Below are positions 1 through 46,572 of a stretch of DNA of 46,572 nucleotides, piece by piece (positions within the stretch are counted from its first letter, which is position 1; each line of letters begins with the position of its first letter). Below the pieces are notes generated by a model. That model worked only from the letters and a program-made list of their open reading frames with translations. It did no database searches and was not told the origin of the DNA. A program made the position numbers and the translations under genes. Source of the stretch: a virus; IMG/VR virus record IMGVR_UViG_3300028577_000020, positions 1 to 46,572 of that record; one strand, given 5' to 3'.

Positions 1-7
1 GGTCTAA

Positions 8-1003
8 GTGCTGCCCGATGGTACCACCGTCGTTCACCCACCCATCGTCGTGGATAGTCCCCATGCGGCCACGACGGCCGACTTCCGCGTCAAGTTCAAT
101 GCTAACTACTGCTACAACATCAGGACGATCGCCCTACTGACGCTGCCGGCGATCGATGAAAACAACGAGGACATCGCGACTGTCAAGGTGTTGGTCAGCA
201 GCAAGCCGTCGAACCGCGTCTACGTCAGCACCAGCAAGTTCGACGCTCCTCCTCCTCCCGGTGACATTGACTTTACGTGGAACTATGAGGCCCAGAGCCT
301 GCTAGTGTCGTGGGCTTTTCCGGTCTGGTCACAGCAGGACATCAAGCAGTTTCAGGTCTTCAGGCGCACGACGGTCGACCACCCGTTTCAGTTGCAGAAG
401 TCGTATAACTTCGACGATTCCGACATCAAATTTCCCGATCCCGAGAACCCCGATCCCGTGTTGGTGGAGTACCTGACGTCACCCTGCCAGTTCTATATCG
501 ACGATGACTTCGATCCCAAGGTCAATTCTTCACGTGACAAGGGTTTCATCTATGCTGTGTCCTGTATCGATGCTCACGGCCTGTCGAGCCCGCTGTCGGC
601 GCAGTACCGCGTGTGGTTCGATCAATTCAAGAATAAGCTGCAGCTCGAACACGTCAGTCACCTCGGTGCTCCCAAGCCCTATCCGAACTTGTACCTCGAC
701 GGTGACGTCTTCGTCAATACCATCAAGGTGGCTGGGCCCCACAGCAAACGGATGAAGCTGTACTTCAACCCGGAGTACTACTACTTGTACGACGATCAGA
801 ACAGGTTGACGCCGACACTGGCGACGCAGCAGCGGGGAGGCAGTTACAAGTTGCAGTTCATCAACATCGATAATGGCAAGGCGCAGGACATCGACATTGC
901 GATCAACGACCAGATGAGCACCAATTTGCAACCGCTGGCGACGACACAAGTCAGCCTCGGGCCCAAGCGACGGAATAGGGCACTGGCCAACAGTGCGCCG
1001 TAA
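8..1003 (+). CDS. Virion structural protein with fibronectin-III-like region, possibly a C-terminal part
   Basis: The first 7 bases end an upstream frame (TAA at 5-7), and this frame opens at GTG immediately after it, giving 331 residues. Around residues 85-130 there is a beta-rich stretch of fibronectin-III character (TWNYEAQSLLVSWAFP, then IKQFQVFRR). A second beta-rich block with many Tyr and Asp residues ends in a basic tail (GPKRRNRALA). It resembles the C-terminal part of longer structural proteins in large T4-like phages, from memory of the family rather than a search. The stop sits in the same frame directly before the GTG and no Shine-Dalgarno is visible in the seven bases available. 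The true protein could therefore begin upstream and be split by a stop or an insertion, or this could be a separately initiated gene. It is probably a neck, tail or baseplate component. Confidence 0.6.
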   Translation: MLPDGTTVVHPPIVVDSPHAATTADFRVKFNANYCYNIRTIALLTLPAIDENNEDIATVKVLVSSKPSNRVYVSTSKFDAPPPPGDIDFTWNYEAQSLLVSWAFPVWSQQDIKQFQVFRRTTVDHPFQLQKSYNFDDSDIKFPDPENPDPVLVEYLTSPCQFYIDDDFDPKVNSSRDKGFIYAVSCIDAHGLSSPLSAQYRVWFDQFKNKLQLEHVSHLGAPKPYPNLYLDGDVFVNTIKVAGPHSKRMKLYFNPEYYYLYDDQNRLTPTLATQQRGGSYKLQFINIDNGKAQDIDIAINDQMSTNLQPLATTQVSLGPKRRNRALANSAP

Positions 1004-1020
1004 AGTGTGTGAGGATAGGG

Positions 1021-1026
1021 TAAGAT
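1021..1026 (+). promoter_or_regulatory. -10-like hexamer TAAGAT, leaderless arrangement
   Basis: TAAGAT ends 6 bases before the ATG at 1033, so a start 7 bases downstream of the hexamer would place the mRNA 5' end on the start codon. No good -35 is seen. The same spacing recurs at 2655, 9760, 32886 and 33532. Confidence 0.4.
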
Positions 1027-1032
1027 TAGGAT

Positions 1033-1209
1033 ATGACTAACGTAGAGTGCGACCATCGTTGCAAGCCTTTGGCAAATGATCATCCTGATCGACCTGGGAA
1101 AAAGTTCGAGTGCTGTTTATGCGGTGAATTGTTTGAAGAAGTGTGCAAACCAATTGCTATACAGCCTCAATTCAAGATGCACGTCGGCGCGCCAAATAAC
1201 AAGCCATGA
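1033..1209 (+). CDS. Small Cys-rich (zinc-binding-like) protein, 58 aa
   Basis: An ATG at 1033 opens a 58-codon frame ending in TGA at 1207-1209. The product begins MTNVECDHRCKPLAN and has a central FECCLCGELFEEVC cluster. With the earlier C and H residues this gives enough Cys/His for one zinc site (CxxxC followed by CxxC). The stop overlaps the ATG of the downstream homing endonuclease as ATGA, so the two are probably co-translated. No specific family is recognised; such small zinc proteins are common in large phages and often bind nucleic acid or RNA polymerase, but that role is not shown here. The start lies 6 bases after a TAAGAT hexamer with no usable Shine-Dalgarno, so it may be leaderless. 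Confidence 0.6.
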   Translation: MTNVECDHRCKPLANDHPDRPGKKFECCLCGELFEEVCKPIAIQPQFKMHVGAPNNKP

Positions 1210-1940
1210 TCGTCTACTTGGTCCGCAATCGCCTGAATGGGAAGGGCTACGTGGGGGTGACGAAGTATACGCTTGAATGGCGATGGAAAGAACATTTGAG
1301 TGATGCCCGATGTGGCAGTAAGTTGGCGTTTCACTGTGCCATTCGTAAGTGGGGTGTTGACGCCTTTGAATTGTCGATCATTGAAACGTTGAGTGAGAGT
1401 GCATCACTTGTAGATCTTGACGTCGCCGAAAGACGGTGGGTTAAAGATCTCGACACTTTTGGTAAGAACGGTTATAACATGACACCTGGTGGTCGTGTTG
1501 GGGGTGGTTGGGTGAAGGGTTATGTTGTCAAACAATCAACAAGAGAGAAACTTTCCTTAAGTCGTCGTGGTAAGAAGAATTCACTTGAACAGAATGTTTT
1601 AATTACCACTGGGGTTCGCGCGTATTACGCTACACACGATGGTCCCAACAAGGATAAACCGTGGAGTGATGAGACACGATTGAAAAATATGGTCATCAGA
1701 CACCCACGTAAAAAGCCCGTGTTTGGTTACAATGAAATTGGAGAGTGTGTGATTGCTTACTTGTCGATAGATGATGCTGTCGAAGCGACGGGATTGAGTT
1801 ATCGTACATTGACAGGCAATCGAAAGAAGTACAAACTCAAGTACGTGGACGGGATTACTTACCGTCGTAGCAAGTTGACGATCGCTGAACTGAAAGAAGA
1901 AGGTAGACCCCATGGGCTGGCTCGACAATTCGACGAATAA
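1206..1940 (+). CDS. GIY-YIG homing endonuclease
   Basis: This 244-residue protein opens with the GIY-YIG signature in the form IVYLVRN...GKGYVGVT (residues 2-18). It continues with a conserved Arg and His-containing helix (LEWRWKEHLSDA), an Asn/Glu-containing segment and NGYNMTPGGRVGGG, typical of free-standing phage GIY-YIG enzymes. The C-terminal half holds NUMOD-like DNA-binding repeats: KKPVFGYNEIGECVIAYLSI, then the helix DAVEATGLSYRTLTGN. It cleaves DNA at a homing site and promotes its own copying. Its base composition is AT-richer than its neighbours, a sign of recent arrival. Its 3' end overlaps the start of the next structural gene by 29 bases and supplies that gene's Shine-Dalgarno (AGAAGG). 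Its start overlaps the stop of the small Cys-rich gene. Confidence 0.9.
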   Translation: MIVYLVRNRLNGKGYVGVTKYTLEWRWKEHLSDARCGSKLAFHCAIRKWGVDAFELSIIETLSESASLVDLDVAERRWVKDLDTFGKNGYNMTPGGRVGGGWVKGYVVKQSTREKLSLSRRGKKNSLEQNVLITTGVRAYYATHDGPNKDKPWSDETRLKNMVIRHPRKKPVFGYNEIGECVIAYLSIDDAVEATGLSYRTLTGNRKKYKLKYVDGITYRRSKLTIAELKEEGRPHGLARQFDE

Positions 1941-2628
1941 CTTGATTCTTGATGCTTGTCTCACTGACGTGGGCCGTCAATTCCTCGCTCGCAACGATGG
2001 CTCCTTCGCGGTGCACAAGTACGCGCTCGGCGATGACGAAGTCAACTACGGTATCATCACGAAATACGGCCGAACTGTGGGAGCCGAAAAGATCGAAAAG
2101 AACACCCCCATCTTCGAGGCGCTGACCAACCAAGCCATCGCCCAGAAGTATAGGTTGATCTCCGTCTCCAATCCCAACCTGCTGTACATGCCCCTATTGT
2201 CCCTGACGGGTGATGCCAACGTTGACGGCCTCAACGAGCTGGTGACGCTGGGCCTCAACACGCAGCAGACGGCGGCTGTCACCGTGCAGCAGACTATTCA
2301 GAATGAGACGACGATCGACGTGGAACTACGCGACCAGACGTTCCTGCTCGACGTGCCCAACCTCTTCGTGCAGATCCTGAAGAACACTCCTGAGAACATC
2401 GACGGCAACCAGCGGGCGACATATGTCCTGACCAGGTCGCCGGCGGAGAACTCCTACGGTGGTTCGTCAGTGCAATTCACGATGTCAGTCAAGAGCTTGA
2501 CCAATGCGTTGTTTCAGGTCTACGGGACGACGGCCGACAAGACCTTGATCAAGGCGTTCATGAAGGTGACGGGTGTTCAGAGCGGCGCGGTTCAAGAGAT
2601 AGGAATTGTCATCAATCAAAACCTCTAA
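1912..2628 (+). CDS. Virion structural protein (tail/baseplate-like), 238 aa
   Basis: The protein starts MGWLDNSTNNLILDACLTD and continues with VGRQFLARNDGSFAVHKYAL and GDDEVNYG. This N-terminus is typical of a structural protein family in large T4-like phages (recognition from memory). A middle region of beta structure with repeated short polar segments follows, and it ends VQEIGIVINQNL. No enzymatic motif is present. The start is fixed by AGAAGG eight bases upstream, which lies inside the 3' end of the preceding homing endonuclease gene, so the original gene probably directly followed the fibronectin-like gene before insertion. The exact virion location is unknown; tail tip or baseplate periphery is the likeliest guess. 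Confidence 0.7.
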   Translation: MGWLDNSTNNLILDACLTDVGRQFLARNDGSFAVHKYALGDDEVNYGIITKYGRTVGAEKIEKNTPIFEALTNQAIAQKYRLISVSNPNLLYMPLLSLTGDANVDGLNELVTLGLNTQQTAAVTVQQTIQNETTIDVELRDQTFLLDVPNLFVQILKNTPENIDGNQRATYVLTRSPAENSYGGSSVQFTMSVKSLTNALFQVYGTTADKTLIKAFMKVTGVQSGAVQEIGIVINQNL

Positions 2629-2636
2629 GAGGTGTA

Positions 2637-2661
2637 GATCGTACCCTTAAGTGGTATGATC
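2637..2661 (+). repeat. Imperfect inverted repeat over a putative promoter
   Basis: A 25-base near-palindrome runs from GATC to GATC around an AT-rich centre (CTTAAG). Nine of the twelve opposed pairs are Watson-Crick and two are wobble. It covers the TATGAT hexamer just upstream of the second homing endonuclease gene. It could be an operator, an RNA hairpin, or a homing-site remnant. Confidence 0.45.
2655..2660 (+). promoter_or_regulatory. -10-like hexamer TATGAT, leaderless arrangement
   Basis: TATGAT ends 5 bases before the GTG start at 2666, which has no Shine-Dalgarno. No -35 match is seen at 16-18 bases upstream. It sits in the right arm of the inverted repeat. Confidence 0.4.
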
Positions 2662-2665
2662 AGTT

Positions 2666-3568
2666 GTGTACGTCAAGACGATTGAAGAACTGTTCATTGA
2701 TAAACGCTGGGGTCACCCTCGAGCCCGCCACATTGACGTGTATGCATGTGATGAGTGTGGCGCAGAGCACATGACATCTCACAGGGCAGCGCATGCTACT
2801 AGCGCTGCATTGACGTTCTGTTCGCGTGATTGCAGTAAGCGTTCGAGATCAAGTGGAAAGTTAGCGCAGAAGTGTGTGGATGTTAGGGTTGAGCGGTACG
2901 GCGTTGAATACTCGTCGCAAGTACCCGGTGCGACAGAAAAGATGATTGTGACGAGGGTTGAGAGAACTGGGGCACTTGCGCCGTCAGATCCTACATCATC
3001 ATCGAATGTCAAGTTCAAGCAGACGATGATGGAGAGGCACGGTGCCGATCACCCGTCGAATGCCATTGGCGTCAAGGCGAAGAAGTTAGAGACGTACCGC
3101 GAGAGGTACGGTGTTGATAGCCCGTTCAGTGCGGGATCACCGTTCAGATTATCAAGTGAAGAATTGAGAGTTGCAGGTCAAAAAGGGTATCGATCTACAG
3201 CGAGACAAGAGAACGGATGGATTGTGTCAAAGCCTGAGCAAGCATTAGTTGAGTTTCTGCGAATGAGGTATGGTAACGTTGAACAACAAGCTCTCGTTGA
3301 ACACGGGACACGTAAATGCTGGTTGATTGATGCGTACGTATGCAGCATTGACACATATGTGCAGCTTGATGGTGAGTTCTGGCATGGTCTCGATAAACCC
3401 TACGAAGATCTACACCCGACCAGTAAGAGGGCTTATGATGCCGACCGGGCGCAAGATGAATGGTTCAGAACACATGGACGCAGATTAGTTAGGATAACCG
3501 ACAAGGAACTGATCATGTGCAATAAACTCAACGACTGGTCAACAGTTCTCCAACGATTGGAGGGGTAA
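2666..3568 (+). CDS. Homing endonuclease with Vsr-like (EDxHD) nuclease domain
   Basis: This protein is 300 residues long with a GTG start. The N-terminal third has a Cys cluster (YACDECG, then FCSRDCSK) that could hold zinc. Two to three copies of a short repeat follow, with the pattern RYGVEYSSQVPGATEKM, RHGADHPSNAIGVKAK and RYGVDSPFSAG. These repeats are common in phage homing enzymes and probably bind DNA. The C-terminal domain (about 195-300) carries the EDxHD pattern: Glu in KPEQALVEFL, Asp in WLIDAYV, His in QLDGEFWHG, Asp in AYDADRAQDEWF. It then has the RRLVRITDKEL strand typical of very-short-patch-repair-like nucleases. It sits between two structural genes, overlaps neither, and appears to have replaced the upstream edge of the following gene, whose expected ATG reads ATC. 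Confidence 0.85.
   Translation: MYVKTIEELFIDKRWGHPRARHIDVYACDECGAEHMTSHRAAHATSAALTFCSRDCSKRSRSSGKLAQKCVDVRVERYGVEYSSQVPGATEKMIVTRVERTGALAPSDPTSSSNVKFKQTMMERHGADHPSNAIGVKAKKLETYRERYGVDSPFSAGSPFRLSSEELRVAGQKGYRSTARQENGWIVSKPEQALVEFLRMRYGNVEQQALVEHGTRKCWLIDAYVCSIDTYVQLDGEFWHGLDKPYEDLHPTSKRAYDADRAQDEWFRTHGRRLVRITDKELIMCNKLNDWSTVLQRLEG
3559..3565 (+). promoter_or_regulatory. Strong Shine-Dalgarno GGAGGGG placed before an ATC codon
   Basis: GGAGGGG lies 7 bases upstream of an ATC codon at 3573, in the frame of the next structural gene. No ATG, GTG or TTG occurs in that frame until 3612. The site argues that translation begins at or near 3573. Confidence 0.6.
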
Positions 3569-3572
3569 TCCC

Positions 3573-4817
3573 ATCGCAACCTTCAAAGAAGTCCTCCCGT
3601 CAGACATCAAGGTGGCTCGTTCGTTTCTGAACCAGCTCATCGACGTCCTGCAACAGGACATCAGCGGGTCGGTGTCTCGCCGCAAGTACCAAGTCTTCGT
3701 CACTGGGGGCATCGGACCTGGTGTGACGAGCTCTCTCTTTCAAACCGTCTATGACTCGGACTTCACGCTCCAGACCGCCAACGCCATCTTCGACATGACG
3801 GTGGGCCTAGGCCCCGGCGGCACTACGGAGCTGACGAGCCAGACGGGCGTCGACGCCGCGGGCAAGGAACTATTCCCCAGCTCCAGCCTGATGGTACGCG
3901 AGAAGATGGACGTCTACCGCCAGTTCGCGCAGTCGCTATTAGGCAATGCAACGACCACTTTCACCTCGCCGCTCAACAGCAGCAATCCATCGGACAACAT
4001 CGACGTGGCGCTGTTCATCGCCTTCAAGCGGTTGTTCGCACGTGACAGCATCAAGCGCGAGACGTTTGCGATGCGGTTCTTTCAGACGGCGTCGGCCGTC
4101 GGCCCATCGGGACAGAATGAGCCCCCGACTGCAGGCCCGGTCGGCGACGTCGGATGGATCACCAACCTCAACGTCAATTCGACCGTCGGCTCGGCGATTT
4201 ACACCGACATCGGCGCCGCGACCAATAAGCTGTCGACGTTCGGGGGCCAGGTCGGCAACATTGTCGACAGCGCCAACACCACCCGTAACGTGGGCCTGAT
4301 GTTCTATGATCGCGGCATCCTCGTCCTTGACATGGCCAAGGTGACCAGCGGCAGCCAGTTCGTGTCGGGCACCATCGACGCCATGGCAGCGCTGGGCAAC
4401 CAGACGTTGGGTGCCAAGGGGACGGAGACCAAGTGGAAGTCAGCGTTCATCCCTGACTTCGTCGTCAGTGCGTCGATTGATAACATCATCGACCACGTCG
4501 CCGGTTGCAGGATGGGCTCAGGCAGCAACACCGCCATCACCTTCCAGAACATCACCAACATCAATTCGAGCCTGATCTTCTGTCGGGCGGGCGCAGACGA
4601 GTTCAATTACTCGTCGAACCCAACATACACAGACACCTCCAACCGGATCGTGGTAATTGACGTGGGTCAGGAAGACACGCAGCAGAGCTTCACCTACATC
4701 ACGAGCGTTGGCCTCTATGACGCCAACGACAATCTCCTCGCCGTCGCCAAACTCAGTCGCCCGGTGCAGAAGAACAGTGAACGAGATCTGACGCTACGCC
4801 TCCGCCTCGACTTCTGA
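3573..4817 (+). CDS. Virion structural protein, start at ATC 3573 or GTG 3612
   Basis: From 3573 the frame reads (I)ATFKEVLPSDIKVARSF, an N-terminus that looks native for this family. The first standard start, GTG 3612, would remove 13 of those residues. A perfect Shine-Dalgarno precedes 3573, so initiation at ATC (414 residues) or a recent ATG-to-ATC change is favoured; the safe minimum is 3612-4817, 401 residues. The protein has KYQVFVTGGIGPGVTSS near the start, a Gly-rich middle, and a C-terminus with CRAGADEFNYSSNPTY, then TYITSVGLYDANDNLLAVAK and LRLRLDF. The following gene ends in the same kind of module (SSSNPNY, YITNLYF, FKIKYDF), so the two are structural relatives. It is probably a tail or baseplate component; no enzymatic motif is seen. 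Confidence 0.75.
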   Translation: MATFKEVLPSDIKVARSFLNQLIDVLQQDISGSVSRRKYQVFVTGGIGPGVTSSLFQTVYDSDFTLQTANAIFDMTVGLGPGGTTELTSQTGVDAAGKELFPSSSLMVREKMDVYRQFAQSLLGNATTTFTSPLNSSNPSDNIDVALFIAFKRLFARDSIKRETFAMRFFQTASAVGPSGQNEPPTAGPVGDVGWITNLNVNSTVGSAIYTDIGAATNKLSTFGGQVGNIVDSANTTRNVGLMFYDRGILVLDMAKVTSGSQFVSGTIDAMAALGNQTLGAKGTETKWKSAFIPDFVVSASIDNIIDHVAGCRMGSGSNTAITFQNITNINSSLIFCRAGADEFNYSSNPTYTDTSNRIVVIDVGQEDTQQSFTYITSVGLYDANDNLLAVAKLSRPVQKNSERDLTLRLRLDF

Positions 4818-4891
4818 TCCTCGCGCGCCTTTGGTCGGTTCTTCATGTTTGGGGAATCGTGGTGTAGGGTAGTTAGAGAGTACAGCGACCG

Positions 4892-7441
4892 ATGCCCTCG
4901 ATCTATCCGTTCGATCCCACTGACCTTGAAACGTTCACCGTCGTCACCAACCCGGTGCGCACGTACACGTCGAGTTCGACGCAGGGCTCCACAGGTTCGA
5001 TCTACGTCTATCCGCGTCACTCGTTGATCCAGAAGGACATTCAGCCCGATTCTTCGTTCACCGAGGCGGCCCACGATGATGCCGATCTGTCGTCGTTGCT
5101 GCACCAAGTGCAGATGTCAGCCAAAGTCAGTGCCAATGCCATCACCCACGCCGGTGCCTTGGTCAGTGGCAGCCTCACCAGCCTGCTGACGCAGTACATG
5201 GCAGGCTGCGCCACACAGGGGCAAGCCGAGCGCCTGAAGGTCAAGCTTGACATCGTCAGGTTTTCTCCTCCTCCCGCGTTCAACAGCAACACCCTACGCA
5301 AGTTGATCATCAAGGACCAACTCAACACGTTCTATCGACCCACCTACCCGACGGCACACTGGGCCTACACCAACTACAACACCCTCAACTTCTTCACCGC
5401 GTCGATGGTGCCCACGTCGTCGGTGTTGCTGTACCCGAACATCGGTGGGGGCAACGGAGGCCTCGTCGTCAACAAGGGCCATGCCAGCGGCACCTACACG
5501 CCGAGTGGCTCCTTCAGCTTTGACTTCTACATCAATCCGCGGTACCAACAGGACGCGCCCAACAAGCCCTTCAAGGCGGGCACCATCCTCCACTTATCAT
5601 CGACCTTTGCCCTATCGCTGGTCACGGGTTCAGGCGTCGACTACACTGGCCGTAGCGTGGGCTTTCGCCTGCAGCTACAGTTGAGCCAGTCGGCTGACAT
5701 TGCACCGTCGACGGCGGTGCCGGGCCCGTACCCGTCAGACCTCATCTTCCTGTCCAACGACAATAGCCTGCAGTGGAACCACTGGCACCATGTCGTCGTC
5801 AGGTGGGGCACCAACCAGATCAACAACGGCGTCGGCACTTTCAATGTCGATGGCCTCGACGTCGGCACCTTCACAGTTCCATCATCGACGATTTCACCTG
5901 CAGCGTCGACGTTCTCACAAACCAGCAGCCTGGCCAACCCTGACGTCATGTGCCTGGGCAACTTCTACGAGGGGCCCAACACCAACGGCAACCCGATGGG
6001 TGCCTTCTTTGCGTTCGATCCCGCCAACCGCGACGGCCTGCAGGTGATGTACGCCGAATACGGCGTCGCTGCACCTCCGAGTTACTTCTTTAGGCACCCG
6101 CTCAATGCCGAGCTTCACGACGTCGCCATCCGTCGCTGCTACATGTCAGACACTGACATTGCCTTCAGCGCCAGCATCGGGCCCACCTTCCTTGACAACA
6201 CTTTCTCATTCTATGTGCCGCCCTTCTTCGTCGAGCAATCGCCATATCGCCAGTTTGTGGGTGACCATGGCGGCCTCCTCATCACCCCCTTTGAAGAGAT
6301 CGACGGTGCCTCAACGACACCCTTCAGCGTCGCACTGTCGTTCGGCGTCGCGGGTCACTACATCAACCTTGAGAACTTTGGTAAGGACTTGGGTTCACAG
6401 GTCTTTCCGTTGCTACATCACCTGACAGGCGTTGCCATTCAGACGTCGACTAGTGCGGAGACGTGTAATGACTTCCTGTACTCGCAACCCTTCGTTGCCA
6501 AGCGCAACCTGACGATCCTACCTTGCGACGACGGCAATTTCGTTCCCAGCTTTCAATTGCTGGTGTCGGAGGGATTGGCCCGCGCCGTCGATGACCTGGG
6601 CCTCGATGAGCTCAGCTTCATCAACCTCGACAACATGATCTCGACGGCGACGCTGATGTTCGGCGCGGGGGCCTTCGACGACGGCACGCAGCCCGATGTG
6701 CAGGTCAATGCCTTTGCCAACATCCAGCTGGGCGCGACGCCTGAGACGCCTTTCACCGCGGCGGGCCCGGCAACGTTGAACTACATCAACACTGCACAGT
6801 CGGGCAGTGACGTCGAGTTCGGTGCGCCGCTGACGGTCTTTCAACGCACGCAGGATCCGTCGTCGAATGAAGTCGTCGTCTTTGACATCAGCAACCTGTA
6901 CTACGGTTTCAGGATCAGCCCGGGTACGCTGACATTCAGTGAACCCGATCTGATGCGATCGAGCCTGTTGGGCTCGCAGCATGATATTACGCAACCCAAC
7001 ACGCGTGGGCCCATCTCGATTAACTTGGCCGATGATGGGCGTGGCAACGTGTACCGGGCAGATTGCTTGACGCCACAGGCAACGTGGAACTCGGTGGGCA
7101 ATGTGTATTACGACGAGGGTCTGGTGCTGCTCAAGAGCCCTCACCTGTACTTCTATGGCCTCAATCAATTCGGCACCAACTTCAGGGGTGAGCAGCACGT
7201 GCACGTCATGAAGCTTGATGCCTTTGCGCCGAGCAATCAATTGAACAGCTCGAGCAATCCCAACTACGCGTCGGTGCCTCCGACGGGCTATCCGAATGAC
7301 CCCGAGGACAACTTCGTCTACATCACCAACCTGTACTTCCACGACCGTGACTTAAATGTGGTGATGAAGACGGCACTCGCTCAACCCATCGCGAAAAGGC
7401 CGGGGGATAAAGTCCTCTTTAAGATCAAGTACGACTTCTAA
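4892..7441 (+). CDS. Large virion structural protein with LamG-like domain
   Basis: This protein is 849 residues long. The N-terminal part (MPSIYPFDPTDLETFTVVTN) is followed by a helical segment and FYRPTYPTAHWAYTNYN, a motif familiar from structural proteins of large T4-like phages. Residues about 205-350 form a concanavalin/LamG-like sandwich: GSFSFDFYINPRY, then WNHWHHVVVRWGTNQINN and GTFNVDGLDVGTFTV. The C-terminus carries the same SSSNPNY...NFVYITNLYF...LFKIKYDF module as the upstream gene. LamG-like folds in virions often bind sugars, so a role in adsorption or tail decoration is inferred. The ATG at 4892 follows TAGAGAGTACAG with only a weak Shine-Dalgarno. A TAGTTA element lies at 4870. 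Confidence 0.75.
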   Translation: MPSIYPFDPTDLETFTVVTNPVRTYTSSSTQGSTGSIYVYPRHSLIQKDIQPDSSFTEAAHDDADLSSLLHQVQMSAKVSANAITHAGALVSGSLTSLLTQYMAGCATQGQAERLKVKLDIVRFSPPPAFNSNTLRKLIIKDQLNTFYRPTYPTAHWAYTNYNTLNFFTASMVPTSSVLLYPNIGGGNGGLVVNKGHASGTYTPSGSFSFDFYINPRYQQDAPNKPFKAGTILHLSSTFALSLVTGSGVDYTGRSVGFRLQLQLSQSADIAPSTAVPGPYPSDLIFLSNDNSLQWNHWHHVVVRWGTNQINNGVGTFNVDGLDVGTFTVPSSTISPAASTFSQTSSLANPDVMCLGNFYEGPNTNGNPMGAFFAFDPANRDGLQVMYAEYGVAAPPSYFFRHPLNAELHDVAIRRCYMSDTDIAFSASIGPTFLDNTFSFYVPPFFVEQSPYRQFVGDHGGLLITPFEEIDGASTTPFSVALSFGVAGHYINLENFGKDLGSQVFPLLHHLTGVAIQTSTSAETCNDFLYSQPFVAKRNLTILPCDDGNFVPSFQLLVSEGLARAVDDLGLDELSFINLDNMISTATLMFGAGAFDDGTQPDVQVNAFANIQLGATPETPFTAAGPATLNYINTAQSGSDVEFGAPLTVFQRTQDPSSNEVVVFDISNLYYGFRISPGTLTFSEPDLMRSSLLGSQHDITQPNTRGPISINLADDGRGNVYRADCLTPQATWNSVGNVYYDEGLVLLKSPHLYFYGLNQFGTNFRGEQHVHVMKLDAFAPSNQLNSSSNPNYASVPPTGYPNDPEDNFVYITNLYFHDRDLNVVMKTALAQPIAKRPGDKVLFKIKYDF

Positions 7442-7516
7442 GTTGTTGATATCATTGACTTTTAAGTGAGTTGACTACATTCACGTTAATTCGATCATGA
7501 TCTTCATCGACGACCA

Positions 7517-7526
7517 TAGTTAAGAT
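7517..7526 (+). promoter_or_regulatory. Overlapping TAGTTA and TAAGAT promoter-like elements
   Basis: TAGTTA (7517-7522) and TAAGAT (7521-7526) overlap in the gap before the small membrane protein. Either could be a -10 element giving a leader of about 15-20 bases to the ATG at 7550. No clear -35 is seen. Confidence 0.3.
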
Positions 7527-7549
7527 CGACAAGAAAGTTGGTTGATCTC

Positions 7550-7702
7550 ATGAACATTCTCTGGATTCTGTGCTGCATTATCTTCGTGATGTGGCTATTG
7601 GGCTTTGTGTTCTTCCCCATCGCCGGCGGGTTCATTCACCTGCTGTTGCTCGTCATCGTCGTGTTGGTCATCGTCCGCCTGTTGCAAGGCCGCGGCGTCT
7701 AA
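7550..7702 (+). CDS. Small membrane protein, DUF5670 / lmo0937-like, 50 aa
   Basis: The 50-residue product starts MNILWILCCIIFVMWLLG and ends IVRLLQGRGV. It has two hydrophobic segments (about 3-22 and 29-44) separated by FFPIAGGFIH, which is exactly the layout of the lmo0937/DUF5670 family of tiny bacterial membrane proteins. Its function is unknown; in bacteria it is often stress-associated. In a phage it may act at the inner membrane, for instance on permeability or lysis timing, but nothing in the sequence shows this. It stands alone between structural genes and the Cys-rich gene, with its own upstream promoter-like elements. Confidence 0.7.
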   Translation: MNILWILCCIIFVMWLLGFVFFPIAGGFIHLLLLVIVVLVIVRLLQGRGV

Positions 7703-7728
7703 CCATCCCCATCGCAGCTCGTCGGACC

Positions 7729-7734
7729 TATTTA
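7729..7734 (+). promoter_or_regulatory. TATTTA element, candidate promoter
   Basis: TATTTA ends 4 bases before the ATG at 7739, and no Shine-Dalgarno is present between them. It is one of the TANTTA elements recurring in the gaps of this genome. Confidence 0.35.
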
Positions 7735-7738
7735 CCTC

Positions 7739-7978
7739 ATGCGTATTAGGTTCGGCGAGCTCAAGCGACTGATCGGCGAGGCCAACCGCAACCGGCGCAC
7801 GGGCCAGTATTCCTACGAGGCCAACTTCGAGCGCCTCTGCACCTGCGGTCACCCGTTGGCCGTCCACGCCGGCGACGCGCCACACCCGTGTTTCAATGAT
7901 GATACCGGCATTGCAGGTGCGACGGGTGAAGACTGCACCTGTGAAAGGTTCAGGCCCATCCGTGGCAAAAAAGCGTAA
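7739..7978 (+). CDS. Small Cys-rich protein with N-terminal amphipathic helix motif, 79 aa
   Basis: The protein begins RIRFGELKRLIGEA, the helix motif that recurs on several unrelated proteins in this window. It then has a zinc-binding-like core: CTCGHPLAVHAG, PCFNDD and CTCERFRP, giving five Cys and two His. A spacing of CxC...C...CxC suggests one metal site. It ends RGKKA, with its last bases overlapping the start of the gp4-like gene. The function is unknown; it may be a capsid-associated or nucleic-acid-binding accessory. The overlap with a head-completion gene suggests a late role. Confidence 0.6.
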   Translation: MRIRFGELKRLIGEANRNRRTGQYSYEANFERLCTCGHPLAVHAGDAPHPCFNDDTGIAGATGEDCTCERFRPIRGKKA

Positions 7979-8363
7979 GCGTAAGCGTAAGGGCCACTAC
8001 CATACCGGCGTTCACGCGTCTCCCAAGACGGGCCTGACGTGTAAATACCGCTCGGGTTGGGAAAGTTCGTACATGCAGTACCTCGACGCGTCGCCCGACG
8101 TCATCACCTGGGCCTATGAGTCGATCGTCATCCCGTACGTCAGCAACAAGAAGACGGGCAAGCTGCGCAACTATCACCCCGACTTCCTCGTCACCTACGC
8201 CGACGGCCACATCGAACTCGTCGAGGTGAAACCCGCTAGACGGGTGCACCAGGTCAAGGTGGCCAAGAAGTTGTTGGCGGCGGGTGACTGGGCTCGGGCC
8301 CACGGCGTCGCACTGGTCGTCATCACCGAGGTTGAATTGAAGCAACTTGGCCTATTGAAGTAG
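7962..8363 (+). CDS. gp4: Head-completion nuclease, T4 gp4/gp50-like (PD-(D/E)XK, TnsA-like)
   Basis: The chosen start is GTG at 7962, giving 133 residues that begin MAKKRKRKRKGHY, a strongly basic tail. The core matches T4 head-completion protein gp4: TCKYRSGWESSYMQYLDASP, then VITWAYESIVIPYV, NYHPDFLVTYADG (catalytic Asp) and IELVEVKPAR (E-x-K). The C-terminus VVITEVELKQLG parallels T4's ending. T4 gp4 is needed to finish filled heads before tail joining. The protein is slightly shorter than the T4 protein (about 150 residues). It overlaps the Cys-rich gene by 17 bases. The basic stretch is encoded by a run of GTAAGC repeats. The frame also extends upstream, but those residues do not look native. 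Confidence 0.75.
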   Translation: MAKKRKRKRKGHYHTGVHASPKTGLTCKYRSGWESSYMQYLDASPDVITWAYESIVIPYVSNKKTGKLRNYHPDFLVTYADGHIELVEVKPARRVHQVKVAKKLLAAGDWARAHGVALVVITEVELKQLGLLK

Positions 8364-8393
8364 TGAAGTCTCGGGCCATTGGGTGGGATAAGT

Positions 8394-9014
8394 ATGGGGG
8401 TGAGCAATCTCCTACGTGACTATGTCAACTTGCTCGTCGAAGCGCGTCAGCCGTTCGATCTCAAGGTCTTCCGAGGATTGACCGAGGACGACGCTGTGGA
8501 ATACCTCGACTTTCACGCCAAGGTGCTGGGGTCGGGCGCGGGCAGGACGGTCTACGACGTGGGCCGTGGGTGGGTCATCAAGTGGGCGTACAACGCCAAT
8601 GGCATTGAGCAGAACAGGGACGAGGCCTCTCGACGCAAGTGTGCAGCGCCTAATGCTCCCATCGTCCACGTGTTGGTGAAGGCGCCCAACTACCAGTGGG
8701 TCATCTCCAACAAGGTCAAGCCCGTGGTGGGTGCTTCCCTCGGGCGCGCCCTGAAGGCGACCGTCGGCATGTCTGACACTAGTGACCTAATGTTCATCAT
8801 TGAGACGAGCATTCATCAAGCGGAGGGGTATGAACTCGGGATTGATGACGCCGAAGCTCTTCGTGCCCATGAACGCCTGTATCACACTAATGAGTGGTAC
8901 CGGGCACTGTACGACACCGTCAAGGCCTGCAAGATTAATCCCATGGAACTTCATGATGACAACTGGGGTCTCGATGACAAGGGCAGGTTGGTGTTGCTCG
9001 ACACGGGAGGGTGA
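8394..9014 (+). CDS. Protein-kinase-fold protein
   Basis: From ATG 8394 the product is 206 residues. After an N-terminal helix (SNLLRDYVNLLVEARQP) come landmarks of the kinase fold. A glycine loop, VLGSGAGRTVYDVG, is followed by a candidate ATP-binding Lys in WVIKWAYN and a helix with Glu (NRDEASRRK). A catalytic loop, ELHDDNWGLDD (HxDN), is followed by a metal-binding Asp in LVLLDTGG. All key positions are present, so it may be active rather than a pseudokinase. Kinase-like proteins of this size are frequent in large phages. The target is unknown: host protein, phage RNA polymerase partner, or aminoglycoside-type small molecule are all possible. It lies between the head-completion nuclease and the RuvC-like gene. 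Confidence 0.7.
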   Translation: MGVSNLLRDYVNLLVEARQPFDLKVFRGLTEDDAVEYLDFHAKVLGSGAGRTVYDVGRGWVIKWAYNANGIEQNRDEASRRKCAAPNAPIVHVLVKAPNYQWVISNKVKPVVGASLGRALKATVGMSDTSDLMFIIETSIHQAEGYELGIDDAEALRAHERLYHTNEWYRALYDTVKACKINPMELHDDNWGLDDKGRLVLLDTGG

Positions 9015-9049
9015 CCTTTACAGGCGTCGCGTGAAGACCATGATCAGCC

Positions 9050-9739
9050 ATGAGCGTGATCTTGGGACTTGATGTAAGCACCAGCTGCACAGGATTTTGT
9101 GTCATAGAGAGTGGCGCGTCGGCGGGTGACCACTACATGCTCGATCGAATTGAGTTTAAGAAATGTAAGACGCTGTGGGAGAAAACAGATGTGGTGCAGC
9201 GTGCATTCAAAGTCATCAGTGCCGAATTGTCTGCTCAATATCACATCTGCATTGACCGTGTCGTCGTCGAAGAGCCATTGATGGGCTTTCGCGCGGGAAT
9301 GTCGTCGGCGCAGACGATCTCGACGCTGATGCGGTTCAATGGCATCACGTCGTACATCGCCCGTGATGTCTTTGGTGTCGATCCCGAGTACATCGGTGCC
9401 GCCCACGCCCGCAAATTATGTGGCGTCAAGCTCCAGAAGACGGCGATCGGCGGGCCCCAAAAGGAGCAAGTTTTCTCGTACATGAGTGAGCACGACCTCC
9501 ATGACGTCAAGTGGCCCGTGACCAAGACTGGCAAGCAGGTACTCTGGAGCCGCGACGCGACCGACGCCTACGTCATCGCTCGAGCAGCGGCAATCTGTGG
9601 GCCCATCGTGGTGACCAAGAAGCCCAAGAAGGTGCCAAAACCCCCGGGCGGGTGTGCCTACCCGTGCGAGCCTGGGTGTCCGGGCAAGCCCATGAAGGGC
9701 CTGACGATGTGCCGCAAGCACCAACCCTTCCCGGCTTGA
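9050..9739 (+). CDS. RuvC-like Holliday junction resolvase with Cys-rich tail
   Basis: This is a 229-residue protein of the RuvC/RNase H fold. The first catalytic Asp is in ILGLDVSTSCTGFCVIE. A Glu follows the second strand (RVVVEEPLMGF). The C-terminal acidic residues are in SRDATDAYVIARAAA. These are the usual catalytic positions of RuvC-type resolvases, which cut four-way junctions during recombination and before packaging. The last 40 residues add a basic linker (TKKPKKVPKPP) and a Cys cluster, CAYPCEPGCPG...MCRKHQ, likely a zinc knuckle for DNA binding. It is followed after 32 bases by the primase, consistent with a replication/recombination block. Confidence 0.8.
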   Translation: MSVILGLDVSTSCTGFCVIESGASAGDHYMLDRIEFKKCKTLWEKTDVVQRAFKVISAELSAQYHICIDRVVVEEPLMGFRAGMSSAQTISTLMRFNGITSYIARDVFGVDPEYIGAAHARKLCGVKLQKTAIGGPQKEQVFSYMSEHDLHDVKWPVTKTGKQVLWSRDATDAYVIARAAAICGPIVVTKKPKKVPKPPGGCAYPCEPGCPGKPMKGLTMCRKHQPFPA

Positions 9740-9759
9740 ACCATTGACCTGATCTGGGT

Positions 9760-9765
9760 TACGAT
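9760..9765 (+). promoter_or_regulatory. -10-like hexamer TACGAT, leaderless arrangement
   Basis: TACGAT ends 6 bases before the GTG at 9772; there is no Shine-Dalgarno. A weak -35 candidate TTGAAC (9736-9741) lies 18 bases upstream. Confidence 0.45.
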
Positions 9766-9771
9766 CGGCTC

Positions 9772-10758
9772 GTGCCCGTCGTCTCCGTGACCGATCGCGT
9801 CAAGTTCATCGAAAGCGTCTTCGGTCTCGGGCGCCTGGCACGCAATGGCCGCAATTTCGACGTGCGCTGCCCGGTCTGTGCACCCAAGGACGTGTCGAAG
9901 AAGAAGCTGGCCATCCTATTAGAGGATGATCAGTGGCACTGTTGGACGTGCGGCGCGCGCGGTCACAGCCTGTGGTCGTTGGTCAGGAAGTACGGTACCC
10001 GTGACCAATTGCTCGAGTATCGCGATCGGTTCATGCCTGCCGACAAGCGGGATCACCGGTGCCTTGACATTGTCATCGTCGATGAGCCCTCAGGCGTAGA
10101 ACTTCCTGATGACTTCAGGTTGCTGGCGACGTCGACGTCCCGAGACACCGATGTGCTGGCGCTGCGCAGGTACTTGACCCAACGCGGCATCACCCAACGT
10201 GACATGTGGTACTTCAAGTTGGGCTACAGCTCAGACTTCAGGTGGAAGCGCCGCGTCTTAGTGCCATCATTCGATGCGCGCGGTGCCCTCAACTACTTCG
10301 TGGGCCGCGCCGTCGACAAGTTTCGCAAGCCCAAGTATGACGGCCCCGATGTGCCGCCTGGGTACAAGCTCCAGATCATCTTCAATGAGCTCAACATCGA
10401 CTGGTCACAGGAGCTGGTGCTGTGCGAGGGCCCGTTCGACCTGATGAAGTGCCCTGACAACGCAGTGCCCTTATTGGGCAGTGACCTCAATGAGACCAGC
10501 GCGCTGTTCAATGCCATCATCGTCAACAAGACGCCCGTCGCCTTGGCCCTCGACGCCGACATGCGGGTGAAGAAGACGCCGAAGTTGGCCCGCAAGCTGG
10601 CGGAGTTCGACGTGCCGGTGAGGATCGTCACGGTGCCGACCGACCCGGGTGACATGGCCAAGCGTGACTTCAGGCAGGCGTTGGTGACAGCGCGGCCCTT
10701 TAGTTGGGACGATGCTTTCATGGATCGGTTAGACGTAGCGGCACAGATCAGGTTGTGA
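9772..10758 (+). CDS. gp61: DNA primase, T4 gp61-like
   Basis: This GTG-started protein has 328 residues, close to T4 gp61 (342). An N-terminal CHC2-type zinc ribbon is seen as VRCPVCAPKDVSKKK followed by WHCWTCGARGHS. A TOPRIM core follows: LVLCEGPFDLMKC with the catalytic Glu, then ALALDADM with the metal-binding Asp pair, and later VTVPTDPGDMAKRD. Primase makes RNA primers for lagging-strand synthesis with a gp41-type helicase, which is not in this window. The start has no Shine-Dalgarno and follows a -10-like hexamer at leaderless spacing. Downstream comes a 70-base gap with direct repeats, then gp47. Confidence 0.9.
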   Translation: MPVVSVTDRVKFIESVFGLGRLARNGRNFDVRCPVCAPKDVSKKKLAILLEDDQWHCWTCGARGHSLWSLVRKYGTRDQLLEYRDRFMPADKRDHRCLDIVIVDEPSGVELPDDFRLLATSTSRDTDVLALRRYLTQRGITQRDMWYFKLGYSSDFRWKRRVLVPSFDARGALNYFVGRAVDKFRKPKYDGPDVPPGYKLQIIFNELNIDWSQELVLCEGPFDLMKCPDNAVPLLGSDLNETSALFNAIIVNKTPVALALDADMRVKKTPKLARKLAEFDVPVRIVTVPTDPGDMAKRDFRQALVTARPFSWDDAFMDRLDVAAQIRL

Positions 10759-10781
10759 GGGTGCCCGCCGCCAACATCCAT

Positions 10782-10812
10782 TGTACAGATCCTTTGCGGT
10801 GCTGTACTGATC
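10782..10812 (+). repeat. Direct repeats TGTACWGATC 21 bp apart before gp47
   Basis: TGTACAGATC (10782-10791) and TGTACTGATC (10803-10812) differ at one base and start 21 bases apart, two helical turns. A -10-like TATAGA follows at 10813-10818 and the gp47 ATG is at 10829. The pair looks like a binding site for a dimeric regulator next to a promoter. Confidence 0.5.
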
Positions 10813-10828
10813 TATAGAGAGTGCCTGC

Positions 10829-11476
10829 ATGCTAAGGATTGCCCACACGGCTGATGTCCACGTCCGTAATTTAAGTCGCCACGCAGAGTATAAGCAGATC
10901 TTTACTACCTTCATCGAGCGGTGTAGGGAACAGAAGGTCGATCACATCTTCATTGGGGGCGATAGTTTTCACACTAAGACTTCTGGTATGTCGCCTGAGT
11001 GCATTGAGTTCATGTGCTGGTGGTTCAGTGCGTTGGCTGAAGTTGCTCCCGTCCACGTGATGCTCGGTAACCACGACCTCAACTGCAGCAACCGTTCGCG
11101 CCAAGACGCCATCTCTCCCATCATTGCCGCACTCAACAATCCACGCGTGCACCTCTACAAGCACAGTGGCACCTACGAGTTTGCCCCTGGTTATGTGTGG
11201 GGTGTCTTTAGCCTGTTTGACGAGGAGAATTGGGACAAGGTCAAGCCCATACCGGGTAAGGTCAACATCGCCTGTTACCACGGCCCGATCTGGGGAGCGA
11301 CGACCGACACCAACTGGTTGATTGAGGAAGGCACCACGGTTGAATTCTTCAAGGGTTGGGACTTTGCAATGTTGGGGGACATCCACACTCACCAATTCTT
11401 AGCAGGCCGCGACGTGGAGCTGGAGATCGATGCCGCCGACATTGGCAACTACCCGGAAGCCGAGGTGATCGGGTGA
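10829..11476 (+). CDS. gp47: Recombination nuclease subunit, T4 gp47-like (Mre11/SbcD), N-terminal phosphoesterase part
   Basis: The 215-residue product holds the calcineurin-type metallophosphoesterase motifs: IAHTADVHVRN (D-x-H), IFIGGDSFHT (GD), VMLGNHDLNC (GNHD), CYHGPIWG (H) and MLGDIHTHQF (GDxH). All five metal-binding blocks are present. T4 gp47 is about 340 residues, so this protein is short by its C-terminal capping region. That region (VGYPSSPVQQNYGE, HGYLLWDI) is found at the start of the next frame instead. The stop TGA overlaps the GTG of the next gene as GTGA. Coupled reinitiation or a -1 shift on GGGTGA could link the parts. Gp46/47 resects DNA ends for recombination-dependent replication. 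Confidence 0.85.
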   Translation: MLRIAHTADVHVRNLSRHAEYKQIFTTFIERCREQKVDHIFIGGDSFHTKTSGMSPECIEFMCWWFSALAEVAPVHVMLGNHDLNCSNRSRQDAISPIIAALNNPRVHLYKHSGTYEFAPGYVWGVFSLFDEENWDKVKPIPGKVNIACYHGPIWGATTDTNWLIEEGTTVEFFKGWDFAMLGDIHTHQFLAGRDVELEIDAADIGNYPEAEVIG

Positions 11477-14094
11477 GCGCCGGTAAGATCAAGATCCGCG
11501 TCAAGCGACCGTGGGTGGGTTACCCATCTTCTCCTGTGCAGCAGAACTATGGAGAATCGCTGACACATGGTTACTTGCTGTGGGACATCGCCGACAAGTC
11601 TAACTTTGACGTCAAGTTCTGTGAGTTGCCCAATCCGCAACCCTACGTGACGCTAGAATGGACTGGGTCGATCGGTGCCCTGGTCAACAGGGCCAAGAAA
11701 ATCTGTGCGTCAGGCGGCCGCTTCAGGATCAGGAGCAAGGACGTGCTGGCACAGAAGGAGGTGACGCTGCTGACGCAGGCCCTGCAGGAGGAGCTCAAGG
11801 CGTCGGAGGTGACCTTCAAGAATGACCATCAGGTCAATCGCGATGTGCTGCAGGCCGGTGCCGCCATACTGGCCAAGGAAGACCTCCGTAACCCCGATGT
11901 GTTGTTGAAATTGGTGAAGGACTATCACCCCGACGGCGTCACCGACGATGAGTGGTCGGCCGTCCGTGAGCAGATCGGCAGCTACTTGACCCGTGCTCTC
12001 GACAGTGATGACGTCGTCCGTAATACCAAGTGGTCACTGCGACACCTGGCCTTCGACAACATGTTTGCGTACGGTGCAGGCAATGTCATCAACTTTGACA
12101 AGTTGCCGGGCATCGTCGGCATCTTTGGTCCCAATCGCGCTGGCAAGTCGTCGATCGTCGGCACCGTCATGTACTCGTTGTTCAACACCACCGACCGGGG
12201 CAACGTCAAGAACCTCCATGTCGTCAACGTCAGGCACGACCACTGCTACACTAAGGCCATCATCGACGTCAATGGTACGGGCTACGTCATCGAGCGCCAG
12301 ACCGTCAAGCACGAGAACAAGCACGGCGCTGTCAATGCCAACACCAACCTCAACGTCTTCAGGATCAATGATACGGGTGAGGCCGTTGACCTGGCGGGTG
12401 AAGAGCGGAAGGACACCGAGAAGGTGATTCGCAAGTTGATCGGCACCGGTGACGATTGCCTGCTGACCAGCGTGGCATCGCAGGATGAGATCAAGCAGTA
12501 CATCAACCATGGGTCGACGAAGCGGCGGCAGATCCTGTCGCGGTTCTTAGATCTCGACATCTTCGACAGGATGTTCAGGTTGGCCACCGATGACGTCAAT
12601 GTCAACAAAGCGGCGCTCCGCCAATTGCCCGAACGCGACTGGCAGGAACAACAACGCTCGTTGAACGAGAGGCTCGATGCTGCTCGTACAACCATCGATG
12701 AGAAGGATCACCTGCTCCACGACGCCAGCCAGCAACTCGATGAACTGCGCCAACAGTTGGCCTCGTTCAAGGACTTCATTCCCGTGACACAGACGCAGGT
12801 TGAATCACAACGTAATCACGTTGATTCACTGACGACCAAGGCCCGGGCCACGACTCAAAAGATCGATGAATTGCACGCTGACATTGGGCTGATGCTGAAG
12901 AAAGTGACGTCGATCGATGCAGTGCTAGTTGACTATGACCTAGGCGCATTGAAGCAGCGCCAAGAGGCCTATCGCGTCCTAGAATCATCATTCGAGGTGC
13001 TCCGTCACGCACACGAGAAGGATGCTGACCTGTTGAAGCAACAGCAGCGGTCGCTGAAAATACTTGACGACGTGCCGTGCGGTGATGACTATCCGACGTG
13101 TCGCTTCATCAAGGATGCCCACAAGAACAAGGAACGCGTAGAGCCACAGCGTGACAAGGTAGAACGCTCTCTCGACAAGTTGCAGAAGGCGGAGCTGGCG
13201 TTGCAAGCGCTGCAACAAGAGGACCTTCACAATAAGGTCACCAAAGTTGAACAACTGATCAGCGCACAGGCCAAGCTCCGCGTTGACATTGCTGCAAAGC
13301 AGGTTCAACTTGTCAAGTTGGAGGGTGCGCTAGATGACATCAATGGCACACTGGAGCCCACCGCACGCCGGTTAGCGGAACTCGAAGAAGCGTTGAAGAA
13401 TGAAGGAAATGTGGAGGTCGTGACGCTGCGTCGCCAGATCGATGAGCTCCAGAAGGCAGCGCGCAGGCACGATTCTGAAAAGTTGACAGCGGCATCAGAG
13501 GTGGGTCGCATGCAGTCTGACCTCGATAAGTTGGCAATTGATGCGACCCACCGCCACAACCTGTTGCAGTTGATGAAGGCTCACGAACTGATTGCACAGG
13601 CCTTCTCGAGGAAGGGCATCCCGGCGTTGATCACCACGTCACAGCTCCCCGTCATCAACGCCGAGATTGCCGAGATTCTTCACGGCATCGTTGACTTCAA
13701 CATTGAGCTTGAGGTCGACGACGTCAATGATTCCATGGAGGTCTACATTGACTACGGCGACAGTCGCCGGCCCATCGAGCTGGCTAGCGGCATGGAGAAG
13801 ATGATCGCCTCGTTGGCCATCCGCGTGGCGCTGATCAACGTATCATCGTTGCCCAAGACCGACATGTTCATCATCGATGAGGCCTTTGGCCCCATGGATC
13901 CCGCTAGCGTTGAGGCCTGTAACCGCCTGTTGATGTCACTCAAGCGCTACTTCAAGACCATCGTCGTCATCACCCACGTCGACGGTGTCAAGGACGCGGC
14001 CGATCACATCATTGAGATCAACAAGGTCGAAAAAGATAGCTGCGTGATGTACAATGAATCGTGGCATGGCGACCGTACCTCCGAGACAGACTGA
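11473..14094 (+). CDS. gp46: gp46-like SbcC/Rad50 ATPase carrying the gp47 C-terminal domain
   Basis: The GTG at 11473 gives 873 residues. The first 180 or so (KIKIRVKRPWVGYPSSPVQQ to RNTKWSLRHLAFDN) correspond to the missing gp47 C-terminus. The SMC-type ATPase then begins: FGPNRAGKSSIVG (Walker A, about residue 220), a long coiled coil (about 390-740) with a hook-like CGDDYPTC, then LASGMEKMIASLAIR (ABC signature), MFIIDEAFGPMDP (Walker B) and VVITHVDGVKD (H-loop). T4 gp46 is about 560 residues, so the extra length is the gp47 domain plus coiled coil. It acts with gp47 as an end-resecting nuclease complex. The frame continues open upstream of 11473 without native-looking residues. The next gene overlaps its end by 34 bases. 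Confidence 0.85.
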   Translation: MSAGKIKIRVKRPWVGYPSSPVQQNYGESLTHGYLLWDIADKSNFDVKFCELPNPQPYVTLEWTGSIGALVNRAKKICASGGRFRIRSKDVLAQKEVTLLTQALQEELKASEVTFKNDHQVNRDVLQAGAAILAKEDLRNPDVLLKLVKDYHPDGVTDDEWSAVREQIGSYLTRALDSDDVVRNTKWSLRHLAFDNMFAYGAGNVINFDKLPGIVGIFGPNRAGKSSIVGTVMYSLFNTTDRGNVKNLHVVNVRHDHCYTKAIIDVNGTGYVIERQTVKHENKHGAVNANTNLNVFRINDTGEAVDLAGEERKDTEKVIRKLIGTGDDCLLTSVASQDEIKQYINHGSTKRRQILSRFLDLDIFDRMFRLATDDVNVNKAALRQLPERDWQEQQRSLNERLDAARTTIDEKDHLLHDASQQLDELRQQLASFKDFIPVTQTQVESQRNHVDSLTTKARATTQKIDELHADIGLMLKKVTSIDAVLVDYDLGALKQRQEAYRVLESSFEVLRHAHEKDADLLKQQQRSLKILDDVPCGDDYPTCRFIKDAHKNKERVEPQRDKVERSLDKLQKAELALQALQQEDLHNKVTKVEQLISAQAKLRVDIAAKQVQLVKLEGALDDINGTLEPTARRLAELEEALKNEGNVEVVTLRRQIDELQKAARRHDSEKLTAASEVGRMQSDLDKLAIDATHRHNLLQLMKAHELIAQAFSRKGIPALITTSQLPVINAEIAEILHGIVDFNIELEVDDVNDSMEVYIDYGDSRRPIELASGMEKMIASLAIRVALINVSSLPKTDMFIIDEAFGPMDPASVEACNRLLMSLKRYFKTIVVITHVDGVKDAADHIIEINKVEKDSCVMYNESWHGDRTSETD

Positions 14095-14363
14095 TCGACG
14101 ATCGACCCGGTGACTTTGTCGTCATCGTGCCGGTCGATGCCTCACCCGTGACGCCGCTGGCGTGTCCGATCTGTGATCACCTGATGCGGTCGCAGGATGA
14201 TGATCGTGCGTACCGTGAATTTGGGTGCTGTGAGCGCTGTGCCATGATGTGGGCTCATCCACGTCGACAGGCCTGGCGTGACGGTTGGCGACCATCAGCA
14301 GAACAGGTGCAAGGGGTTGAAGTTGATCGCCCACCGCTATCACTTGTCCTTGAACTGCGTTAG
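14061..14363 (+). CDS. Small zinc-ribbon-like protein, 100 aa
   Basis: The 100-residue frame starts at GTG 14061, inside the gp46 end. It has an N-terminal RPYLRDRLIDDRPGDFVVI, then a four-Cys ribbon, LACPICDHLM...FGCCERCAMMWAHP (CxxC and CxxC about 25 residues apart). An Arg/Trp-rich helix (RRQAWRDGWRPSAEQV) follows. The layout suggests a zinc ribbon that binds nucleic acid or a protein partner. No family is named. The 34-base overlap indicates translational coupling to gp46. Overlapping starts make the exact N-terminus uncertain. Confidence 0.6.
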   Translation: MAWRPYLRDRLIDDRPGDFVVIVPVDASPVTPLACPICDHLMRSQDDDRAYREFGCCERCAMMWAHPRRQAWRDGWRPSAEQVQGVEVDRPPLSLVLELR

Positions 14364-14379
14364 TCCTGTGCAACGGCCA

Positions 14380-14385
14380 TATTTA
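14380..14385 (+). promoter_or_regulatory. TATTTA element, candidate late promoter of the head operon
   Basis: TATTTA lies 20 bases before ATG 14406 with a GAGGAG Shine-Dalgarno between them. It is one of the TANTTA elements that precede structural genes at similar distance. Confidence 0.4.
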
Positions 14386-14405
14386 GGCCGAGGAGCAACC
14401 TTCTC

Positions 14406-14786
14406 ATGGCAGACATTGATTACGCAGCTCTTCAACAGTCGTTCGACACGACGTGGGGCCGTTCATCGACACCCAAGACGGCAGGATACTCTGTCAAGGT
14501 GACGCTGTTGGGACCTGATCGGCTGATGACATCGTACGCCGCTATCGTCAATTTTGGTACCGAGAGGGAATCACTTGAGATGAAACGGCGCTATGCCGAG
14601 GAATCAAAGGCGGTGACCAGCGAGGTCTTGAAGGTGGTCAAGGCCAATTACAAGGAATTGGCCGATGCGTCACTGTCGACCAAAGAGTTGTCGAGCGAAG
14701 ACAGCCTTGAGATCACCAACTACAACGTTCATAACCCCCGCCGAAGTGCCTATTACAGGCGCAAGACGGTGTACGAGATCGGGTGA
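14406..14786 (+). CDS. Conserved protein upstream of terminase, small-terminase position
   Basis: This is a 126-residue protein with no recognised domain. It starts MADIDYAALQQSFDTTW, has a beta segment (YSVKVTLLGPDRLMTSYAAI), then a long helix with many charged residues (EMKRRYAEESKAVTSEVLK). It ends NPRRSAYYRRKTVYEIG. The stop overlaps the terminase ATG as TGATG. T4 has small terminase gp16 in this position, but the sequence shows no helix-turn-helix or other gp16 mark, so the equivalence rests on place alone. A GAGGAG site 9 bases upstream and a TATTTA element mark it as the first gene of the head operon. Confidence 0.6.
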   Translation: MADIDYAALQQSFDTTWGRSSTPKTAGYSVKVTLLGPDRLMTSYAAIVNFGTERESLEMKRRYAEESKAVTSEVLKVVKANYKELADASLSTKELSSEDSLEITNYNVHNPRRSAYYRRKTVYEIG

Positions 14787-17626
14787 TGAGTGAACCTCAT
14801 CTAGGCCTGTCGAAGCCTCAACAGGTGCAAGAGATCCTGAAGTGTGGTAAGGATCCCATCTACTTCATCAAGACCTACGTCAAAATTCAGCACCCGAAGA
14901 GGGGGACGATCCCGTTTGAGACCTACCCGTTTCAGGACGACTGCATCAATGACTTCAAAGAACACCGCCTCAACATCGTCCTGAAGTCACGGCAGTTGGG
15001 ACTATCGACGATCAGCGCGGCATACTCGCTGTGGCTGGCGATCTTTCACAAGGACAAGAATGTCCTCGTCATTGCGACCAAGCTACCCACGGCCATGAAC
15101 TTCATCAAGAAGATCAGGGTCATGTTGCAGAGCCTGCCCCCATGGCTGTTGCTACCCAAGTTTGAGCCCACCAAGCAGGCCATCGCCTTCAGCAATGGCT
15201 CGACGATCACCGCCATTCCGACGTCCGACGATGCCGGGCGATCGGAGGCCTTGTCACTGCTGATCGTTGATGAGGCTGCCTTCATCCGTGACTTTGAGGA
15301 GATCTGGACAGGACTGGCACCCACCTTCTCGACGGGAGGTAGTGCCATCATCTTGTCGACGCCCAATGGTGTCGGTGGCCAGTACTACCGCCTGTGGGTC
15401 GAGGCCGAGGCGGGCCTCAATGACTTCAATCCCATTAGGCTGATGTGGGATGTGCACCCGGAACACGATCAGGCGTGGTTTGTGAAGGAGAGCAGATCGC
15501 TGTCGAGGCGTAAGGTCGCTCAGGAGTTCTTGTGCGTGGGCGGTGATACCAAGATTGTGACGCCTGATGGGTACAAGATGGCAGAAGAGTTGCACATCGG
15601 CGACTTGGTCATGACGCACGTTGGTAGGTTTCGTCCTGTCACCCGGGTAAATAGTAGGCTTGTAAAAGACGGCGAGGAACTGTATGAGGTCAGTTCACCA
15701 GGTAGTCGTCAGTGTAAGTTCGTCTTGACTGGCAATCATCCCATGTTGTCATACCGTTTTCGTGCCAATCAGATCACGTCACTTCAATGGATTGAACAGA
15801 ATGCGTGTGAGCCATCGTGGATTGAGGCTACGACAATTGCCGGTACTCGTAAGACCACGGATCGAATTCTCAACGCGCTAGTACCAGTGTTTAGGCCTGA
15901 TGAACCCACTGAACGCTTGACGTCGATTGATTTGTCGACGCTTTACCCATCAGTCGATGTAACGCCTGACACGTGCCGCTATGTGAAGCAATGGGGTAGT
16001 ACTAAACGTCATGTGCCTGTTGACTTTGACTTAGGCATGTTTGTAGGATTGTACTTGGCTGAGGGGTGTAATGCACGGGGTGGGCTTGACATGGGGTTTC
16101 ACATTGATGAGATGGAGACACACGCTCGTTGGTGCGTTGATTTTCTCGAGAAGTTGGGTTGTCGAACGACGTTGTCTCCATCAGAGATTGCAAATGGTTG
16201 TCGTCTGTGGACACACAATAAACATGTTGGTGCGCTTGTCAGATCGTTTGTCATGGGTCAAACGGCTCCTATTAAACATCTTGATCTTGATAGGGTTCTA
16301 TCATGTGGCCGTGAGTTTATCAAAGGTCTATTGTATGGGCATCACGCGGGAGATGGTAATCACGAGCACACTACGAAGACATCCACGTTCAGTACTTCGT
16401 CGAAGTTGGTGTATCAATTACGTACCCTCAACACCATGTTTGGTCTGTATCCTCGGATCGGGCGTGTTGAACGTAGTAAAAAGAACCCAAAGCACCATGA
16501 TATGTGGTATCTCGAGTTTCAGGCAGGTGGGACGACGTACCGTGAATTGCTCGAACGCGGACAATTGTACAAGCCCGGATCAAGGACGCGTCTCATTGGT
16601 GAGTACTTTGTTGGTCAGCACTCATTGAAGGATATATCGCACCTTCGTGATGTCGATGGGGGTTACACCGTCTATGATATCAGTGTGGCCGATGACAATT
16701 CATTTGTTGCTCAATCTGCAGTTCTTCACAATTGCGACTTCATCACGTCGGGTGACACCTTCCTACAACCCGGTGACCTCGATGACCTAAAGTTGCAGAT
16801 CATGCAACCTGCGTCGAAGGAGGGCTTTGATCGCAACATCTGGGTCTGGAGCCCACCCATTGCTGGTCACACCTACGTCATCAGCGCCGACGTGTCGAGG
16901 GGCGATGCACGTGATTATTCGGCCTTTCACATCATCGATGCGGGTGACTGCGAAGTGGCCGCCGAGTACATGGGCAAGGTGCCGCCCGAGAAACTGGCCG
17001 ACATGTTGAACGAGTGGGGCCGCAAGTACAACGATGCCCTATTGGTGCCCGAGAACAACACCTTTGGCTACTTCGTCAACGTCAAACTCCGCGATGCGCT
17101 GGGCTACAAGAAGCTGTACTACACCAGCAACGGCGGCGACCCCTTCAATTACGTGCCCACCAACTCTGAGGAGCTGCCGGGTTTCCCGACTAACCAGAAG
17201 TCACGGGTGCAGATCCTGGCCAAGCTGGAGGAGATGATTCGCAACAAGACGTTGAAGACGTACTCACAGCGCCTCTATGATCAATTGCAGGCCTTCGTGT
17301 GGAACGGCAACAAGCCCATGGCCGGCAAGGACAGCTTCGATGACTTGATCATGAGCCTCGCCATTGGTTGTTGGTTGGTCGAGGGCAGCAATGGCCTCAG
17401 TGAACAGGCCGTCGCCATGTCGTACGCTATCCTCAATGCGACCCGCGTCCACGTTCGGGACATCAATCAGATGCCCGGCGGCGTCAACGAGGCACAGCCT
17501 TTGGTCAATCCCAACATCAAGGGCATGAATGCACAGAGTGTCTATCGACCACGCGACGCGTCGCAGGTGGCACCACGTAATCCGTACCAAAGAGACGTCA
17601 GTGACTTTCGCTGGTTGACTAGATGA
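14786..17626 (+). CDS. gp17: Terminase large subunit, T4 gp17-like, interrupted by an intein
   Basis: From ATG 14786 the precursor is 946 residues; removing a 400-residue intein leaves about 546. The ATPase half has a Walker A variant, IVLKSRQLGLSTISA, Walker B LLIVDEAAF, and a coupling motif ILSTPNGVGG. After the intein comes the RNase H-like nuclease: YVISADVSRGDARDYSAF with catalytic Asp, LVPENNTFG with Glu, and DSFDDLIMSLAIG with C-terminal Asp residues. The enzyme pumps DNA into the prohead through the portal and cuts concatemers. The intein sits between AQEFL and CDFITSG, at a conserved point joining ATPase and nuclease. Splicing must occur to make an active motor. It overlaps the upstream gene as TGATG. 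Confidence 0.93.
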   Translation: MSEPHLGLSKPQQVQEILKCGKDPIYFIKTYVKIQHPKRGTIPFETYPFQDDCINDFKEHRLNIVLKSRQLGLSTISAAYSLWLAIFHKDKNVLVIATKLPTAMNFIKKIRVMLQSLPPWLLLPKFEPTKQAIAFSNGSTITAIPTSDDAGRSEALSLLIVDEAAFIRDFEEIWTGLAPTFSTGGSAIILSTPNGVGGQYYRLWVEAEAGLNDFNPIRLMWDVHPEHDQAWFVKESRSLSRRKVAQEFLCVGGDTKIVTPDGYKMAEELHIGDLVMTHVGRFRPVTRVNSRLVKDGEELYEVSSPGSRQCKFVLTGNHPMLSYRFRANQITSLQWIEQNACEPSWIEATTIAGTRKTTDRILNALVPVFRPDEPTERLTSIDLSTLYPSVDVTPDTCRYVKQWGSTKRHVPVDFDLGMFVGLYLAEGCNARGGLDMGFHIDEMETHARWCVDFLEKLGCRTTLSPSEIANGCRLWTHNKHVGALVRSFVMGQTAPIKHLDLDRVLSCGREFIKGLLYGHHAGDGNHEHTTKTSTFSTSSKLVYQLRTLNTMFGLYPRIGRVERSKKNPKHHDMWYLEFQAGGTTYRELLERGQLYKPGSRTRLIGEYFVGQHSLKDISHLRDVDGGYTVYDISVADDNSFVAQSAVLHNCDFITSGDTFLQPGDLDDLKLQIMQPASKEGFDRNIWVWSPPIAGHTYVISADVSRGDARDYSAFHIIDAGDCEVAAEYMGKVPPEKLADMLNEWGRKYNDALLVPENNTFGYFVNVKLRDALGYKKLYYTSNGGDPFNYVPTNSEELPGFPTNQKSRVQILAKLEEMIRNKTLKTYSQRLYDQLQAFVWNGNKPMAGKDSFDDLIMSLAIGCWLVEGSNGLSEQAVAMSYAILNATRVHVRDINQMPGGVNEAQPLVNPNIKGMNAQSVYRPRDASQVAPRNPYQRDVSDFRWLTR
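15533..16732 (+). mobile_element. Intein with LAGLIDADG endonuclease in terminase
   Basis: This in-frame insertion of 400 residues occupies residues 250-649 of the precursor. It begins with Cys (CVGGDTKIVTPDGYK, block A), has block B in VLTGNHPMLSY, block F in TVYDISVADDNSFVAQ, and ends AVLHN before a Cys +1 residue (block G). All splicing residues are present: Cys1, block B His, terminal Asn with preceding His, and Cys+1. The central region has two LAGLIDADG-like helices, MFVGLYLAEG and FIKGLLYGHHAGDG, with acidic residues kept. It is therefore likely an active homing intein. Its base composition is AT-richer than the flanking exteins. Confidence 0.92.
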
Positions 17627-17663
17627 ACGGGTGGCGAATACCTATGATTGCAGAAGGATGCCC

Positions 17664-18299
17664 ATGACGACCCAAACTCCCAAGATCGGCCTACTGAGAC
17701 TGCGGCACCTGATCAACGAAGAGACCTCGCAGGTCACTGAAGCCGTCGACCACGCCAGCGCCGCGGCCATCGTCGGCGGTGCCTCGAACCTGTTGAAGGC
17801 GATCGAGAAGTTCAAGGAGAAGGCGTCGCCTGCCGCCGTCAATGCGCTGACGCCGCACTTGGGCAACATTGAGAAGGTGCTGGAGGACATGGTCAATACC
17901 CCGGGCTCCTACGTCGCCAGGGTCAAGGTGGAGCCCAAGAAGGTGTCGCTAAAGGCCGTGAAGAAGGAAGGTGCCTTGAAGGAGGCCACGGGCGGCGACG
18001 GCAAGCTCGAGAAGGTAACGGAGCAGAACTGGCAGCACCTCGAAGTGGGCAACACCTACCTCGTCAAGGCGGGTCGAGACCGCACGCAGAGCAACTTCGT
18101 GGGTTGGGTCGACAAGAACGGCGAGCACACCGACAACGAGGATCCGACGCAGGTTGACCTGAAGTTCGTCGACGTCAAGGATGGCTTCGAGTGGACGGCT
18201 TACCACCACGACGGGGGCTATGCGGTGGGTTCAAGTGCGGATGCGCTGTACGTGAAGGAGACGGATCAATATGATGGGCTCGGCGAGGTGGTGCCGTGA
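17664..18299 (+). CDS. Unknown protein with N-terminal helix motif, 211 aa
   Basis: The start is ATG 17664, placed 6 bases after AGAAGG; an earlier GTG at 17631 would add non-native residues. The N-terminus IGLLRLRHLINEETSQV is one of the recurrent helix motifs. Then comes a helical region (about 30-85) rich in Ala and Lys, a Lys-rich linker, and a C-terminal beta domain (NTYLVKAGRDRTQSNFVGWV, FEWTAYHHDGGYAVG). No known domain is recognised. It lies between terminase and portal, and its stop overlaps the next start as GTGA. A capsid or prohead-associated role is inferred only from position. Confidence 0.6.
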   Translation: MTTQTPKIGLLRLRHLINEETSQVTEAVDHASAAAIVGGASNLLKAIEKFKEKASPAAVNALTPHLGNIEKVLEDMVNTPGSYVARVKVEPKKVSLKAVKKEGALKEATGGDGKLEKVTEQNWQHLEVGNTYLVKAGRDRTQSNFVGWVDKNGEHTDNEDPTQVDLKFVDVKDGFEWTAYHHDGGYAVGSSADALYVKETDQYDGLGEVVP

Positions 18300-18601
18300 T
18301 TCGTGTCAGCGTTGAGCGGTTGAGGCGATTGATCAAGGAAGAGATTGAGGATCACCCTAAGATTATGACGCTGGCACAGGTGAAGCAGCAGTTTCCTGAC
18401 GCATACAAGTACCTGTTGAATGGTGACATGCAGGACCTCAATGGTCGTGACATCAAGACACCCAAACATCTGCAGCACTACATGGACGCCTGTGACTCCT
18501 ACTTCTTCATTGACGGTACGGGTCAACTTCACATGAAGGATGCCTATGAACACGAGGTCTGGGATCCTGAGAAGAAGATGTTTTGGTGGCCGCAGGCGTG
18601 A
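18296..18601 (+). CDS. Unknown protein with N-terminal helix motif, 101 aa
   Basis: This GTG-started frame overlaps the upstream stop (GTGA). The product begins IRVSVERLRRLIKEEIEDHP, the clearest copy of the recurrent helix motif. The rest is a compact acidic-aromatic domain (TLAQVKQQFPDAYKYLLNGD, then DSYFFIDGTGQLHMKDA and VWDPEKKMFWWPQA). Nothing enzymatic is visible. Its place just before the portal gene suggests a head-related role, but this is inference. Confidence 0.55.
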   Translation: MIRVSVERLRRLIKEEIEDHPKIMTLAQVKQQFPDAYKYLLNGDMQDLNGRDIKTPKHLQHYMDACDSYFFIDGTGQLHMKDAYEHEVWDPEKKMFWWPQA

Positions 18602-18612
18602 CGTTTGTGATG

Positions 18613-18618
18613 TAGGAT
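18613..18618 (+). promoter_or_regulatory. -10-like hexamer TAGGAT before the portal gene
   Basis: TAGGAT lies in the 59-base gap before the portal ATG at 18661, leaving a leader of roughly 36 bases that contains AGAGGGG as ribosome site. Confidence 0.35.
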
Positions 18619-18660
18619 CGAACGAAGGGAGCTCTCTCTTGACTAGAGGGGCACAGAAGA

Positions 18661-21600
18661 ATGGCGAAACGCGAACCTAGAAGCCTCTTTAGAAGGTTAA
18701 GTCGACTTTTCAAGAGTGGCCCAGTCGTGAAGAGGAAGATACGTGCCCTCGACACGAGCATTGCTGTCGCCGATAAGACGAAGAGCTCGGGTACCCTGCT
18801 CTTTCAGAAGTCGTTGTCTCCCACGTATGCGACGATCACGAGCAACGCATACAATCTCTCGGAACGATTAATGAGGTATCAAGATTTTCAAGAGATGGAA
18901 TATAGTGTTGACGGTGCGACCTTGATTGCCCAACCTGATGGGTTCAAGACAATCGCCGAGTTGGCTGCGGAGTGTGAAGCAGATCCCAACAAGACGTTCA
19001 TCGTTTACTCTTATGACCATGAGCAGAAGCGCATTGTACCTGCATGGGGTAAGCAGGCGCGCCAAACGTGTGTTGACCATGCGTGGAAGGTGACGTTCGA
19101 TAACGGCAAGTCGCTGACGTTGAGCCCCGAACACCGCTTGATGTTGCGCGATGGTACGTATCGCAAGACTGAGGACTTACAGCCTGGCGATGCGATGATG
19201 CCATTCTACCGCAAGGATCTGTTTGCGAACGCAGAAGAGGGCACTAAGGGGTACTCGTGGGTCTACACGATGGATGGACGTTTTCGCGGGTGGACGAAGG
19301 AACACCAGCTGGTATCTGAGTGGGTGGCCGGACGAGAGTTGACTGAGGATGAGTGCGTTCACCACATCAACTTCGTCAAGACCGACAACAGGCCTGAGAA
19401 CTTGCGTATCATGACGAAGAGCGACCACAGCTCGTACCATGCAGCGCTCAACAATGGGGTGAAGTGGGCGCCAGAGAATCAAGAATGGATCGAAAGGTTC
19501 AAAAAACAGCACGCAGAGTGGATGCGTAACAATGCACCATCGCGCCGCAACGATGTCACGTTCTCTAGAATCATTCAGATCGCTGAGAAGGTTGGCTTCG
19601 ACATCACCAAAGTGTCCAGGGCCCTTAATGTCACTACGTTCTTGGTTCATGAGCGGCTCACTGCCAATGGGTTTCCTACGTTCGAAGCGTTTACAGCGGC
19701 ATATGGTCACGGTATACCTGAGGTTGTCATTCATCAGGCCTCAAAGCTAACGCGTGAACTGTCGCTTGACACGATCAAACACTTGATTGTTGAGGCAGAC
19801 ACCAAACGTTCGATGGCGGTGAAGTTAGGTTGTACCGTCAATGTCCTCGATAAGTTCCTCAATCGGCGCATTAATCGAACGTGGAATGATGTGAGGAAGG
19901 AATGTGGGTTGACTACCTACAAACAAATTCGTCAAGGAGGTCGTCCCAAGGGTTCAAACGGCAGCGATCTCACGTTCAAACAGATCTGTGATGCTTTCGA
20001 ACCAGGCCTCACCTTGCCACGTCTGACTGAAAAGCTAGGTGTCAACAAGAATACGATTATCTCTCGCCTTGCGCAGAACGGCTTCAAGAAGTTTAGTGAG
20101 TTCGGCGCATCTTACCAGAACTGCAAGGTCGTTTCTGTCGAGTACGTCGGCATCATTCCCCTCTATGACCTCACAGTCGATGGTTACAAGAACTTTGCAA
20201 CCGACAGCGTCATCTCACACAACACCCCTGAGATCGCTGCCGCGATGGACATCTATGCCGATGAGACCGTCGCCGCAGATGAGAAGGGCATGTGCCTCCA
20301 CGTCTACTCCGACAATGAGAAGATCAAGGAGCTGCTCGAGGACCTCTTCTACAACGTCCTCAACATTGAATTCAACTTGCGCTCGTGGGCTCGTAACCTC
20401 TGCAAGTACGGCGACTTCTTCCTCTACAATGACGTGTCGCCCGAGTACGGCGTCGTCAACGCTTTCCCGATCCCGGTCAACGAGGTCGAGCGCGAAGAGA
20501 ACTATGACCGTGAAGATCCCTTCGCCGTCCGTTATCGTTGGGTGACGTTGGGCAACAGGACGCTCGAAAATTGGGAGGTGACCCACTTCCGCTTGTTGGG
20601 CAATGACATGTTCCTCCCATATGGCTCGTCGATCATTGAGCCCGCGCGCCGCATCTGGCGCCAGCTCATCCTGATCGAGGACGCCATGTTGGTCTACCGC
20701 GTCGTGCGTGCCCCCGAGCGCCGCGTTTTCTACATTGACGTGGCCAACGTGCCCGCGACTGAAGTCAACAATTACATCGAACAGCAACGTCAACAGATGA
20801 GGACGACGCCGGTCGTTGACAACCAAACTGGCCGCGTCGACCTACGCTATAATCCGATGTCCGTTGAGGAGGACTTTTTCATCCCGGTGCGTGGTGGCGA
20901 GAGCGGCACTAAGATCGACACGTTGGCGGGTGGTGTCAACACTGCCGCAGTTGAGGACGTCGCCTACATTCAGAAGAAGCTGTTCGCTGCACTGAAGATC
21001 CCGCGGGCCTACTTGGGCTACGATGAGATGTTGAGCAGCAAGGCGACGCTGGCACAGGAGGACATTCGGTTCTCCCGCACCATCTCCGTCATTCAGAAGA
21101 CGATGATGGCCGAGCTCAATAAGTTGGCCATCATTCACCTGTACGCTCATGGCTTTGACAATGAGGACCTGCAGAACTTCACCCTACGCCTCAGCAATCC
21201 GTCGACCGTCGCTCAACAGCAGAAGTTGGAGCTGTGGCGCGCCAAGTTTGAAATTGCGGGTTCGGCCCCCGAGGGTATGGCCAGCAAGAAGTTCATTCGC
21301 AAGGAGATCTGGGGATTGAACGACGAGCAGATGGAGGCCATCGACGAGGAACGGTTGGCTGAAAAGAAGATCGATGATGCCATCGAGGCAGGTGAGGGTG
21401 CTGACGACGGTGGAGGCGGGGGTGCAGGTGGAGGCGGGGGTGACGATGACCTCTTTGGAGACGCCGGCGCTGGTGGTGGCGATGAAGGTGGCGGCGCCGA
21501 AGAAGCAGGTGGTGGCGAAGAGAAGGCTCCACCTGAAGAGAATGCGGGTGAAGAACCCGAAGAAGAGGTTGAGCCCGGCGCTCAATTGTTGACCAGCGGC

Positions 21601-22104
21601 GACGACAATGACAATGAGTCATTCGCATTGAAGTTGGGTGACAGCGATGATAGCAAACCCATCAAGCCCAAGTCGCAGCTCCAAAAGGCCCTCTATAACA
21701 ACAGTCGCCACCGCAACCACGGTGCCAGCAAGACGCACATGCCTGACTTTCAGAAGATGACGTCGAATGACAATCCCGCGATGGAAGATCCCTACGACAA
21801 TGATTGGTTGAAGTCAGTCGTGACGAATCCATTCGCTGAGGGTAGTTCGCCTCCCATCGGGCGCCGGACGAGACTGTCTGCTGACATTATGTCAACAATG
21901 AGGAGAATGACAGCTAAGTTCACTGCCGATGGTGAGGTTACTCGAGCTACGTTGAATGAGGGCCGTGATGTGCAGGATGAGATCGATGGAGGAGGTCAAT
22001 CCATGTTCGATCTTGACATTGATGCTGACGTTACGCCGAGTCGCGGTCAGCTCAACGAGAGCGCAGTACTTATTGGTGATCCCACCGGGGAGGACGACGA
22101 ATGA
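18661..22104 (+). CDS. gp20: Portal vertex protein, T4 gp20-like, interrupted by an intein
   Basis: The precursor is 1,147 residues; without the 440-residue intein it is about 707, longer than T4 gp20 (524). Extein marks of T4-type portals are RYQDFQEMEY joined to TPEIAAAMDIYADET, then DFFLYNDVSPEYG, VTHFRLLGNDMFLPYGSS, EPARRIWRQLILIEDAMLVY, RVVRAPERRVFYIDV and LFAALKIPRAYLGYDE. The portal is the dodecameric DNA channel to which terminase docks. The extra length is a C-terminal tail: a Gly-rich and Asp/Glu-rich low-complexity stretch (from about residue 918), then a basic segment, probably projecting into the head interior. The start has AGAGGGG upstream. The stop overlaps the next ATG as ATGA. 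Confidence 0.92.
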   Translation: MAKREPRSLFRRLSRLFKSGPVVKRKIRALDTSIAVADKTKSSGTLLFQKSLSPTYATITSNAYNLSERLMRYQDFQEMEYSVDGATLIAQPDGFKTIAELAAECEADPNKTFIVYSYDHEQKRIVPAWGKQARQTCVDHAWKVTFDNGKSLTLSPEHRLMLRDGTYRKTEDLQPGDAMMPFYRKDLFANAEEGTKGYSWVYTMDGRFRGWTKEHQLVSEWVAGRELTEDECVHHINFVKTDNRPENLRIMTKSDHSSYHAALNNGVKWAPENQEWIERFKKQHAEWMRNNAPSRRNDVTFSRIIQIAEKVGFDITKVSRALNVTTFLVHERLTANGFPTFEAFTAAYGHGIPEVVIHQASKLTRELSLDTIKHLIVEADTKRSMAVKLGCTVNVLDKFLNRRINRTWNDVRKECGLTTYKQIRQGGRPKGSNGSDLTFKQICDAFEPGLTLPRLTEKLGVNKNTIISRLAQNGFKKFSEFGASYQNCKVVSVEYVGIIPLYDLTVDGYKNFATDSVISHNTPEIAAAMDIYADETVAADEKGMCLHVYSDNEKIKELLEDLFYNVLNIEFNLRSWARNLCKYGDFFLYNDVSPEYGVVNAFPIPVNEVEREENYDREDPFAVRYRWVTLGNRTLENWEVTHFRLLGNDMFLPYGSSIIEPARRIWRQLILIEDAMLVYRVVRAPERRVFYIDVANVPATEVNNYIEQQRQQMRTTPVVDNQTGRVDLRYNPMSVEEDFFIPVRGGESGTKIDTLAGGVNTAAVEDVAYIQKKLFAALKIPRAYLGYDEMLSSKATLAQEDIRFSRTISVIQKTMMAELNKLAIIHLYAHGFDNEDLQNFTLRLSNPSTVAQQQKLELWRAKFEIAGSAPEGMASKKFIRKEIWGLNDEQMEAIDEERLAEKKIDDAIEAGEGADDGGGGGAGGGGGDDDLFGDAGAGGGDEGGGAEEAGGGEEKAPPEENAGEEPEEEVEPGAQLLTSGDDNDNESFALKLGDSDDSKPIKPKSQLQKALYNNSRHRNHGASKTHMPDFQKMTSNDNPAMEDPYDNDWLKSVVTNPFAEGSSPPIGRRTRLSADIMSTMRRMTAKFTADGEVTRATLNEGRDVQDEIDGGGQSMFDLDIDADVTPSRGQLNESAVLIGDPTGEDDE
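18904..20223 (+). mobile_element. Ser1 intein with HNH endonuclease in portal protein
   Basis: The insertion spans residues 82-521 of the precursor (440 residues). It starts with Ser, not Cys (SVDGATLIAQPDGFK, block A). Block B is LTLSPEHRLMLRDG, block F is PLYDLTVDGYKNFAT, and it ends VISHN before Thr+1. An HNH domain is seen in CVHHINFVKTDNRPENLRI followed by KSDHSSYH. Beyond it come at least three helix-turn-helix-like repeats (FDITKVSRALNVTTFLVHE, DTKRSMAVKLGCTVNVLD, LPRLTEKLGVNKNTIISR) likely to bind DNA. Ser1 and Thr+1 are both allowed nucleophiles but are a less common pairing. Confidence 0.9.
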
Positions 22105-22967
22105 AGCCTAGGTCAAATTCACACAACAAACGCCGAAATACCGGGCTCCTCTACGAGTTTTTGGTCTACAGCATCTCGCGTGCGTTGGTTGAGAACAACA
22201 CCAAACGCTCGAACGTGGCACTCAAGGTGATTCGTCGGCACTTTAAGCCGGGCTGTGAGCTGTACCGAGAATTTCGTCTCATCAACTCTCTGCTCAGGAC
22301 GACGGTGTCGAGCGAGGCCATTGCCGCGTCGATCATTCAAGAAGCCAAGCTTGCAGCTCGTTCGCACGATGTTGCAAAGCTCGATCGTGAAAAGTCCGTA
22401 TTGATCAACACCATCAATCGCGCGATCAACGATAGCGACTTCTACGATCACCAGGTCAATGAGTACAAGATGTATGCAACGGTACAGACGCTGTTGAACG
22501 ACTGGCGTGTTGCCGACAGTGACCTAGGTAGGGTCGCTCAGTATGAGGATCAATTGTTGAAGTGGTTGGTGACTGAGAAGGCAACGCCCGTCGACACCGT
22601 GGTCTCAGATGACAGTCCCGGGCACAGTCGATTGTTGATGAAGATGATGATGAAGCGCCTCAATGAGAAGTACGCTCACGCGCTCAGCGATACTCAAAAG
22701 CAACTGCTCCGTGCCTACGCCTTCTCGACGGCCAACGACGATCCTGCCTCAATCAAGCTCAAACTTCAGGAAGTCCGCCAGGGACTGGTCATGGAGATTG
22801 AGCTCTATCAACGCAATAATCCAGACGACGTTCACATCAACAAGAAGCTCGAAGAAGTCTACAATCACCTCGCGGGTGAGACGTTCGACGTGGTTGATGA
22901 TGATGCGGTGACGCGGTTCATGCTGTACACCAAGCTCAGCACTGAACTCACTTCGGAGGGAACATGA
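22101..22967 (+). CDS. Conserved head-region protein between portal and protease
   Basis: This mostly helical 288-residue protein starts MKPRSNSHNKRRNTGLLYEF. It has LVYSISRALVENNTKRSNVAL and a long run of helices to the end; there is no catalytic motif. It overlaps the portal stop and the protease start, both as ATGA, so it is part of one translationally coupled head unit. T4 has the small core genes 67 and 68 here, so a prohead-core role is plausible from position alone. Sequence similarity to 67/68 is not evident. The type is familiar from other large T4-like phages as an uncharacterised protein. Confidence 0.7.
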   Translation: MKPRSNSHNKRRNTGLLYEFLVYSISRALVENNTKRSNVALKVIRRHFKPGCELYREFRLINSLLRTTVSSEAIAASIIQEAKLAARSHDVAKLDREKSVLINTINRAINDSDFYDHQVNEYKMYATVQTLLNDWRVADSDLGRVAQYEDQLLKWLVTEKATPVDTVVSDDSPGHSRLLMKMMMKRLNEKYAHALSDTQKQLLRAYAFSTANDDPASIKLKLQEVRQGLVMEIELYQRNNPDDVHINKKLEEVYNHLAGETFDVVDDDAVTRFMLYTKLSTELTSEGT

Positions 22968-23638
22968 CTAATACAGCCAACTTGAGGCGCCTTGAGAGTT
23001 ACGACGTCTTTGACTATAAAGTAGTCACTGAAGACGTACCGGCTCGGATCACTGAGGACACCAAGGGCAACAAGGTCGAAGTGCCGGCGACCAAGAAGAT
23101 CATGATGAAGGGTATCCTGCAGAAGGCAGACACTCTCAACCAGAACGGCAGGATTTACCCGCTCGCGATTCTCGATCGTGAGTGCCGCAACTATCAGAAG
23201 TTCATTCTCGAGAACCGTGCCACCGGTGAGCTCGATCACCCCGACAGCTCCGTCATCAACTTGAAGAACGTTTCGCACATCGTGCGCGAGGCCTACATCG
23301 AGAACGGCACTGTCTTGGGCACCATTGAAGTCCTTGACAAAACGCCGTCGGGCGCCATTCTCAAAGGGTTGGTGGATTCAGGCGTCAAGATCGGCATCTC
23401 CAGCCGCGGCGTGGGTTCAACGCGGAAGCAGGGCGAGTACCAAGTCGTCCAGGACGATTTTCAGCTGATCTGCTGGGACGTTGTGAGCGAACCGTCAACG
23501 CCTCAAGCATTCATGATTCCCGAAGGAAAAGAGATCACGTCTGCCGAATTGAAGCAGCTCTTCAGCAAGTCAGATCGGATTGACCGCGTCTTGAACGAGA
23601 TTTTGTTGCGTGGCGTGCCAACCAAGGATGTGAGGTGA
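22964..23638 (+). CDS. gp21: Prohead core protease, T4 gp21-like
   Basis: This 224-residue serine protease of the prohead-protease superfamily carries the catalytic His in ATGELDHPDSSVINL and the Ser in VKIGISSRGVGS, with VSEPSTPQAFM near the C-terminus as in T4-like proteases. The length matches T4 gp21 (212). It cleaves the scaffold and head proteins during maturation, at sites usually ending in Glu. A Glu-Ile-Leu-Leu-rich C-terminus could be the auto-inhibitory part. ATGA overlap couples it to the preceding gene; a GTG-started structural gene follows after three bases. Confidence 0.93.
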   Translation: MTNTANLRRLESYDVFDYKVVTEDVPARITEDTKGNKVEVPATKKIMMKGILQKADTLNQNGRIYPLAILDRECRNYQKFILENRATGELDHPDSSVINLKNVSHIVREAYIENGTVLGTIEVLDKTPSGAILKGLVDSGVKIGISSRGVGSTRKQGEYQVVQDDFQLICWDVVSEPSTPQAFMIPEGKEITSAELKQLFSKSDRIDRVLNEILLRGVPTKDVR

Positions 23639-23641
23639 TCA

Positions 23642-24022
23642 GTGCCCCTAGGAACTCCCCCTGCCGGATTTAGTTTCTCGCCCGAGTACCAGTCGGCGGC
23701 TTTACCGTGGGTGACGTCATCGCTCGCGACGAGTGGTTCGGCAGAGATTGACTTTCCGTTCATCACCCGGTTCATTGCCATCACCAACTCGTCGACTAGC
23801 TCGCTGTCGTTGGCCTTCAGTCTCAATGGCAGCAATGGTAACAACAAGATCCTCATCCCCGGCAACACCTACGTCAATCTGGAGTACCGCGTGGCCAGCG
23901 TGTGGATCAGGGCTGAGGCGTCGGGTTCTCTACAGTACAGCATTGCCGCCGGTCTGACGACGATCCCCGCCAACAGCATGCCGTCGTTGTCAGGTAGCGC
24001 CGGGTGGTCCGGCGTGGGCTAA
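23642..24022 (+). CDS. Small beta-rich structural protein, 126 aa
   Basis: The GTG start is preceded by GAGGTGA. The product (MPLGTPPAGFSFSPEYQSAA) is almost entirely beta with Ser, Thr and Gly: FPFITRFIAITNSST, LSLAFSLNGSNGNN, TYVNLEYRVASVWIRAEASG and LQYSIAAGLTTIP. This composition fits a small jelly-roll or head decoration protein. No named family is certain; similar proteins are seen near capsid genes of large T4-like phages. Its stop TAA overlaps the deformylase ATG. Confidence 0.65.
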   Translation: MPLGTPPAGFSFSPEYQSAALPWVTSSLATSGSAEIDFPFITRFIAITNSSTSSLSLAFSLNGSNGNNKILIPGNTYVNLEYRVASVWIRAEASGSLQYSIAAGLTTIPANSMPSLSGSAGWSGVG

Positions 24023-24516
24023 TGCTTGACATCGTCAAGTACCCAAATTCTGCGCTCGCACAAGCTTGTCGTTCGGTCACCCAATTCGATGCCGCGTTGA
24101 TCGCGTTCGTCGAACAGATGACCGAGGCGATGTACACCTTTCATGGAGTGGGGCTAGCAGCACCCCAAGTTGGTGTCACCGAGTGCATCACGTTAATTGA
24201 TCCATCAGCGGGTGATGCAACCAACCAATTGCAGGTGCTGATCAATCCAAGGGTCACCTGGCGGTCGCCTGAAGTAGAGATGGTAGAAGAAGGTTGTCTG
24301 TCGTTGCCTGGTGTGCGCCTGAAGGTCATGCGAGCACGTGCCATCGATGTTGAGTACTTTGATTTGGCAGGTGCTGCAAAGAACGTGCGGTTTGCGGGCC
24401 TGCCGTCACAGATTGTGCAGCACGAGGTCGATCACATCAATGGCATTACGGTGTTAGACCGGGTCCAGCCGTTAGCACGGACCATGGCCCTTAAGATCCT
24501 ACGTGGGAACAGGTGA
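24022..24516 (+). CDS. def: Peptide deformylase
   Basis: The product has 164 residues, a normal length. All three signature motifs are intact: GVGLAAPQVGV (motif 1), EEGCLSLPGV (motif 2, metal Cys) and QHEVDHINGI (motif 3, two metal His and catalytic Glu). The enzyme removes the formyl group from nascent protein N-termini at the ribosome exit. The start ATG overlaps the preceding stop (TAATG). It lies inside the head operon between protease and scaffold, an unusual place for a metabolic enzyme. It is presumably co-expressed with the capsid genes, when new protein load is highest. Phage deformylases are known from marine and other T4-like phages and tend to have a shortened C-terminus. Confidence 0.95.
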   Translation: MLDIVKYPNSALAQACRSVTQFDAALIAFVEQMTEAMYTFHGVGLAAPQVGVTECITLIDPSAGDATNQLQVLINPRVTWRSPEVEMVEEGCLSLPGVRLKVMRARAIDVEYFDLAGAAKNVRFAGLPSQIVQHEVDHINGITVLDRVQPLARTMALKILRGNR

Positions 24517-24523
24517 ATTGAAC

Positions 24524-24985
24524 ATGGCGCTATCTAGGAGTGAATTGAAGTCGGTCATCAAAGAACTGTTGGTTGAGATCCTCAGCGAGGGCTTGGGTAA
24601 TGTGCAATCGATTGCACCGGGTCCTCGTGCGGCAGCATCGCCCATCGGTGAAGCTCGCCGTCGTGTGGCTCCAACCAACGTCAAGCGTGCTTTTGATCCG
24701 CGCCTTGATACTCCCCTACGTGGTCGGGCTCCGCAAGTGTCAGCGACAATGCAGGAGACGATCAAACGAGAGTCGGGGGGTAATCCGATCATGGCTGACA
24801 TCTTTAAGGACACCGCGATGACGACGCTGCCGACGATGCAGGCGCACGGTGACACCGGAGCGTCCGCGGGCTCGGCACCGATGTTGCAAGAACAGTTCAA
24901 TGGTAACCCTGAAGACGTCTTTGGTGAGGAGACGGCGGGTCGTTGGGCCAACTTGGCCTTCGCCGTCGTCAAGAAGCCAGCGTAA
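24524..24985 (+). CDS. Head-region protein with N-terminal helix motif and RWANLA C-terminus
   Basis: The start ATG 24524 follows AGGTGA by 7 bases. The 153-residue product begins LSRSELKSVIKELLVEILSE, a recurrent helix motif. The middle is Pro/Arg/Ala-rich and probably disordered (GPRAAASPIGEARRRVAP). The last residues, GRWANLAFAVVKKPA, resemble the scaffold protein's ERWATLAGITKR end. Both are in the head operon, so the shared C-terminus may bind a common partner such as the capsid lattice or the protease. No known family is recognised. Confidence 0.6.
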   Translation: MALSRSELKSVIKELLVEILSEGLGNVQSIAPGPRAAASPIGEARRRVAPTNVKRAFDPRLDTPLRGRAPQVSATMQETIKRESGGNPIMADIFKDTAMTTLPTMQAHGDTGASAGSAPMLQEQFNGNPEDVFGEETAGRWANLAFAVVKKPA

Positions 24986-25000
24986 AATCATCGATGGGCA

Positions 25001-25006
25001 TATTTA
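25001..25006 (+). promoter_or_regulatory. TATTTA element, candidate late promoter
   Basis: TATTTA lies 27 bases before ATG 25034; GGAAAGG is the ribosome site between. Confidence 0.4.
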
Positions 25007-25033
25007 GCTGCATACCACGGAAAGGTGCTAGCA

Positions 25034-25306
25034 ATGAAGACGAACGTTAAGTCGGTCAAATTGACCCCTGCCCTGCTCAAGCGAATCATTGAGGAGGAAG
25101 TCGGCAAATTCGGTCCTCCGGAGGATGTCGAGAAGAAAGCTGACGACACCAAAGAGACCGACGCAGATGAGTTTGCCGATTCTCTCGACAAGCACATTGA
25201 CTTCATGAAGGCGCTCAAGATTGAAGAAGGGCGCTTGGTCAAGCGACTGGCACGAGTGCAAGAAGCCCGCAAGCGCGCGCAAAAAGCTCTCATTGCTCGG
25301 GTCTGA
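25034..25306 (+). CDS. Small acidic protein with N-terminal helix motif, 90 aa
   Basis: ATG 25034 follows GGAAAGG; a GTG nine bases upstream is less well placed. The protein is almost wholly helical. It begins VKLTPALLKRIIEEEVGKFG, one of the recurrent motifs, then has a very acidic linker (KKADDTKETDADEFAD) and a coiled-coil-like C-terminus (LKIEEGRLVKRLARVQEARK). It resembles small prohead-core proteins in composition, but no homology can be claimed from sight. It lies immediately upstream of head and scaffold genes. Confidence 0.6.
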   Translation: MKTNVKSVKLTPALLKRIIEEEVGKFGPPEDVEKKADDTKETDADEFADSLDKHIDFMKALKIEEGRLVKRLARVQEARKRAQKALIARV

Positions 25307-25326
25307 TCTGAGAAGAGGGTGATGTC

Positions 25327-25869
25327 ATGGGTGTGTTAGGAAGGTACACGAGTTACGTTGGCGGCGGTGCAGCCACTGTTGCACACGCGCTGCTCTCTAA
25401 GTTGTTTCCTGGTGGGCCCCTCGCCACGCAGGTTGCCAACGGTGATGAGAAGGGCGCGCAAGCGCTAGCACAGGCCTCGGCGACGGCCAAGGTTACCAAC
25501 GGCGTTGGGGGTCTTCAACCCACCGGTGGCGTGCAGGCCGGTGACCTCGGCATGTTCCCGTCGGGCGTTGACTTGTCGTTCAACTACAACATCGGCAATC
25601 CTCCCAACTCTTCACCCGACGTCAGCACCGTCAAGTGGACGAAGGCCGGCGACCCCGCCAACCCGTACACCCCTGACATCACTTCGCCTGGGCCGGGTCG
25701 CACAGACGGCGTTGACAAAGACGTCGATCCCAAGATTGCAGCGGCTGACATCAATCCTGCACCCAGCGTTGCTGATGTCCGTGATCCGACGACCGATGGC
25801 CCGGCAGTTTCACAGAACAACACCATTGGCGTGCCACAGAAACTCGGTGATTCGGGCGGCAACGTCTGA
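25327..25869 (+). CDS. Unknown Gly/Pro-rich head-operon protein, 180 aa
   Basis: The start follows AGAAGAGGGTGA. The N-terminus MGVLGRYTSYVGGGAATVAH may be a short amphipathic or hydrophobic segment. The remainder is rich in Gly, Pro, Asp and Ala without recognisable domain (SGVDLSFNYNIGNPPNSSPD, then TPDITSPGPGRTDGVDKD). Low-complexity character suggests an internal head protein or a core component cleaved by gp21. It sits directly before the scaffold gene and shares its direction, but a new TACTTA element lies between them. Confidence 0.55.
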   Translation: MGVLGRYTSYVGGGAATVAHALLSKLFPGGPLATQVANGDEKGAQALAQASATAKVTNGVGGLQPTGGVQAGDLGMFPSGVDLSFNYNIGNPPNSSPDVSTVKWTKAGDPANPYTPDITSPGPGRTDGVDKDVDPKIAAADINPAPSVADVRDPTTDGPAVSQNNTIGVPQKLGDSGGNV

Positions 25870-25896
25870 TCTTGTGAATTTGTGCTGATCGTCCGA

Positions 25897-25902
25897 TACT
25901 TA
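25897..25902 (+). promoter_or_regulatory. TACTTA element, candidate late promoter of the scaffold gene
   Basis: TACTTA lies 23 bases before ATG 25926; GTGGAGAAAG provides the ribosome site. Confidence 0.4.
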
Positions 25903-25925
25903 CTCTCAAGGTTCGTGGAGAAAGC

Positions 25926-27995
25926 ATGAGCAAGCAATTGTTCGAAGAAGCACTGGCAGATGTCAAGCAGGTCAAACAAGTGGCCGAAGACAGTGCTAAG
26001 CGCGCGATCCTCGATGCTGTCACTCCTCGGATCCGTGACTTCATCGATCAGGCGCTGTTGCGCGAAGAGGCGATGCCGGGCATGCCCGGTTCGAACCTTG
26101 AAATTCTCGATGATGGTGGTGATGAGTCGTTTGAGTTTGAAGCCCCCAAGGGAGCTCCTCCCGGCGAAATCACCGCGGCAATCACCCCGCCCGATGCCGA
26201 AGGCAAGGTCACGCTTGACCTTGATGCCATCTGCAGTGGTGGCGACCTTGCATCAACGGGCCCCGGCGCGGTGGTGCCTCCTCCCATGTTCGGAGAGCCG
26301 GTGATTGAACCGACTGAAGAGTATGAGATCAGCCTAGAATCACTCAATGCACTGCAACCCTTGATCAAGGCCGCACGCACGGGGCGCAGCATCATGCAAC
26401 CCAAGGATGTGTCGGCCATCATCGGTCGCGTCGTCGAGCACGTGCAATTGTTGGGCAAGGCCAGCGGTAAGGTCAAGGCCACTAATTCATACGGCGTTCA
26501 AATCGCCCAGATGATTTCACACGTGGAAGATATGTATGACTACGTGCAAGAGTCGGTCACCGACGCTACAAGCAAAAACGCATACGAAACTACGCTCGAG
26601 ACTACATTCAGTACGCTCACCAAACTTCAGGAGTCAACGACAATGTCGAAAAAGGCACAACACAAGGGTCAGATGAACGAAGCGGATCTTACGCTGAAAC
26701 TGACTGGTCTGCCCGACGATGTCGAGGACAATCTTGATAGCGTGGGCGTCGATCTCATCACCGGTGAAGAAGACGGTGAAGAGGGCGCAGAAGGCCTCGA
26801 AGGCGGCGAAACTGACGATCTGGGCGACCTCGACCTAGACGGCGGACAAGGATCACAAGAGGGTGAGGACAATCAGATGGAGAATCGCAGGTTGAGCGAC
26901 GACACGATCGTCGAGATCGATGAAAACATGCTCCGCCGCGAGATCGCTCGGATGCGCTCGCTCCGTGAGGAGACGAAACCGGCTTCGTGGGGCGATGGCT
27001 CCGGCGACGCCAAAATCCTCAAGAACTTCGGTGGAGGCAAGGATGAGGGTGATCCTCTCGATCAGGACATCGTTGACCTGTCCCCGGCCAAGGGCTCTCG
27101 CCCGAAGGGTGATAACCCGCCCGCCAACCACAATCGCAACCTGAAGACCGAGCAGGACGATCAGGACATGGACGAGGGTCAGGACCAGATGGACGAGTCC
27201 GATGATCAGATGGACGAGTCCGATGATCAGATGGACGAGGCAACTTACGAGCCCGATAACCATGACATGTCTGTCGATGAGAGCGATGACCTCGATCAAC
27301 TGCAGAATCGCCGCAAGGAAGACGAGTACGGCGCCGACGTGCAGGACGGTCATGCGACGGCCACGTGGGACAAGCGTCGCCACGAAGCGCTCCGCCGCCT
27401 CAACTTCGAGAAGAAGCTGCAGGAACGCGCTCAGTCACGTGCTTCGGCCCTCAAGAAGGAAGCCGCACGTGCCAAGTCGGCCCGCAACAACAAGCGCCTC
27501 GCCGAAGTGCGCCAGGAGTATGCAACGGTTGCCAAGCGGTTCAACGAATCGCTCGCCCGTAGCACCAAGATGTCGAAGCTGGCGGCCATGGCCACCAAGA
27601 AGCTTCAAGAGGCTCGTCGCTCGAATAGCGCAGCCGCCCGGCCCACGGAGAGCAAGGCCGAAGTGATCCTCCGTAACAAGTTGGCAGAAACGAATCTGTT
27701 CAACGCGAAGCTTCTCTTCACCAACAAGCTCCTGCAGAACGACCAGCTGACGACCCGCCAAAAGGCGCAAGTCATCAAGCAGCTCGACGAGGCAGCGACG
27801 GTGCGAGAGGCCAAGCTCATCTACACGAGCCTTGCCAAGACCTTGGCGGGTTCAACGAAGTCGCTCAGCGAAGGCCAAGACCGTCAGGTGTTGGGTTCCG
27901 CAGGTAGGGTGACTCGCCCGGCATCTACGCCGACCCTCAATGAGGGCGTCGAGACCGAGCGATGGGCTACGCTGGCCGGCATTACCAAGAGGTAA
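25926..27995 (+). CDS. gp22: Prohead core/scaffold protein, T4 gp22-like
   Basis: The protein is 689 residues, far longer than T4 gp22 (269). The N-terminus is helical (MSKQLFEEALADVKQVKQVA). The middle is strongly acidic, with several Glu/Asp runs and a short tandem repeat DDQMDES at about 420-438. The C-terminal third is a long basic coiled coil (RRHEALRRLNFEKKLQERAQ onwards) with KLAETNLFNAKLLFTNKLL and IKQLDEAATVREAKLIY, the segment typical of gp22-family cores. It ends ERWATLAGITKR. Scaffolds are degraded by gp21 inside the prohead. The position just before gp23 matches T4 order. Acidic blocks may give electrostatic packing of internal proteins. Several L-x-E-type cleavage sites are present but not mapped. 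Confidence 0.8.
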   Translation: MSKQLFEEALADVKQVKQVAEDSAKRAILDAVTPRIRDFIDQALLREEAMPGMPGSNLEILDDGGDESFEFEAPKGAPPGEITAAITPPDAEGKVTLDLDAICSGGDLASTGPGAVVPPPMFGEPVIEPTEEYEISLESLNALQPLIKAARTGRSIMQPKDVSAIIGRVVEHVQLLGKASGKVKATNSYGVQIAQMISHVEDMYDYVQESVTDATSKNAYETTLETTFSTLTKLQESTTMSKKAQHKGQMNEADLTLKLTGLPDDVEDNLDSVGVDLITGEEDGEEGAEGLEGGETDDLGDLDLDGGQGSQEGEDNQMENRRLSDDTIVEIDENMLRREIARMRSLREETKPASWGDGSGDAKILKNFGGGKDEGDPLDQDIVDLSPAKGSRPKGDNPPANHNRNLKTEQDDQDMDEGQDQMDESDDQMDESDDQMDEATYEPDNHDMSVDESDDLDQLQNRRKEDEYGADVQDGHATATWDKRRHEALRRLNFEKKLQERAQSRASALKKEAARAKSARNNKRLAEVRQEYATVAKRFNESLARSTKMSKLAAMATKKLQEARRSNSAAARPTESKAEVILRNKLAETNLFNAKLLFTNKLLQNDQLTTRQKAQVIKQLDEAATVREAKLIYTSLAKTLAGSTKSLSEGQDRQVLGSAGRVTRPASTPTLNEGVETERWATLAGITKR
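27183..27239 (+). repeat. 21-bp tandem repeat in scaffold gene
   Basis: A 21-base unit encoding DQMDESD is present twice in full and once in part, with almost identical DNA. It sits in the acidic part of the scaffold and could change copy number by slippage. Confidence 0.8.
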
Positions 27996-28031
27996 GTGAC
28001 AGCGTCGCAGAACAACACGACTCGAACCAAC

Positions 28032-28037
28032 TAGTTA
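28032..28037 (+). promoter_or_regulatory. TAGTTA element, candidate late promoter of the capsid gene
   Basis: TAGTTA lies 21 bases before the capsid ATG 28059; CAGGAGA is the ribosome site. Confidence 0.4.
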
Positions 28038-28058
28038 CAGATCACAGGAGACAATCAG

Positions 28059-30008
28059 ATGAAGTTCTTCAGCATGGAACAGCTTGCCGCCGGTATTAAA
28101 GACCGGCACGTCGGCGCCGAGCGCGCCCGACTGGTAGAGAAGTGGAGCCGCACCGGCCTGCTTCGTGGCCTCGATGGCCAGCGCCGAGAGATGATGGCGC
28201 AGCTCCTGGAGAACCAGGCAGCGCAGGTCCTCCGCGAGGTCGGTAACTCGATCTCGACGGGTGGCGGTAACATGTCCAACTCGGGACAGATCTCCGGCTT
28301 CACCAACATCGCCTTCCCGATCGTCCGCCGCGTCTTCGGTGGCCTCGTCGCCAATGAGCTGGTGTCGATCCAGCCGATGAGCCTGCCGTCCGGCCTGATC
28401 TTCTACCTCGACTACACTTACGGCACCAACGTCGGTGGCGAGGGCACGTCGACGGCGGCGACCTACGCTTCCGGACAGTCGATCTATAACAACCCAACCG
28501 GCAAGGGTGTCCAGTCAGGATCGCTGGCGACGGGCGGCATGTACGACCTCGTCAACGTGGGCTTCAGCAAGGTGCACCAGTCGGCGTGGATCGGCGGCGC
28601 AGCTAGCCCCTACAACACCGGTTCTAGCGGCCAGGTCGGCGCGTGGAACAACCTCAACGGTACCTTCATGCCGGGTGGCCTCATCTCGGCAATGTCGGGC
28701 GTCAATGGCCAGCTCTGCAACTTCGACCCGCAGCTCGATGTCGACATGCAGTCGGGCCTGCTCAACGCCGTCTTCCTGTACCTCAACGTTGCCGACATGC
28801 AGTCGAGCGTTGCGAACGGTGACTTCTTGGCCGTCGAACAGGTCGCGGTCTTCGCGCTCAGCGGTACTGTTGTCAACAACGGCCTCACCGCCTGGAGCCA
28901 ATCGTACCAGTCGGGTAACGGCGTCCTCAACCTTCGCCGCCTCAACAAGCGCGGTAACCTCGCCAGCTCCAGCTTCACGCTGAACCCGCTGGCAGGCACC
29001 CAAGTCCAGTGCGTCCTCCAGACGCCGGCGTTCGGTAACACGTGGCAGGGTGCTTCGGCGGCTACCACCGCCAACGGCGCGTTGCTTCGCTTCGATGCAG
29101 CGTCGAACGTTCGCTTCTCGATGACGATCGCAGACGGCCTGACGACTGACCGCAGCGGCGACGGCGCCACGCTGGTCATCCCGTCGTTCGAGTCGGACTT
29201 CGGCGTCAACCCGTCGCCCGCCATCCCCGAGATTGACATCAAGATTGAGTCGATCTCCATCACCGCGACGACCCGCAAGCTCCGTGCTCGCTGGTCTCCC
29301 GAGCTCGCACAGGACCTCAATGCGTACCACTCGATGGACGCTGAGGTTGAGTTGACGAGCATCCTGTCGGAGCAGATCGCTCTCGAAATTGACCGAGAGA
29401 TCTTGAACGACCTCGTCACCGAAGCCAACGGCGCCAACATGTACTGGAGCCGTGCACCGGGCAAGTTCGTCAACAAGCTGACGGGCATCAACTCGACGCT
29501 GGCGACCAACTTGTCGATCGGGCCGCAGTTCACCGGCACCGTTCGCGAGTGGTACGAGACGCTGGTCGAGACCTGCATCGACTGCGCCAACACCATTCAC
29601 CGCAAGACGCTCCGTGGCTCGGCCAACTTCATGGTCACCAGCCCCGACGTGTCGACCATCTTCGAGTCATCGGTGCTCTACAAGCCGAAGTACTCGATCG
29701 ACGGCGAAGGTCAAGTCGGATCGCCCTTCACCATCGGCGCGGAGGCCATTGGCACCCTGTCGAATCGCTTCACGGTGTACAAGGATCCCTACTTCCCCCG
29801 TAACCGCATCCTGATCGGCTACAAGGGCGGCAGCTACCTTGAGACCGGGTACGTGTACTCTCCGTACGTGCCCCTCATCGTGACGCCGACCATCTTCGCC
29901 CCCGAAGACTTCACACCGAGGAAAGGCGTAATGACGCGGTACGGTAAGAAGATGGTGCGCACCGACTTCTACGGCACCGTCACCGTGCTCGACATGAACA
30001 TCATCTAA
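28059..30008 (+). CDS. gp23: Major capsid protein, T4 gp23-like
   Basis: This 649-residue protein (T4 gp23 is 521) begins MKFFSMEQLAAGIKDRHVG. The N-terminal helical part ends in MAQLLENQAAQVL, where L-L-E at 49-51 fits a gp21 cleavage site, so maturation probably removes about 51 residues. The HK97-type body has FTNIAFPIVRRVFGGLVANE, VSIQPMSLPSGLIFYLDY, KARWSPEL-like KLRARWSPELAQDLNAYHSM, EIALEIDREIL in the form SEQIALEIDREILNDL, and LIGYKGGSYLETGYVYSPYV near the end. The central insertion (about 140-370), with Gly/Ser/Asn-rich beta sequence, is the source of the extra length and may be a surface domain. A strong AGGAG precedes the start, and a rho-independent-type terminator follows the gene. 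Confidence 0.95.
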   Translation: MKFFSMEQLAAGIKDRHVGAERARLVEKWSRTGLLRGLDGQRREMMAQLLENQAAQVLREVGNSISTGGGNMSNSGQISGFTNIAFPIVRRVFGGLVANELVSIQPMSLPSGLIFYLDYTYGTNVGGEGTSTAATYASGQSIYNNPTGKGVQSGSLATGGMYDLVNVGFSKVHQSAWIGGAASPYNTGSSGQVGAWNNLNGTFMPGGLISAMSGVNGQLCNFDPQLDVDMQSGLLNAVFLYLNVADMQSSVANGDFLAVEQVAVFALSGTVVNNGLTAWSQSYQSGNGVLNLRRLNKRGNLASSSFTLNPLAGTQVQCVLQTPAFGNTWQGASAATTANGALLRFDAASNVRFSMTIADGLTTDRSGDGATLVIPSFESDFGVNPSPAIPEIDIKIESISITATTRKLRARWSPELAQDLNAYHSMDAEVELTSILSEQIALEIDREILNDLVTEANGANMYWSRAPGKFVNKLTGINSTLATNLSIGPQFTGTVREWYETLVETCIDCANTIHRKTLRGSANFMVTSPDVSTIFESSVLYKPKYSIDGEGQVGSPFTIGAEAIGTLSNRFTVYKDPYFPRNRILIGYKGGSYLETGYVYSPYVPLIVTPTIFAPEDFTPRKGVMTRYGKKMVRTDFYGTVTVLDMNII

Positions 30009-30020
30009 GTTCAATGATAT

Positions 30021-30038
30021 CAACCACTTAGGTGGTTG
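30021..30038 (+). other. Perfect hairpin just after the capsid gene
   Basis: CAACCAC pairs with GTGGTTG around a TTAG loop (7 bp). There is no T-tract, so it is not a classical terminator. It resembles the ACCAC...GTGGT palindromes at 33521 and 45381. It could stabilise the capsid mRNA or be a protein site. Confidence 0.6.
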
Positions 30039-30050
30039 TAGATGAGGTTG

Positions 30051-30076
30051 AGAGGCTACTCGAAAGAGTGGCCTTT
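30051..30076 (+). terminator. Rho-independent-like terminator after capsid gene
   Basis: An 11-pair stem (AGAGGCTACTC with GAGTGGCCTTT, two or more G-U pairs) closes on a GAAA tetraloop. The T run is short (TTTC). It argues that 30009-30122 is non-coding and that the next gene starts at 30123. Confidence 0.7.
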
Positions 30077-30111
30077 CGCCGTTAAGCCTTTACAGGTATT
30101 CGCCAGAGGGA

Positions 30112-30117
30112 TACTTA
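30112..30117 (+). promoter_or_regulatory. TACTTA element before the next gene
   Basis: TACTTA ends 5 bases before ATG 30123, downstream of the capsid terminator; a leaderless start is possible. Confidence 0.35.
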
Positions 30118-30122
30118 TTGAC

Positions 30123-30620
30123 ATGCCCGCATCCAGAGCACTACGCAACGAGATGGAACGCTTGGGCCTTGACCACACCAAGGCCTATACGCAGCACCAA
30201 TTGAATGAGGCCTACGCCGCTCACCAGGCGGCGCAGCTTGCGCTGCAGGTGGTGCCCGTCGCAGAGCCTGTTGGTGGATCGTTCCCGGAGACAGCAACTG
30301 TCGCACCGTTGACCAGCGACGCCACGGTTAAAGAGACTGTACTTGAGCCCGTCACTCCTTCCCCCACCGCCGCCCCTGATCAATCCTTGACTGACGTGGA
30401 GCAGCAACCTGCCGCCGCCCCGCCGGTGCTTGTGGAGACTGCTACCGAAGCAGGATTACGCGTCGACGCGGCTCCTGTGACCGATGCTGTGGCGCTGGGC
30501 ACCGACAGCCAGACGTCGCACACTGACGAGCTAGCCGTCGCGGCACCCGATGCCGCTGATGTGCCCGCTGCCGCCTCAAGCAAGAAGGGTAAGAAAAACG
30601 TCGCAAAGAAGTCTGACTGA
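30123..30620 (+). CDS. Ala/Pro/Val-rich protein with basic C-terminus, 165 aa
   Basis: The start ATG 30123 is preferred over 30042, since the upstream 81 bases form the capsid terminator and use rare codons. The first 45 residues are helical (MPASRALRNEMERLGLDHTK, then YTQHQLNEAYAAHQAA). The rest is a low-complexity stretch of Ala, Val, Pro, Thr and acidic residues, ending in a basic tail, SSKKGKKNVAKKSD. The design looks like a flexible linker with a DNA-binding or surface-binding end. No family is recognised. It follows the capsid gene, so a head accessory role is inferred. Confidence 0.6.
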   Translation: MPASRALRNEMERLGLDHTKAYTQHQLNEAYAAHQAAQLALQVVPVAEPVGGSFPETATVAPLTSDATVKETVLEPVTPSPTAAPDQSLTDVEQQPAAAPPVLVETATEAGLRVDAAPVTDAVALGTDSQTSHTDELAVAAPDAADVPAAASSKKGKKNVAKKSD

Positions 30621-30646
30621 CACCTTTACTTGTCACACGGGCTACA

Positions 30647-30652
30647 TACTTA
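30647..30652 (+). promoter_or_regulatory. TACTTA element, candidate late promoter
   Basis: TACTTA lies 19 bases before ATG 30672; ACGGAGAAC is the ribosome site. Confidence 0.4.
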
Positions 30653-30671
30653 GTTACAACGGAGAACTGAC

Positions 30672-31199
30672 ATGAGCGTAATCGTCGATAGTAGAGGAGT
30701 TGTCGAAGCGGGTGATGGGCAAGGCAACCTGACGGTCGCCGGCGCGACGGTCACCAACATTAGCTACATGACGGCACAACCGCTGGTCGGTTCGGCCTCC
30801 TTCGGCGCCCCGGCGCTGTCGCCCGGTGGCCTACCCGGTCTCACCGCCATCCCAGCACCGGGCTTTTTCGCCGTTCCAGTGTCTGGTTCGGGCGGCCCCA
30901 GCGGCAAGGGTGCCGGCGGCTTCACGGGTTCACTGCCCTCTCCGGCGACCTACCCAGGCGGCGAAATTCTCATCACTGACACCCTCGGTCAGTTCGCCTA
31001 CCTCATCACCGGCTCCATTTCGGTGATGTCGAGCTTGACGGGTTCGTCAGGCGGCGGCACCGGCGCAGGTCTCGCCAACGCGGTCAGCGTCAACGGCACC
31101 AAGTTGACGGTCTCCCCCGGTGGTACCGTCGGCTTCTGGTCGGACAGCAAGGGTTGGCTGGTCTGCGCAGTGTCGGGTACCCTGATCCTGAACGCGTAA
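30672..31199 (+). CDS. Gly-rich structural protein, 175 aa
   Basis: The N-terminus MSVIVDSRGVVEAGDGQGNL is followed by Gly/Pro/Ser-rich sequence (ALSPGGLPGLTAIPAPGFF, GPSGKGAGGFTGSLPSP). Beta-type segments follow (GGEILITDTLGQFAYLITG, GFWSDSKGWLVCAVSGTLIL). The C-terminal beta part recalls small virion decoration or fibre-tip proteins. The protein has its own promoter-like element and ends before a strong terminator, so it is a single-gene unit just after the capsid gene, likely made in quantity. A head decoration role is the best guess and is not proven. Confidence 0.6.
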   Translation: MSVIVDSRGVVEAGDGQGNLTVAGATVTNISYMTAQPLVGSASFGAPALSPGGLPGLTAIPAPGFFAVPVSGSGGPSGKGAGGFTGSLPSPATYPGGEILITDTLGQFAYLITGSISVMSSLTGSSGGGTGAGLANAVSVNGTKLTVSPGGTVGFWSDSKGWLVCAVSGTLILNA

Positions 31200-31216
31200 T
31201 TCACGTCCTTCTCTCG

Positions 31217-31251
31217 GCACACTGTTGGCCCGCGGAAAGCGGGCCGTGCCG
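31217..31251 (+). terminator. Strong two-part hairpin terminator
   Basis: An inner stem GGCCCGC/GCGGGCC closes a GGAAA loop, and an outer stem GGCAC/GTGCC flanks it with a six-base bulge. GTTT follows. The rest of the 235-base gap to 31435 shows a GTGTAGTGTATG promoter-like stretch and no further convincing feature. Confidence 0.75.
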
Positions 31252-31434
31252 TTTAAGGCCGCCCACAGAATAATCGTGATCTGCGTGTTGTAGTTCAATG
31301 GGTCAGTTAATTGGGTCTTGTGCAGATGGTTTGTTCTTCGGCAGAATGTCTGTCTCAGACACTTGTACACTCCTACTCACGGGTGTAGTGTATGTTTGAC
31401 GGCACAGAACAAGGCCGACAGGAGAGTATAGATC

Positions 31435-31725
31435 ATGAGCAGGAAGAACCGTAAGGTCATTGCGACCAACAAGAACGCGCACATCATCAGCCGCACCGAT
31501 CGGACTGGCAAGGTTCGTACCGAGACCAGCCGCCGCGATGAGGGTGAGCTCGACGTGGCAATTTCGACCGATTGGAACAACAACGCGACGCGCGTCTTCA
31601 TCGACGCAACTGGTCGTGCCGATGGCCACAACCGTGGCTACGCCGATCTCACGCTCAACGGCCGACAGGCACGGATGTTGTTCTTGGCGCTGTCGAAGCA
31701 CTTCGGCGTCACCGGCAAGTACTAG
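31435..31725 (+). CDS. Small basic protein of unknown function, 96 aa
   Basis: The start follows ACAGGAGAG. The N-terminal half is very basic (MSRKNRKVIATNKNAHIISR, then VRTETSRRDEGELDVA). The C-terminal half has a beta-alpha pattern (DWNNNATRVFIDATGRADG, YADLTLNGRQARMLFLAL). It ends LSKHFGVTGKY. It may bind nucleic acid; no named family is recognised. It stands as a single gene between a strong hairpin and a strong rho-independent terminator. Confidence 0.65.
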   Translation: MSRKNRKVIATNKNAHIISRTDRTGKVRTETSRRDEGELDVAISTDWNNNATRVFIDATGRADGHNRGYADLTLNGRQARMLFLALSKHFGVTGKY

Positions 31726-31761
31726 CATCGAGTGAACACGAGTTCACAATAGTGTAGGATT

Positions 31762-31794
31762 GGGCGAGGTTCCTTATGGGGGCCTCGCCCTTTT
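31762..31794 (+). terminator. Rho-independent terminator
   Basis: GGGCGAGG (31762-31769) pairs perfectly with CCTCGCCC (31783-31790) over a 13-base loop, followed by TTTT. It ends the 96-residue gene. A TAGGAT (31755-31760) touching its 5' edge is therefore unlikely to be a productive promoter. Confidence 0.88.
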
Positions 31795-31810
31795 CACATC
31801 AGGAGATCAC

Positions 31811-32167
31811 ATGAAACTCACCCTCAACGCACAAGAATTGTTGGCGCTGTACGACCTGCTCGAAGCGACGAGGCCGCGGCTTGCTATCGAGACCGATCAG
31901 GGGTCGCCCGACTTTCAGCTCCATCAATTACAGAAGCGTATCAGGTTGTGCATCATCGCCGCCTTGCGGGCCCACGGCACCGATCCGGTCGACGCGTTCC
32001 TGGCCCGTGAACAGGCCAAGATTGACGGCCTGATCGGGCAACCTATCGATGTCAAGGGTCATGCGACCTCCAATGTCTTCACCAATCTCGACGATGAGGC
32101 ACAAGAATCGATCAGCGACAAATCGCAAGATCGAAACGATCCATCATTTCACCCATGCTTCCGGTGA
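31811..32167 (+). CDS. Unknown protein, 118 aa
   Basis: The ATG at 31811 follows AGGAGATCAC; the open frame extends upstream through the terminator, so a longer start is rejected. The product is helical at first (MKLTLNAQELLALYDLLEAT, then FQLHQLQKRIRLCIIAALRA). It continues with a polar, probably disordered C-terminus (DEAQESISDKSQDRNDPSFH). No domain is recognised. It lies just upstream of the tmRNA gene, with 39 bases between. Confidence 0.65.
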   Translation: MKLTLNAQELLALYDLLEATRPRLAIETDQGSPDFQLHQLQKRIRLCIIAALRAHGTDPVDAFLAREQAKIDGLIGQPIDVKGHATSNVFTNLDDEAQESISDKSQDRNDPSFHPCFR

Positions 32168-32191
32168 GTGTACCAATCATCGCAGGTGTGG

Positions 32192-32200
32192 TACTTATAG
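32192..32200 (+). promoter_or_regulatory. ssrA: Candidate tmRNA promoter (TACTTA / TTATAG)
   Basis: TACTTATAG ends 6 bases before the mature 5' GGGG of the tmRNA. TTATAG (32195-32200) is placed like a -10 for a start at 32207, and TACTTA overlaps it. TACCA and TGGTA arms lie just upstream. Confidence 0.4.
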
Positions 32201-32206
32201 ATGTAC

Positions 32207-32572
32207 GGGGATGAAAGGTTTCGACACGGCGAAGACTTGGTGCGAAGCAGGCCAGGGGCGACCAGGTGCCCTGACAAACACGTGGTCACGTTTGATCGCC
32301 AACGATAACGGCATCGCTGATTACGCTCTCGTGGCGTAACCAACGGGTTCCCAACGACCTAGGAACAGAATGTTGGGCGCGCTGACACGTCGTCAGCAAA
32401 AACGTCTACCTCCCGACGTGATTGGGAGCACGCCAAAGCTCGTGAGTGAGGTGCGTGTAAGAAGTGTCCTAACCCACTAGTCCCGCCCGAGGACGATCAA
32501 GTAGATGGGCTAAACCTGTAGAATCGCACCGAAGACGCGTCGTGGACCCGGGATCATTCCCCGGCATCTCCA
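32207..32572 (+). ncRNA. ssrA: Transfer-messenger RNA (tmRNA)
   Basis: This is a complete one-piece tmRNA. The 5' end GGGGATG pairs with CATCTCC (32565-32571) as a seven-pair acceptor with one G-U, leaving A32572 as discriminator. CCA is not encoded. The D-like segment GGTTTCGAC follows. Helix 2 is CACGGCG (32225-32231) with CGTCGTG (32538-32544). A T-arm is CCGGG/CCCGG with a seven-base loop, ATCATTC. Pseudoknot 1 folds by hand: CTTGGT/ACCAGG (32236, 32261) and CAGGG/CCCTG (32253, 32269). A later one is ACGTC/GACGT with CTCCC/GGGAG (32402-32428). A conserved GGGCTAAACCTGTAGA lies near the 3' end. The RNA rescues stalled ribosomes with SmpB, which must come from elsewhere. Loop positions 54 and 58 are A and U instead of U and A. 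Confidence 0.95.
32298..32339 (+). other. ssrA: tmRNA tag reading frame, ANDNGIADYALVA
   Basis: The resume codon GCC (32298) opens 13 codons and a TAA stop. The tag starts AND and ends YALVA, like bacterial tags ending in ALAA, which ClpXP and relatives recognise. Ending in LVA rather than LAA is a mild variant that could alter degradation rate. Confidence 0.93.
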
Positions 32573-32598
32573 CGAATTCCAACGATAGAAAGACACAG

Positions 32599-32853
32599 AT
32601 GAGCACCAAGATCGCCGATCGGCGTCGAGCCAACGGCAGTAGCCTCGATGGGCGCGCCCTGACCAATCGAGTTGCACTTGAAGTCAAGGGCATGCCGCTT
32701 GCACAGGCCTTCGCCACCGTACGAGCAGCCGGCTATCAGTTGCTGATCGCCAAGCACGACGGGGTGCCTCGCCCATCGGAAGTTGATCACCTCGACGACC
32801 GCATCGTCGTCAACGTGGTGCAGGGGCTGATCACTGATAGTTGGGCCGGGTAA
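32599..32853 (+). CDS. Small protein after tmRNA, weakly inhibitor-like, 84 aa
   Basis: ATG 32599 starts 26 bases after the tmRNA 3' end; longer starts would run into the tmRNA. The product begins MSTKIADRRRANGSSLDGRA. It has an alpha-beta core: VKGMPLAQAFATVRAAGYQL, LLIAKHDGVPRP, and HLDDRIVVNVVQGLITDSWA. The pattern of a helix, then a strand, a loop, DDRI and a C-terminal strand with Gly resembles the potato-inhibitor/I78 protease-inhibitor fold, but the match is weak and by eye only. If real it might counter a host protease, but this is speculation. Confidence 0.5.
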   Translation: MSTKIADRRRANGSSLDGRALTNRVALEVKGMPLAQAFATVRAAGYQLLIAKHDGVPRPSEVDHLDDRIVVNVVQGLITDSWAG

Positions 32854-32885
32854 ACTCTGTAGTATACCAGTCGCCCCGTACCAAG

Positions 32886-32891
32886 TAGAAT
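32886..32891 (+). promoter_or_regulatory. -10-like hexamer TAGAAT, leaderless arrangement
   Basis: TAGAAT ends 6 bases before ATG 32898, with no Shine-Dalgarno between. No -35 is seen. Confidence 0.45.
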
Positions 32892-32897
32892 TGTCAC

Positions 32898-33095
32898 ATG
32901 TCAGCACAGACCGAACGCCTCATTGAGGACATCAAGGCCGTTGAACAGCAGCTCGCCAAACGTTTGGCCGAAGGCATCAAGGATGCTTCCGACACGACGA
33001 TCGACGTGCTCAACAAGCGCCTGTTGGAGTTGCAACACCAATTGACCCACGCCAATCAGAACCTCCACGAAGGCCTGCGCATCCTCAAGAGTTGA
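32898..33095 (+). CDS. Small coiled-coil protein, 65 aa
   Basis: The 65 residues are a near-continuous heptad-type helix: TERLIEDIKAVEQQLAKRLA, then ATTIDVLNKRLLELQHQL-like TTIDVLNKRLLELQHQLT, ending LHEGLRILKS. It would form a dimeric coiled coil. No function is apparent. The start fits leaderless translation from the TAGAAT element. The next small gene follows after two bases, giving a small operon of at least three genes (to 33507). Confidence 0.6.
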   Translation: MSAQTERLIEDIKAVEQQLAKRLAEGIKDASDTTIDVLNKRLLELQHQLTHANQNLHEGLRILKS

Positions 33096-33097
33096 GC

Positions 33098-33271
33098 GTG
33101 ACGCTACCTGATCAATCGTGGGATGCCCAGTTCGCTGACTTTTTGTCGCGTGTTGTGGCCGCGCGTGTCGCCGGTACAGACATGGCAACGCTACGACTTG
33201 AATACGCACAGTTGTTGGCAACGGCGCCTCCCGGCAAGAAACAAGCACTCAATCTCAAGGAGCTCACCTGA
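33098..33271 (+). CDS. Small protein of unknown function, 57 aa
   Basis: This GTG-started frame of 57 codons follows the coiled-coil gene by two bases; its TGA overlaps the next ATG as TGATG. The sequence is helical: SWDAQFADFLSRVVAARVAG, TDMATLRLEYAQLLATAP, then a basic PPGKKQALNLKELT end. No family is recognised. Tight packing with both neighbours, and codon use like theirs, support a real gene. Confidence 0.55.
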   Translation: MTLPDQSWDAQFADFLSRVVAARVAGTDMATLRLEYAQLLATAPPGKKQALNLKELT

Positions 33272-33507
33272 TGGCAACAACACCTAACGCACCCCAACGC
33301 ATTGACCTCTACCAACCCATCATGGCGACGAGATCAGGCCCTCAACCGCTAGCACTCCGCGTCGGCGTTGCTAATACCACGTCGATCAGCGAGGGGGTGC
33401 CTTCGGGTCCCATCCGCGTTGAGACCTACGTGCTGTTGAGCGCGCTGCCTGAGGATCTCCGCCGCCGCGTTGAGCTGGCCGTCCAAGTGCTGTTGGCCGG
33501 GCGCTGA
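33271..33507 (+). CDS. Small protein of unknown function, 78 aa
   Basis: ATG 33271 overlaps the previous stop (TGATG) and follows AAGGAG. The product begins MATTPNAPQRIDLYQPIMAT, has a beta-like middle (PLALRVGVANTTSISEGVPS) and a C-terminal helix (LPEDLRRRVELAVQVLLAGR). No domain is recognised. Confidence 0.6.
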   Translation: MATTPNAPQRIDLYQPIMATRSGPQPLALRVGVANTTSISEGVPSGPIRVETYVLLSALPEDLRRRVELAVQVLLAGR

Positions 33508-33520
33508 TCGATCACCACGC

Positions 33521-33537
33521 ACCACGCGTGGTAAGAT
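33521..33537 (+). promoter_or_regulatory. Perfect 12-bp palindrome fused to a TAAGAT -10
   Basis: ACCACGCGTGGT (33521-33532) is a perfect palindrome whose last base is the first base of TAAGAT (33532-33537). The methyltransferase ATG is 6 bases after the hexamer, again leaderless. The palindrome could be an operator or activator site. Similar ACCAC/GTGGT arms occur at 30021 and 45381. Confidence 0.5.
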
Positions 33538-33543
33538 CGAAGG

Positions 33544-34152
33544 ATGAGCGCACACGGCTACATCCCGCTGGTCAAGCAGTACATCCATCAACGTCTTCCC
33601 AAGGAACACGTCCCTGCCTTACTTGAGGTCGGTGTCGATCGCGGGGTGATGTGGTTGACGTTGCTGACCTTCTTGGCCCGCACTCGCCAACAGTTCATCG
33701 CTGTCGGTGTCGACGTGTTGGTGCAAGAGCAGGTGCAGCTGATGCTGGCCCACCTCGACCGCGCCGAGCAACAGCAGGCCTACCTCATCGAGGGCAACAG
33801 TCTCGAAGTGCTGCCCAAGATGGTCGAACAAGGCATGAAGTTCGACGTGTTGTTGCTCGACGGCGACCACAACTATCACACGGTGTCGCAGGAGCTAACA
33901 CACCTTGAAGCGCTGACGCACCCGCATGCGATCGTGATAGTTGATGACGTATTCGGCCGCTGGAGTGAGAGGGACCTTTTTTACGCTGAACGAGAAGGGT
34001 ATGAGAACATCAAGACTGCTACTCAACGCGTTGACACTGAGAAACATGGCGTGAAAGTAGCAGTTGATGAATGGATCGAGATGAATCCTAATTGGCAACT
34101 ATCACAGCCCATTGCGGGTGAAGCGGTATTGTTGATGAGAAAGCATGCGTGA
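33544..34152 (+). CDS. Class I SAM-dependent methyltransferase (3' end possibly imported)
   Basis: This is a 202-residue Rossmann-fold methyltransferase of the Methyltransf_24 type. Motif I is LLEVGVDRGVMWL, an acidic end of strand 2 is VGVDVL, and DVLLLDGDHNYHTV is the following strand and acidic loop. AIVIVDDVFGRWSERDLFYA comes next. The substrate is unknown; similar phage enzymes often lie near sugar or surface genes. From about base 33890 codon use becomes AT-richer, and the 3' end (EAVLLMRKHA) is duplicated after the next gene as EAVMLLKKHV. This suggests that the last third was replaced together with insertion of the homing endonuclease. The stop overlaps the next start as GTGA. Confidence 0.75.
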   Translation: MSAHGYIPLVKQYIHQRLPKEHVPALLEVGVDRGVMWLTLLTFLARTRQQFIAVGVDVLVQEQVQLMLAHLDRAEQQQAYLIEGNSLEVLPKMVEQGMKFDVLLLDGDHNYHTVSQELTHLEALTHPHAIVIVDDVFGRWSERDLFYAEREGYENIKTATQRVDTEKHGVKVAVDEWIEMNPNWQLSQPIAGEAVLLMRKHA

Positions 34153-35165
34153 CAGGTCATCACGTCACTGCTGAAGATTTGCAACGTCGTGTTCAAGACG
34201 TACACGGTGGCATTGTTTTGCTCATCGAAAACACTTACGTTAACATGGGTACCAAGGCGGAATTCATTGACGTTGATCATGGGTCATGGTGGACTAAACC
34301 TGGGAATGTCATTCACAGGCGTAGCAGACATCCTGCTCGATCAGGTAATATTGAACGGTGCAGAGCTAACTCGTTGGTACTAGCTAGTCGACCCGCTGAA
34401 GAACGCAGACACACTGACGTTGATGAAGTCAAGGAACGTCTCGTATCAACGCATGGAGGTTCATTGCGCCTAGATGATACCTACGTGAACATGGGTACTA
34501 AAGCCAGATTCATTGATAGCGAATTCGGTGAATGTTGGCTTGATCCACACTCCGTCTTGACAAAGAACAAGCAACATCCTGACCGCGCAAAACGTGACAA
34601 GCGCATCAAACTCACAACACCGATCACTACAATTGAGGCGCGTGTATATGAGAAGCATGGTGATGTTGTTGTGCTTGATAGTTCAACGTACGCCGGTGTC
34701 AATAGCAATGCTAGGTTCATTGATGTGGAGCATGGTGAATGGTGGGCAATTCCATCGAATGTGATGCGCGGAACCAGTCATCCAAAGCGCGCAGCCAAGA
34801 AGATCATGGCGGCTAGCTTTGGTGCAGCGTCAATCTCACATTGGTTAACTGGTGAGCTATGTGTTGCTCGTGGTAGCTATGAACGGGCGACACTTGCGTG
34901 GTTGAACACTAATCAGTATGATTATGACTGGCAGATCCCAATTACAACGCCCATCTTGACGCCCAAGGGAAAGCAATCGATCTACTACGTTGACTTGCTT
35001 ATCAAAAGCGGTCAGTTTGCTAACACGTACGTTGAGATCAAAGGCACGTGGAACAGAAAGAATGGCCACATTGGCAAGGCGAAGTGGGAGTGGTTTCACG
35101 ACGCCCATCCGAATTCGCAGTTATGGATGAAGGTTGAGTTGCTTGAAAGAGGCATTATCACGTGA
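34149..35165 (+). CDS. Homing endonuclease, tandem DNA-binding-like repeats plus PD-(D/E)XK domain
   Basis: This is a 338-residue, GTG-started protein. Three repeats of about 50 residues occur near 14-64, 93-146 and 164-215: HGG, then TYVNMGTKAEFIDVDHGSWW, P-x-V and HP-x-R. The third copy reads ARFIDVEHGEWWAIPSNVM. These are likely DNA-contacting modules. The C-terminal domain has YERATLAWLN, then IYYVDLLIKSG and YVEIKGTWNRKN, matching the E...D...ExK pattern of PD-(D/E)XK nucleases. AT-rich codons mark it as foreign relative to its neighbours. Its stop TGA runs directly into the methyltransferase remnant. The overall architecture is not one I can name with certainty, so function is inferred from location, composition and the nuclease motif. 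Confidence 0.75.
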   Translation: MTGHHVTAEDLQRRVQDVHGGIVLLIENTYVNMGTKAEFIDVDHGSWWTKPGNVIHRRSRHPARSGNIERCRANSLVLASRPAEERRHTDVDEVKERLVSTHGGSLRLDDTYVNMGTKARFIDSEFGECWLDPHSVLTKNKQHPDRAKRDKRIKLTTPITTIEARVYEKHGDVVVLDSSTYAGVNSNARFIDVEHGEWWAIPSNVMRGTSHPKRAAKKIMAASFGAASISHWLTGELCVARGSYERATLAWLNTNQYDYDWQIPITTPILTPKGKQSIYYVDLLIKSGQFANTYVEIKGTWNRKNGHIGKAKWEWFHDAHPNSQLWMKVELLERGIIT

Positions 35166-35196
35166 AGCGGTGATGCTGTTGAAGAAGCACGTCTGA
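35164..35196 (+). pseudogene. Remnant of the original methyltransferase 3' end
   Basis: Codons from 35164 read EAVMLLKKHV then TGA, matching EAVLLMRKHA at the end of the intact methyltransferase upstream. The remnant starts within the stop codon of the homing endonuclease. It is too short to be a gene and is best read as the displaced end of the resident gene. Confidence 0.75.
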
Positions 35197-35212
35197 CCGC
35201 CTGACCGCCGCC

Positions 35213-35218
35213 TACTTA
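35213..35218 (+). promoter_or_regulatory. TACTTA element, candidate late promoter
   Basis: TACTTA lies 18 bases before ATG 35237; TAGGAGAGG is the ribosome site. Confidence 0.4.
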
Positions 35219-35236
35219 TGGTAGGAGAGGCGCTCA

Positions 35237-35503
35237 ATGACACACAGACAAACCCGTGGGCGGGTGCTTGAAGACGCCTTTGGTGCTCCTCCACAATCAC
35301 GTGGCAGCATGATGAACGTCGCCGGCAAGACCGACGATGAGCTCGAGCCCGGTGAGGAGTTGTTGACCGACGAGGGCGATGACTGCCCAGAACTCGCGGG
35401 TGACGGCATGGCGACGATGCGCGGACCTGTCTACCCGGAGGGCGTGGCGAGGATCAGCATGGGCCAGCTACGTTCTTTCGTACGCCGTGCGCTGGTTGGT
35501 TAG
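35237..35503 (+). CDS. Small acidic protein with C-terminal helix motif, 88 aa
   Basis: The start follows GGAGAGG. The N-terminus is MTHRQTRGRVLEDAFGAPPQ, followed by an acidic stretch (DDELEPGEELLTDEGDDCPE). The protein ends ARISMGQLRSFVRRALVG, which resembles the recurrent helix motif but at the C-terminus. No family is recognised. It is a single gene between the homing insertion and the fibre genes; the 123-base gap after it holds only the promoter-like elements and a weak CCTC/GAGG hairpin. Confidence 0.6.
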   Translation: MTHRQTRGRVLEDAFGAPPQSRGSMMNVAGKTDDELEPGEELLTDEGDDCPELAGDGMATMRGPVYPEGVARISMGQLRSFVRRALVG

Positions 35504-35599
35504 TTCCTCACCGATGCTGTTCGGCGTAGAGGTTAGGATCAGTTCAATAGCGAGCCTATTTATCGTGTTCCCGACAGGTCTTGCCGGGCGCTGCGTGCC

Positions 35600-35605
35600 T
35601 AGTTA
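35600..35605 (+). promoter_or_regulatory. TAGTTA element, candidate late promoter of the fibre gene
   Basis: TAGTTA lies 21 bases before the GTG start at 35627; GCAGAGG is the ribosome site. A second element TATTTA is at 35557-35562. Confidence 0.4.
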
Positions 35606-35626
35606 CTCTGCAGAGGTTTGACCTAA

Positions 35627-38600
35627 GTGACTGCGAACGTCGTCGTTGACACAGTGAGCATCAACTACCCGATCATGTCGGGTGCAGTGCAGATCACGGG
35701 TTCCGTCTCTCTCAATCCCGCACCCATCATCACTGCGAATACGGCGACGACGGGCACCTTGGGCCTTGCCGTCGGCAACGCGCCCTACGCACCGCTCTTC
35801 GTCACGGGTTCTGTTTCCCTAAATCCAGCGCCAGTCATCACTGCGAATACGGCGACGACGGGCACGGCCGGCCTGGCGGTGGGCAATGCACCCTATCAAC
35901 CCATCTACGTCAGCGTCACCAGTTCGCTGCCTGTCACCGGGTCAGTCTTTGTCATCAATCCCACGACTGTCACGGTGCCGCAACCCCTGCAAGTCTGGAG
36001 TGAGGGAGCGGTAGGCATCAGCGGTTCGGTGTCAATTCTCGGTCAGGTCGGCGTCGACAACTTCCCAGCGACGCAGAACGTCAGTGGCTCGGTCACCGTG
36101 GGTGGCTATGCAGTCGGGGTGACCGGGTCGACCTACATCACCACGACGGGCTCTCTTCCTGTCGCTGTCGTCGGTACAGTCCCTGTCTCCGTCGCTGGTA
36201 CCATCAACGTTGCCCAACAAGGGCAGATCGGCGTTGACAATTTCCCGGCGGTGCAAGCCGTCAGTGGTTCCGTCGCCCTGACCAATTGGCCGGTGACGAT
36301 CGGTATTTCCGGCTCTGCACCCCTCCAAGTGTGGTCAGAGGGCAACTTGGGGGTCTCGGGCTCCGTCTCAGTGTTGGGCCAGGTCGGCGTCTACAACTTC
36401 CCGGCCACGCAGAACGTCTCGGGTACCGTCACTGTCGGGGGTTATGCCACCGGCGTTACCGGGTCGACCTACATCACCACGACGGGCTCTCTTCCCGTCG
36501 CCGTGGTGGGCACTGTTCCTGTTTCTGTCGCCGGCACCGTCAATGTCTCTCAACAAGGTCAGATCGGTGTTGACAACTTCCCGGCCACCCAGAATGTGTC
36601 GGGGACGGTGCAGGTTTGGTCTGCAGGCAACATCGGGGTATCAGGTTCTGTTTCAATCCTCGGTCAGGTCGGCGTCTACAACTTCCCAGCCACCCAGAAC
36701 GTCAGCGGCACTGTCACTGTGGGTGGTTACTCTGTCGGCGTAACGGGGTCGACATACATCACCACGACTGGCTCTCTCCCCGTTACTGTCGTTGGGACAG
36801 TGCCGGTCAGCCTTACTTCACAGGTCCAAGTCAGCAACTTCCCGGCGACACAGGCAGTGTCGGGTGCGGTGGCACTGACGAATTGGCCATTGACGATCGC
36901 CGTCAGCGGTTCGCAGCTCACGGGTTCAACTTTCGCGGGTTCTCCTGTCGTCGCCGGCGGCGTCTACTTTGGTTCTGGCAACATCGGTTCGCTGCCGACC
37001 TATGTCAAGGCACTGCAGACCGACATCAGTGGCGCTCAATACATCACCACGACGGGTTCGTTGCCAGTCGCCGTGGTGGGCACTGTCCCGGTGTCACTGG
37101 CCTCTCAAGTCCAAGTCAGCAACTTCCCGGCGACCCAAAACGTCAGCGGGTCGATCACCGTCGGGGGCTACGGCGTCGGCGTCACCGGCTCTACCTATGT
37201 GACGACAACGGGCTCACTTGCGGTCGCGCCCGGCGACGGTGCTCAGTTCTCGGTCACGAACACTGCAGTTGCTCCTTTGTGGATCACTGGGTCGGTCAAT
37301 ATCTCGGGTGCGGCGTTCGTCCTCACCGCGTCAGTCTCTTCATCGATCAACATCGGGGCTGCGGTCGCGATCTCTAACTGGCCAGCCATTATTGGCGTCA
37401 CTGCGTCGGCACCCATCCAAGTCTGGAGTGAGGGTAACGTCGGCGTGTCAGGATCGGTGTCGATCCTTGGGCAAGTGGGAGTTGACAACTTCCCAGCAAC
37501 GCAGAATGTCTCGGGTTCGGTTGCACTGACCAACTGGCCCGCAACGATCGGAGTGTCGGGATCACAGCTCAGTGGCTCTACGTTCTCGGGCTTTCCTGTC
37601 GTCGCCGGCGGCGTCTACTTTGGCTCGGGCAACGTGGGCTCTCTACCAGTCTACGTCAAGGCGCTACAGACTGACATCTCGGGTGCCCAGTACATCACTA
37701 CGACGGGTTCTCTGCCTGTCGCTGTCGTTGGTACCGTCCCGGTGTCGCTGGCATCTCAAGTCCAAGTCAGCAACTTCCCGGCCACACAGAACGTCTCAGG
37801 CACCGTCACCGTCACCACATCGGGTCCGCTTCAGATCTGGAGCGAAGGTGCAGTCGGCGTCACGGGGTCAGTGGCCCTCAGTAACTGGCCGGCGACGATC
37901 GGTATCTCAGGTTCTGCGCCAATTCAAGTGTGGTCGGAGGGCAACGTCGGGATCTCTGGCTCCGTCTCAGTATTGGGTCAGGTCGGCGTCTATAACTTCC
38001 CAGCGACTCAAGCGGTCTCTGGCACTGTCACTGTGGGTGGCTATTCTGTCGGGGTGACGGGTTCCACCTACATCACGACGACGGGTTCTCTCCCTGTCGC
38101 CGTGGTGGGTACGGTTCCAGTCTCCATTGCAGGTACCGTCAACACTTCGCAACAGGGTCAGATTCAGGTCAGTAACTTCCCAGCCACGCAAAACGTTAGC
38201 GGTACTGTCACTGTCACCACATCGGGCCCGCTGCAAGTCTGGAGCGAAGGGGCTACGGGGATCACCGGTTCCGTCGCTTTGACGAACTGGCCATTGACGA
38301 TCGCCGTCAGCGGTTCACAGCTCACGGGCTCGACCTTTGCGGGGTCACCCCTCGTCGCCGGCGGCGTCTATTACGGCTCGGGCAACATCGGTTCACTACC
38401 GACCTACGTCAAAGCAATTCAGACCGACATCTCGGGTGCAGTCTACATCACTTCGACAGGATCTTTTCCCGTCGCTGTGGTGGGTACTGTCCCAGTTTCG
38501 TTGGCATCACAGGTCCAAGTCTCCAACTTCCCGGCGACGCAGAACGTGTCGGGAACTGTCACCGTCACCACTACTGGCCCAATCCAAGTCTGGAGTGAAG

Positions 38601-41600
38601 GGGCCACAGGCGTCACCGGTTCGGTTGCTTTGACCAACTGGCCAGCGACAATAGGAGTGTCAGGCTCCGTCTCTGTCCTCGGCCAGATCGGTGTCGACAA
38701 CTTTCCAGCGACACAGAACGTTAGCGGCACAGTCACTGTCGGCGGTTACTCTGTTGGGGTCACCGGGTCTACATACATCACGACGACAGGTTCCCTTCCC
38801 GTCGCTGTCGTCGGCACCGTTCCTGTCTCGATCGCAGGCACTGTCAATACTTCGCAACAAGGGCAGATCCAGGTCAGCAATTTCCCGGCGACACAAGCCA
38901 TCAGCGGTACCGTCGCTCTGTCGAACTGGCCGGCTGTCATCGGGGTGTCGGGTTCGCAGCTCACCGGCTCGACTTTTGCGGGTTCTCCTGTCGTCGCCGG
39001 CGGCGTTTACTTCGGTTCTGGCAACATTGGCTCTCTTCCGGTCTACGTCAAAGCGTTGCAGACTGACATCTCGGGTGCCCAGTACATTACCACGACGGGC
39101 TCTCTTCCAGTCGCCGTCGTCGGCACTGTCCCAGTTTCTCTGGCGTCGCAAGTCCAAGTCAGCAACTTCCCGGCGACACAGAACGTCAGCGGCACTGTCA
39201 CTGTTACGACGACAGGCCCGCTACAGGTGTGGTCAGAGGGCAACGTCGGCGTCTCAGGCTCCGTCTCTGTCCTCGGCCAGATCGGCGTCTACAACTTCCC
39301 GGCAACGCAGAATGTCAGCGGTTCGATCACTGTCGGTGGCTATGGCGTCGGTGTCACAGGATCTACCTACATCACCACGACGGGCTCTCTCCCTGTTGCT
39401 GTCGTCGGTACAGTCCCAGTCTCCATTGCGGGAACCGTCAACACTTCGCAGCAAGGGCAGATCCAAGTCAGCAACTTCCCGGCAACTCAAAACGTGTCGG
39501 GGACTGTCACCGTCACCACGACTGGCCCACTTCAAGTCTGGAGTGAGGGAGCGGTAGGCGTCACTGGCTCCGTCGCTCTAACGAATTGGCCTGCAACGCT
39601 CGGCATCTCAGCATCTGCACCCATCCAAGTCTGGAGCGAGGGCAACGTCGGGGTCTCGGGCTCCGTCTCGGTGTTGGGTCAAGTCGGCGTCTACAACTTC
39701 CCTGCCACTCAGAACGTCTCAGGTTCAATCACGGTGGGTGGTTACGGTGTTGGGGTCACCGGTTCGACCTACATCACCACGACAGGTTCTTTGGCCGTCG
39801 CTCCCGGTGATGGTGCTACCTTCCCAGTGTCGATTGCATCGACTGTCAACGTTGCGCAACAAGGCCAGATTCAAGTCTCCAATTTCCCAGCGACGCAGAA
39901 TGTCAGCGGTTCGATCACCGTCGGTGCGTGGGGTACCAACGTCACTGGCTCGATCACCGGCTCTGTCTTCGTCATCAATTCTCAACCAGTAACGTTCCCA
40001 GCCATCTTGCAGGTCTGGAGCGAAGGGGCTACGGGGGTCACGGGTTCGGTTGCTCTGACCAACTGGCCCGCAACGCTGGGTGTCTCGGGTTCGCAGCTAA
40101 CTGGCTCGACTTTTGCGGGTTCTCCCGTCGTCGTGGGAGGTGCCTATTACGGCTCGGGCAACATCGGTTCGCTGCCGACCTACGTCAAGGCAATTCAGAC
40201 TGACATCTCGGGTGCAGTCTACGTCACTGCATCGGGTTCTCTGCCCGTCACTTTTGGAGCACTGCCTCAACTGCAGATCTCCAACTTCCCGGCGACACAG
40301 AACGTCAGCGGGACCGTGGCGATCACCACGACTGGCCCGATCCAAGTCTGGAGTGAGGGCGCGACGGGGGTGACGGGATCAGTTGCACTGACCAACTGGC
40401 CTGCAACTATCGGTGTGTCGGGTTCTGTGGCCATCACAAACCAGGTCGGCGTCTACAACTTCCCGGCGACACAGAACGTCTCGGGTACCGTCACTGTCGG
40501 CGGTTACTCTGTCGGTGTCACCGGGTCGACCTACATTACTTCAACGGGTTCGCTCCCAGTTGCTGTTGTCGGCACTGTCCCAGTCTCGATTGCCGGCACT
40601 GTCAACACTTCGCAGCAAGGGCAGATCCAAGTCAGCAACTTCCCGGCAACTCAGGCAGTGTCGGGCACCGTCGCTCTATCAAATTGGCCCGCCGTCATCG
40701 GGGTGTCGGGTTCACAACTTACAGGCTCAACCTTCGCGGGTTCTCCCGTCGTCGCTGGTGGTGTCTACTTCGGTTCTGGTAACATCGGCTCTCTTCCGGT
40801 TTACGTCAAGGCGATCGAAACTGACATCTCAGGTGCTGTCTACATCACTTCGACAGGATCTCTCCCCGTCGCCGTGGTGGGTACTGTCCCAGTGTCGTTG
40901 GCCTCTCAAGTTCAAGTCTCCAATTTTCCAGCGACGCAGAACGTGTCGGGGACTGTCACCGTCACCACGACGGGTCCACTACAAGTTTGGAGCGAAGGTG
41001 CAGTCGGCGTAACGGGGTCAGTGGCCCTCTCAAATTGGCCGGCGACGATCGGTATTTCCGGCTCTGCTCCCCTTCAAGTGTGGTCGGAGGGCAACGTCGG
41101 GGTCTCGGGTTCCGTCTCGGTGCTGGGCCAGATCGGCGTCTACAACTTCCCGGCAACGCAGAACGTCAGCGGGTCGATCACCGTTGGTGGTTACGGCGTC
41201 GGCATCACGGGTTCGACTTACATCACGTCGACCGGGTCACTGCCCGTAGCCGTCGTGGGCACTGTTCCCGTCAGCATTGCGGGTACCGTCAACACCTCAC
41301 AACAGGGGCAGATCCAAGTCTCCAACTTCCCGGCAACCCAAAACGTGTCGGGGACTGTCACCGTCACCACGACGGGTCCTCTGCAAGTGTGGTCAGAAGG
41401 TGCAGTCGGTGTCACCGGTTCCGTCGCCCTGACGAACTGGCCCGCGACGGTGGGTGTCTCGGGCTCTGTCTCCGTCACTAACCAAGTCGGTGTCTACAAC
41501 TTCCCGGCCACACAGAACGTGACGGGTTCGGTTGCGCTCAGCAATTGGCCAGCGACATTGGGCATCAGCGGCTCGCAGTTGACCGGGTCGACCTTCGCGG

Positions 41601-43165
41601 GCTCTCCCGTCGTTGCTGGTGGTGTTTACTTCGGCTCGGGCAACATTGGTTCGCTGCCCGTCTATGTCAAGGCACTGCAGACTGACATCTCAGGCGCGCA
41701 GTACATTACCACGACGGGCTCTCTCCCGGTCGCCGTGGTGGGCACCGTTCCTGTTTCTCTGGCATCTCAAGTCCAAGTCAGCAACTTTCCGGCGACCCAA
41801 AACGTCAGCGGTACTGTCACTGTCACCACGACTGGTCCATTGCAGGTTTGGAGCGAAGGTGCAGTCGGCGTCACTGGCAGCGTTGCACTGACGAACTGGC
41901 CCGCAACAGTGGGCGTGTCGGGCTCCGTCTCGGTGCTGGGCCAGGTCGGCGTCTACAACTTCCCGGCCACGCAGAACGTCTCAGGCACTGTCACCGTGGG
42001 TGGCTACAGCGTTGGGGTGACGGGTTCCACTTACATCACTTCAACGGGATCTCTACTTGTCGCCGTGGTGGGTACCGTCCCTGTCAGCATCGCTGGTACT
42101 GTCAACACTTCGCAACAAGGTCAAGTCGGCGTCTACAACTTCCCGGCGACACAGAACGTGTCGGGCTCCATCACGCTGGGCGCTTGGGCCGCCAACGTCA
42201 CAGGCTCGACCACCGTCACCGTCAGCGGCTCCACGGGCCTGATGGTCGCCGCTCCACAGAACGCTCCCGTGTGGATGACGGGTTCCGTCGCCCTCAACCC
42301 AGTGCCGACGATCAATGCCTCGACGTCAACGACGGGCACCTTAGGTTTGGCGGTTGGCAATGCACCCTACGCGCCCCTGTATGTCACTGCGTCGGTGGGT
42401 TCACCGTTCTGGGTGACGGGTACCATCACCGTCAATAACCCGAGTGGTGGAGGCGCCGGGGGCGCCGTCACTCAAGGCACTACGCCGTGGCTAGTGGCGC
42501 AGGAGGGTATGGTCGGCGTTTCAGGCTCCGTCGCCCTGACCAACTGGCCACTGACGATCAACGTGTCGTCATCGGCGGGTTTGACGGGTAGCTTTGGCAT
42601 CAATCAGTACTACGGCGTACCACCCCTGACGACCCCCGTTGCACAGTCGATCCCATCCAACCAGCTCAACGTCACTCCATGGACGCTGTCGCTCACGGGC
42701 TCGCTCAGCGCGTCGAACGGCCAAGCGTTGCCCCTGAAGAGCGACTACCAGGGTAACCTCGCTAGCCGTGAGCAGTATGCACCCGTTGCCGAGGACAACT
42801 TCAATGGTGTCATTGCGACGGCACCCCTGCCACTCGCCGTCAGCTACTACAGCCCGACGTTCACGGGTTCGGTGGGATCGTTGCCCGGCCAGATCAAGAC
42901 GGCGCCGGGTACCTTGTACCGTGTCTTTGCGACCAACCGCAATGGCCAAGTGCGATACCTGACGCTGCACAACACTAGCTCGGGCGGCCCGTCTGGCGTG
43001 CCCATTGCCGCTTACCCAATCCCGTCCTTGGGTACCTACGTCCTCGACTATGCTCCCTGGGGTAACTTCTTCAGCGTCGGTGTCATCGTCGGCATCTCGA
43101 CCAGCAACACCACCTACACCGCAGCAACTCCTGCAGATCACGACTTCAGTGTGTTGTACAGATAA
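35627..43165 (+). CDS. Giant repeat-built tail fibre protein, 2512 aa
   Basis: The GTG start is followed by 2,512 residues in one open frame. An N-terminal region (about 1-100) carries two copies of an ITGSVSLNPAPIITANTATT-type unit. Residues about 130-2190 are built from recurring short beta units: VQVSNFPATQNVSGTVTV (about 29 copies of NFPATQ or close variants by hand count), VALTNWPATIGVSGS, LPVAVVGTVPVSLAS, GPLQVWSEGAVGVTGS and GSTFAGSPVVAGGVYFGSGN. These are combined into longer modules. The composition (Gly, Ser, Thr, Val; very few Lys) fits a long beta-structured fibre. The last 250 residues are unique (ending HDFSVLYR) and are probably the tip or an attachment domain. The role is host attachment by inference. 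The DNA repeats are similar enough for recombination between modules. Confidence 0.8.
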   Translation: MTANVVVDTVSINYPIMSGAVQITGSVSLNPAPIITANTATTGTLGLAVGNAPYAPLFVTGSVSLNPAPVITANTATTGTAGLAVGNAPYQPIYVSVTSSLPVTGSVFVINPTTVTVPQPLQVWSEGAVGISGSVSILGQVGVDNFPATQNVSGSVTVGGYAVGVTGSTYITTTGSLPVAVVGTVPVSVAGTINVAQQGQIGVDNFPAVQAVSGSVALTNWPVTIGISGSAPLQVWSEGNLGVSGSVSVLGQVGVYNFPATQNVSGTVTVGGYATGVTGSTYITTTGSLPVAVVGTVPVSVAGTVNVSQQGQIGVDNFPATQNVSGTVQVWSAGNIGVSGSVSILGQVGVYNFPATQNVSGTVTVGGYSVGVTGSTYITTTGSLPVTVVGTVPVSLTSQVQVSNFPATQAVSGAVALTNWPLTIAVSGSQLTGSTFAGSPVVAGGVYFGSGNIGSLPTYVKALQTDISGAQYITTTGSLPVAVVGTVPVSLASQVQVSNFPATQNVSGSITVGGYGVGVTGSTYVTTTGSLAVAPGDGAQFSVTNTAVAPLWITGSVNISGAAFVLTASVSSSINIGAAVAISNWPAIIGVTASAPIQVWSEGNVGVSGSVSILGQVGVDNFPATQNVSGSVALTNWPATIGVSGSQLSGSTFSGFPVVAGGVYFGSGNVGSLPVYVKALQTDISGAQYITTTGSLPVAVVGTVPVSLASQVQVSNFPATQNVSGTVTVTTSGPLQIWSEGAVGVTGSVALSNWPATIGISGSAPIQVWSEGNVGISGSVSVLGQVGVYNFPATQAVSGTVTVGGYSVGVTGSTYITTTGSLPVAVVGTVPVSIAGTVNTSQQGQIQVSNFPATQNVSGTVTVTTSGPLQVWSEGATGITGSVALTNWPLTIAVSGSQLTGSTFAGSPLVAGGVYYGSGNIGSLPTYVKAIQTDISGAVYITSTGSFPVAVVGTVPVSLASQVQVSNFPATQNVSGTVTVTTTGPIQVWSEGATGVTGSVALTNWPATIGVSGSVSVLGQIGVDNFPATQNVSGTVTVGGYSVGVTGSTYITTTGSLPVAVVGTVPVSIAGTVNTSQQGQIQVSNFPATQAISGTVALSNWPAVIGVSGSQLTGSTFAGSPVVAGGVYFGSGNIGSLPVYVKALQTDISGAQYITTTGSLPVAVVGTVPVSLASQVQVSNFPATQNVSGTVTVTTTGPLQVWSEGNVGVSGSVSVLGQIGVYNFPATQNVSGSITVGGYGVGVTGSTYITTTGSLPVAVVGTVPVSIAGTVNTSQQGQIQVSNFPATQNVSGTVTVTTTGPLQVWSEGAVGVTGSVALTNWPATLGISASAPIQVWSEGNVGVSGSVSVLGQVGVYNFPATQNVSGSITVGGYGVGVTGSTYITTTGSLAVAPGDGATFPVSIASTVNVAQQGQIQVSNFPATQNVSGSITVGAWGTNVTGSITGSVFVINSQPVTFPAILQVWSEGATGVTGSVALTNWPATLGVSGSQLTGSTFAGSPVVVGGAYYGSGNIGSLPTYVKAIQTDISGAVYVTASGSLPVTFGALPQLQISNFPATQNVSGTVAITTTGPIQVWSEGATGVTGSVALTNWPATIGVSGSVAITNQVGVYNFPATQNVSGTVTVGGYSVGVTGSTYITSTGSLPVAVVGTVPVSIAGTVNTSQQGQIQVSNFPATQAVSGTVALSNWPAVIGVSGSQLTGSTFAGSPVVAGGVYFGSGNIGSLPVYVKAIETDISGAVYITSTGSLPVAVVGTVPVSLASQVQVSNFPATQNVSGTVTVTTTGPLQVWSEGAVGVTGSVALSNWPATIGISGSAPLQVWSEGNVGVSGSVSVLGQIGVYNFPATQNVSGSITVGGYGVGITGSTYITSTGSLPVAVVGTVPVSIAGTVNTSQQGQIQVSNFPATQNVSGTVTVTTTGPLQVWSEGAVGVTGSVALTNWPATVGVSGSVSVTNQVGVYNFPATQNVTGSVALSNWPATLGISGSQLTGSTFAGSPVVAGGVYFGSGNIGSLPVYVKALQTDISGAQYITTTGSLPVAVVGTVPVSLASQVQVSNFPATQNVSGTVTVTTTGPLQVWSEGAVGVTGSVALTNWPATVGVSGSVSVLGQVGVYNFPATQNVSGTVTVGGYSVGVTGSTYITSTGSLLVAVVGTVPVSIAGTVNTSQQGQVGVYNFPATQNVSGSITLGAWAANVTGSTTVTVSGSTGLMVAAPQNAPVWMTGSVALNPVPTINASTSTTGTLGLAVGNAPYAPLYVTASVGSPFWVTGTITVNNPSGGGAGGAVTQGTTPWLVAQEGMVGVSGSVALTNWPLTINVSSSAGLTGSFGINQYYGVPPLTTPVAQSIPSNQLNVTPWTLSLTGSLSASNGQALPLKSDYQGNLASREQYAPVAEDNFNGVIATAPLPLAVSYYSPTFTGSVGSLPGQIKTAPGTLYRVFATNRNGQVRYLTLHNTSSGGPSGVPIAAYPIPSLGTYVLDYAPWGNFFSVGVIVGISTSNTTYTAATPADHDFSVLYR
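36028..42180 (+). repeat. Long tract of tandem and interspersed coding repeats in fibre gene
   Basis: About 29 units carry the AACTTCCC(G/A)GC(G/A)AC core encoding NFPAT, within longer blocks that recur in the same order. Synonymous differences between copies are frequent, so the array is not very recent. Some copies differ in only a few bases, so gene conversion is likely. Confidence 0.85.
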
Positions 43166-43168
43166 CAG

Positions 43169-43918
43169 ATGACGGGCCCTTTTCCTCAGTTAGGTGGTCG
43201 AGGCATCGGCTTCATTCCGCAGCAGATCAGCGGTTTGATGATGTACTACGATTCGCGTCTCGGTGTGGCGACGAGTGGTGGCAACGTCACGCAATGGAAT
43301 GACCTCAGCGGCAATGGCTTCAATCTGGTGCCCATCACCGGGACGCTTGGTCCGGCATATAGCATTGACAGCAACAATCAACCCTGCTTGGGCAGCGTTT
43401 CACCGGTGACGGCGTCAATCTCATTGTCGACGTTGTTACCGACGACGCTGATTCCGACCGATCCCGTTGACGTCTTCTGTGTCATCAATCCGACAGTCAC
43501 GGCGTCATATCCCTCCACATTCGTGTACTTGATGTTGATGGACAATAACTCGTCGACCCCCACGACCTCGCGCGACTTCTTTCAAGGCAATGCGACGGGT
43601 AACAAGTTACGTGTCGGCGCCGGCGGACAATCGTCTTTCGGATCAAACTTGTTGTTAGGCACGCAGGTGATGGAGGTGGTGTTCTCAGGAGGAGCCTCCT
43701 ACATGGCGCTCAATGGGAGTAATGCTCCCGTCACCAACATTCTTGCCGCGAGTTTCCCATCCAACCGCATGACATTGTTCAATCGTCCCACCGTTCAAGA
43801 CGGCGCGTGGGCGGGCCTGATGTATGCGTTCCTTGTCTTCAATCGACAATTGGCCGCCAATGAGATCCAACAGTTGACACGCTACTTCGGTCAATCGTTC
43901 AACATTACGGTGCCCTAA
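43169..43918 (+). CDS. Lectin-like (LamG/concanavalin-type) tail protein 1
   Basis: This 249-residue protein starts MTGPFPQLGGRGIGFIPQQI. The core pattern SGLMMYYDSRLGVATSGGN, then VTQWNDLSGNGFNL, is typical of laminin-G-like domains in phage tail proteins. It ends FNRQLAANEIQQLTRYFGQS then FNITVP. The next gene repeats this pattern closely, and the one after more distantly, so three lectin paralogues are in tandem. They likely bind surface sugars of the host or attach to the large fibre. The stop overlaps the next ATG as TAATG. Confidence 0.75.
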   Translation: MTGPFPQLGGRGIGFIPQQISGLMMYYDSRLGVATSGGNVTQWNDLSGNGFNLVPITGTLGPAYSIDSNNQPCLGSVSPVTASISLSTLLPTTLIPTDPVDVFCVINPTVTASYPSTFVYLMLMDNNSSTPTTSRDFFQGNATGNKLRVGAGGQSSFGSNLLLGTQVMEVVFSGGASYMALNGSNAPVTNILAASFPSNRMTLFNRPTVQDGAWAGLMYAFLVFNRQLAANEIQQLTRYFGQSFNITVP

Positions 43919-44634
43919 TGGCGATCTTCGGGCGCCAGCAAGGCTTTACACCGCAGCAGATCAGCGGCCTATTGTTCTACTTTGATTCACGAGTGGGAGT
44001 GATCCTCAGTGGTTCGACCGTCGTGCAATGGACGGATCTCAGCGGCAACGGTTTTCACGCCACCCAATCCAACGTCACCCTACAACCCACCTACAGTGGC
44101 AGCGGCGGTGGCAACAATCAACCTTACTTGGGCCTATCGGCGCCGGGATCACAGATTGCACTGTCGTGTTCGGCACAGAACCTCGCAGTGCCGGCACATT
44201 CGACGGTCGACATGTTCTTCGTCGTCAACCCGGTCACCGGGTCGGGCAATGCAATTGTGTGTGAACTACAGACGACGTTTAATGCGGAGGTCTTTGCGAC
44301 CTACGTACAGTCTAACGTGAGTCAAGTTGATCAGTACAGCCAAGGCAACGGTGCCAACATCGCCATTGTTCCTAACGTCGATCAGATCTGGGAGAACTGC
44401 TTTAGCGGCGGTCAATCGTACCTAGCGGTGAACAACGGCACTCAAGTCACGGGTTCCGTAGCGGGTACAACGCAGCCCGCTGTCGGCCTGTGCTTGTTCA
44501 ATGGTCGCAACGCCGGGTCACCCTTCAGAGGCAACGTCTACGCCATTCTGGCCTACAATCGACAGTTGTTGCCCGCTGAGGCACAGGTGTTGACCCGCTA
44601 CTTTGGCAATGCCTTCAACATCACGGTGCCCTAA
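43918..44634 (+). CDS. Lectin-like tail protein 2
   Basis: This 238-residue paralogue of the preceding gene has the matching segments GFTPQQISGLLFYFDSRVGV, VVQWTDLSGNGFHAT and YNRQLLPAEAQVLTRYFGNA, ending FNITVP. The middle differs, as expected for a diverging ligand surface (SNVSQVDQYSQGNGANIAIV). It starts by TAATG overlap with the upstream gene and ends by the same overlap with the next, so the three are one translation unit. Confidence 0.75.
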   Translation: MAIFGRQQGFTPQQISGLLFYFDSRVGVILSGSTVVQWTDLSGNGFHATQSNVTLQPTYSGSGGGNNQPYLGLSAPGSQIALSCSAQNLAVPAHSTVDMFFVVNPVTGSGNAIVCELQTTFNAEVFATYVQSNVSQVDQYSQGNGANIAIVPNVDQIWENCFSGGQSYLAVNNGTQVTGSVAGTTQPAVGLCLFNGRNAGSPFRGNVYAILAYNRQLLPAEAQVLTRYFGNAFNITVP

Positions 44635-45380
44635 TGCCGGGGTTAGTACAGATCTATGGCCGCACCGGGTGCGGCCCGGGCGATAGTGGACTGTTACCTA
44701 ACAAGTTCTTACCGGGCCTCTCGTTGTGGCTACGCTCCGACTTGGGCATCTCGACAGTGAGTGGCCTCGTTGCCTCGTGGGCTGACCAATCGCCCATGGG
44801 CAATGGTTGTTCGCAGGCCACCGCAGCCTTGCGGCCGACGTATAACCCCTCAGGTGGCCTCAAAAACTTGCCCTATTTGGTGGGTGGTGCAGGTCCTGTC
44901 ATGTTGTCATCAACGACCAACGTGGTGCCCTCAGATCACGATCGAACCGTGTGGATCGTGATGACCGTCGGCACGGGTAACCCAAGCGGATTGTTTGAAT
45001 TCAAGCTGGCGTCGCCCTATTGTGCGCTCTACATTGAGGATCAAGTGTCGGGCCCGGCATACATCTACTCGGACGGCGTCACCCTGTCGATTAATCAGAC
45101 GAATAAACTGGTCAACGTTGGTGAATCGCACCTGTTGGAGTATGACCTCTCGACCACGTCAAACGTTGCCCTCTACATCGATGGTAACATCTGCACACTC
45201 GATCACGCTAGCAACATGCCAACGGAGGCGGGCGGCTCGGCGGGGTACCAGGTGTTGGCGAGCTACGTGCCTTTTCTCGGCAACTTCTATGAAGTCATTG
45301 TCATCGATCACTTAGCAACAGTATTTGAACGGGCGTTGGTCAATGCCTACGTGCAAGCGAGGTACGGTTCGACACTATGA
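44634..45380 (+). CDS. Lectin-like tail protein 3 (divergent paralogue)
   Basis: This 248-residue protein starts MPGLVQIYGRTGCGPGDSG. It keeps the family frame in a weaker form (LPGLSLWLRSDLGISTVSGL, VASWADQSPMGNGC, then FYEVIVIDHLATVFERALVN and AYVQARYGSTL). The same laminin-G-type sandwich is likely. Its divergence may reflect a different ligand or a different position on the tail. A hairpin and a TAGTTA element follow, before the next fibre-related gene. Confidence 0.65.
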   Translation: MPGLVQIYGRTGCGPGDSGLLPNKFLPGLSLWLRSDLGISTVSGLVASWADQSPMGNGCSQATAALRPTYNPSGGLKNLPYLVGGAGPVMLSSTTNVVPSDHDRTVWIVMTVGTGNPSGLFEFKLASPYCALYIEDQVSGPAYIYSDGVTLSINQTNKLVNVGESHLLEYDLSTTSNVALYIDGNICTLDHASNMPTEAGGSAGYQVLASYVPFLGNFYEVIVIDHLATVFERALVNAYVQARYGSTL

Positions 45381-45397
45381 TACCACTGTTCGTGGTA
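45381..45397 (+). other. Perfect hairpin TACCAC/GTGGTA after lectin genes
   Basis: TACCAC pairs with GTGGTA around TGTTC (6 bp). No T-tract follows. It belongs with the ACCAC/GTGGT palindromes at 30021 and 33521. Confidence 0.5.
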
Positions 45398-45416
45398 CCG
45401 TGTCGCGCCAGGACAA

Positions 45417-45422
45417 TAGTTA
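45417..45422 (+). promoter_or_regulatory. TAGTTA element
   Basis: TAGTTA ends 7 bases before ATG 45430; no Shine-Dalgarno is seen, so a leaderless start is possible. Confidence 0.35.
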
Positions 45423-45429
45423 AGCTGCC

Positions 45430-46143
45430 ATGACCGTCAGTCCCGCAACAGCGCTGCTAGATCAGAACGGCAACCAGATCGGTCTGGCTGCGTCGCCATT
45501 GGCGGTGACCGGCACTGTCAACCTCGCTTCACAGGTCCAAGTCTCCAACTTCCCGGCGACCCAAAACGTCAGTGGTACCGTCTCGCTCAACATTCCTTCC
45601 ACCCCCTTGCCCGTCTGGATCCAGGGCACACAGGCAGTCTCAGGTTCCGTCGCTCTGACCAATTGGCCTGCGACGGTCGGCGTTTCAGGCTCCGTCGCCC
45701 TGACCAACTGGCCACTGACCATCAACGTCAGCTCGTCGGCCGGCGTAGCGATCAGCTATGCCACCAATGCGACAGGCTCACAGTTCACGCAGCCCATTAC
45801 GTCGGTGACACCCACGCTGACGGCATCGATCTTGGGTAACGGCGGGACAGTCGCTAGCAGCATCCAGATCCTAGCCGCTAATAATAGTCGCCGAGGCTTC
45901 TCAATCACTAGCGACATCAACAACACCGTCAACTGGCTCATCAACTTGGGCACCACGGCGGCGACGGGTTCTAGCGGCCCGATGGCACTTGGTGGCACCG
46001 TCAGCACTGCAGGCAAGTACAGCTTTTATCTGGCACCCGGTGACTACTACGAACAAGTCCCGGCTCAATACTTGGGCGCAATACAGGCCTGCATGGCGCC
46101 GTCAGGTTCGAATCAGTTCGTGTACGTGGACGAGTACACCTAA
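45430..46143 (+). CDS. Short fibre-related protein sharing repeats with the giant fibre
   Basis: The 237 residues start MTVSPATALLDQNGNQIGLA. They carry a compact set of the giant-fibre units: VQVSNFPATQNVSGTVSLNI, then VALTNWPATVGVSGS and VALTNWPLTINVSSSAG. This is followed by a non-repeat globular part (ILAANNSRRGFSITSDINNT, GKYSFYLAPGDYYEQVP, ending FVYVDEYT). Sharing these units suggests it was derived from the giant fibre or is an adaptor that joins a similar fibre. A receptor or chaperone role cannot be told apart. Confidence 0.7.
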   Translation: MTVSPATALLDQNGNQIGLAASPLAVTGTVNLASQVQVSNFPATQNVSGTVSLNIPSTPLPVWIQGTQAVSGSVALTNWPATVGVSGSVALTNWPLTINVSSSAGVAISYATNATGSQFTQPITSVTPTLTASILGNGGTVASSIQILAANNSRRGFSITSDINNTVNWLINLGTTAATGSSGPMALGGTVSTAGKYSFYLAPGDYYEQVPAQYLGAIQACMAPSGSNQFVYVDEYT

Positions 46144-46144
46144 A

Positions 46145-46572
46145 GTGGGTCTGCACCGTCATCGCCCACAACTCAAAACGCAGACTTTCAACGCCACCGG
46201 CACCTGGGTCTGCCCGCCCAACGTAGTGTTCGTTTGTCTCTACGGCTTCGGTGGCGGGGGAGGAGGAGGTTCTGGAGGCAGCAATGCGACGCAGGCTGCC
46301 GGTGGAGGGGGCGGAGGTGGGTCACTGCAAAGCACAGTGATCGTCGCTGTCGTCCCGGGCACTTCCTACACAGTGACGATCGGTGCCGGCGGCACTGCAG
46401 GTGCCGCGGCAACGGGTGCCGCTGGTAACAATGGAGGTGTGGGGTCATCGACCACCTTCGGTGCACTGGCCACCTTTCGTGGAGGTTCGGGCGGTGGAGG
46501 TGGCAACGTTACTGCGTCAACAGTCAGCGGCGGCGGCCAGTGCACTCCTCTACAGGGTCCTAACAACAACTA
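46145..46572 (+). CDS. Gly-rich tail fibre/tip protein, partial at window end
   Basis: A GTG one base after the previous stop codon opens a frame that stays open to the last base (142 codons and two bases). The product begins MGLHRHRPQLKTQTFNATGT, then WVCPPNVVFVCLYGFGGGGG, with long Gly runs (GGGGGGGS) and YTVTIGAGGTAGAAATGAAG. Gly-rich sandwich domains of this type occur at the ends of phage tail fibres and in adhesins. The C-terminus is outside the window, so length and tip domain are unknown. Confidence 0.7.
   Translation, partial: MGLHRHRPQLKTQTFNATGTWVCPPNVVFVCLYGFGGGGGGGSGGSNATQAAGGGGGGGSLQSTVIVAVVPGTSYTVTIGAGGTAGAAATGAAGNNGGVGSSTTFGALATFRGGSGGGGGNVTASTVSGGGQCTPLQGPNNN

Follow-up and report, generated by a model that had tools for sequence, protein, structure and literature searches.

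An uncultured T4-like phage carries a complete one-piece tmRNA gene (ssrA), at positions 32207-32572 (+) of the 46,572-base linear IMG/VR virus record analyzed here, which we call the window; its encoded mature ends are G1 and A73. We consider it probable (about 0.7) that this gene specifies a full-length, working tmRNA that selection maintains across a T4-like phage clade and that acts in host-dependent trans-translation. The T-loop of this RNA has A54 and U58 in place of U54 and A58.

A complete tmRNA gene with an altered T-loop

ARAGORN called a single tmRNA in the 46,572-base window, at 32207-32573 (+), and found no second tRNA or tmRNA anywhere in it. The Rfam tmRNA model RF00023 matched 32207-32575 over its full length (model positions 1-374), scoring 84.7 bits where the gathering score is 47 (E = 1.5e-31). 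A preliminary description of this DNA had proposed a complete ssrA gene, not a fragment, and had named a covariance-model search and ARAGORN as the check; both programs call the tmRNA, and they agree on its completeness. Of the weaknesses that it had foreseen, neither a low score nor a sequencing error was found, as the score is 84.7 bits and the T-loop is identical in two more contigs. Its 3' end at 32572 was also borne out, along with its statement that CCA is not encoded: the discriminator A73 lies at 32572 and is followed by ACGA.

Two other explanations were rejected. A fragment left by integration was ruled out because the gene is full length by RF00023. A sequencing or assembly error as the source of the T-loop was ruled out because the same tmRNA letters are found in contig L002 (18,290 bases, same virus, one mismatch to the window) and in contig L093 (from the 141,862-base record G081), which is 100% identical to the window over 4,304 bases.

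The features of the gene are collected in Table 1. The acceptor stem (GGGGAUG/CAUCUCC) keeps the G3-U70 pair, which is the alanine identity pair. Inside the RNA lies a tag frame for ANDNGIADYALVA; judged by the Rfam alignment and by comparison with the relatives, it runs from an Ala resume codon, GCC at 32298, to the stop at 32337-32339. ARAGORN reported the tag as ALTNTWSRLI+ANDNGIADYALVA, a start ten residues too early by the same evidence. The loop of the predicted pseudoknot 2 contains a motif, ACCUAGGAACAGAA, that resembles the alpha_tmRNA consensus. A T-loop of the form UUCRANY is very common in tmRNA, though not defining, and the window tmRNA departs from it: its T-arm reads CCGGG-AUCAUUC-CCCGG, with the 54-58 pair swapped to A and U as the preliminary description had read it.

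Folded from its sequence with a program that does not model pseudoknots, the window RNA was moderately stable (z = -1.74; 5 of 100 shuffles were equally good). No sigma-70-type promoter was found near the gene in a scan that does not cover phage promoters.

Table 1. Features of the tmRNA gene and the neighboring capsid gene in the window.
Feature	Position	Strand	Remarks
T4-like major capsid protein gene	28059..30008	+	phrog_138, E 1.8e-71; 2.2 kb upstream of tmRNA
Acceptor stem, 5' strand GGGGAUG	32207..32213	+	7/7 pairs with CAUCUCC 32565-32571; G3 = 32209
D-loop AAAGGUUUCGAC	32214..32225	+	G18 G19 at 32217-32218
Pseudoknot 1 stem, CAGGG with CCCUG	32253..32257 with 32269-32273	+	consensus pairs, 3/5 compensated
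A86-equivalent position	32294	+	-4 to resume codon; G in window
Tag frame ANDNGIADYALVA and UAA stop	32298..32339	+	Rfam alignment; ANDN in relatives
Pseudoknot 2 region	32345..32377	+	stem CCCAAC 32350-32355 / GUUGGG 32372-32377, compensated; loop contains ACCUAGGAACAGAA
T-arm	32548..32564	+	stem CCGGG 32548-32552 / CCCGG 32560-32564, 5/5 pairs
T-loop AUCAUUC	32553..32559	+	A54 U55 C56 A57 U58 U59 C60
Acceptor stem, 3' strand CAUCUCC, and discriminator A73	32565..32572	+	U70 = 32569

The gene accompanies the capsid gene in a clade of T4-like phages

The window carries T4-like phage markers in its capsid protein (phrog_138), T4-type portal (PF07230) and T4-type terminase (PF03237), and we used the capsid gene both to find relatives and to build a tree. 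Compared by capsid protein, the best phage records are only distantly related, with 34-48% identity for the first six among the matches listed. Window positions 22001-46572 gave no near-DNA match to named phages, and a distant DNA search with the window tmRNA returned only one 32-base match (E = 0.5). The tmRNAs of L144, L259, L182 and L254 likewise had no DNA match to named phages, and those of L082, L109 and L219 matched them over 27-30 bases of the T-arm only.

Among the best 80 capsid relatives of the matches listed, RF00023 exceeded its cut-off in 10 of the first 40, counting L002 from the same virus, and in none of the 40 more distant ones, many of which are fragments and which gave one 18-nt match of 17.7 bits. 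All seven capsid-found relatives that reach 71.5% identity and extend 2.5 kb or more past the capsid gene have a tmRNA (among the matches listed), and those at this identity that have none extend at most 2,080 bases past that gene; two further records in this identity range, G082 and G083, came to light via a tmRNA pattern and are counted apart. Thirteen records contain both genes; in 12 of them the tmRNA follows the capsid gene on the same strand at a distance of 1.9-5.4 kb, G388 being the exception.

In a capsid tree of 29 rows, the window falls in a clade of 11 members (98/94 support), 10 of them with a tmRNA; because the rows were picked manually, taking every tmRNA carrier that has a capsid gene (13) and 16 of the relatives without a tmRNA, this proportion is not a frequency. 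Most forks inside the clade are left open. One member, L021, showed no tmRNA in the RF00023 search. The capsid protein of L032, labeled as lacking a tmRNA, is the same as that of G388, a tmRNA carrier. By path, the genome of L101 is nearest to the window among the 29 rows; L003 and L004 are closer by identity but stand outside the tree, and their contigs end before any tmRNA. A scan of genome contigs with a clade-specific pattern gave two matches, neither of them a tmRNA by ARAGORN or Rfam.

Other features were seen in this virus. Record G081, the larger contig, has 24 tRNA-type matches at 96186-133040, 23 of them within 121963-133040, and gave no SmpB match. The portal gene of the window (18661-22104, +) holds an intein with an HNH endonuclease (PF14890, 44.5 bits; PF13392, 32.2 bits; PF07230, 242.7 bits), and the terminase large-subunit gene (14783-17626, +) may be split by a second one: residues 41-251 and 727-861 match terminase, and residues 251-295 give a Hint match below threshold. 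An open frame of 2,512 residues at 35627-43165 (+) contains internal DNA repeats of about 82% identity (35694-36585) and has no convincing Pfam match.

Structure and tag are conserved, and the A86-equivalent base is changed

We aligned 13 tmRNAs, leaving out L039, L151, L155 and L259 as other types and including L220 with extra flanks. RNAalifold predicted 53 pairs in this alignment, 32 of which show at least one change on both sides that keeps the pair, and all five T-stem pairs are compensated. The tag begins with ANDN in all 13, in five nucleotide spellings; L144 and L220 had been found through the ANDN pattern, the other 11 had not. Eleven tags end in -AA and two, those of the window and L497, in -LVA, an ending that still works as a ClpXP signal. 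The LVA end had been noted in the preliminary description, whose suggestion of a tag of altered stability is weak, since L497 has the same ending. T-loops are UUCGAUU or UUCGACU in seven of the 13 and unusual in six: AUCAUUC in the window, UCUCGGAU (8 nt) in L101, GGCAGUA in L090 and L144, UGCAAU (6 nt) in L091 and UGCGAUU in L497.

An A at position -4 of the resume codon, the equivalent of E. coli A86, is nearly universal in tmRNA, although not defining. Ten of the 13 aligned RNAs have it; the window (32294) and L101 have G, and L220 has U. Both the window and L101 have an A one base after this position, and the ANDN frame is still kept. In E. coli, according to PMC2481249, every change of A86 strongly lowers activity, with A86G giving about 50% survival at low stringency; by the model in that paper, an A one base later could shift the frame. 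Because the A86-equivalent is G, tagging by the window RNA may be weak or frame-shifted, and this change is the main result against normal tagging. The preliminary description overlooked it, while its overall reading of a complete phage tmRNA stands.

The AUCAUUC loop recurs in viral tmRNAs of different architecture

An AUCAUUC pattern scan of 2.9 million viral contigs returned 13 stretches, 12 of them with 5/5 T-stem pairs; the thirteenth, in L257, was a chance match (T-stem 1/5). Two of the 12 belong to the window's virus, leaving ten others, and among these the loop recurs in one-piece, permuted and very short tmRNAs with differing T-stems and acceptor stems. L151 and L259 have a one-piece partner end, which RF00023 confirms for L151 but not for L259. 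Six more (L163, L254, L256, L260, L261 and L262) are permuted and each exceeds the cut-offs of both RF01850 and RF04321; L260 and L262, whose scores are similar, may represent a single virus. The remaining two are short. L499 (from the record of L258) is a 106-nt tmRNA above the RF00023 cut-off (55.4 bits), which lacks its middle and in which inspection by eye showed no tag frame. L500 (from the record of L255) is a 140-nt tmRNA below that cut-off (38.7 bits) and may contain a short frame. Pattern scans with GGCAGUA and with UGCRAYU gave at least 120 matches each, mostly permuted among the matches listed. The AUCAUUC pattern was absent from all 296 genomes of one phylum, that of the Flavobacteriales MAG G084, in a search run without a canonical-loop positive control.

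These short RNAs bear on another reading, in which the phage RNA, although charged and bound by SmpB, is poor at tagging and mainly occupies host SmpB or replaces the host tmRNA. Besides L499 and L500, which share the window's loop, the G at the A86-equivalent position in the window and L101 speaks for it. So does a precedent: in PMC11915505 and PMC4131195, a tmRNA like that of phage DS6A, reduced to the tRNA-like domain, inhibits the host tmRNA in E. coli. The DS6A RNA may engage the host's trans-translation partners, as the window RNA may; the latter has a tag and pseudoknots, which, in those sources, the DS6A RNA lacks, and L499 is the nearer parallel. We hold such a displacing role to be rather unlikely for the window RNA, which is full length and keeps its tag frame, synonymous variation, stop and pseudoknots.

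The T-loop is highly conserved, the exceptions named in PMC1168896 being the Reclinomonas mitochondrion and Caulobacter. AUCAUUC is rarer than the known alphaproteobacterial T-loop variants yet of the same kind, and is therefore less isolated than the preliminary description had thought. No description of a recurrent A54-U58 T-loop in viral tmRNAs was found in the literature searched, with subscription papers mostly outside its reach; phage tmRNAs and alpha-type T-loops are already known.

Elbow positions 54-58 and 18-55 change together

A finder blind to the T-loop, run over the fetched viral loci, yielded 207 distinct tmRNAs, one-piece and permuted. Because it accepts only RNAs that start with GG and are fully paired in the acceptor stem (7/7) and T-stem (5/5), it misses degenerate copies as well as some genuine tmRNAs (L088, L497); most of the 207 stem from T-loop-first scans, and the counts describe the matches listed. 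All 207 have G3-U70 among the matches listed, with U70 fixed in the T-loop scan patterns and left free in the ANDN scan (44 of the 207). Once six RNAs with 6- or 8-nt loops are set aside, positions 54-58 in the other 201, all with 7-nt loops, are U-A in 105, G-G in 90 and A-U in six, and nothing else, among the matches listed. G-G and A-U come from one heptamer each (GGCAGUA and AUCAUUC, among the matches listed), so the 54-58 covariation rests on two heptamers. This restriction to three combinations, together with the occurrence of AUCAUUC on differing T-stems and acceptor stems, lends some support to the idea in the preliminary description that the contact might survive the swap, a support limited by the single heptamer behind G-G and behind A-U.

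Position 18 follows position 55. In strict register, A18 was found in 161 of 172 tmRNAs with G55 and in 0 of 34 with U55 (among the matches listed). In the other 11 G55 RNAs, whose D-loop is longer, AG stands one base upstream; the same upstream AG occurs in 14 of the 34 U55 RNAs (both counts among the matches listed), so the shifted G55 cases are weak evidence. The ANDN-scan set (n = 44 among the matches listed) is the only large set not selected on the T-loop; its 40 RNAs with 7-nt loops divide into U-A (30), G-G (8) and A-U (2) at 54-58, and into A18 with G55 (17), G18 G19 with U55 (19) and other (4), among the matches listed. Among the 13 carriers on the capsid tree, position 18 changes its state at least three times; these repeated switches are the safer evidence, since relatedness inflates the counts.

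These observations bear on whether the gene is a captured host tmRNA decaying under relaxed selection, with the T-loop and A86 changes as its marks. Two highly conserved elements are indeed altered in two related phages, the window and L101 (sister fork open), and some capsid relatives have no tmRNA. We nevertheless think decay quite unlikely, as it would not produce intact acceptor and T-stems with compensatory change, the recurrence of an identical AUCAUUC elsewhere, or the joint changes of 54 with 58 and of 18 with 55.

Of 46 sequence variants among the tRNAs of G081, G082 and G083, 44 have the usual U54 and A58, and one more was misparsed. The exception is the tRNA-Gly(GCC) of G082 (L230, minus strand), with T-loop AGCAAAG and A18 (AG) in its D-loop; the 18-55 coupling of the tmRNAs is also present in this tRNA. 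The difference between constant tRNA loops and variable tmRNA loops could point to an altered elbow that escapes a host enzyme reading the T-loop, either a nuclease or a modification enzyme, and the combination of A18 with G55 in the tRNA-Gly(GCC) fits that idea as well. However, the tRNAs would need the same protection, and we know of no host enzyme of that kind; such an escape seems very unlikely to us.

PMC7912444 states that TrmA modifies the tmRNA equivalent of U54, and names the A54-A58 of eukaryotic initiator tRNA as an exception to the U54-A58 contact. A54-U58 may hinder the modifying enzyme, as the preliminary description had supposed, to judge from the loss of U54.

Relation to known tmRNA types

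The window RNA shares with the standard tmRNA (RF00023) its gene order, G3-U70 acceptor, D-loop UUCGAC, Ala resume codon, tag and stop, pseudoknots and T-stem. It differs in having AUCAUUC where the RF00023 consensus T-loop is UUCGAUU, in the G at its A86-equivalent and in belonging to a phage in which no smpB was found. With the two-piece, permuted alpha_tmRNA (RF01849), it shares the ANDN tag start and a pseudoknot 2 loop motif like ACCUnGnAACAGAA, but it is not permuted, as its 5' end precedes the tag and T-arm. The alpha-type elbow, A18/G55 with GGCRGUA, is also absent from the window (G18/U55, AUCAUUC) and present in L090 and L144, which share the alphaproteobacterial T-loop GGCAGUA and D-loop AUAG. 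Since the alpha_tmRNA consensus has T-loop GGCgGUA and D-loop AAuAGG, G55 and G54-G58 are a known alphaproteobacterial feature.

For the coding half, RF04321 and RF00023 scored 27.9 versus 26.4 bits in the window, 46.1 versus 52.3 in L082 and 47.5 versus 144.9 in the E. coli control, and RF01849 was not kept in clan competition for the window or L082. The ACCUnGnAACAGAA motif occurs in 11 of 28 one-piece ANDN tmRNAs (permuted L197 excluded) among the matches listed. An alphaproteobacterial origin, which the ANDN tag and this motif might suggest, is weakened since the covariance models did not decide; the motif itself was compared with the alpha_tmRNA consensus. The beta_tmRNA type (RF01850/RF04321) is represented by the six viral permuted tmRNAs, which share the window's AUCAUUC; their T-stem is GGCGG/CCGCC and the RF01850 consensus loop is UUCGAUU, and the window RNA is one-piece.

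The tmRNA of phage Melnitz is, like the window's, a full tmRNA in a T4-like phage; unlike the window's, it is two-piece and permuted, adjoins a glutamine riboswitch and comes from a marine phage (PMC9004378). Full tmRNAs in large phages with many tRNA genes, like the window's, are described for mycobacteriophages Bxz1, Cali and others in PMC4131195. The window tmRNA had no DNA match at E 1 or better to mycobacteriophage tmRNA records. Mycobacteriophage tmRNA is one-piece. Mycobacteriophage IkeLoa is described with 32 tRNAs and one tmRNA. The preliminary description's view that phage tmRNAs are known but rare agrees with 402 of 18,146 phage genomes in PMC9004378; PMC11915505 counts 79 phage tmRNA sequences among 97,179.

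Separately, we noted a permuted tmRNA that is unannotated in MH588546.1, the genome of Caulobacter phage CcrBL9, a phage of an alphaproteobacterium, at 148179-150008 (L513: 876-1181). It scores 73.3 bits with RF04321, is called tmRNA* by ARAGORN and has T-loop UGCGAUU; the same DNA is in L429, and nine more records of Caulobacter phages, a number that includes RefSeq copies, share the 30-base match.

A proposed role in host-dependent trans-translation

A working phage tmRNA is the explanation that we favor for what was observed, namely the gene, its predicted fold, covariation, synteny, the recurrence of the loop and the lack of a detected SmpB gene. It further takes the gene to be transcribed and its RNA to gain CCA, be charged, use SmpB, tag proteins and benefit the phage. 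Against it count the G at the A86-equivalent, the negative sigma-70-type promoter scan, the only moderate advantage over shuffled sequences in folding energy, and the capsid relatives, many of them fragments, in which no tmRNA was seen. No smpB was found in 11 of 11 phage records searched, several of them fragments, and no TrmA-type methylase in 6 of 6, so partners from the host would be required. Host enzymes would trim the window transcript and add CCA, and the host AlaRS would charge the RNA via G3-U70. Stalling is to be expected as infection destroys host mRNA; host SmpB would deliver the window tmRNA to ribosomes stalled on broken mRNA, the nascent chain would gain ANDNGIADYALVA and go to host proteases, and the ribosome would be freed for phage translation. 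AUCAUUC would serve as an alternative elbow, in which A54/U58 replace U54/A58 and the U55/G18 and C56/G19 contacts are kept.

A bolder reading, which we offer as a long shot, would make A54-U58 a third functional class of tmRNA elbow, reused by phages in full-length, permuted and miniature tmRNAs, with the elbows of the window and L101, together with the loss of A86, marking tmRNAs specialized for displacing or retaining host SmpB instead of normal tagging.

The U54-A58 contact is regarded as a near-fixed feature of the tRNA elbow, and viral tmRNAs supply natural replacements whose positions change together, A-U and G-G at 54-58 and A-G at 18-55, on intact T-stems and acceptor stems. Because the stems of these natural variants are intact, elbow tolerance, modification and SmpB docking become testable with them. 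A phage clade in which the tmRNA commonly lies beside the capsid gene is, in turn, a good system for learning what a phage gains from a tmRNA of its own.
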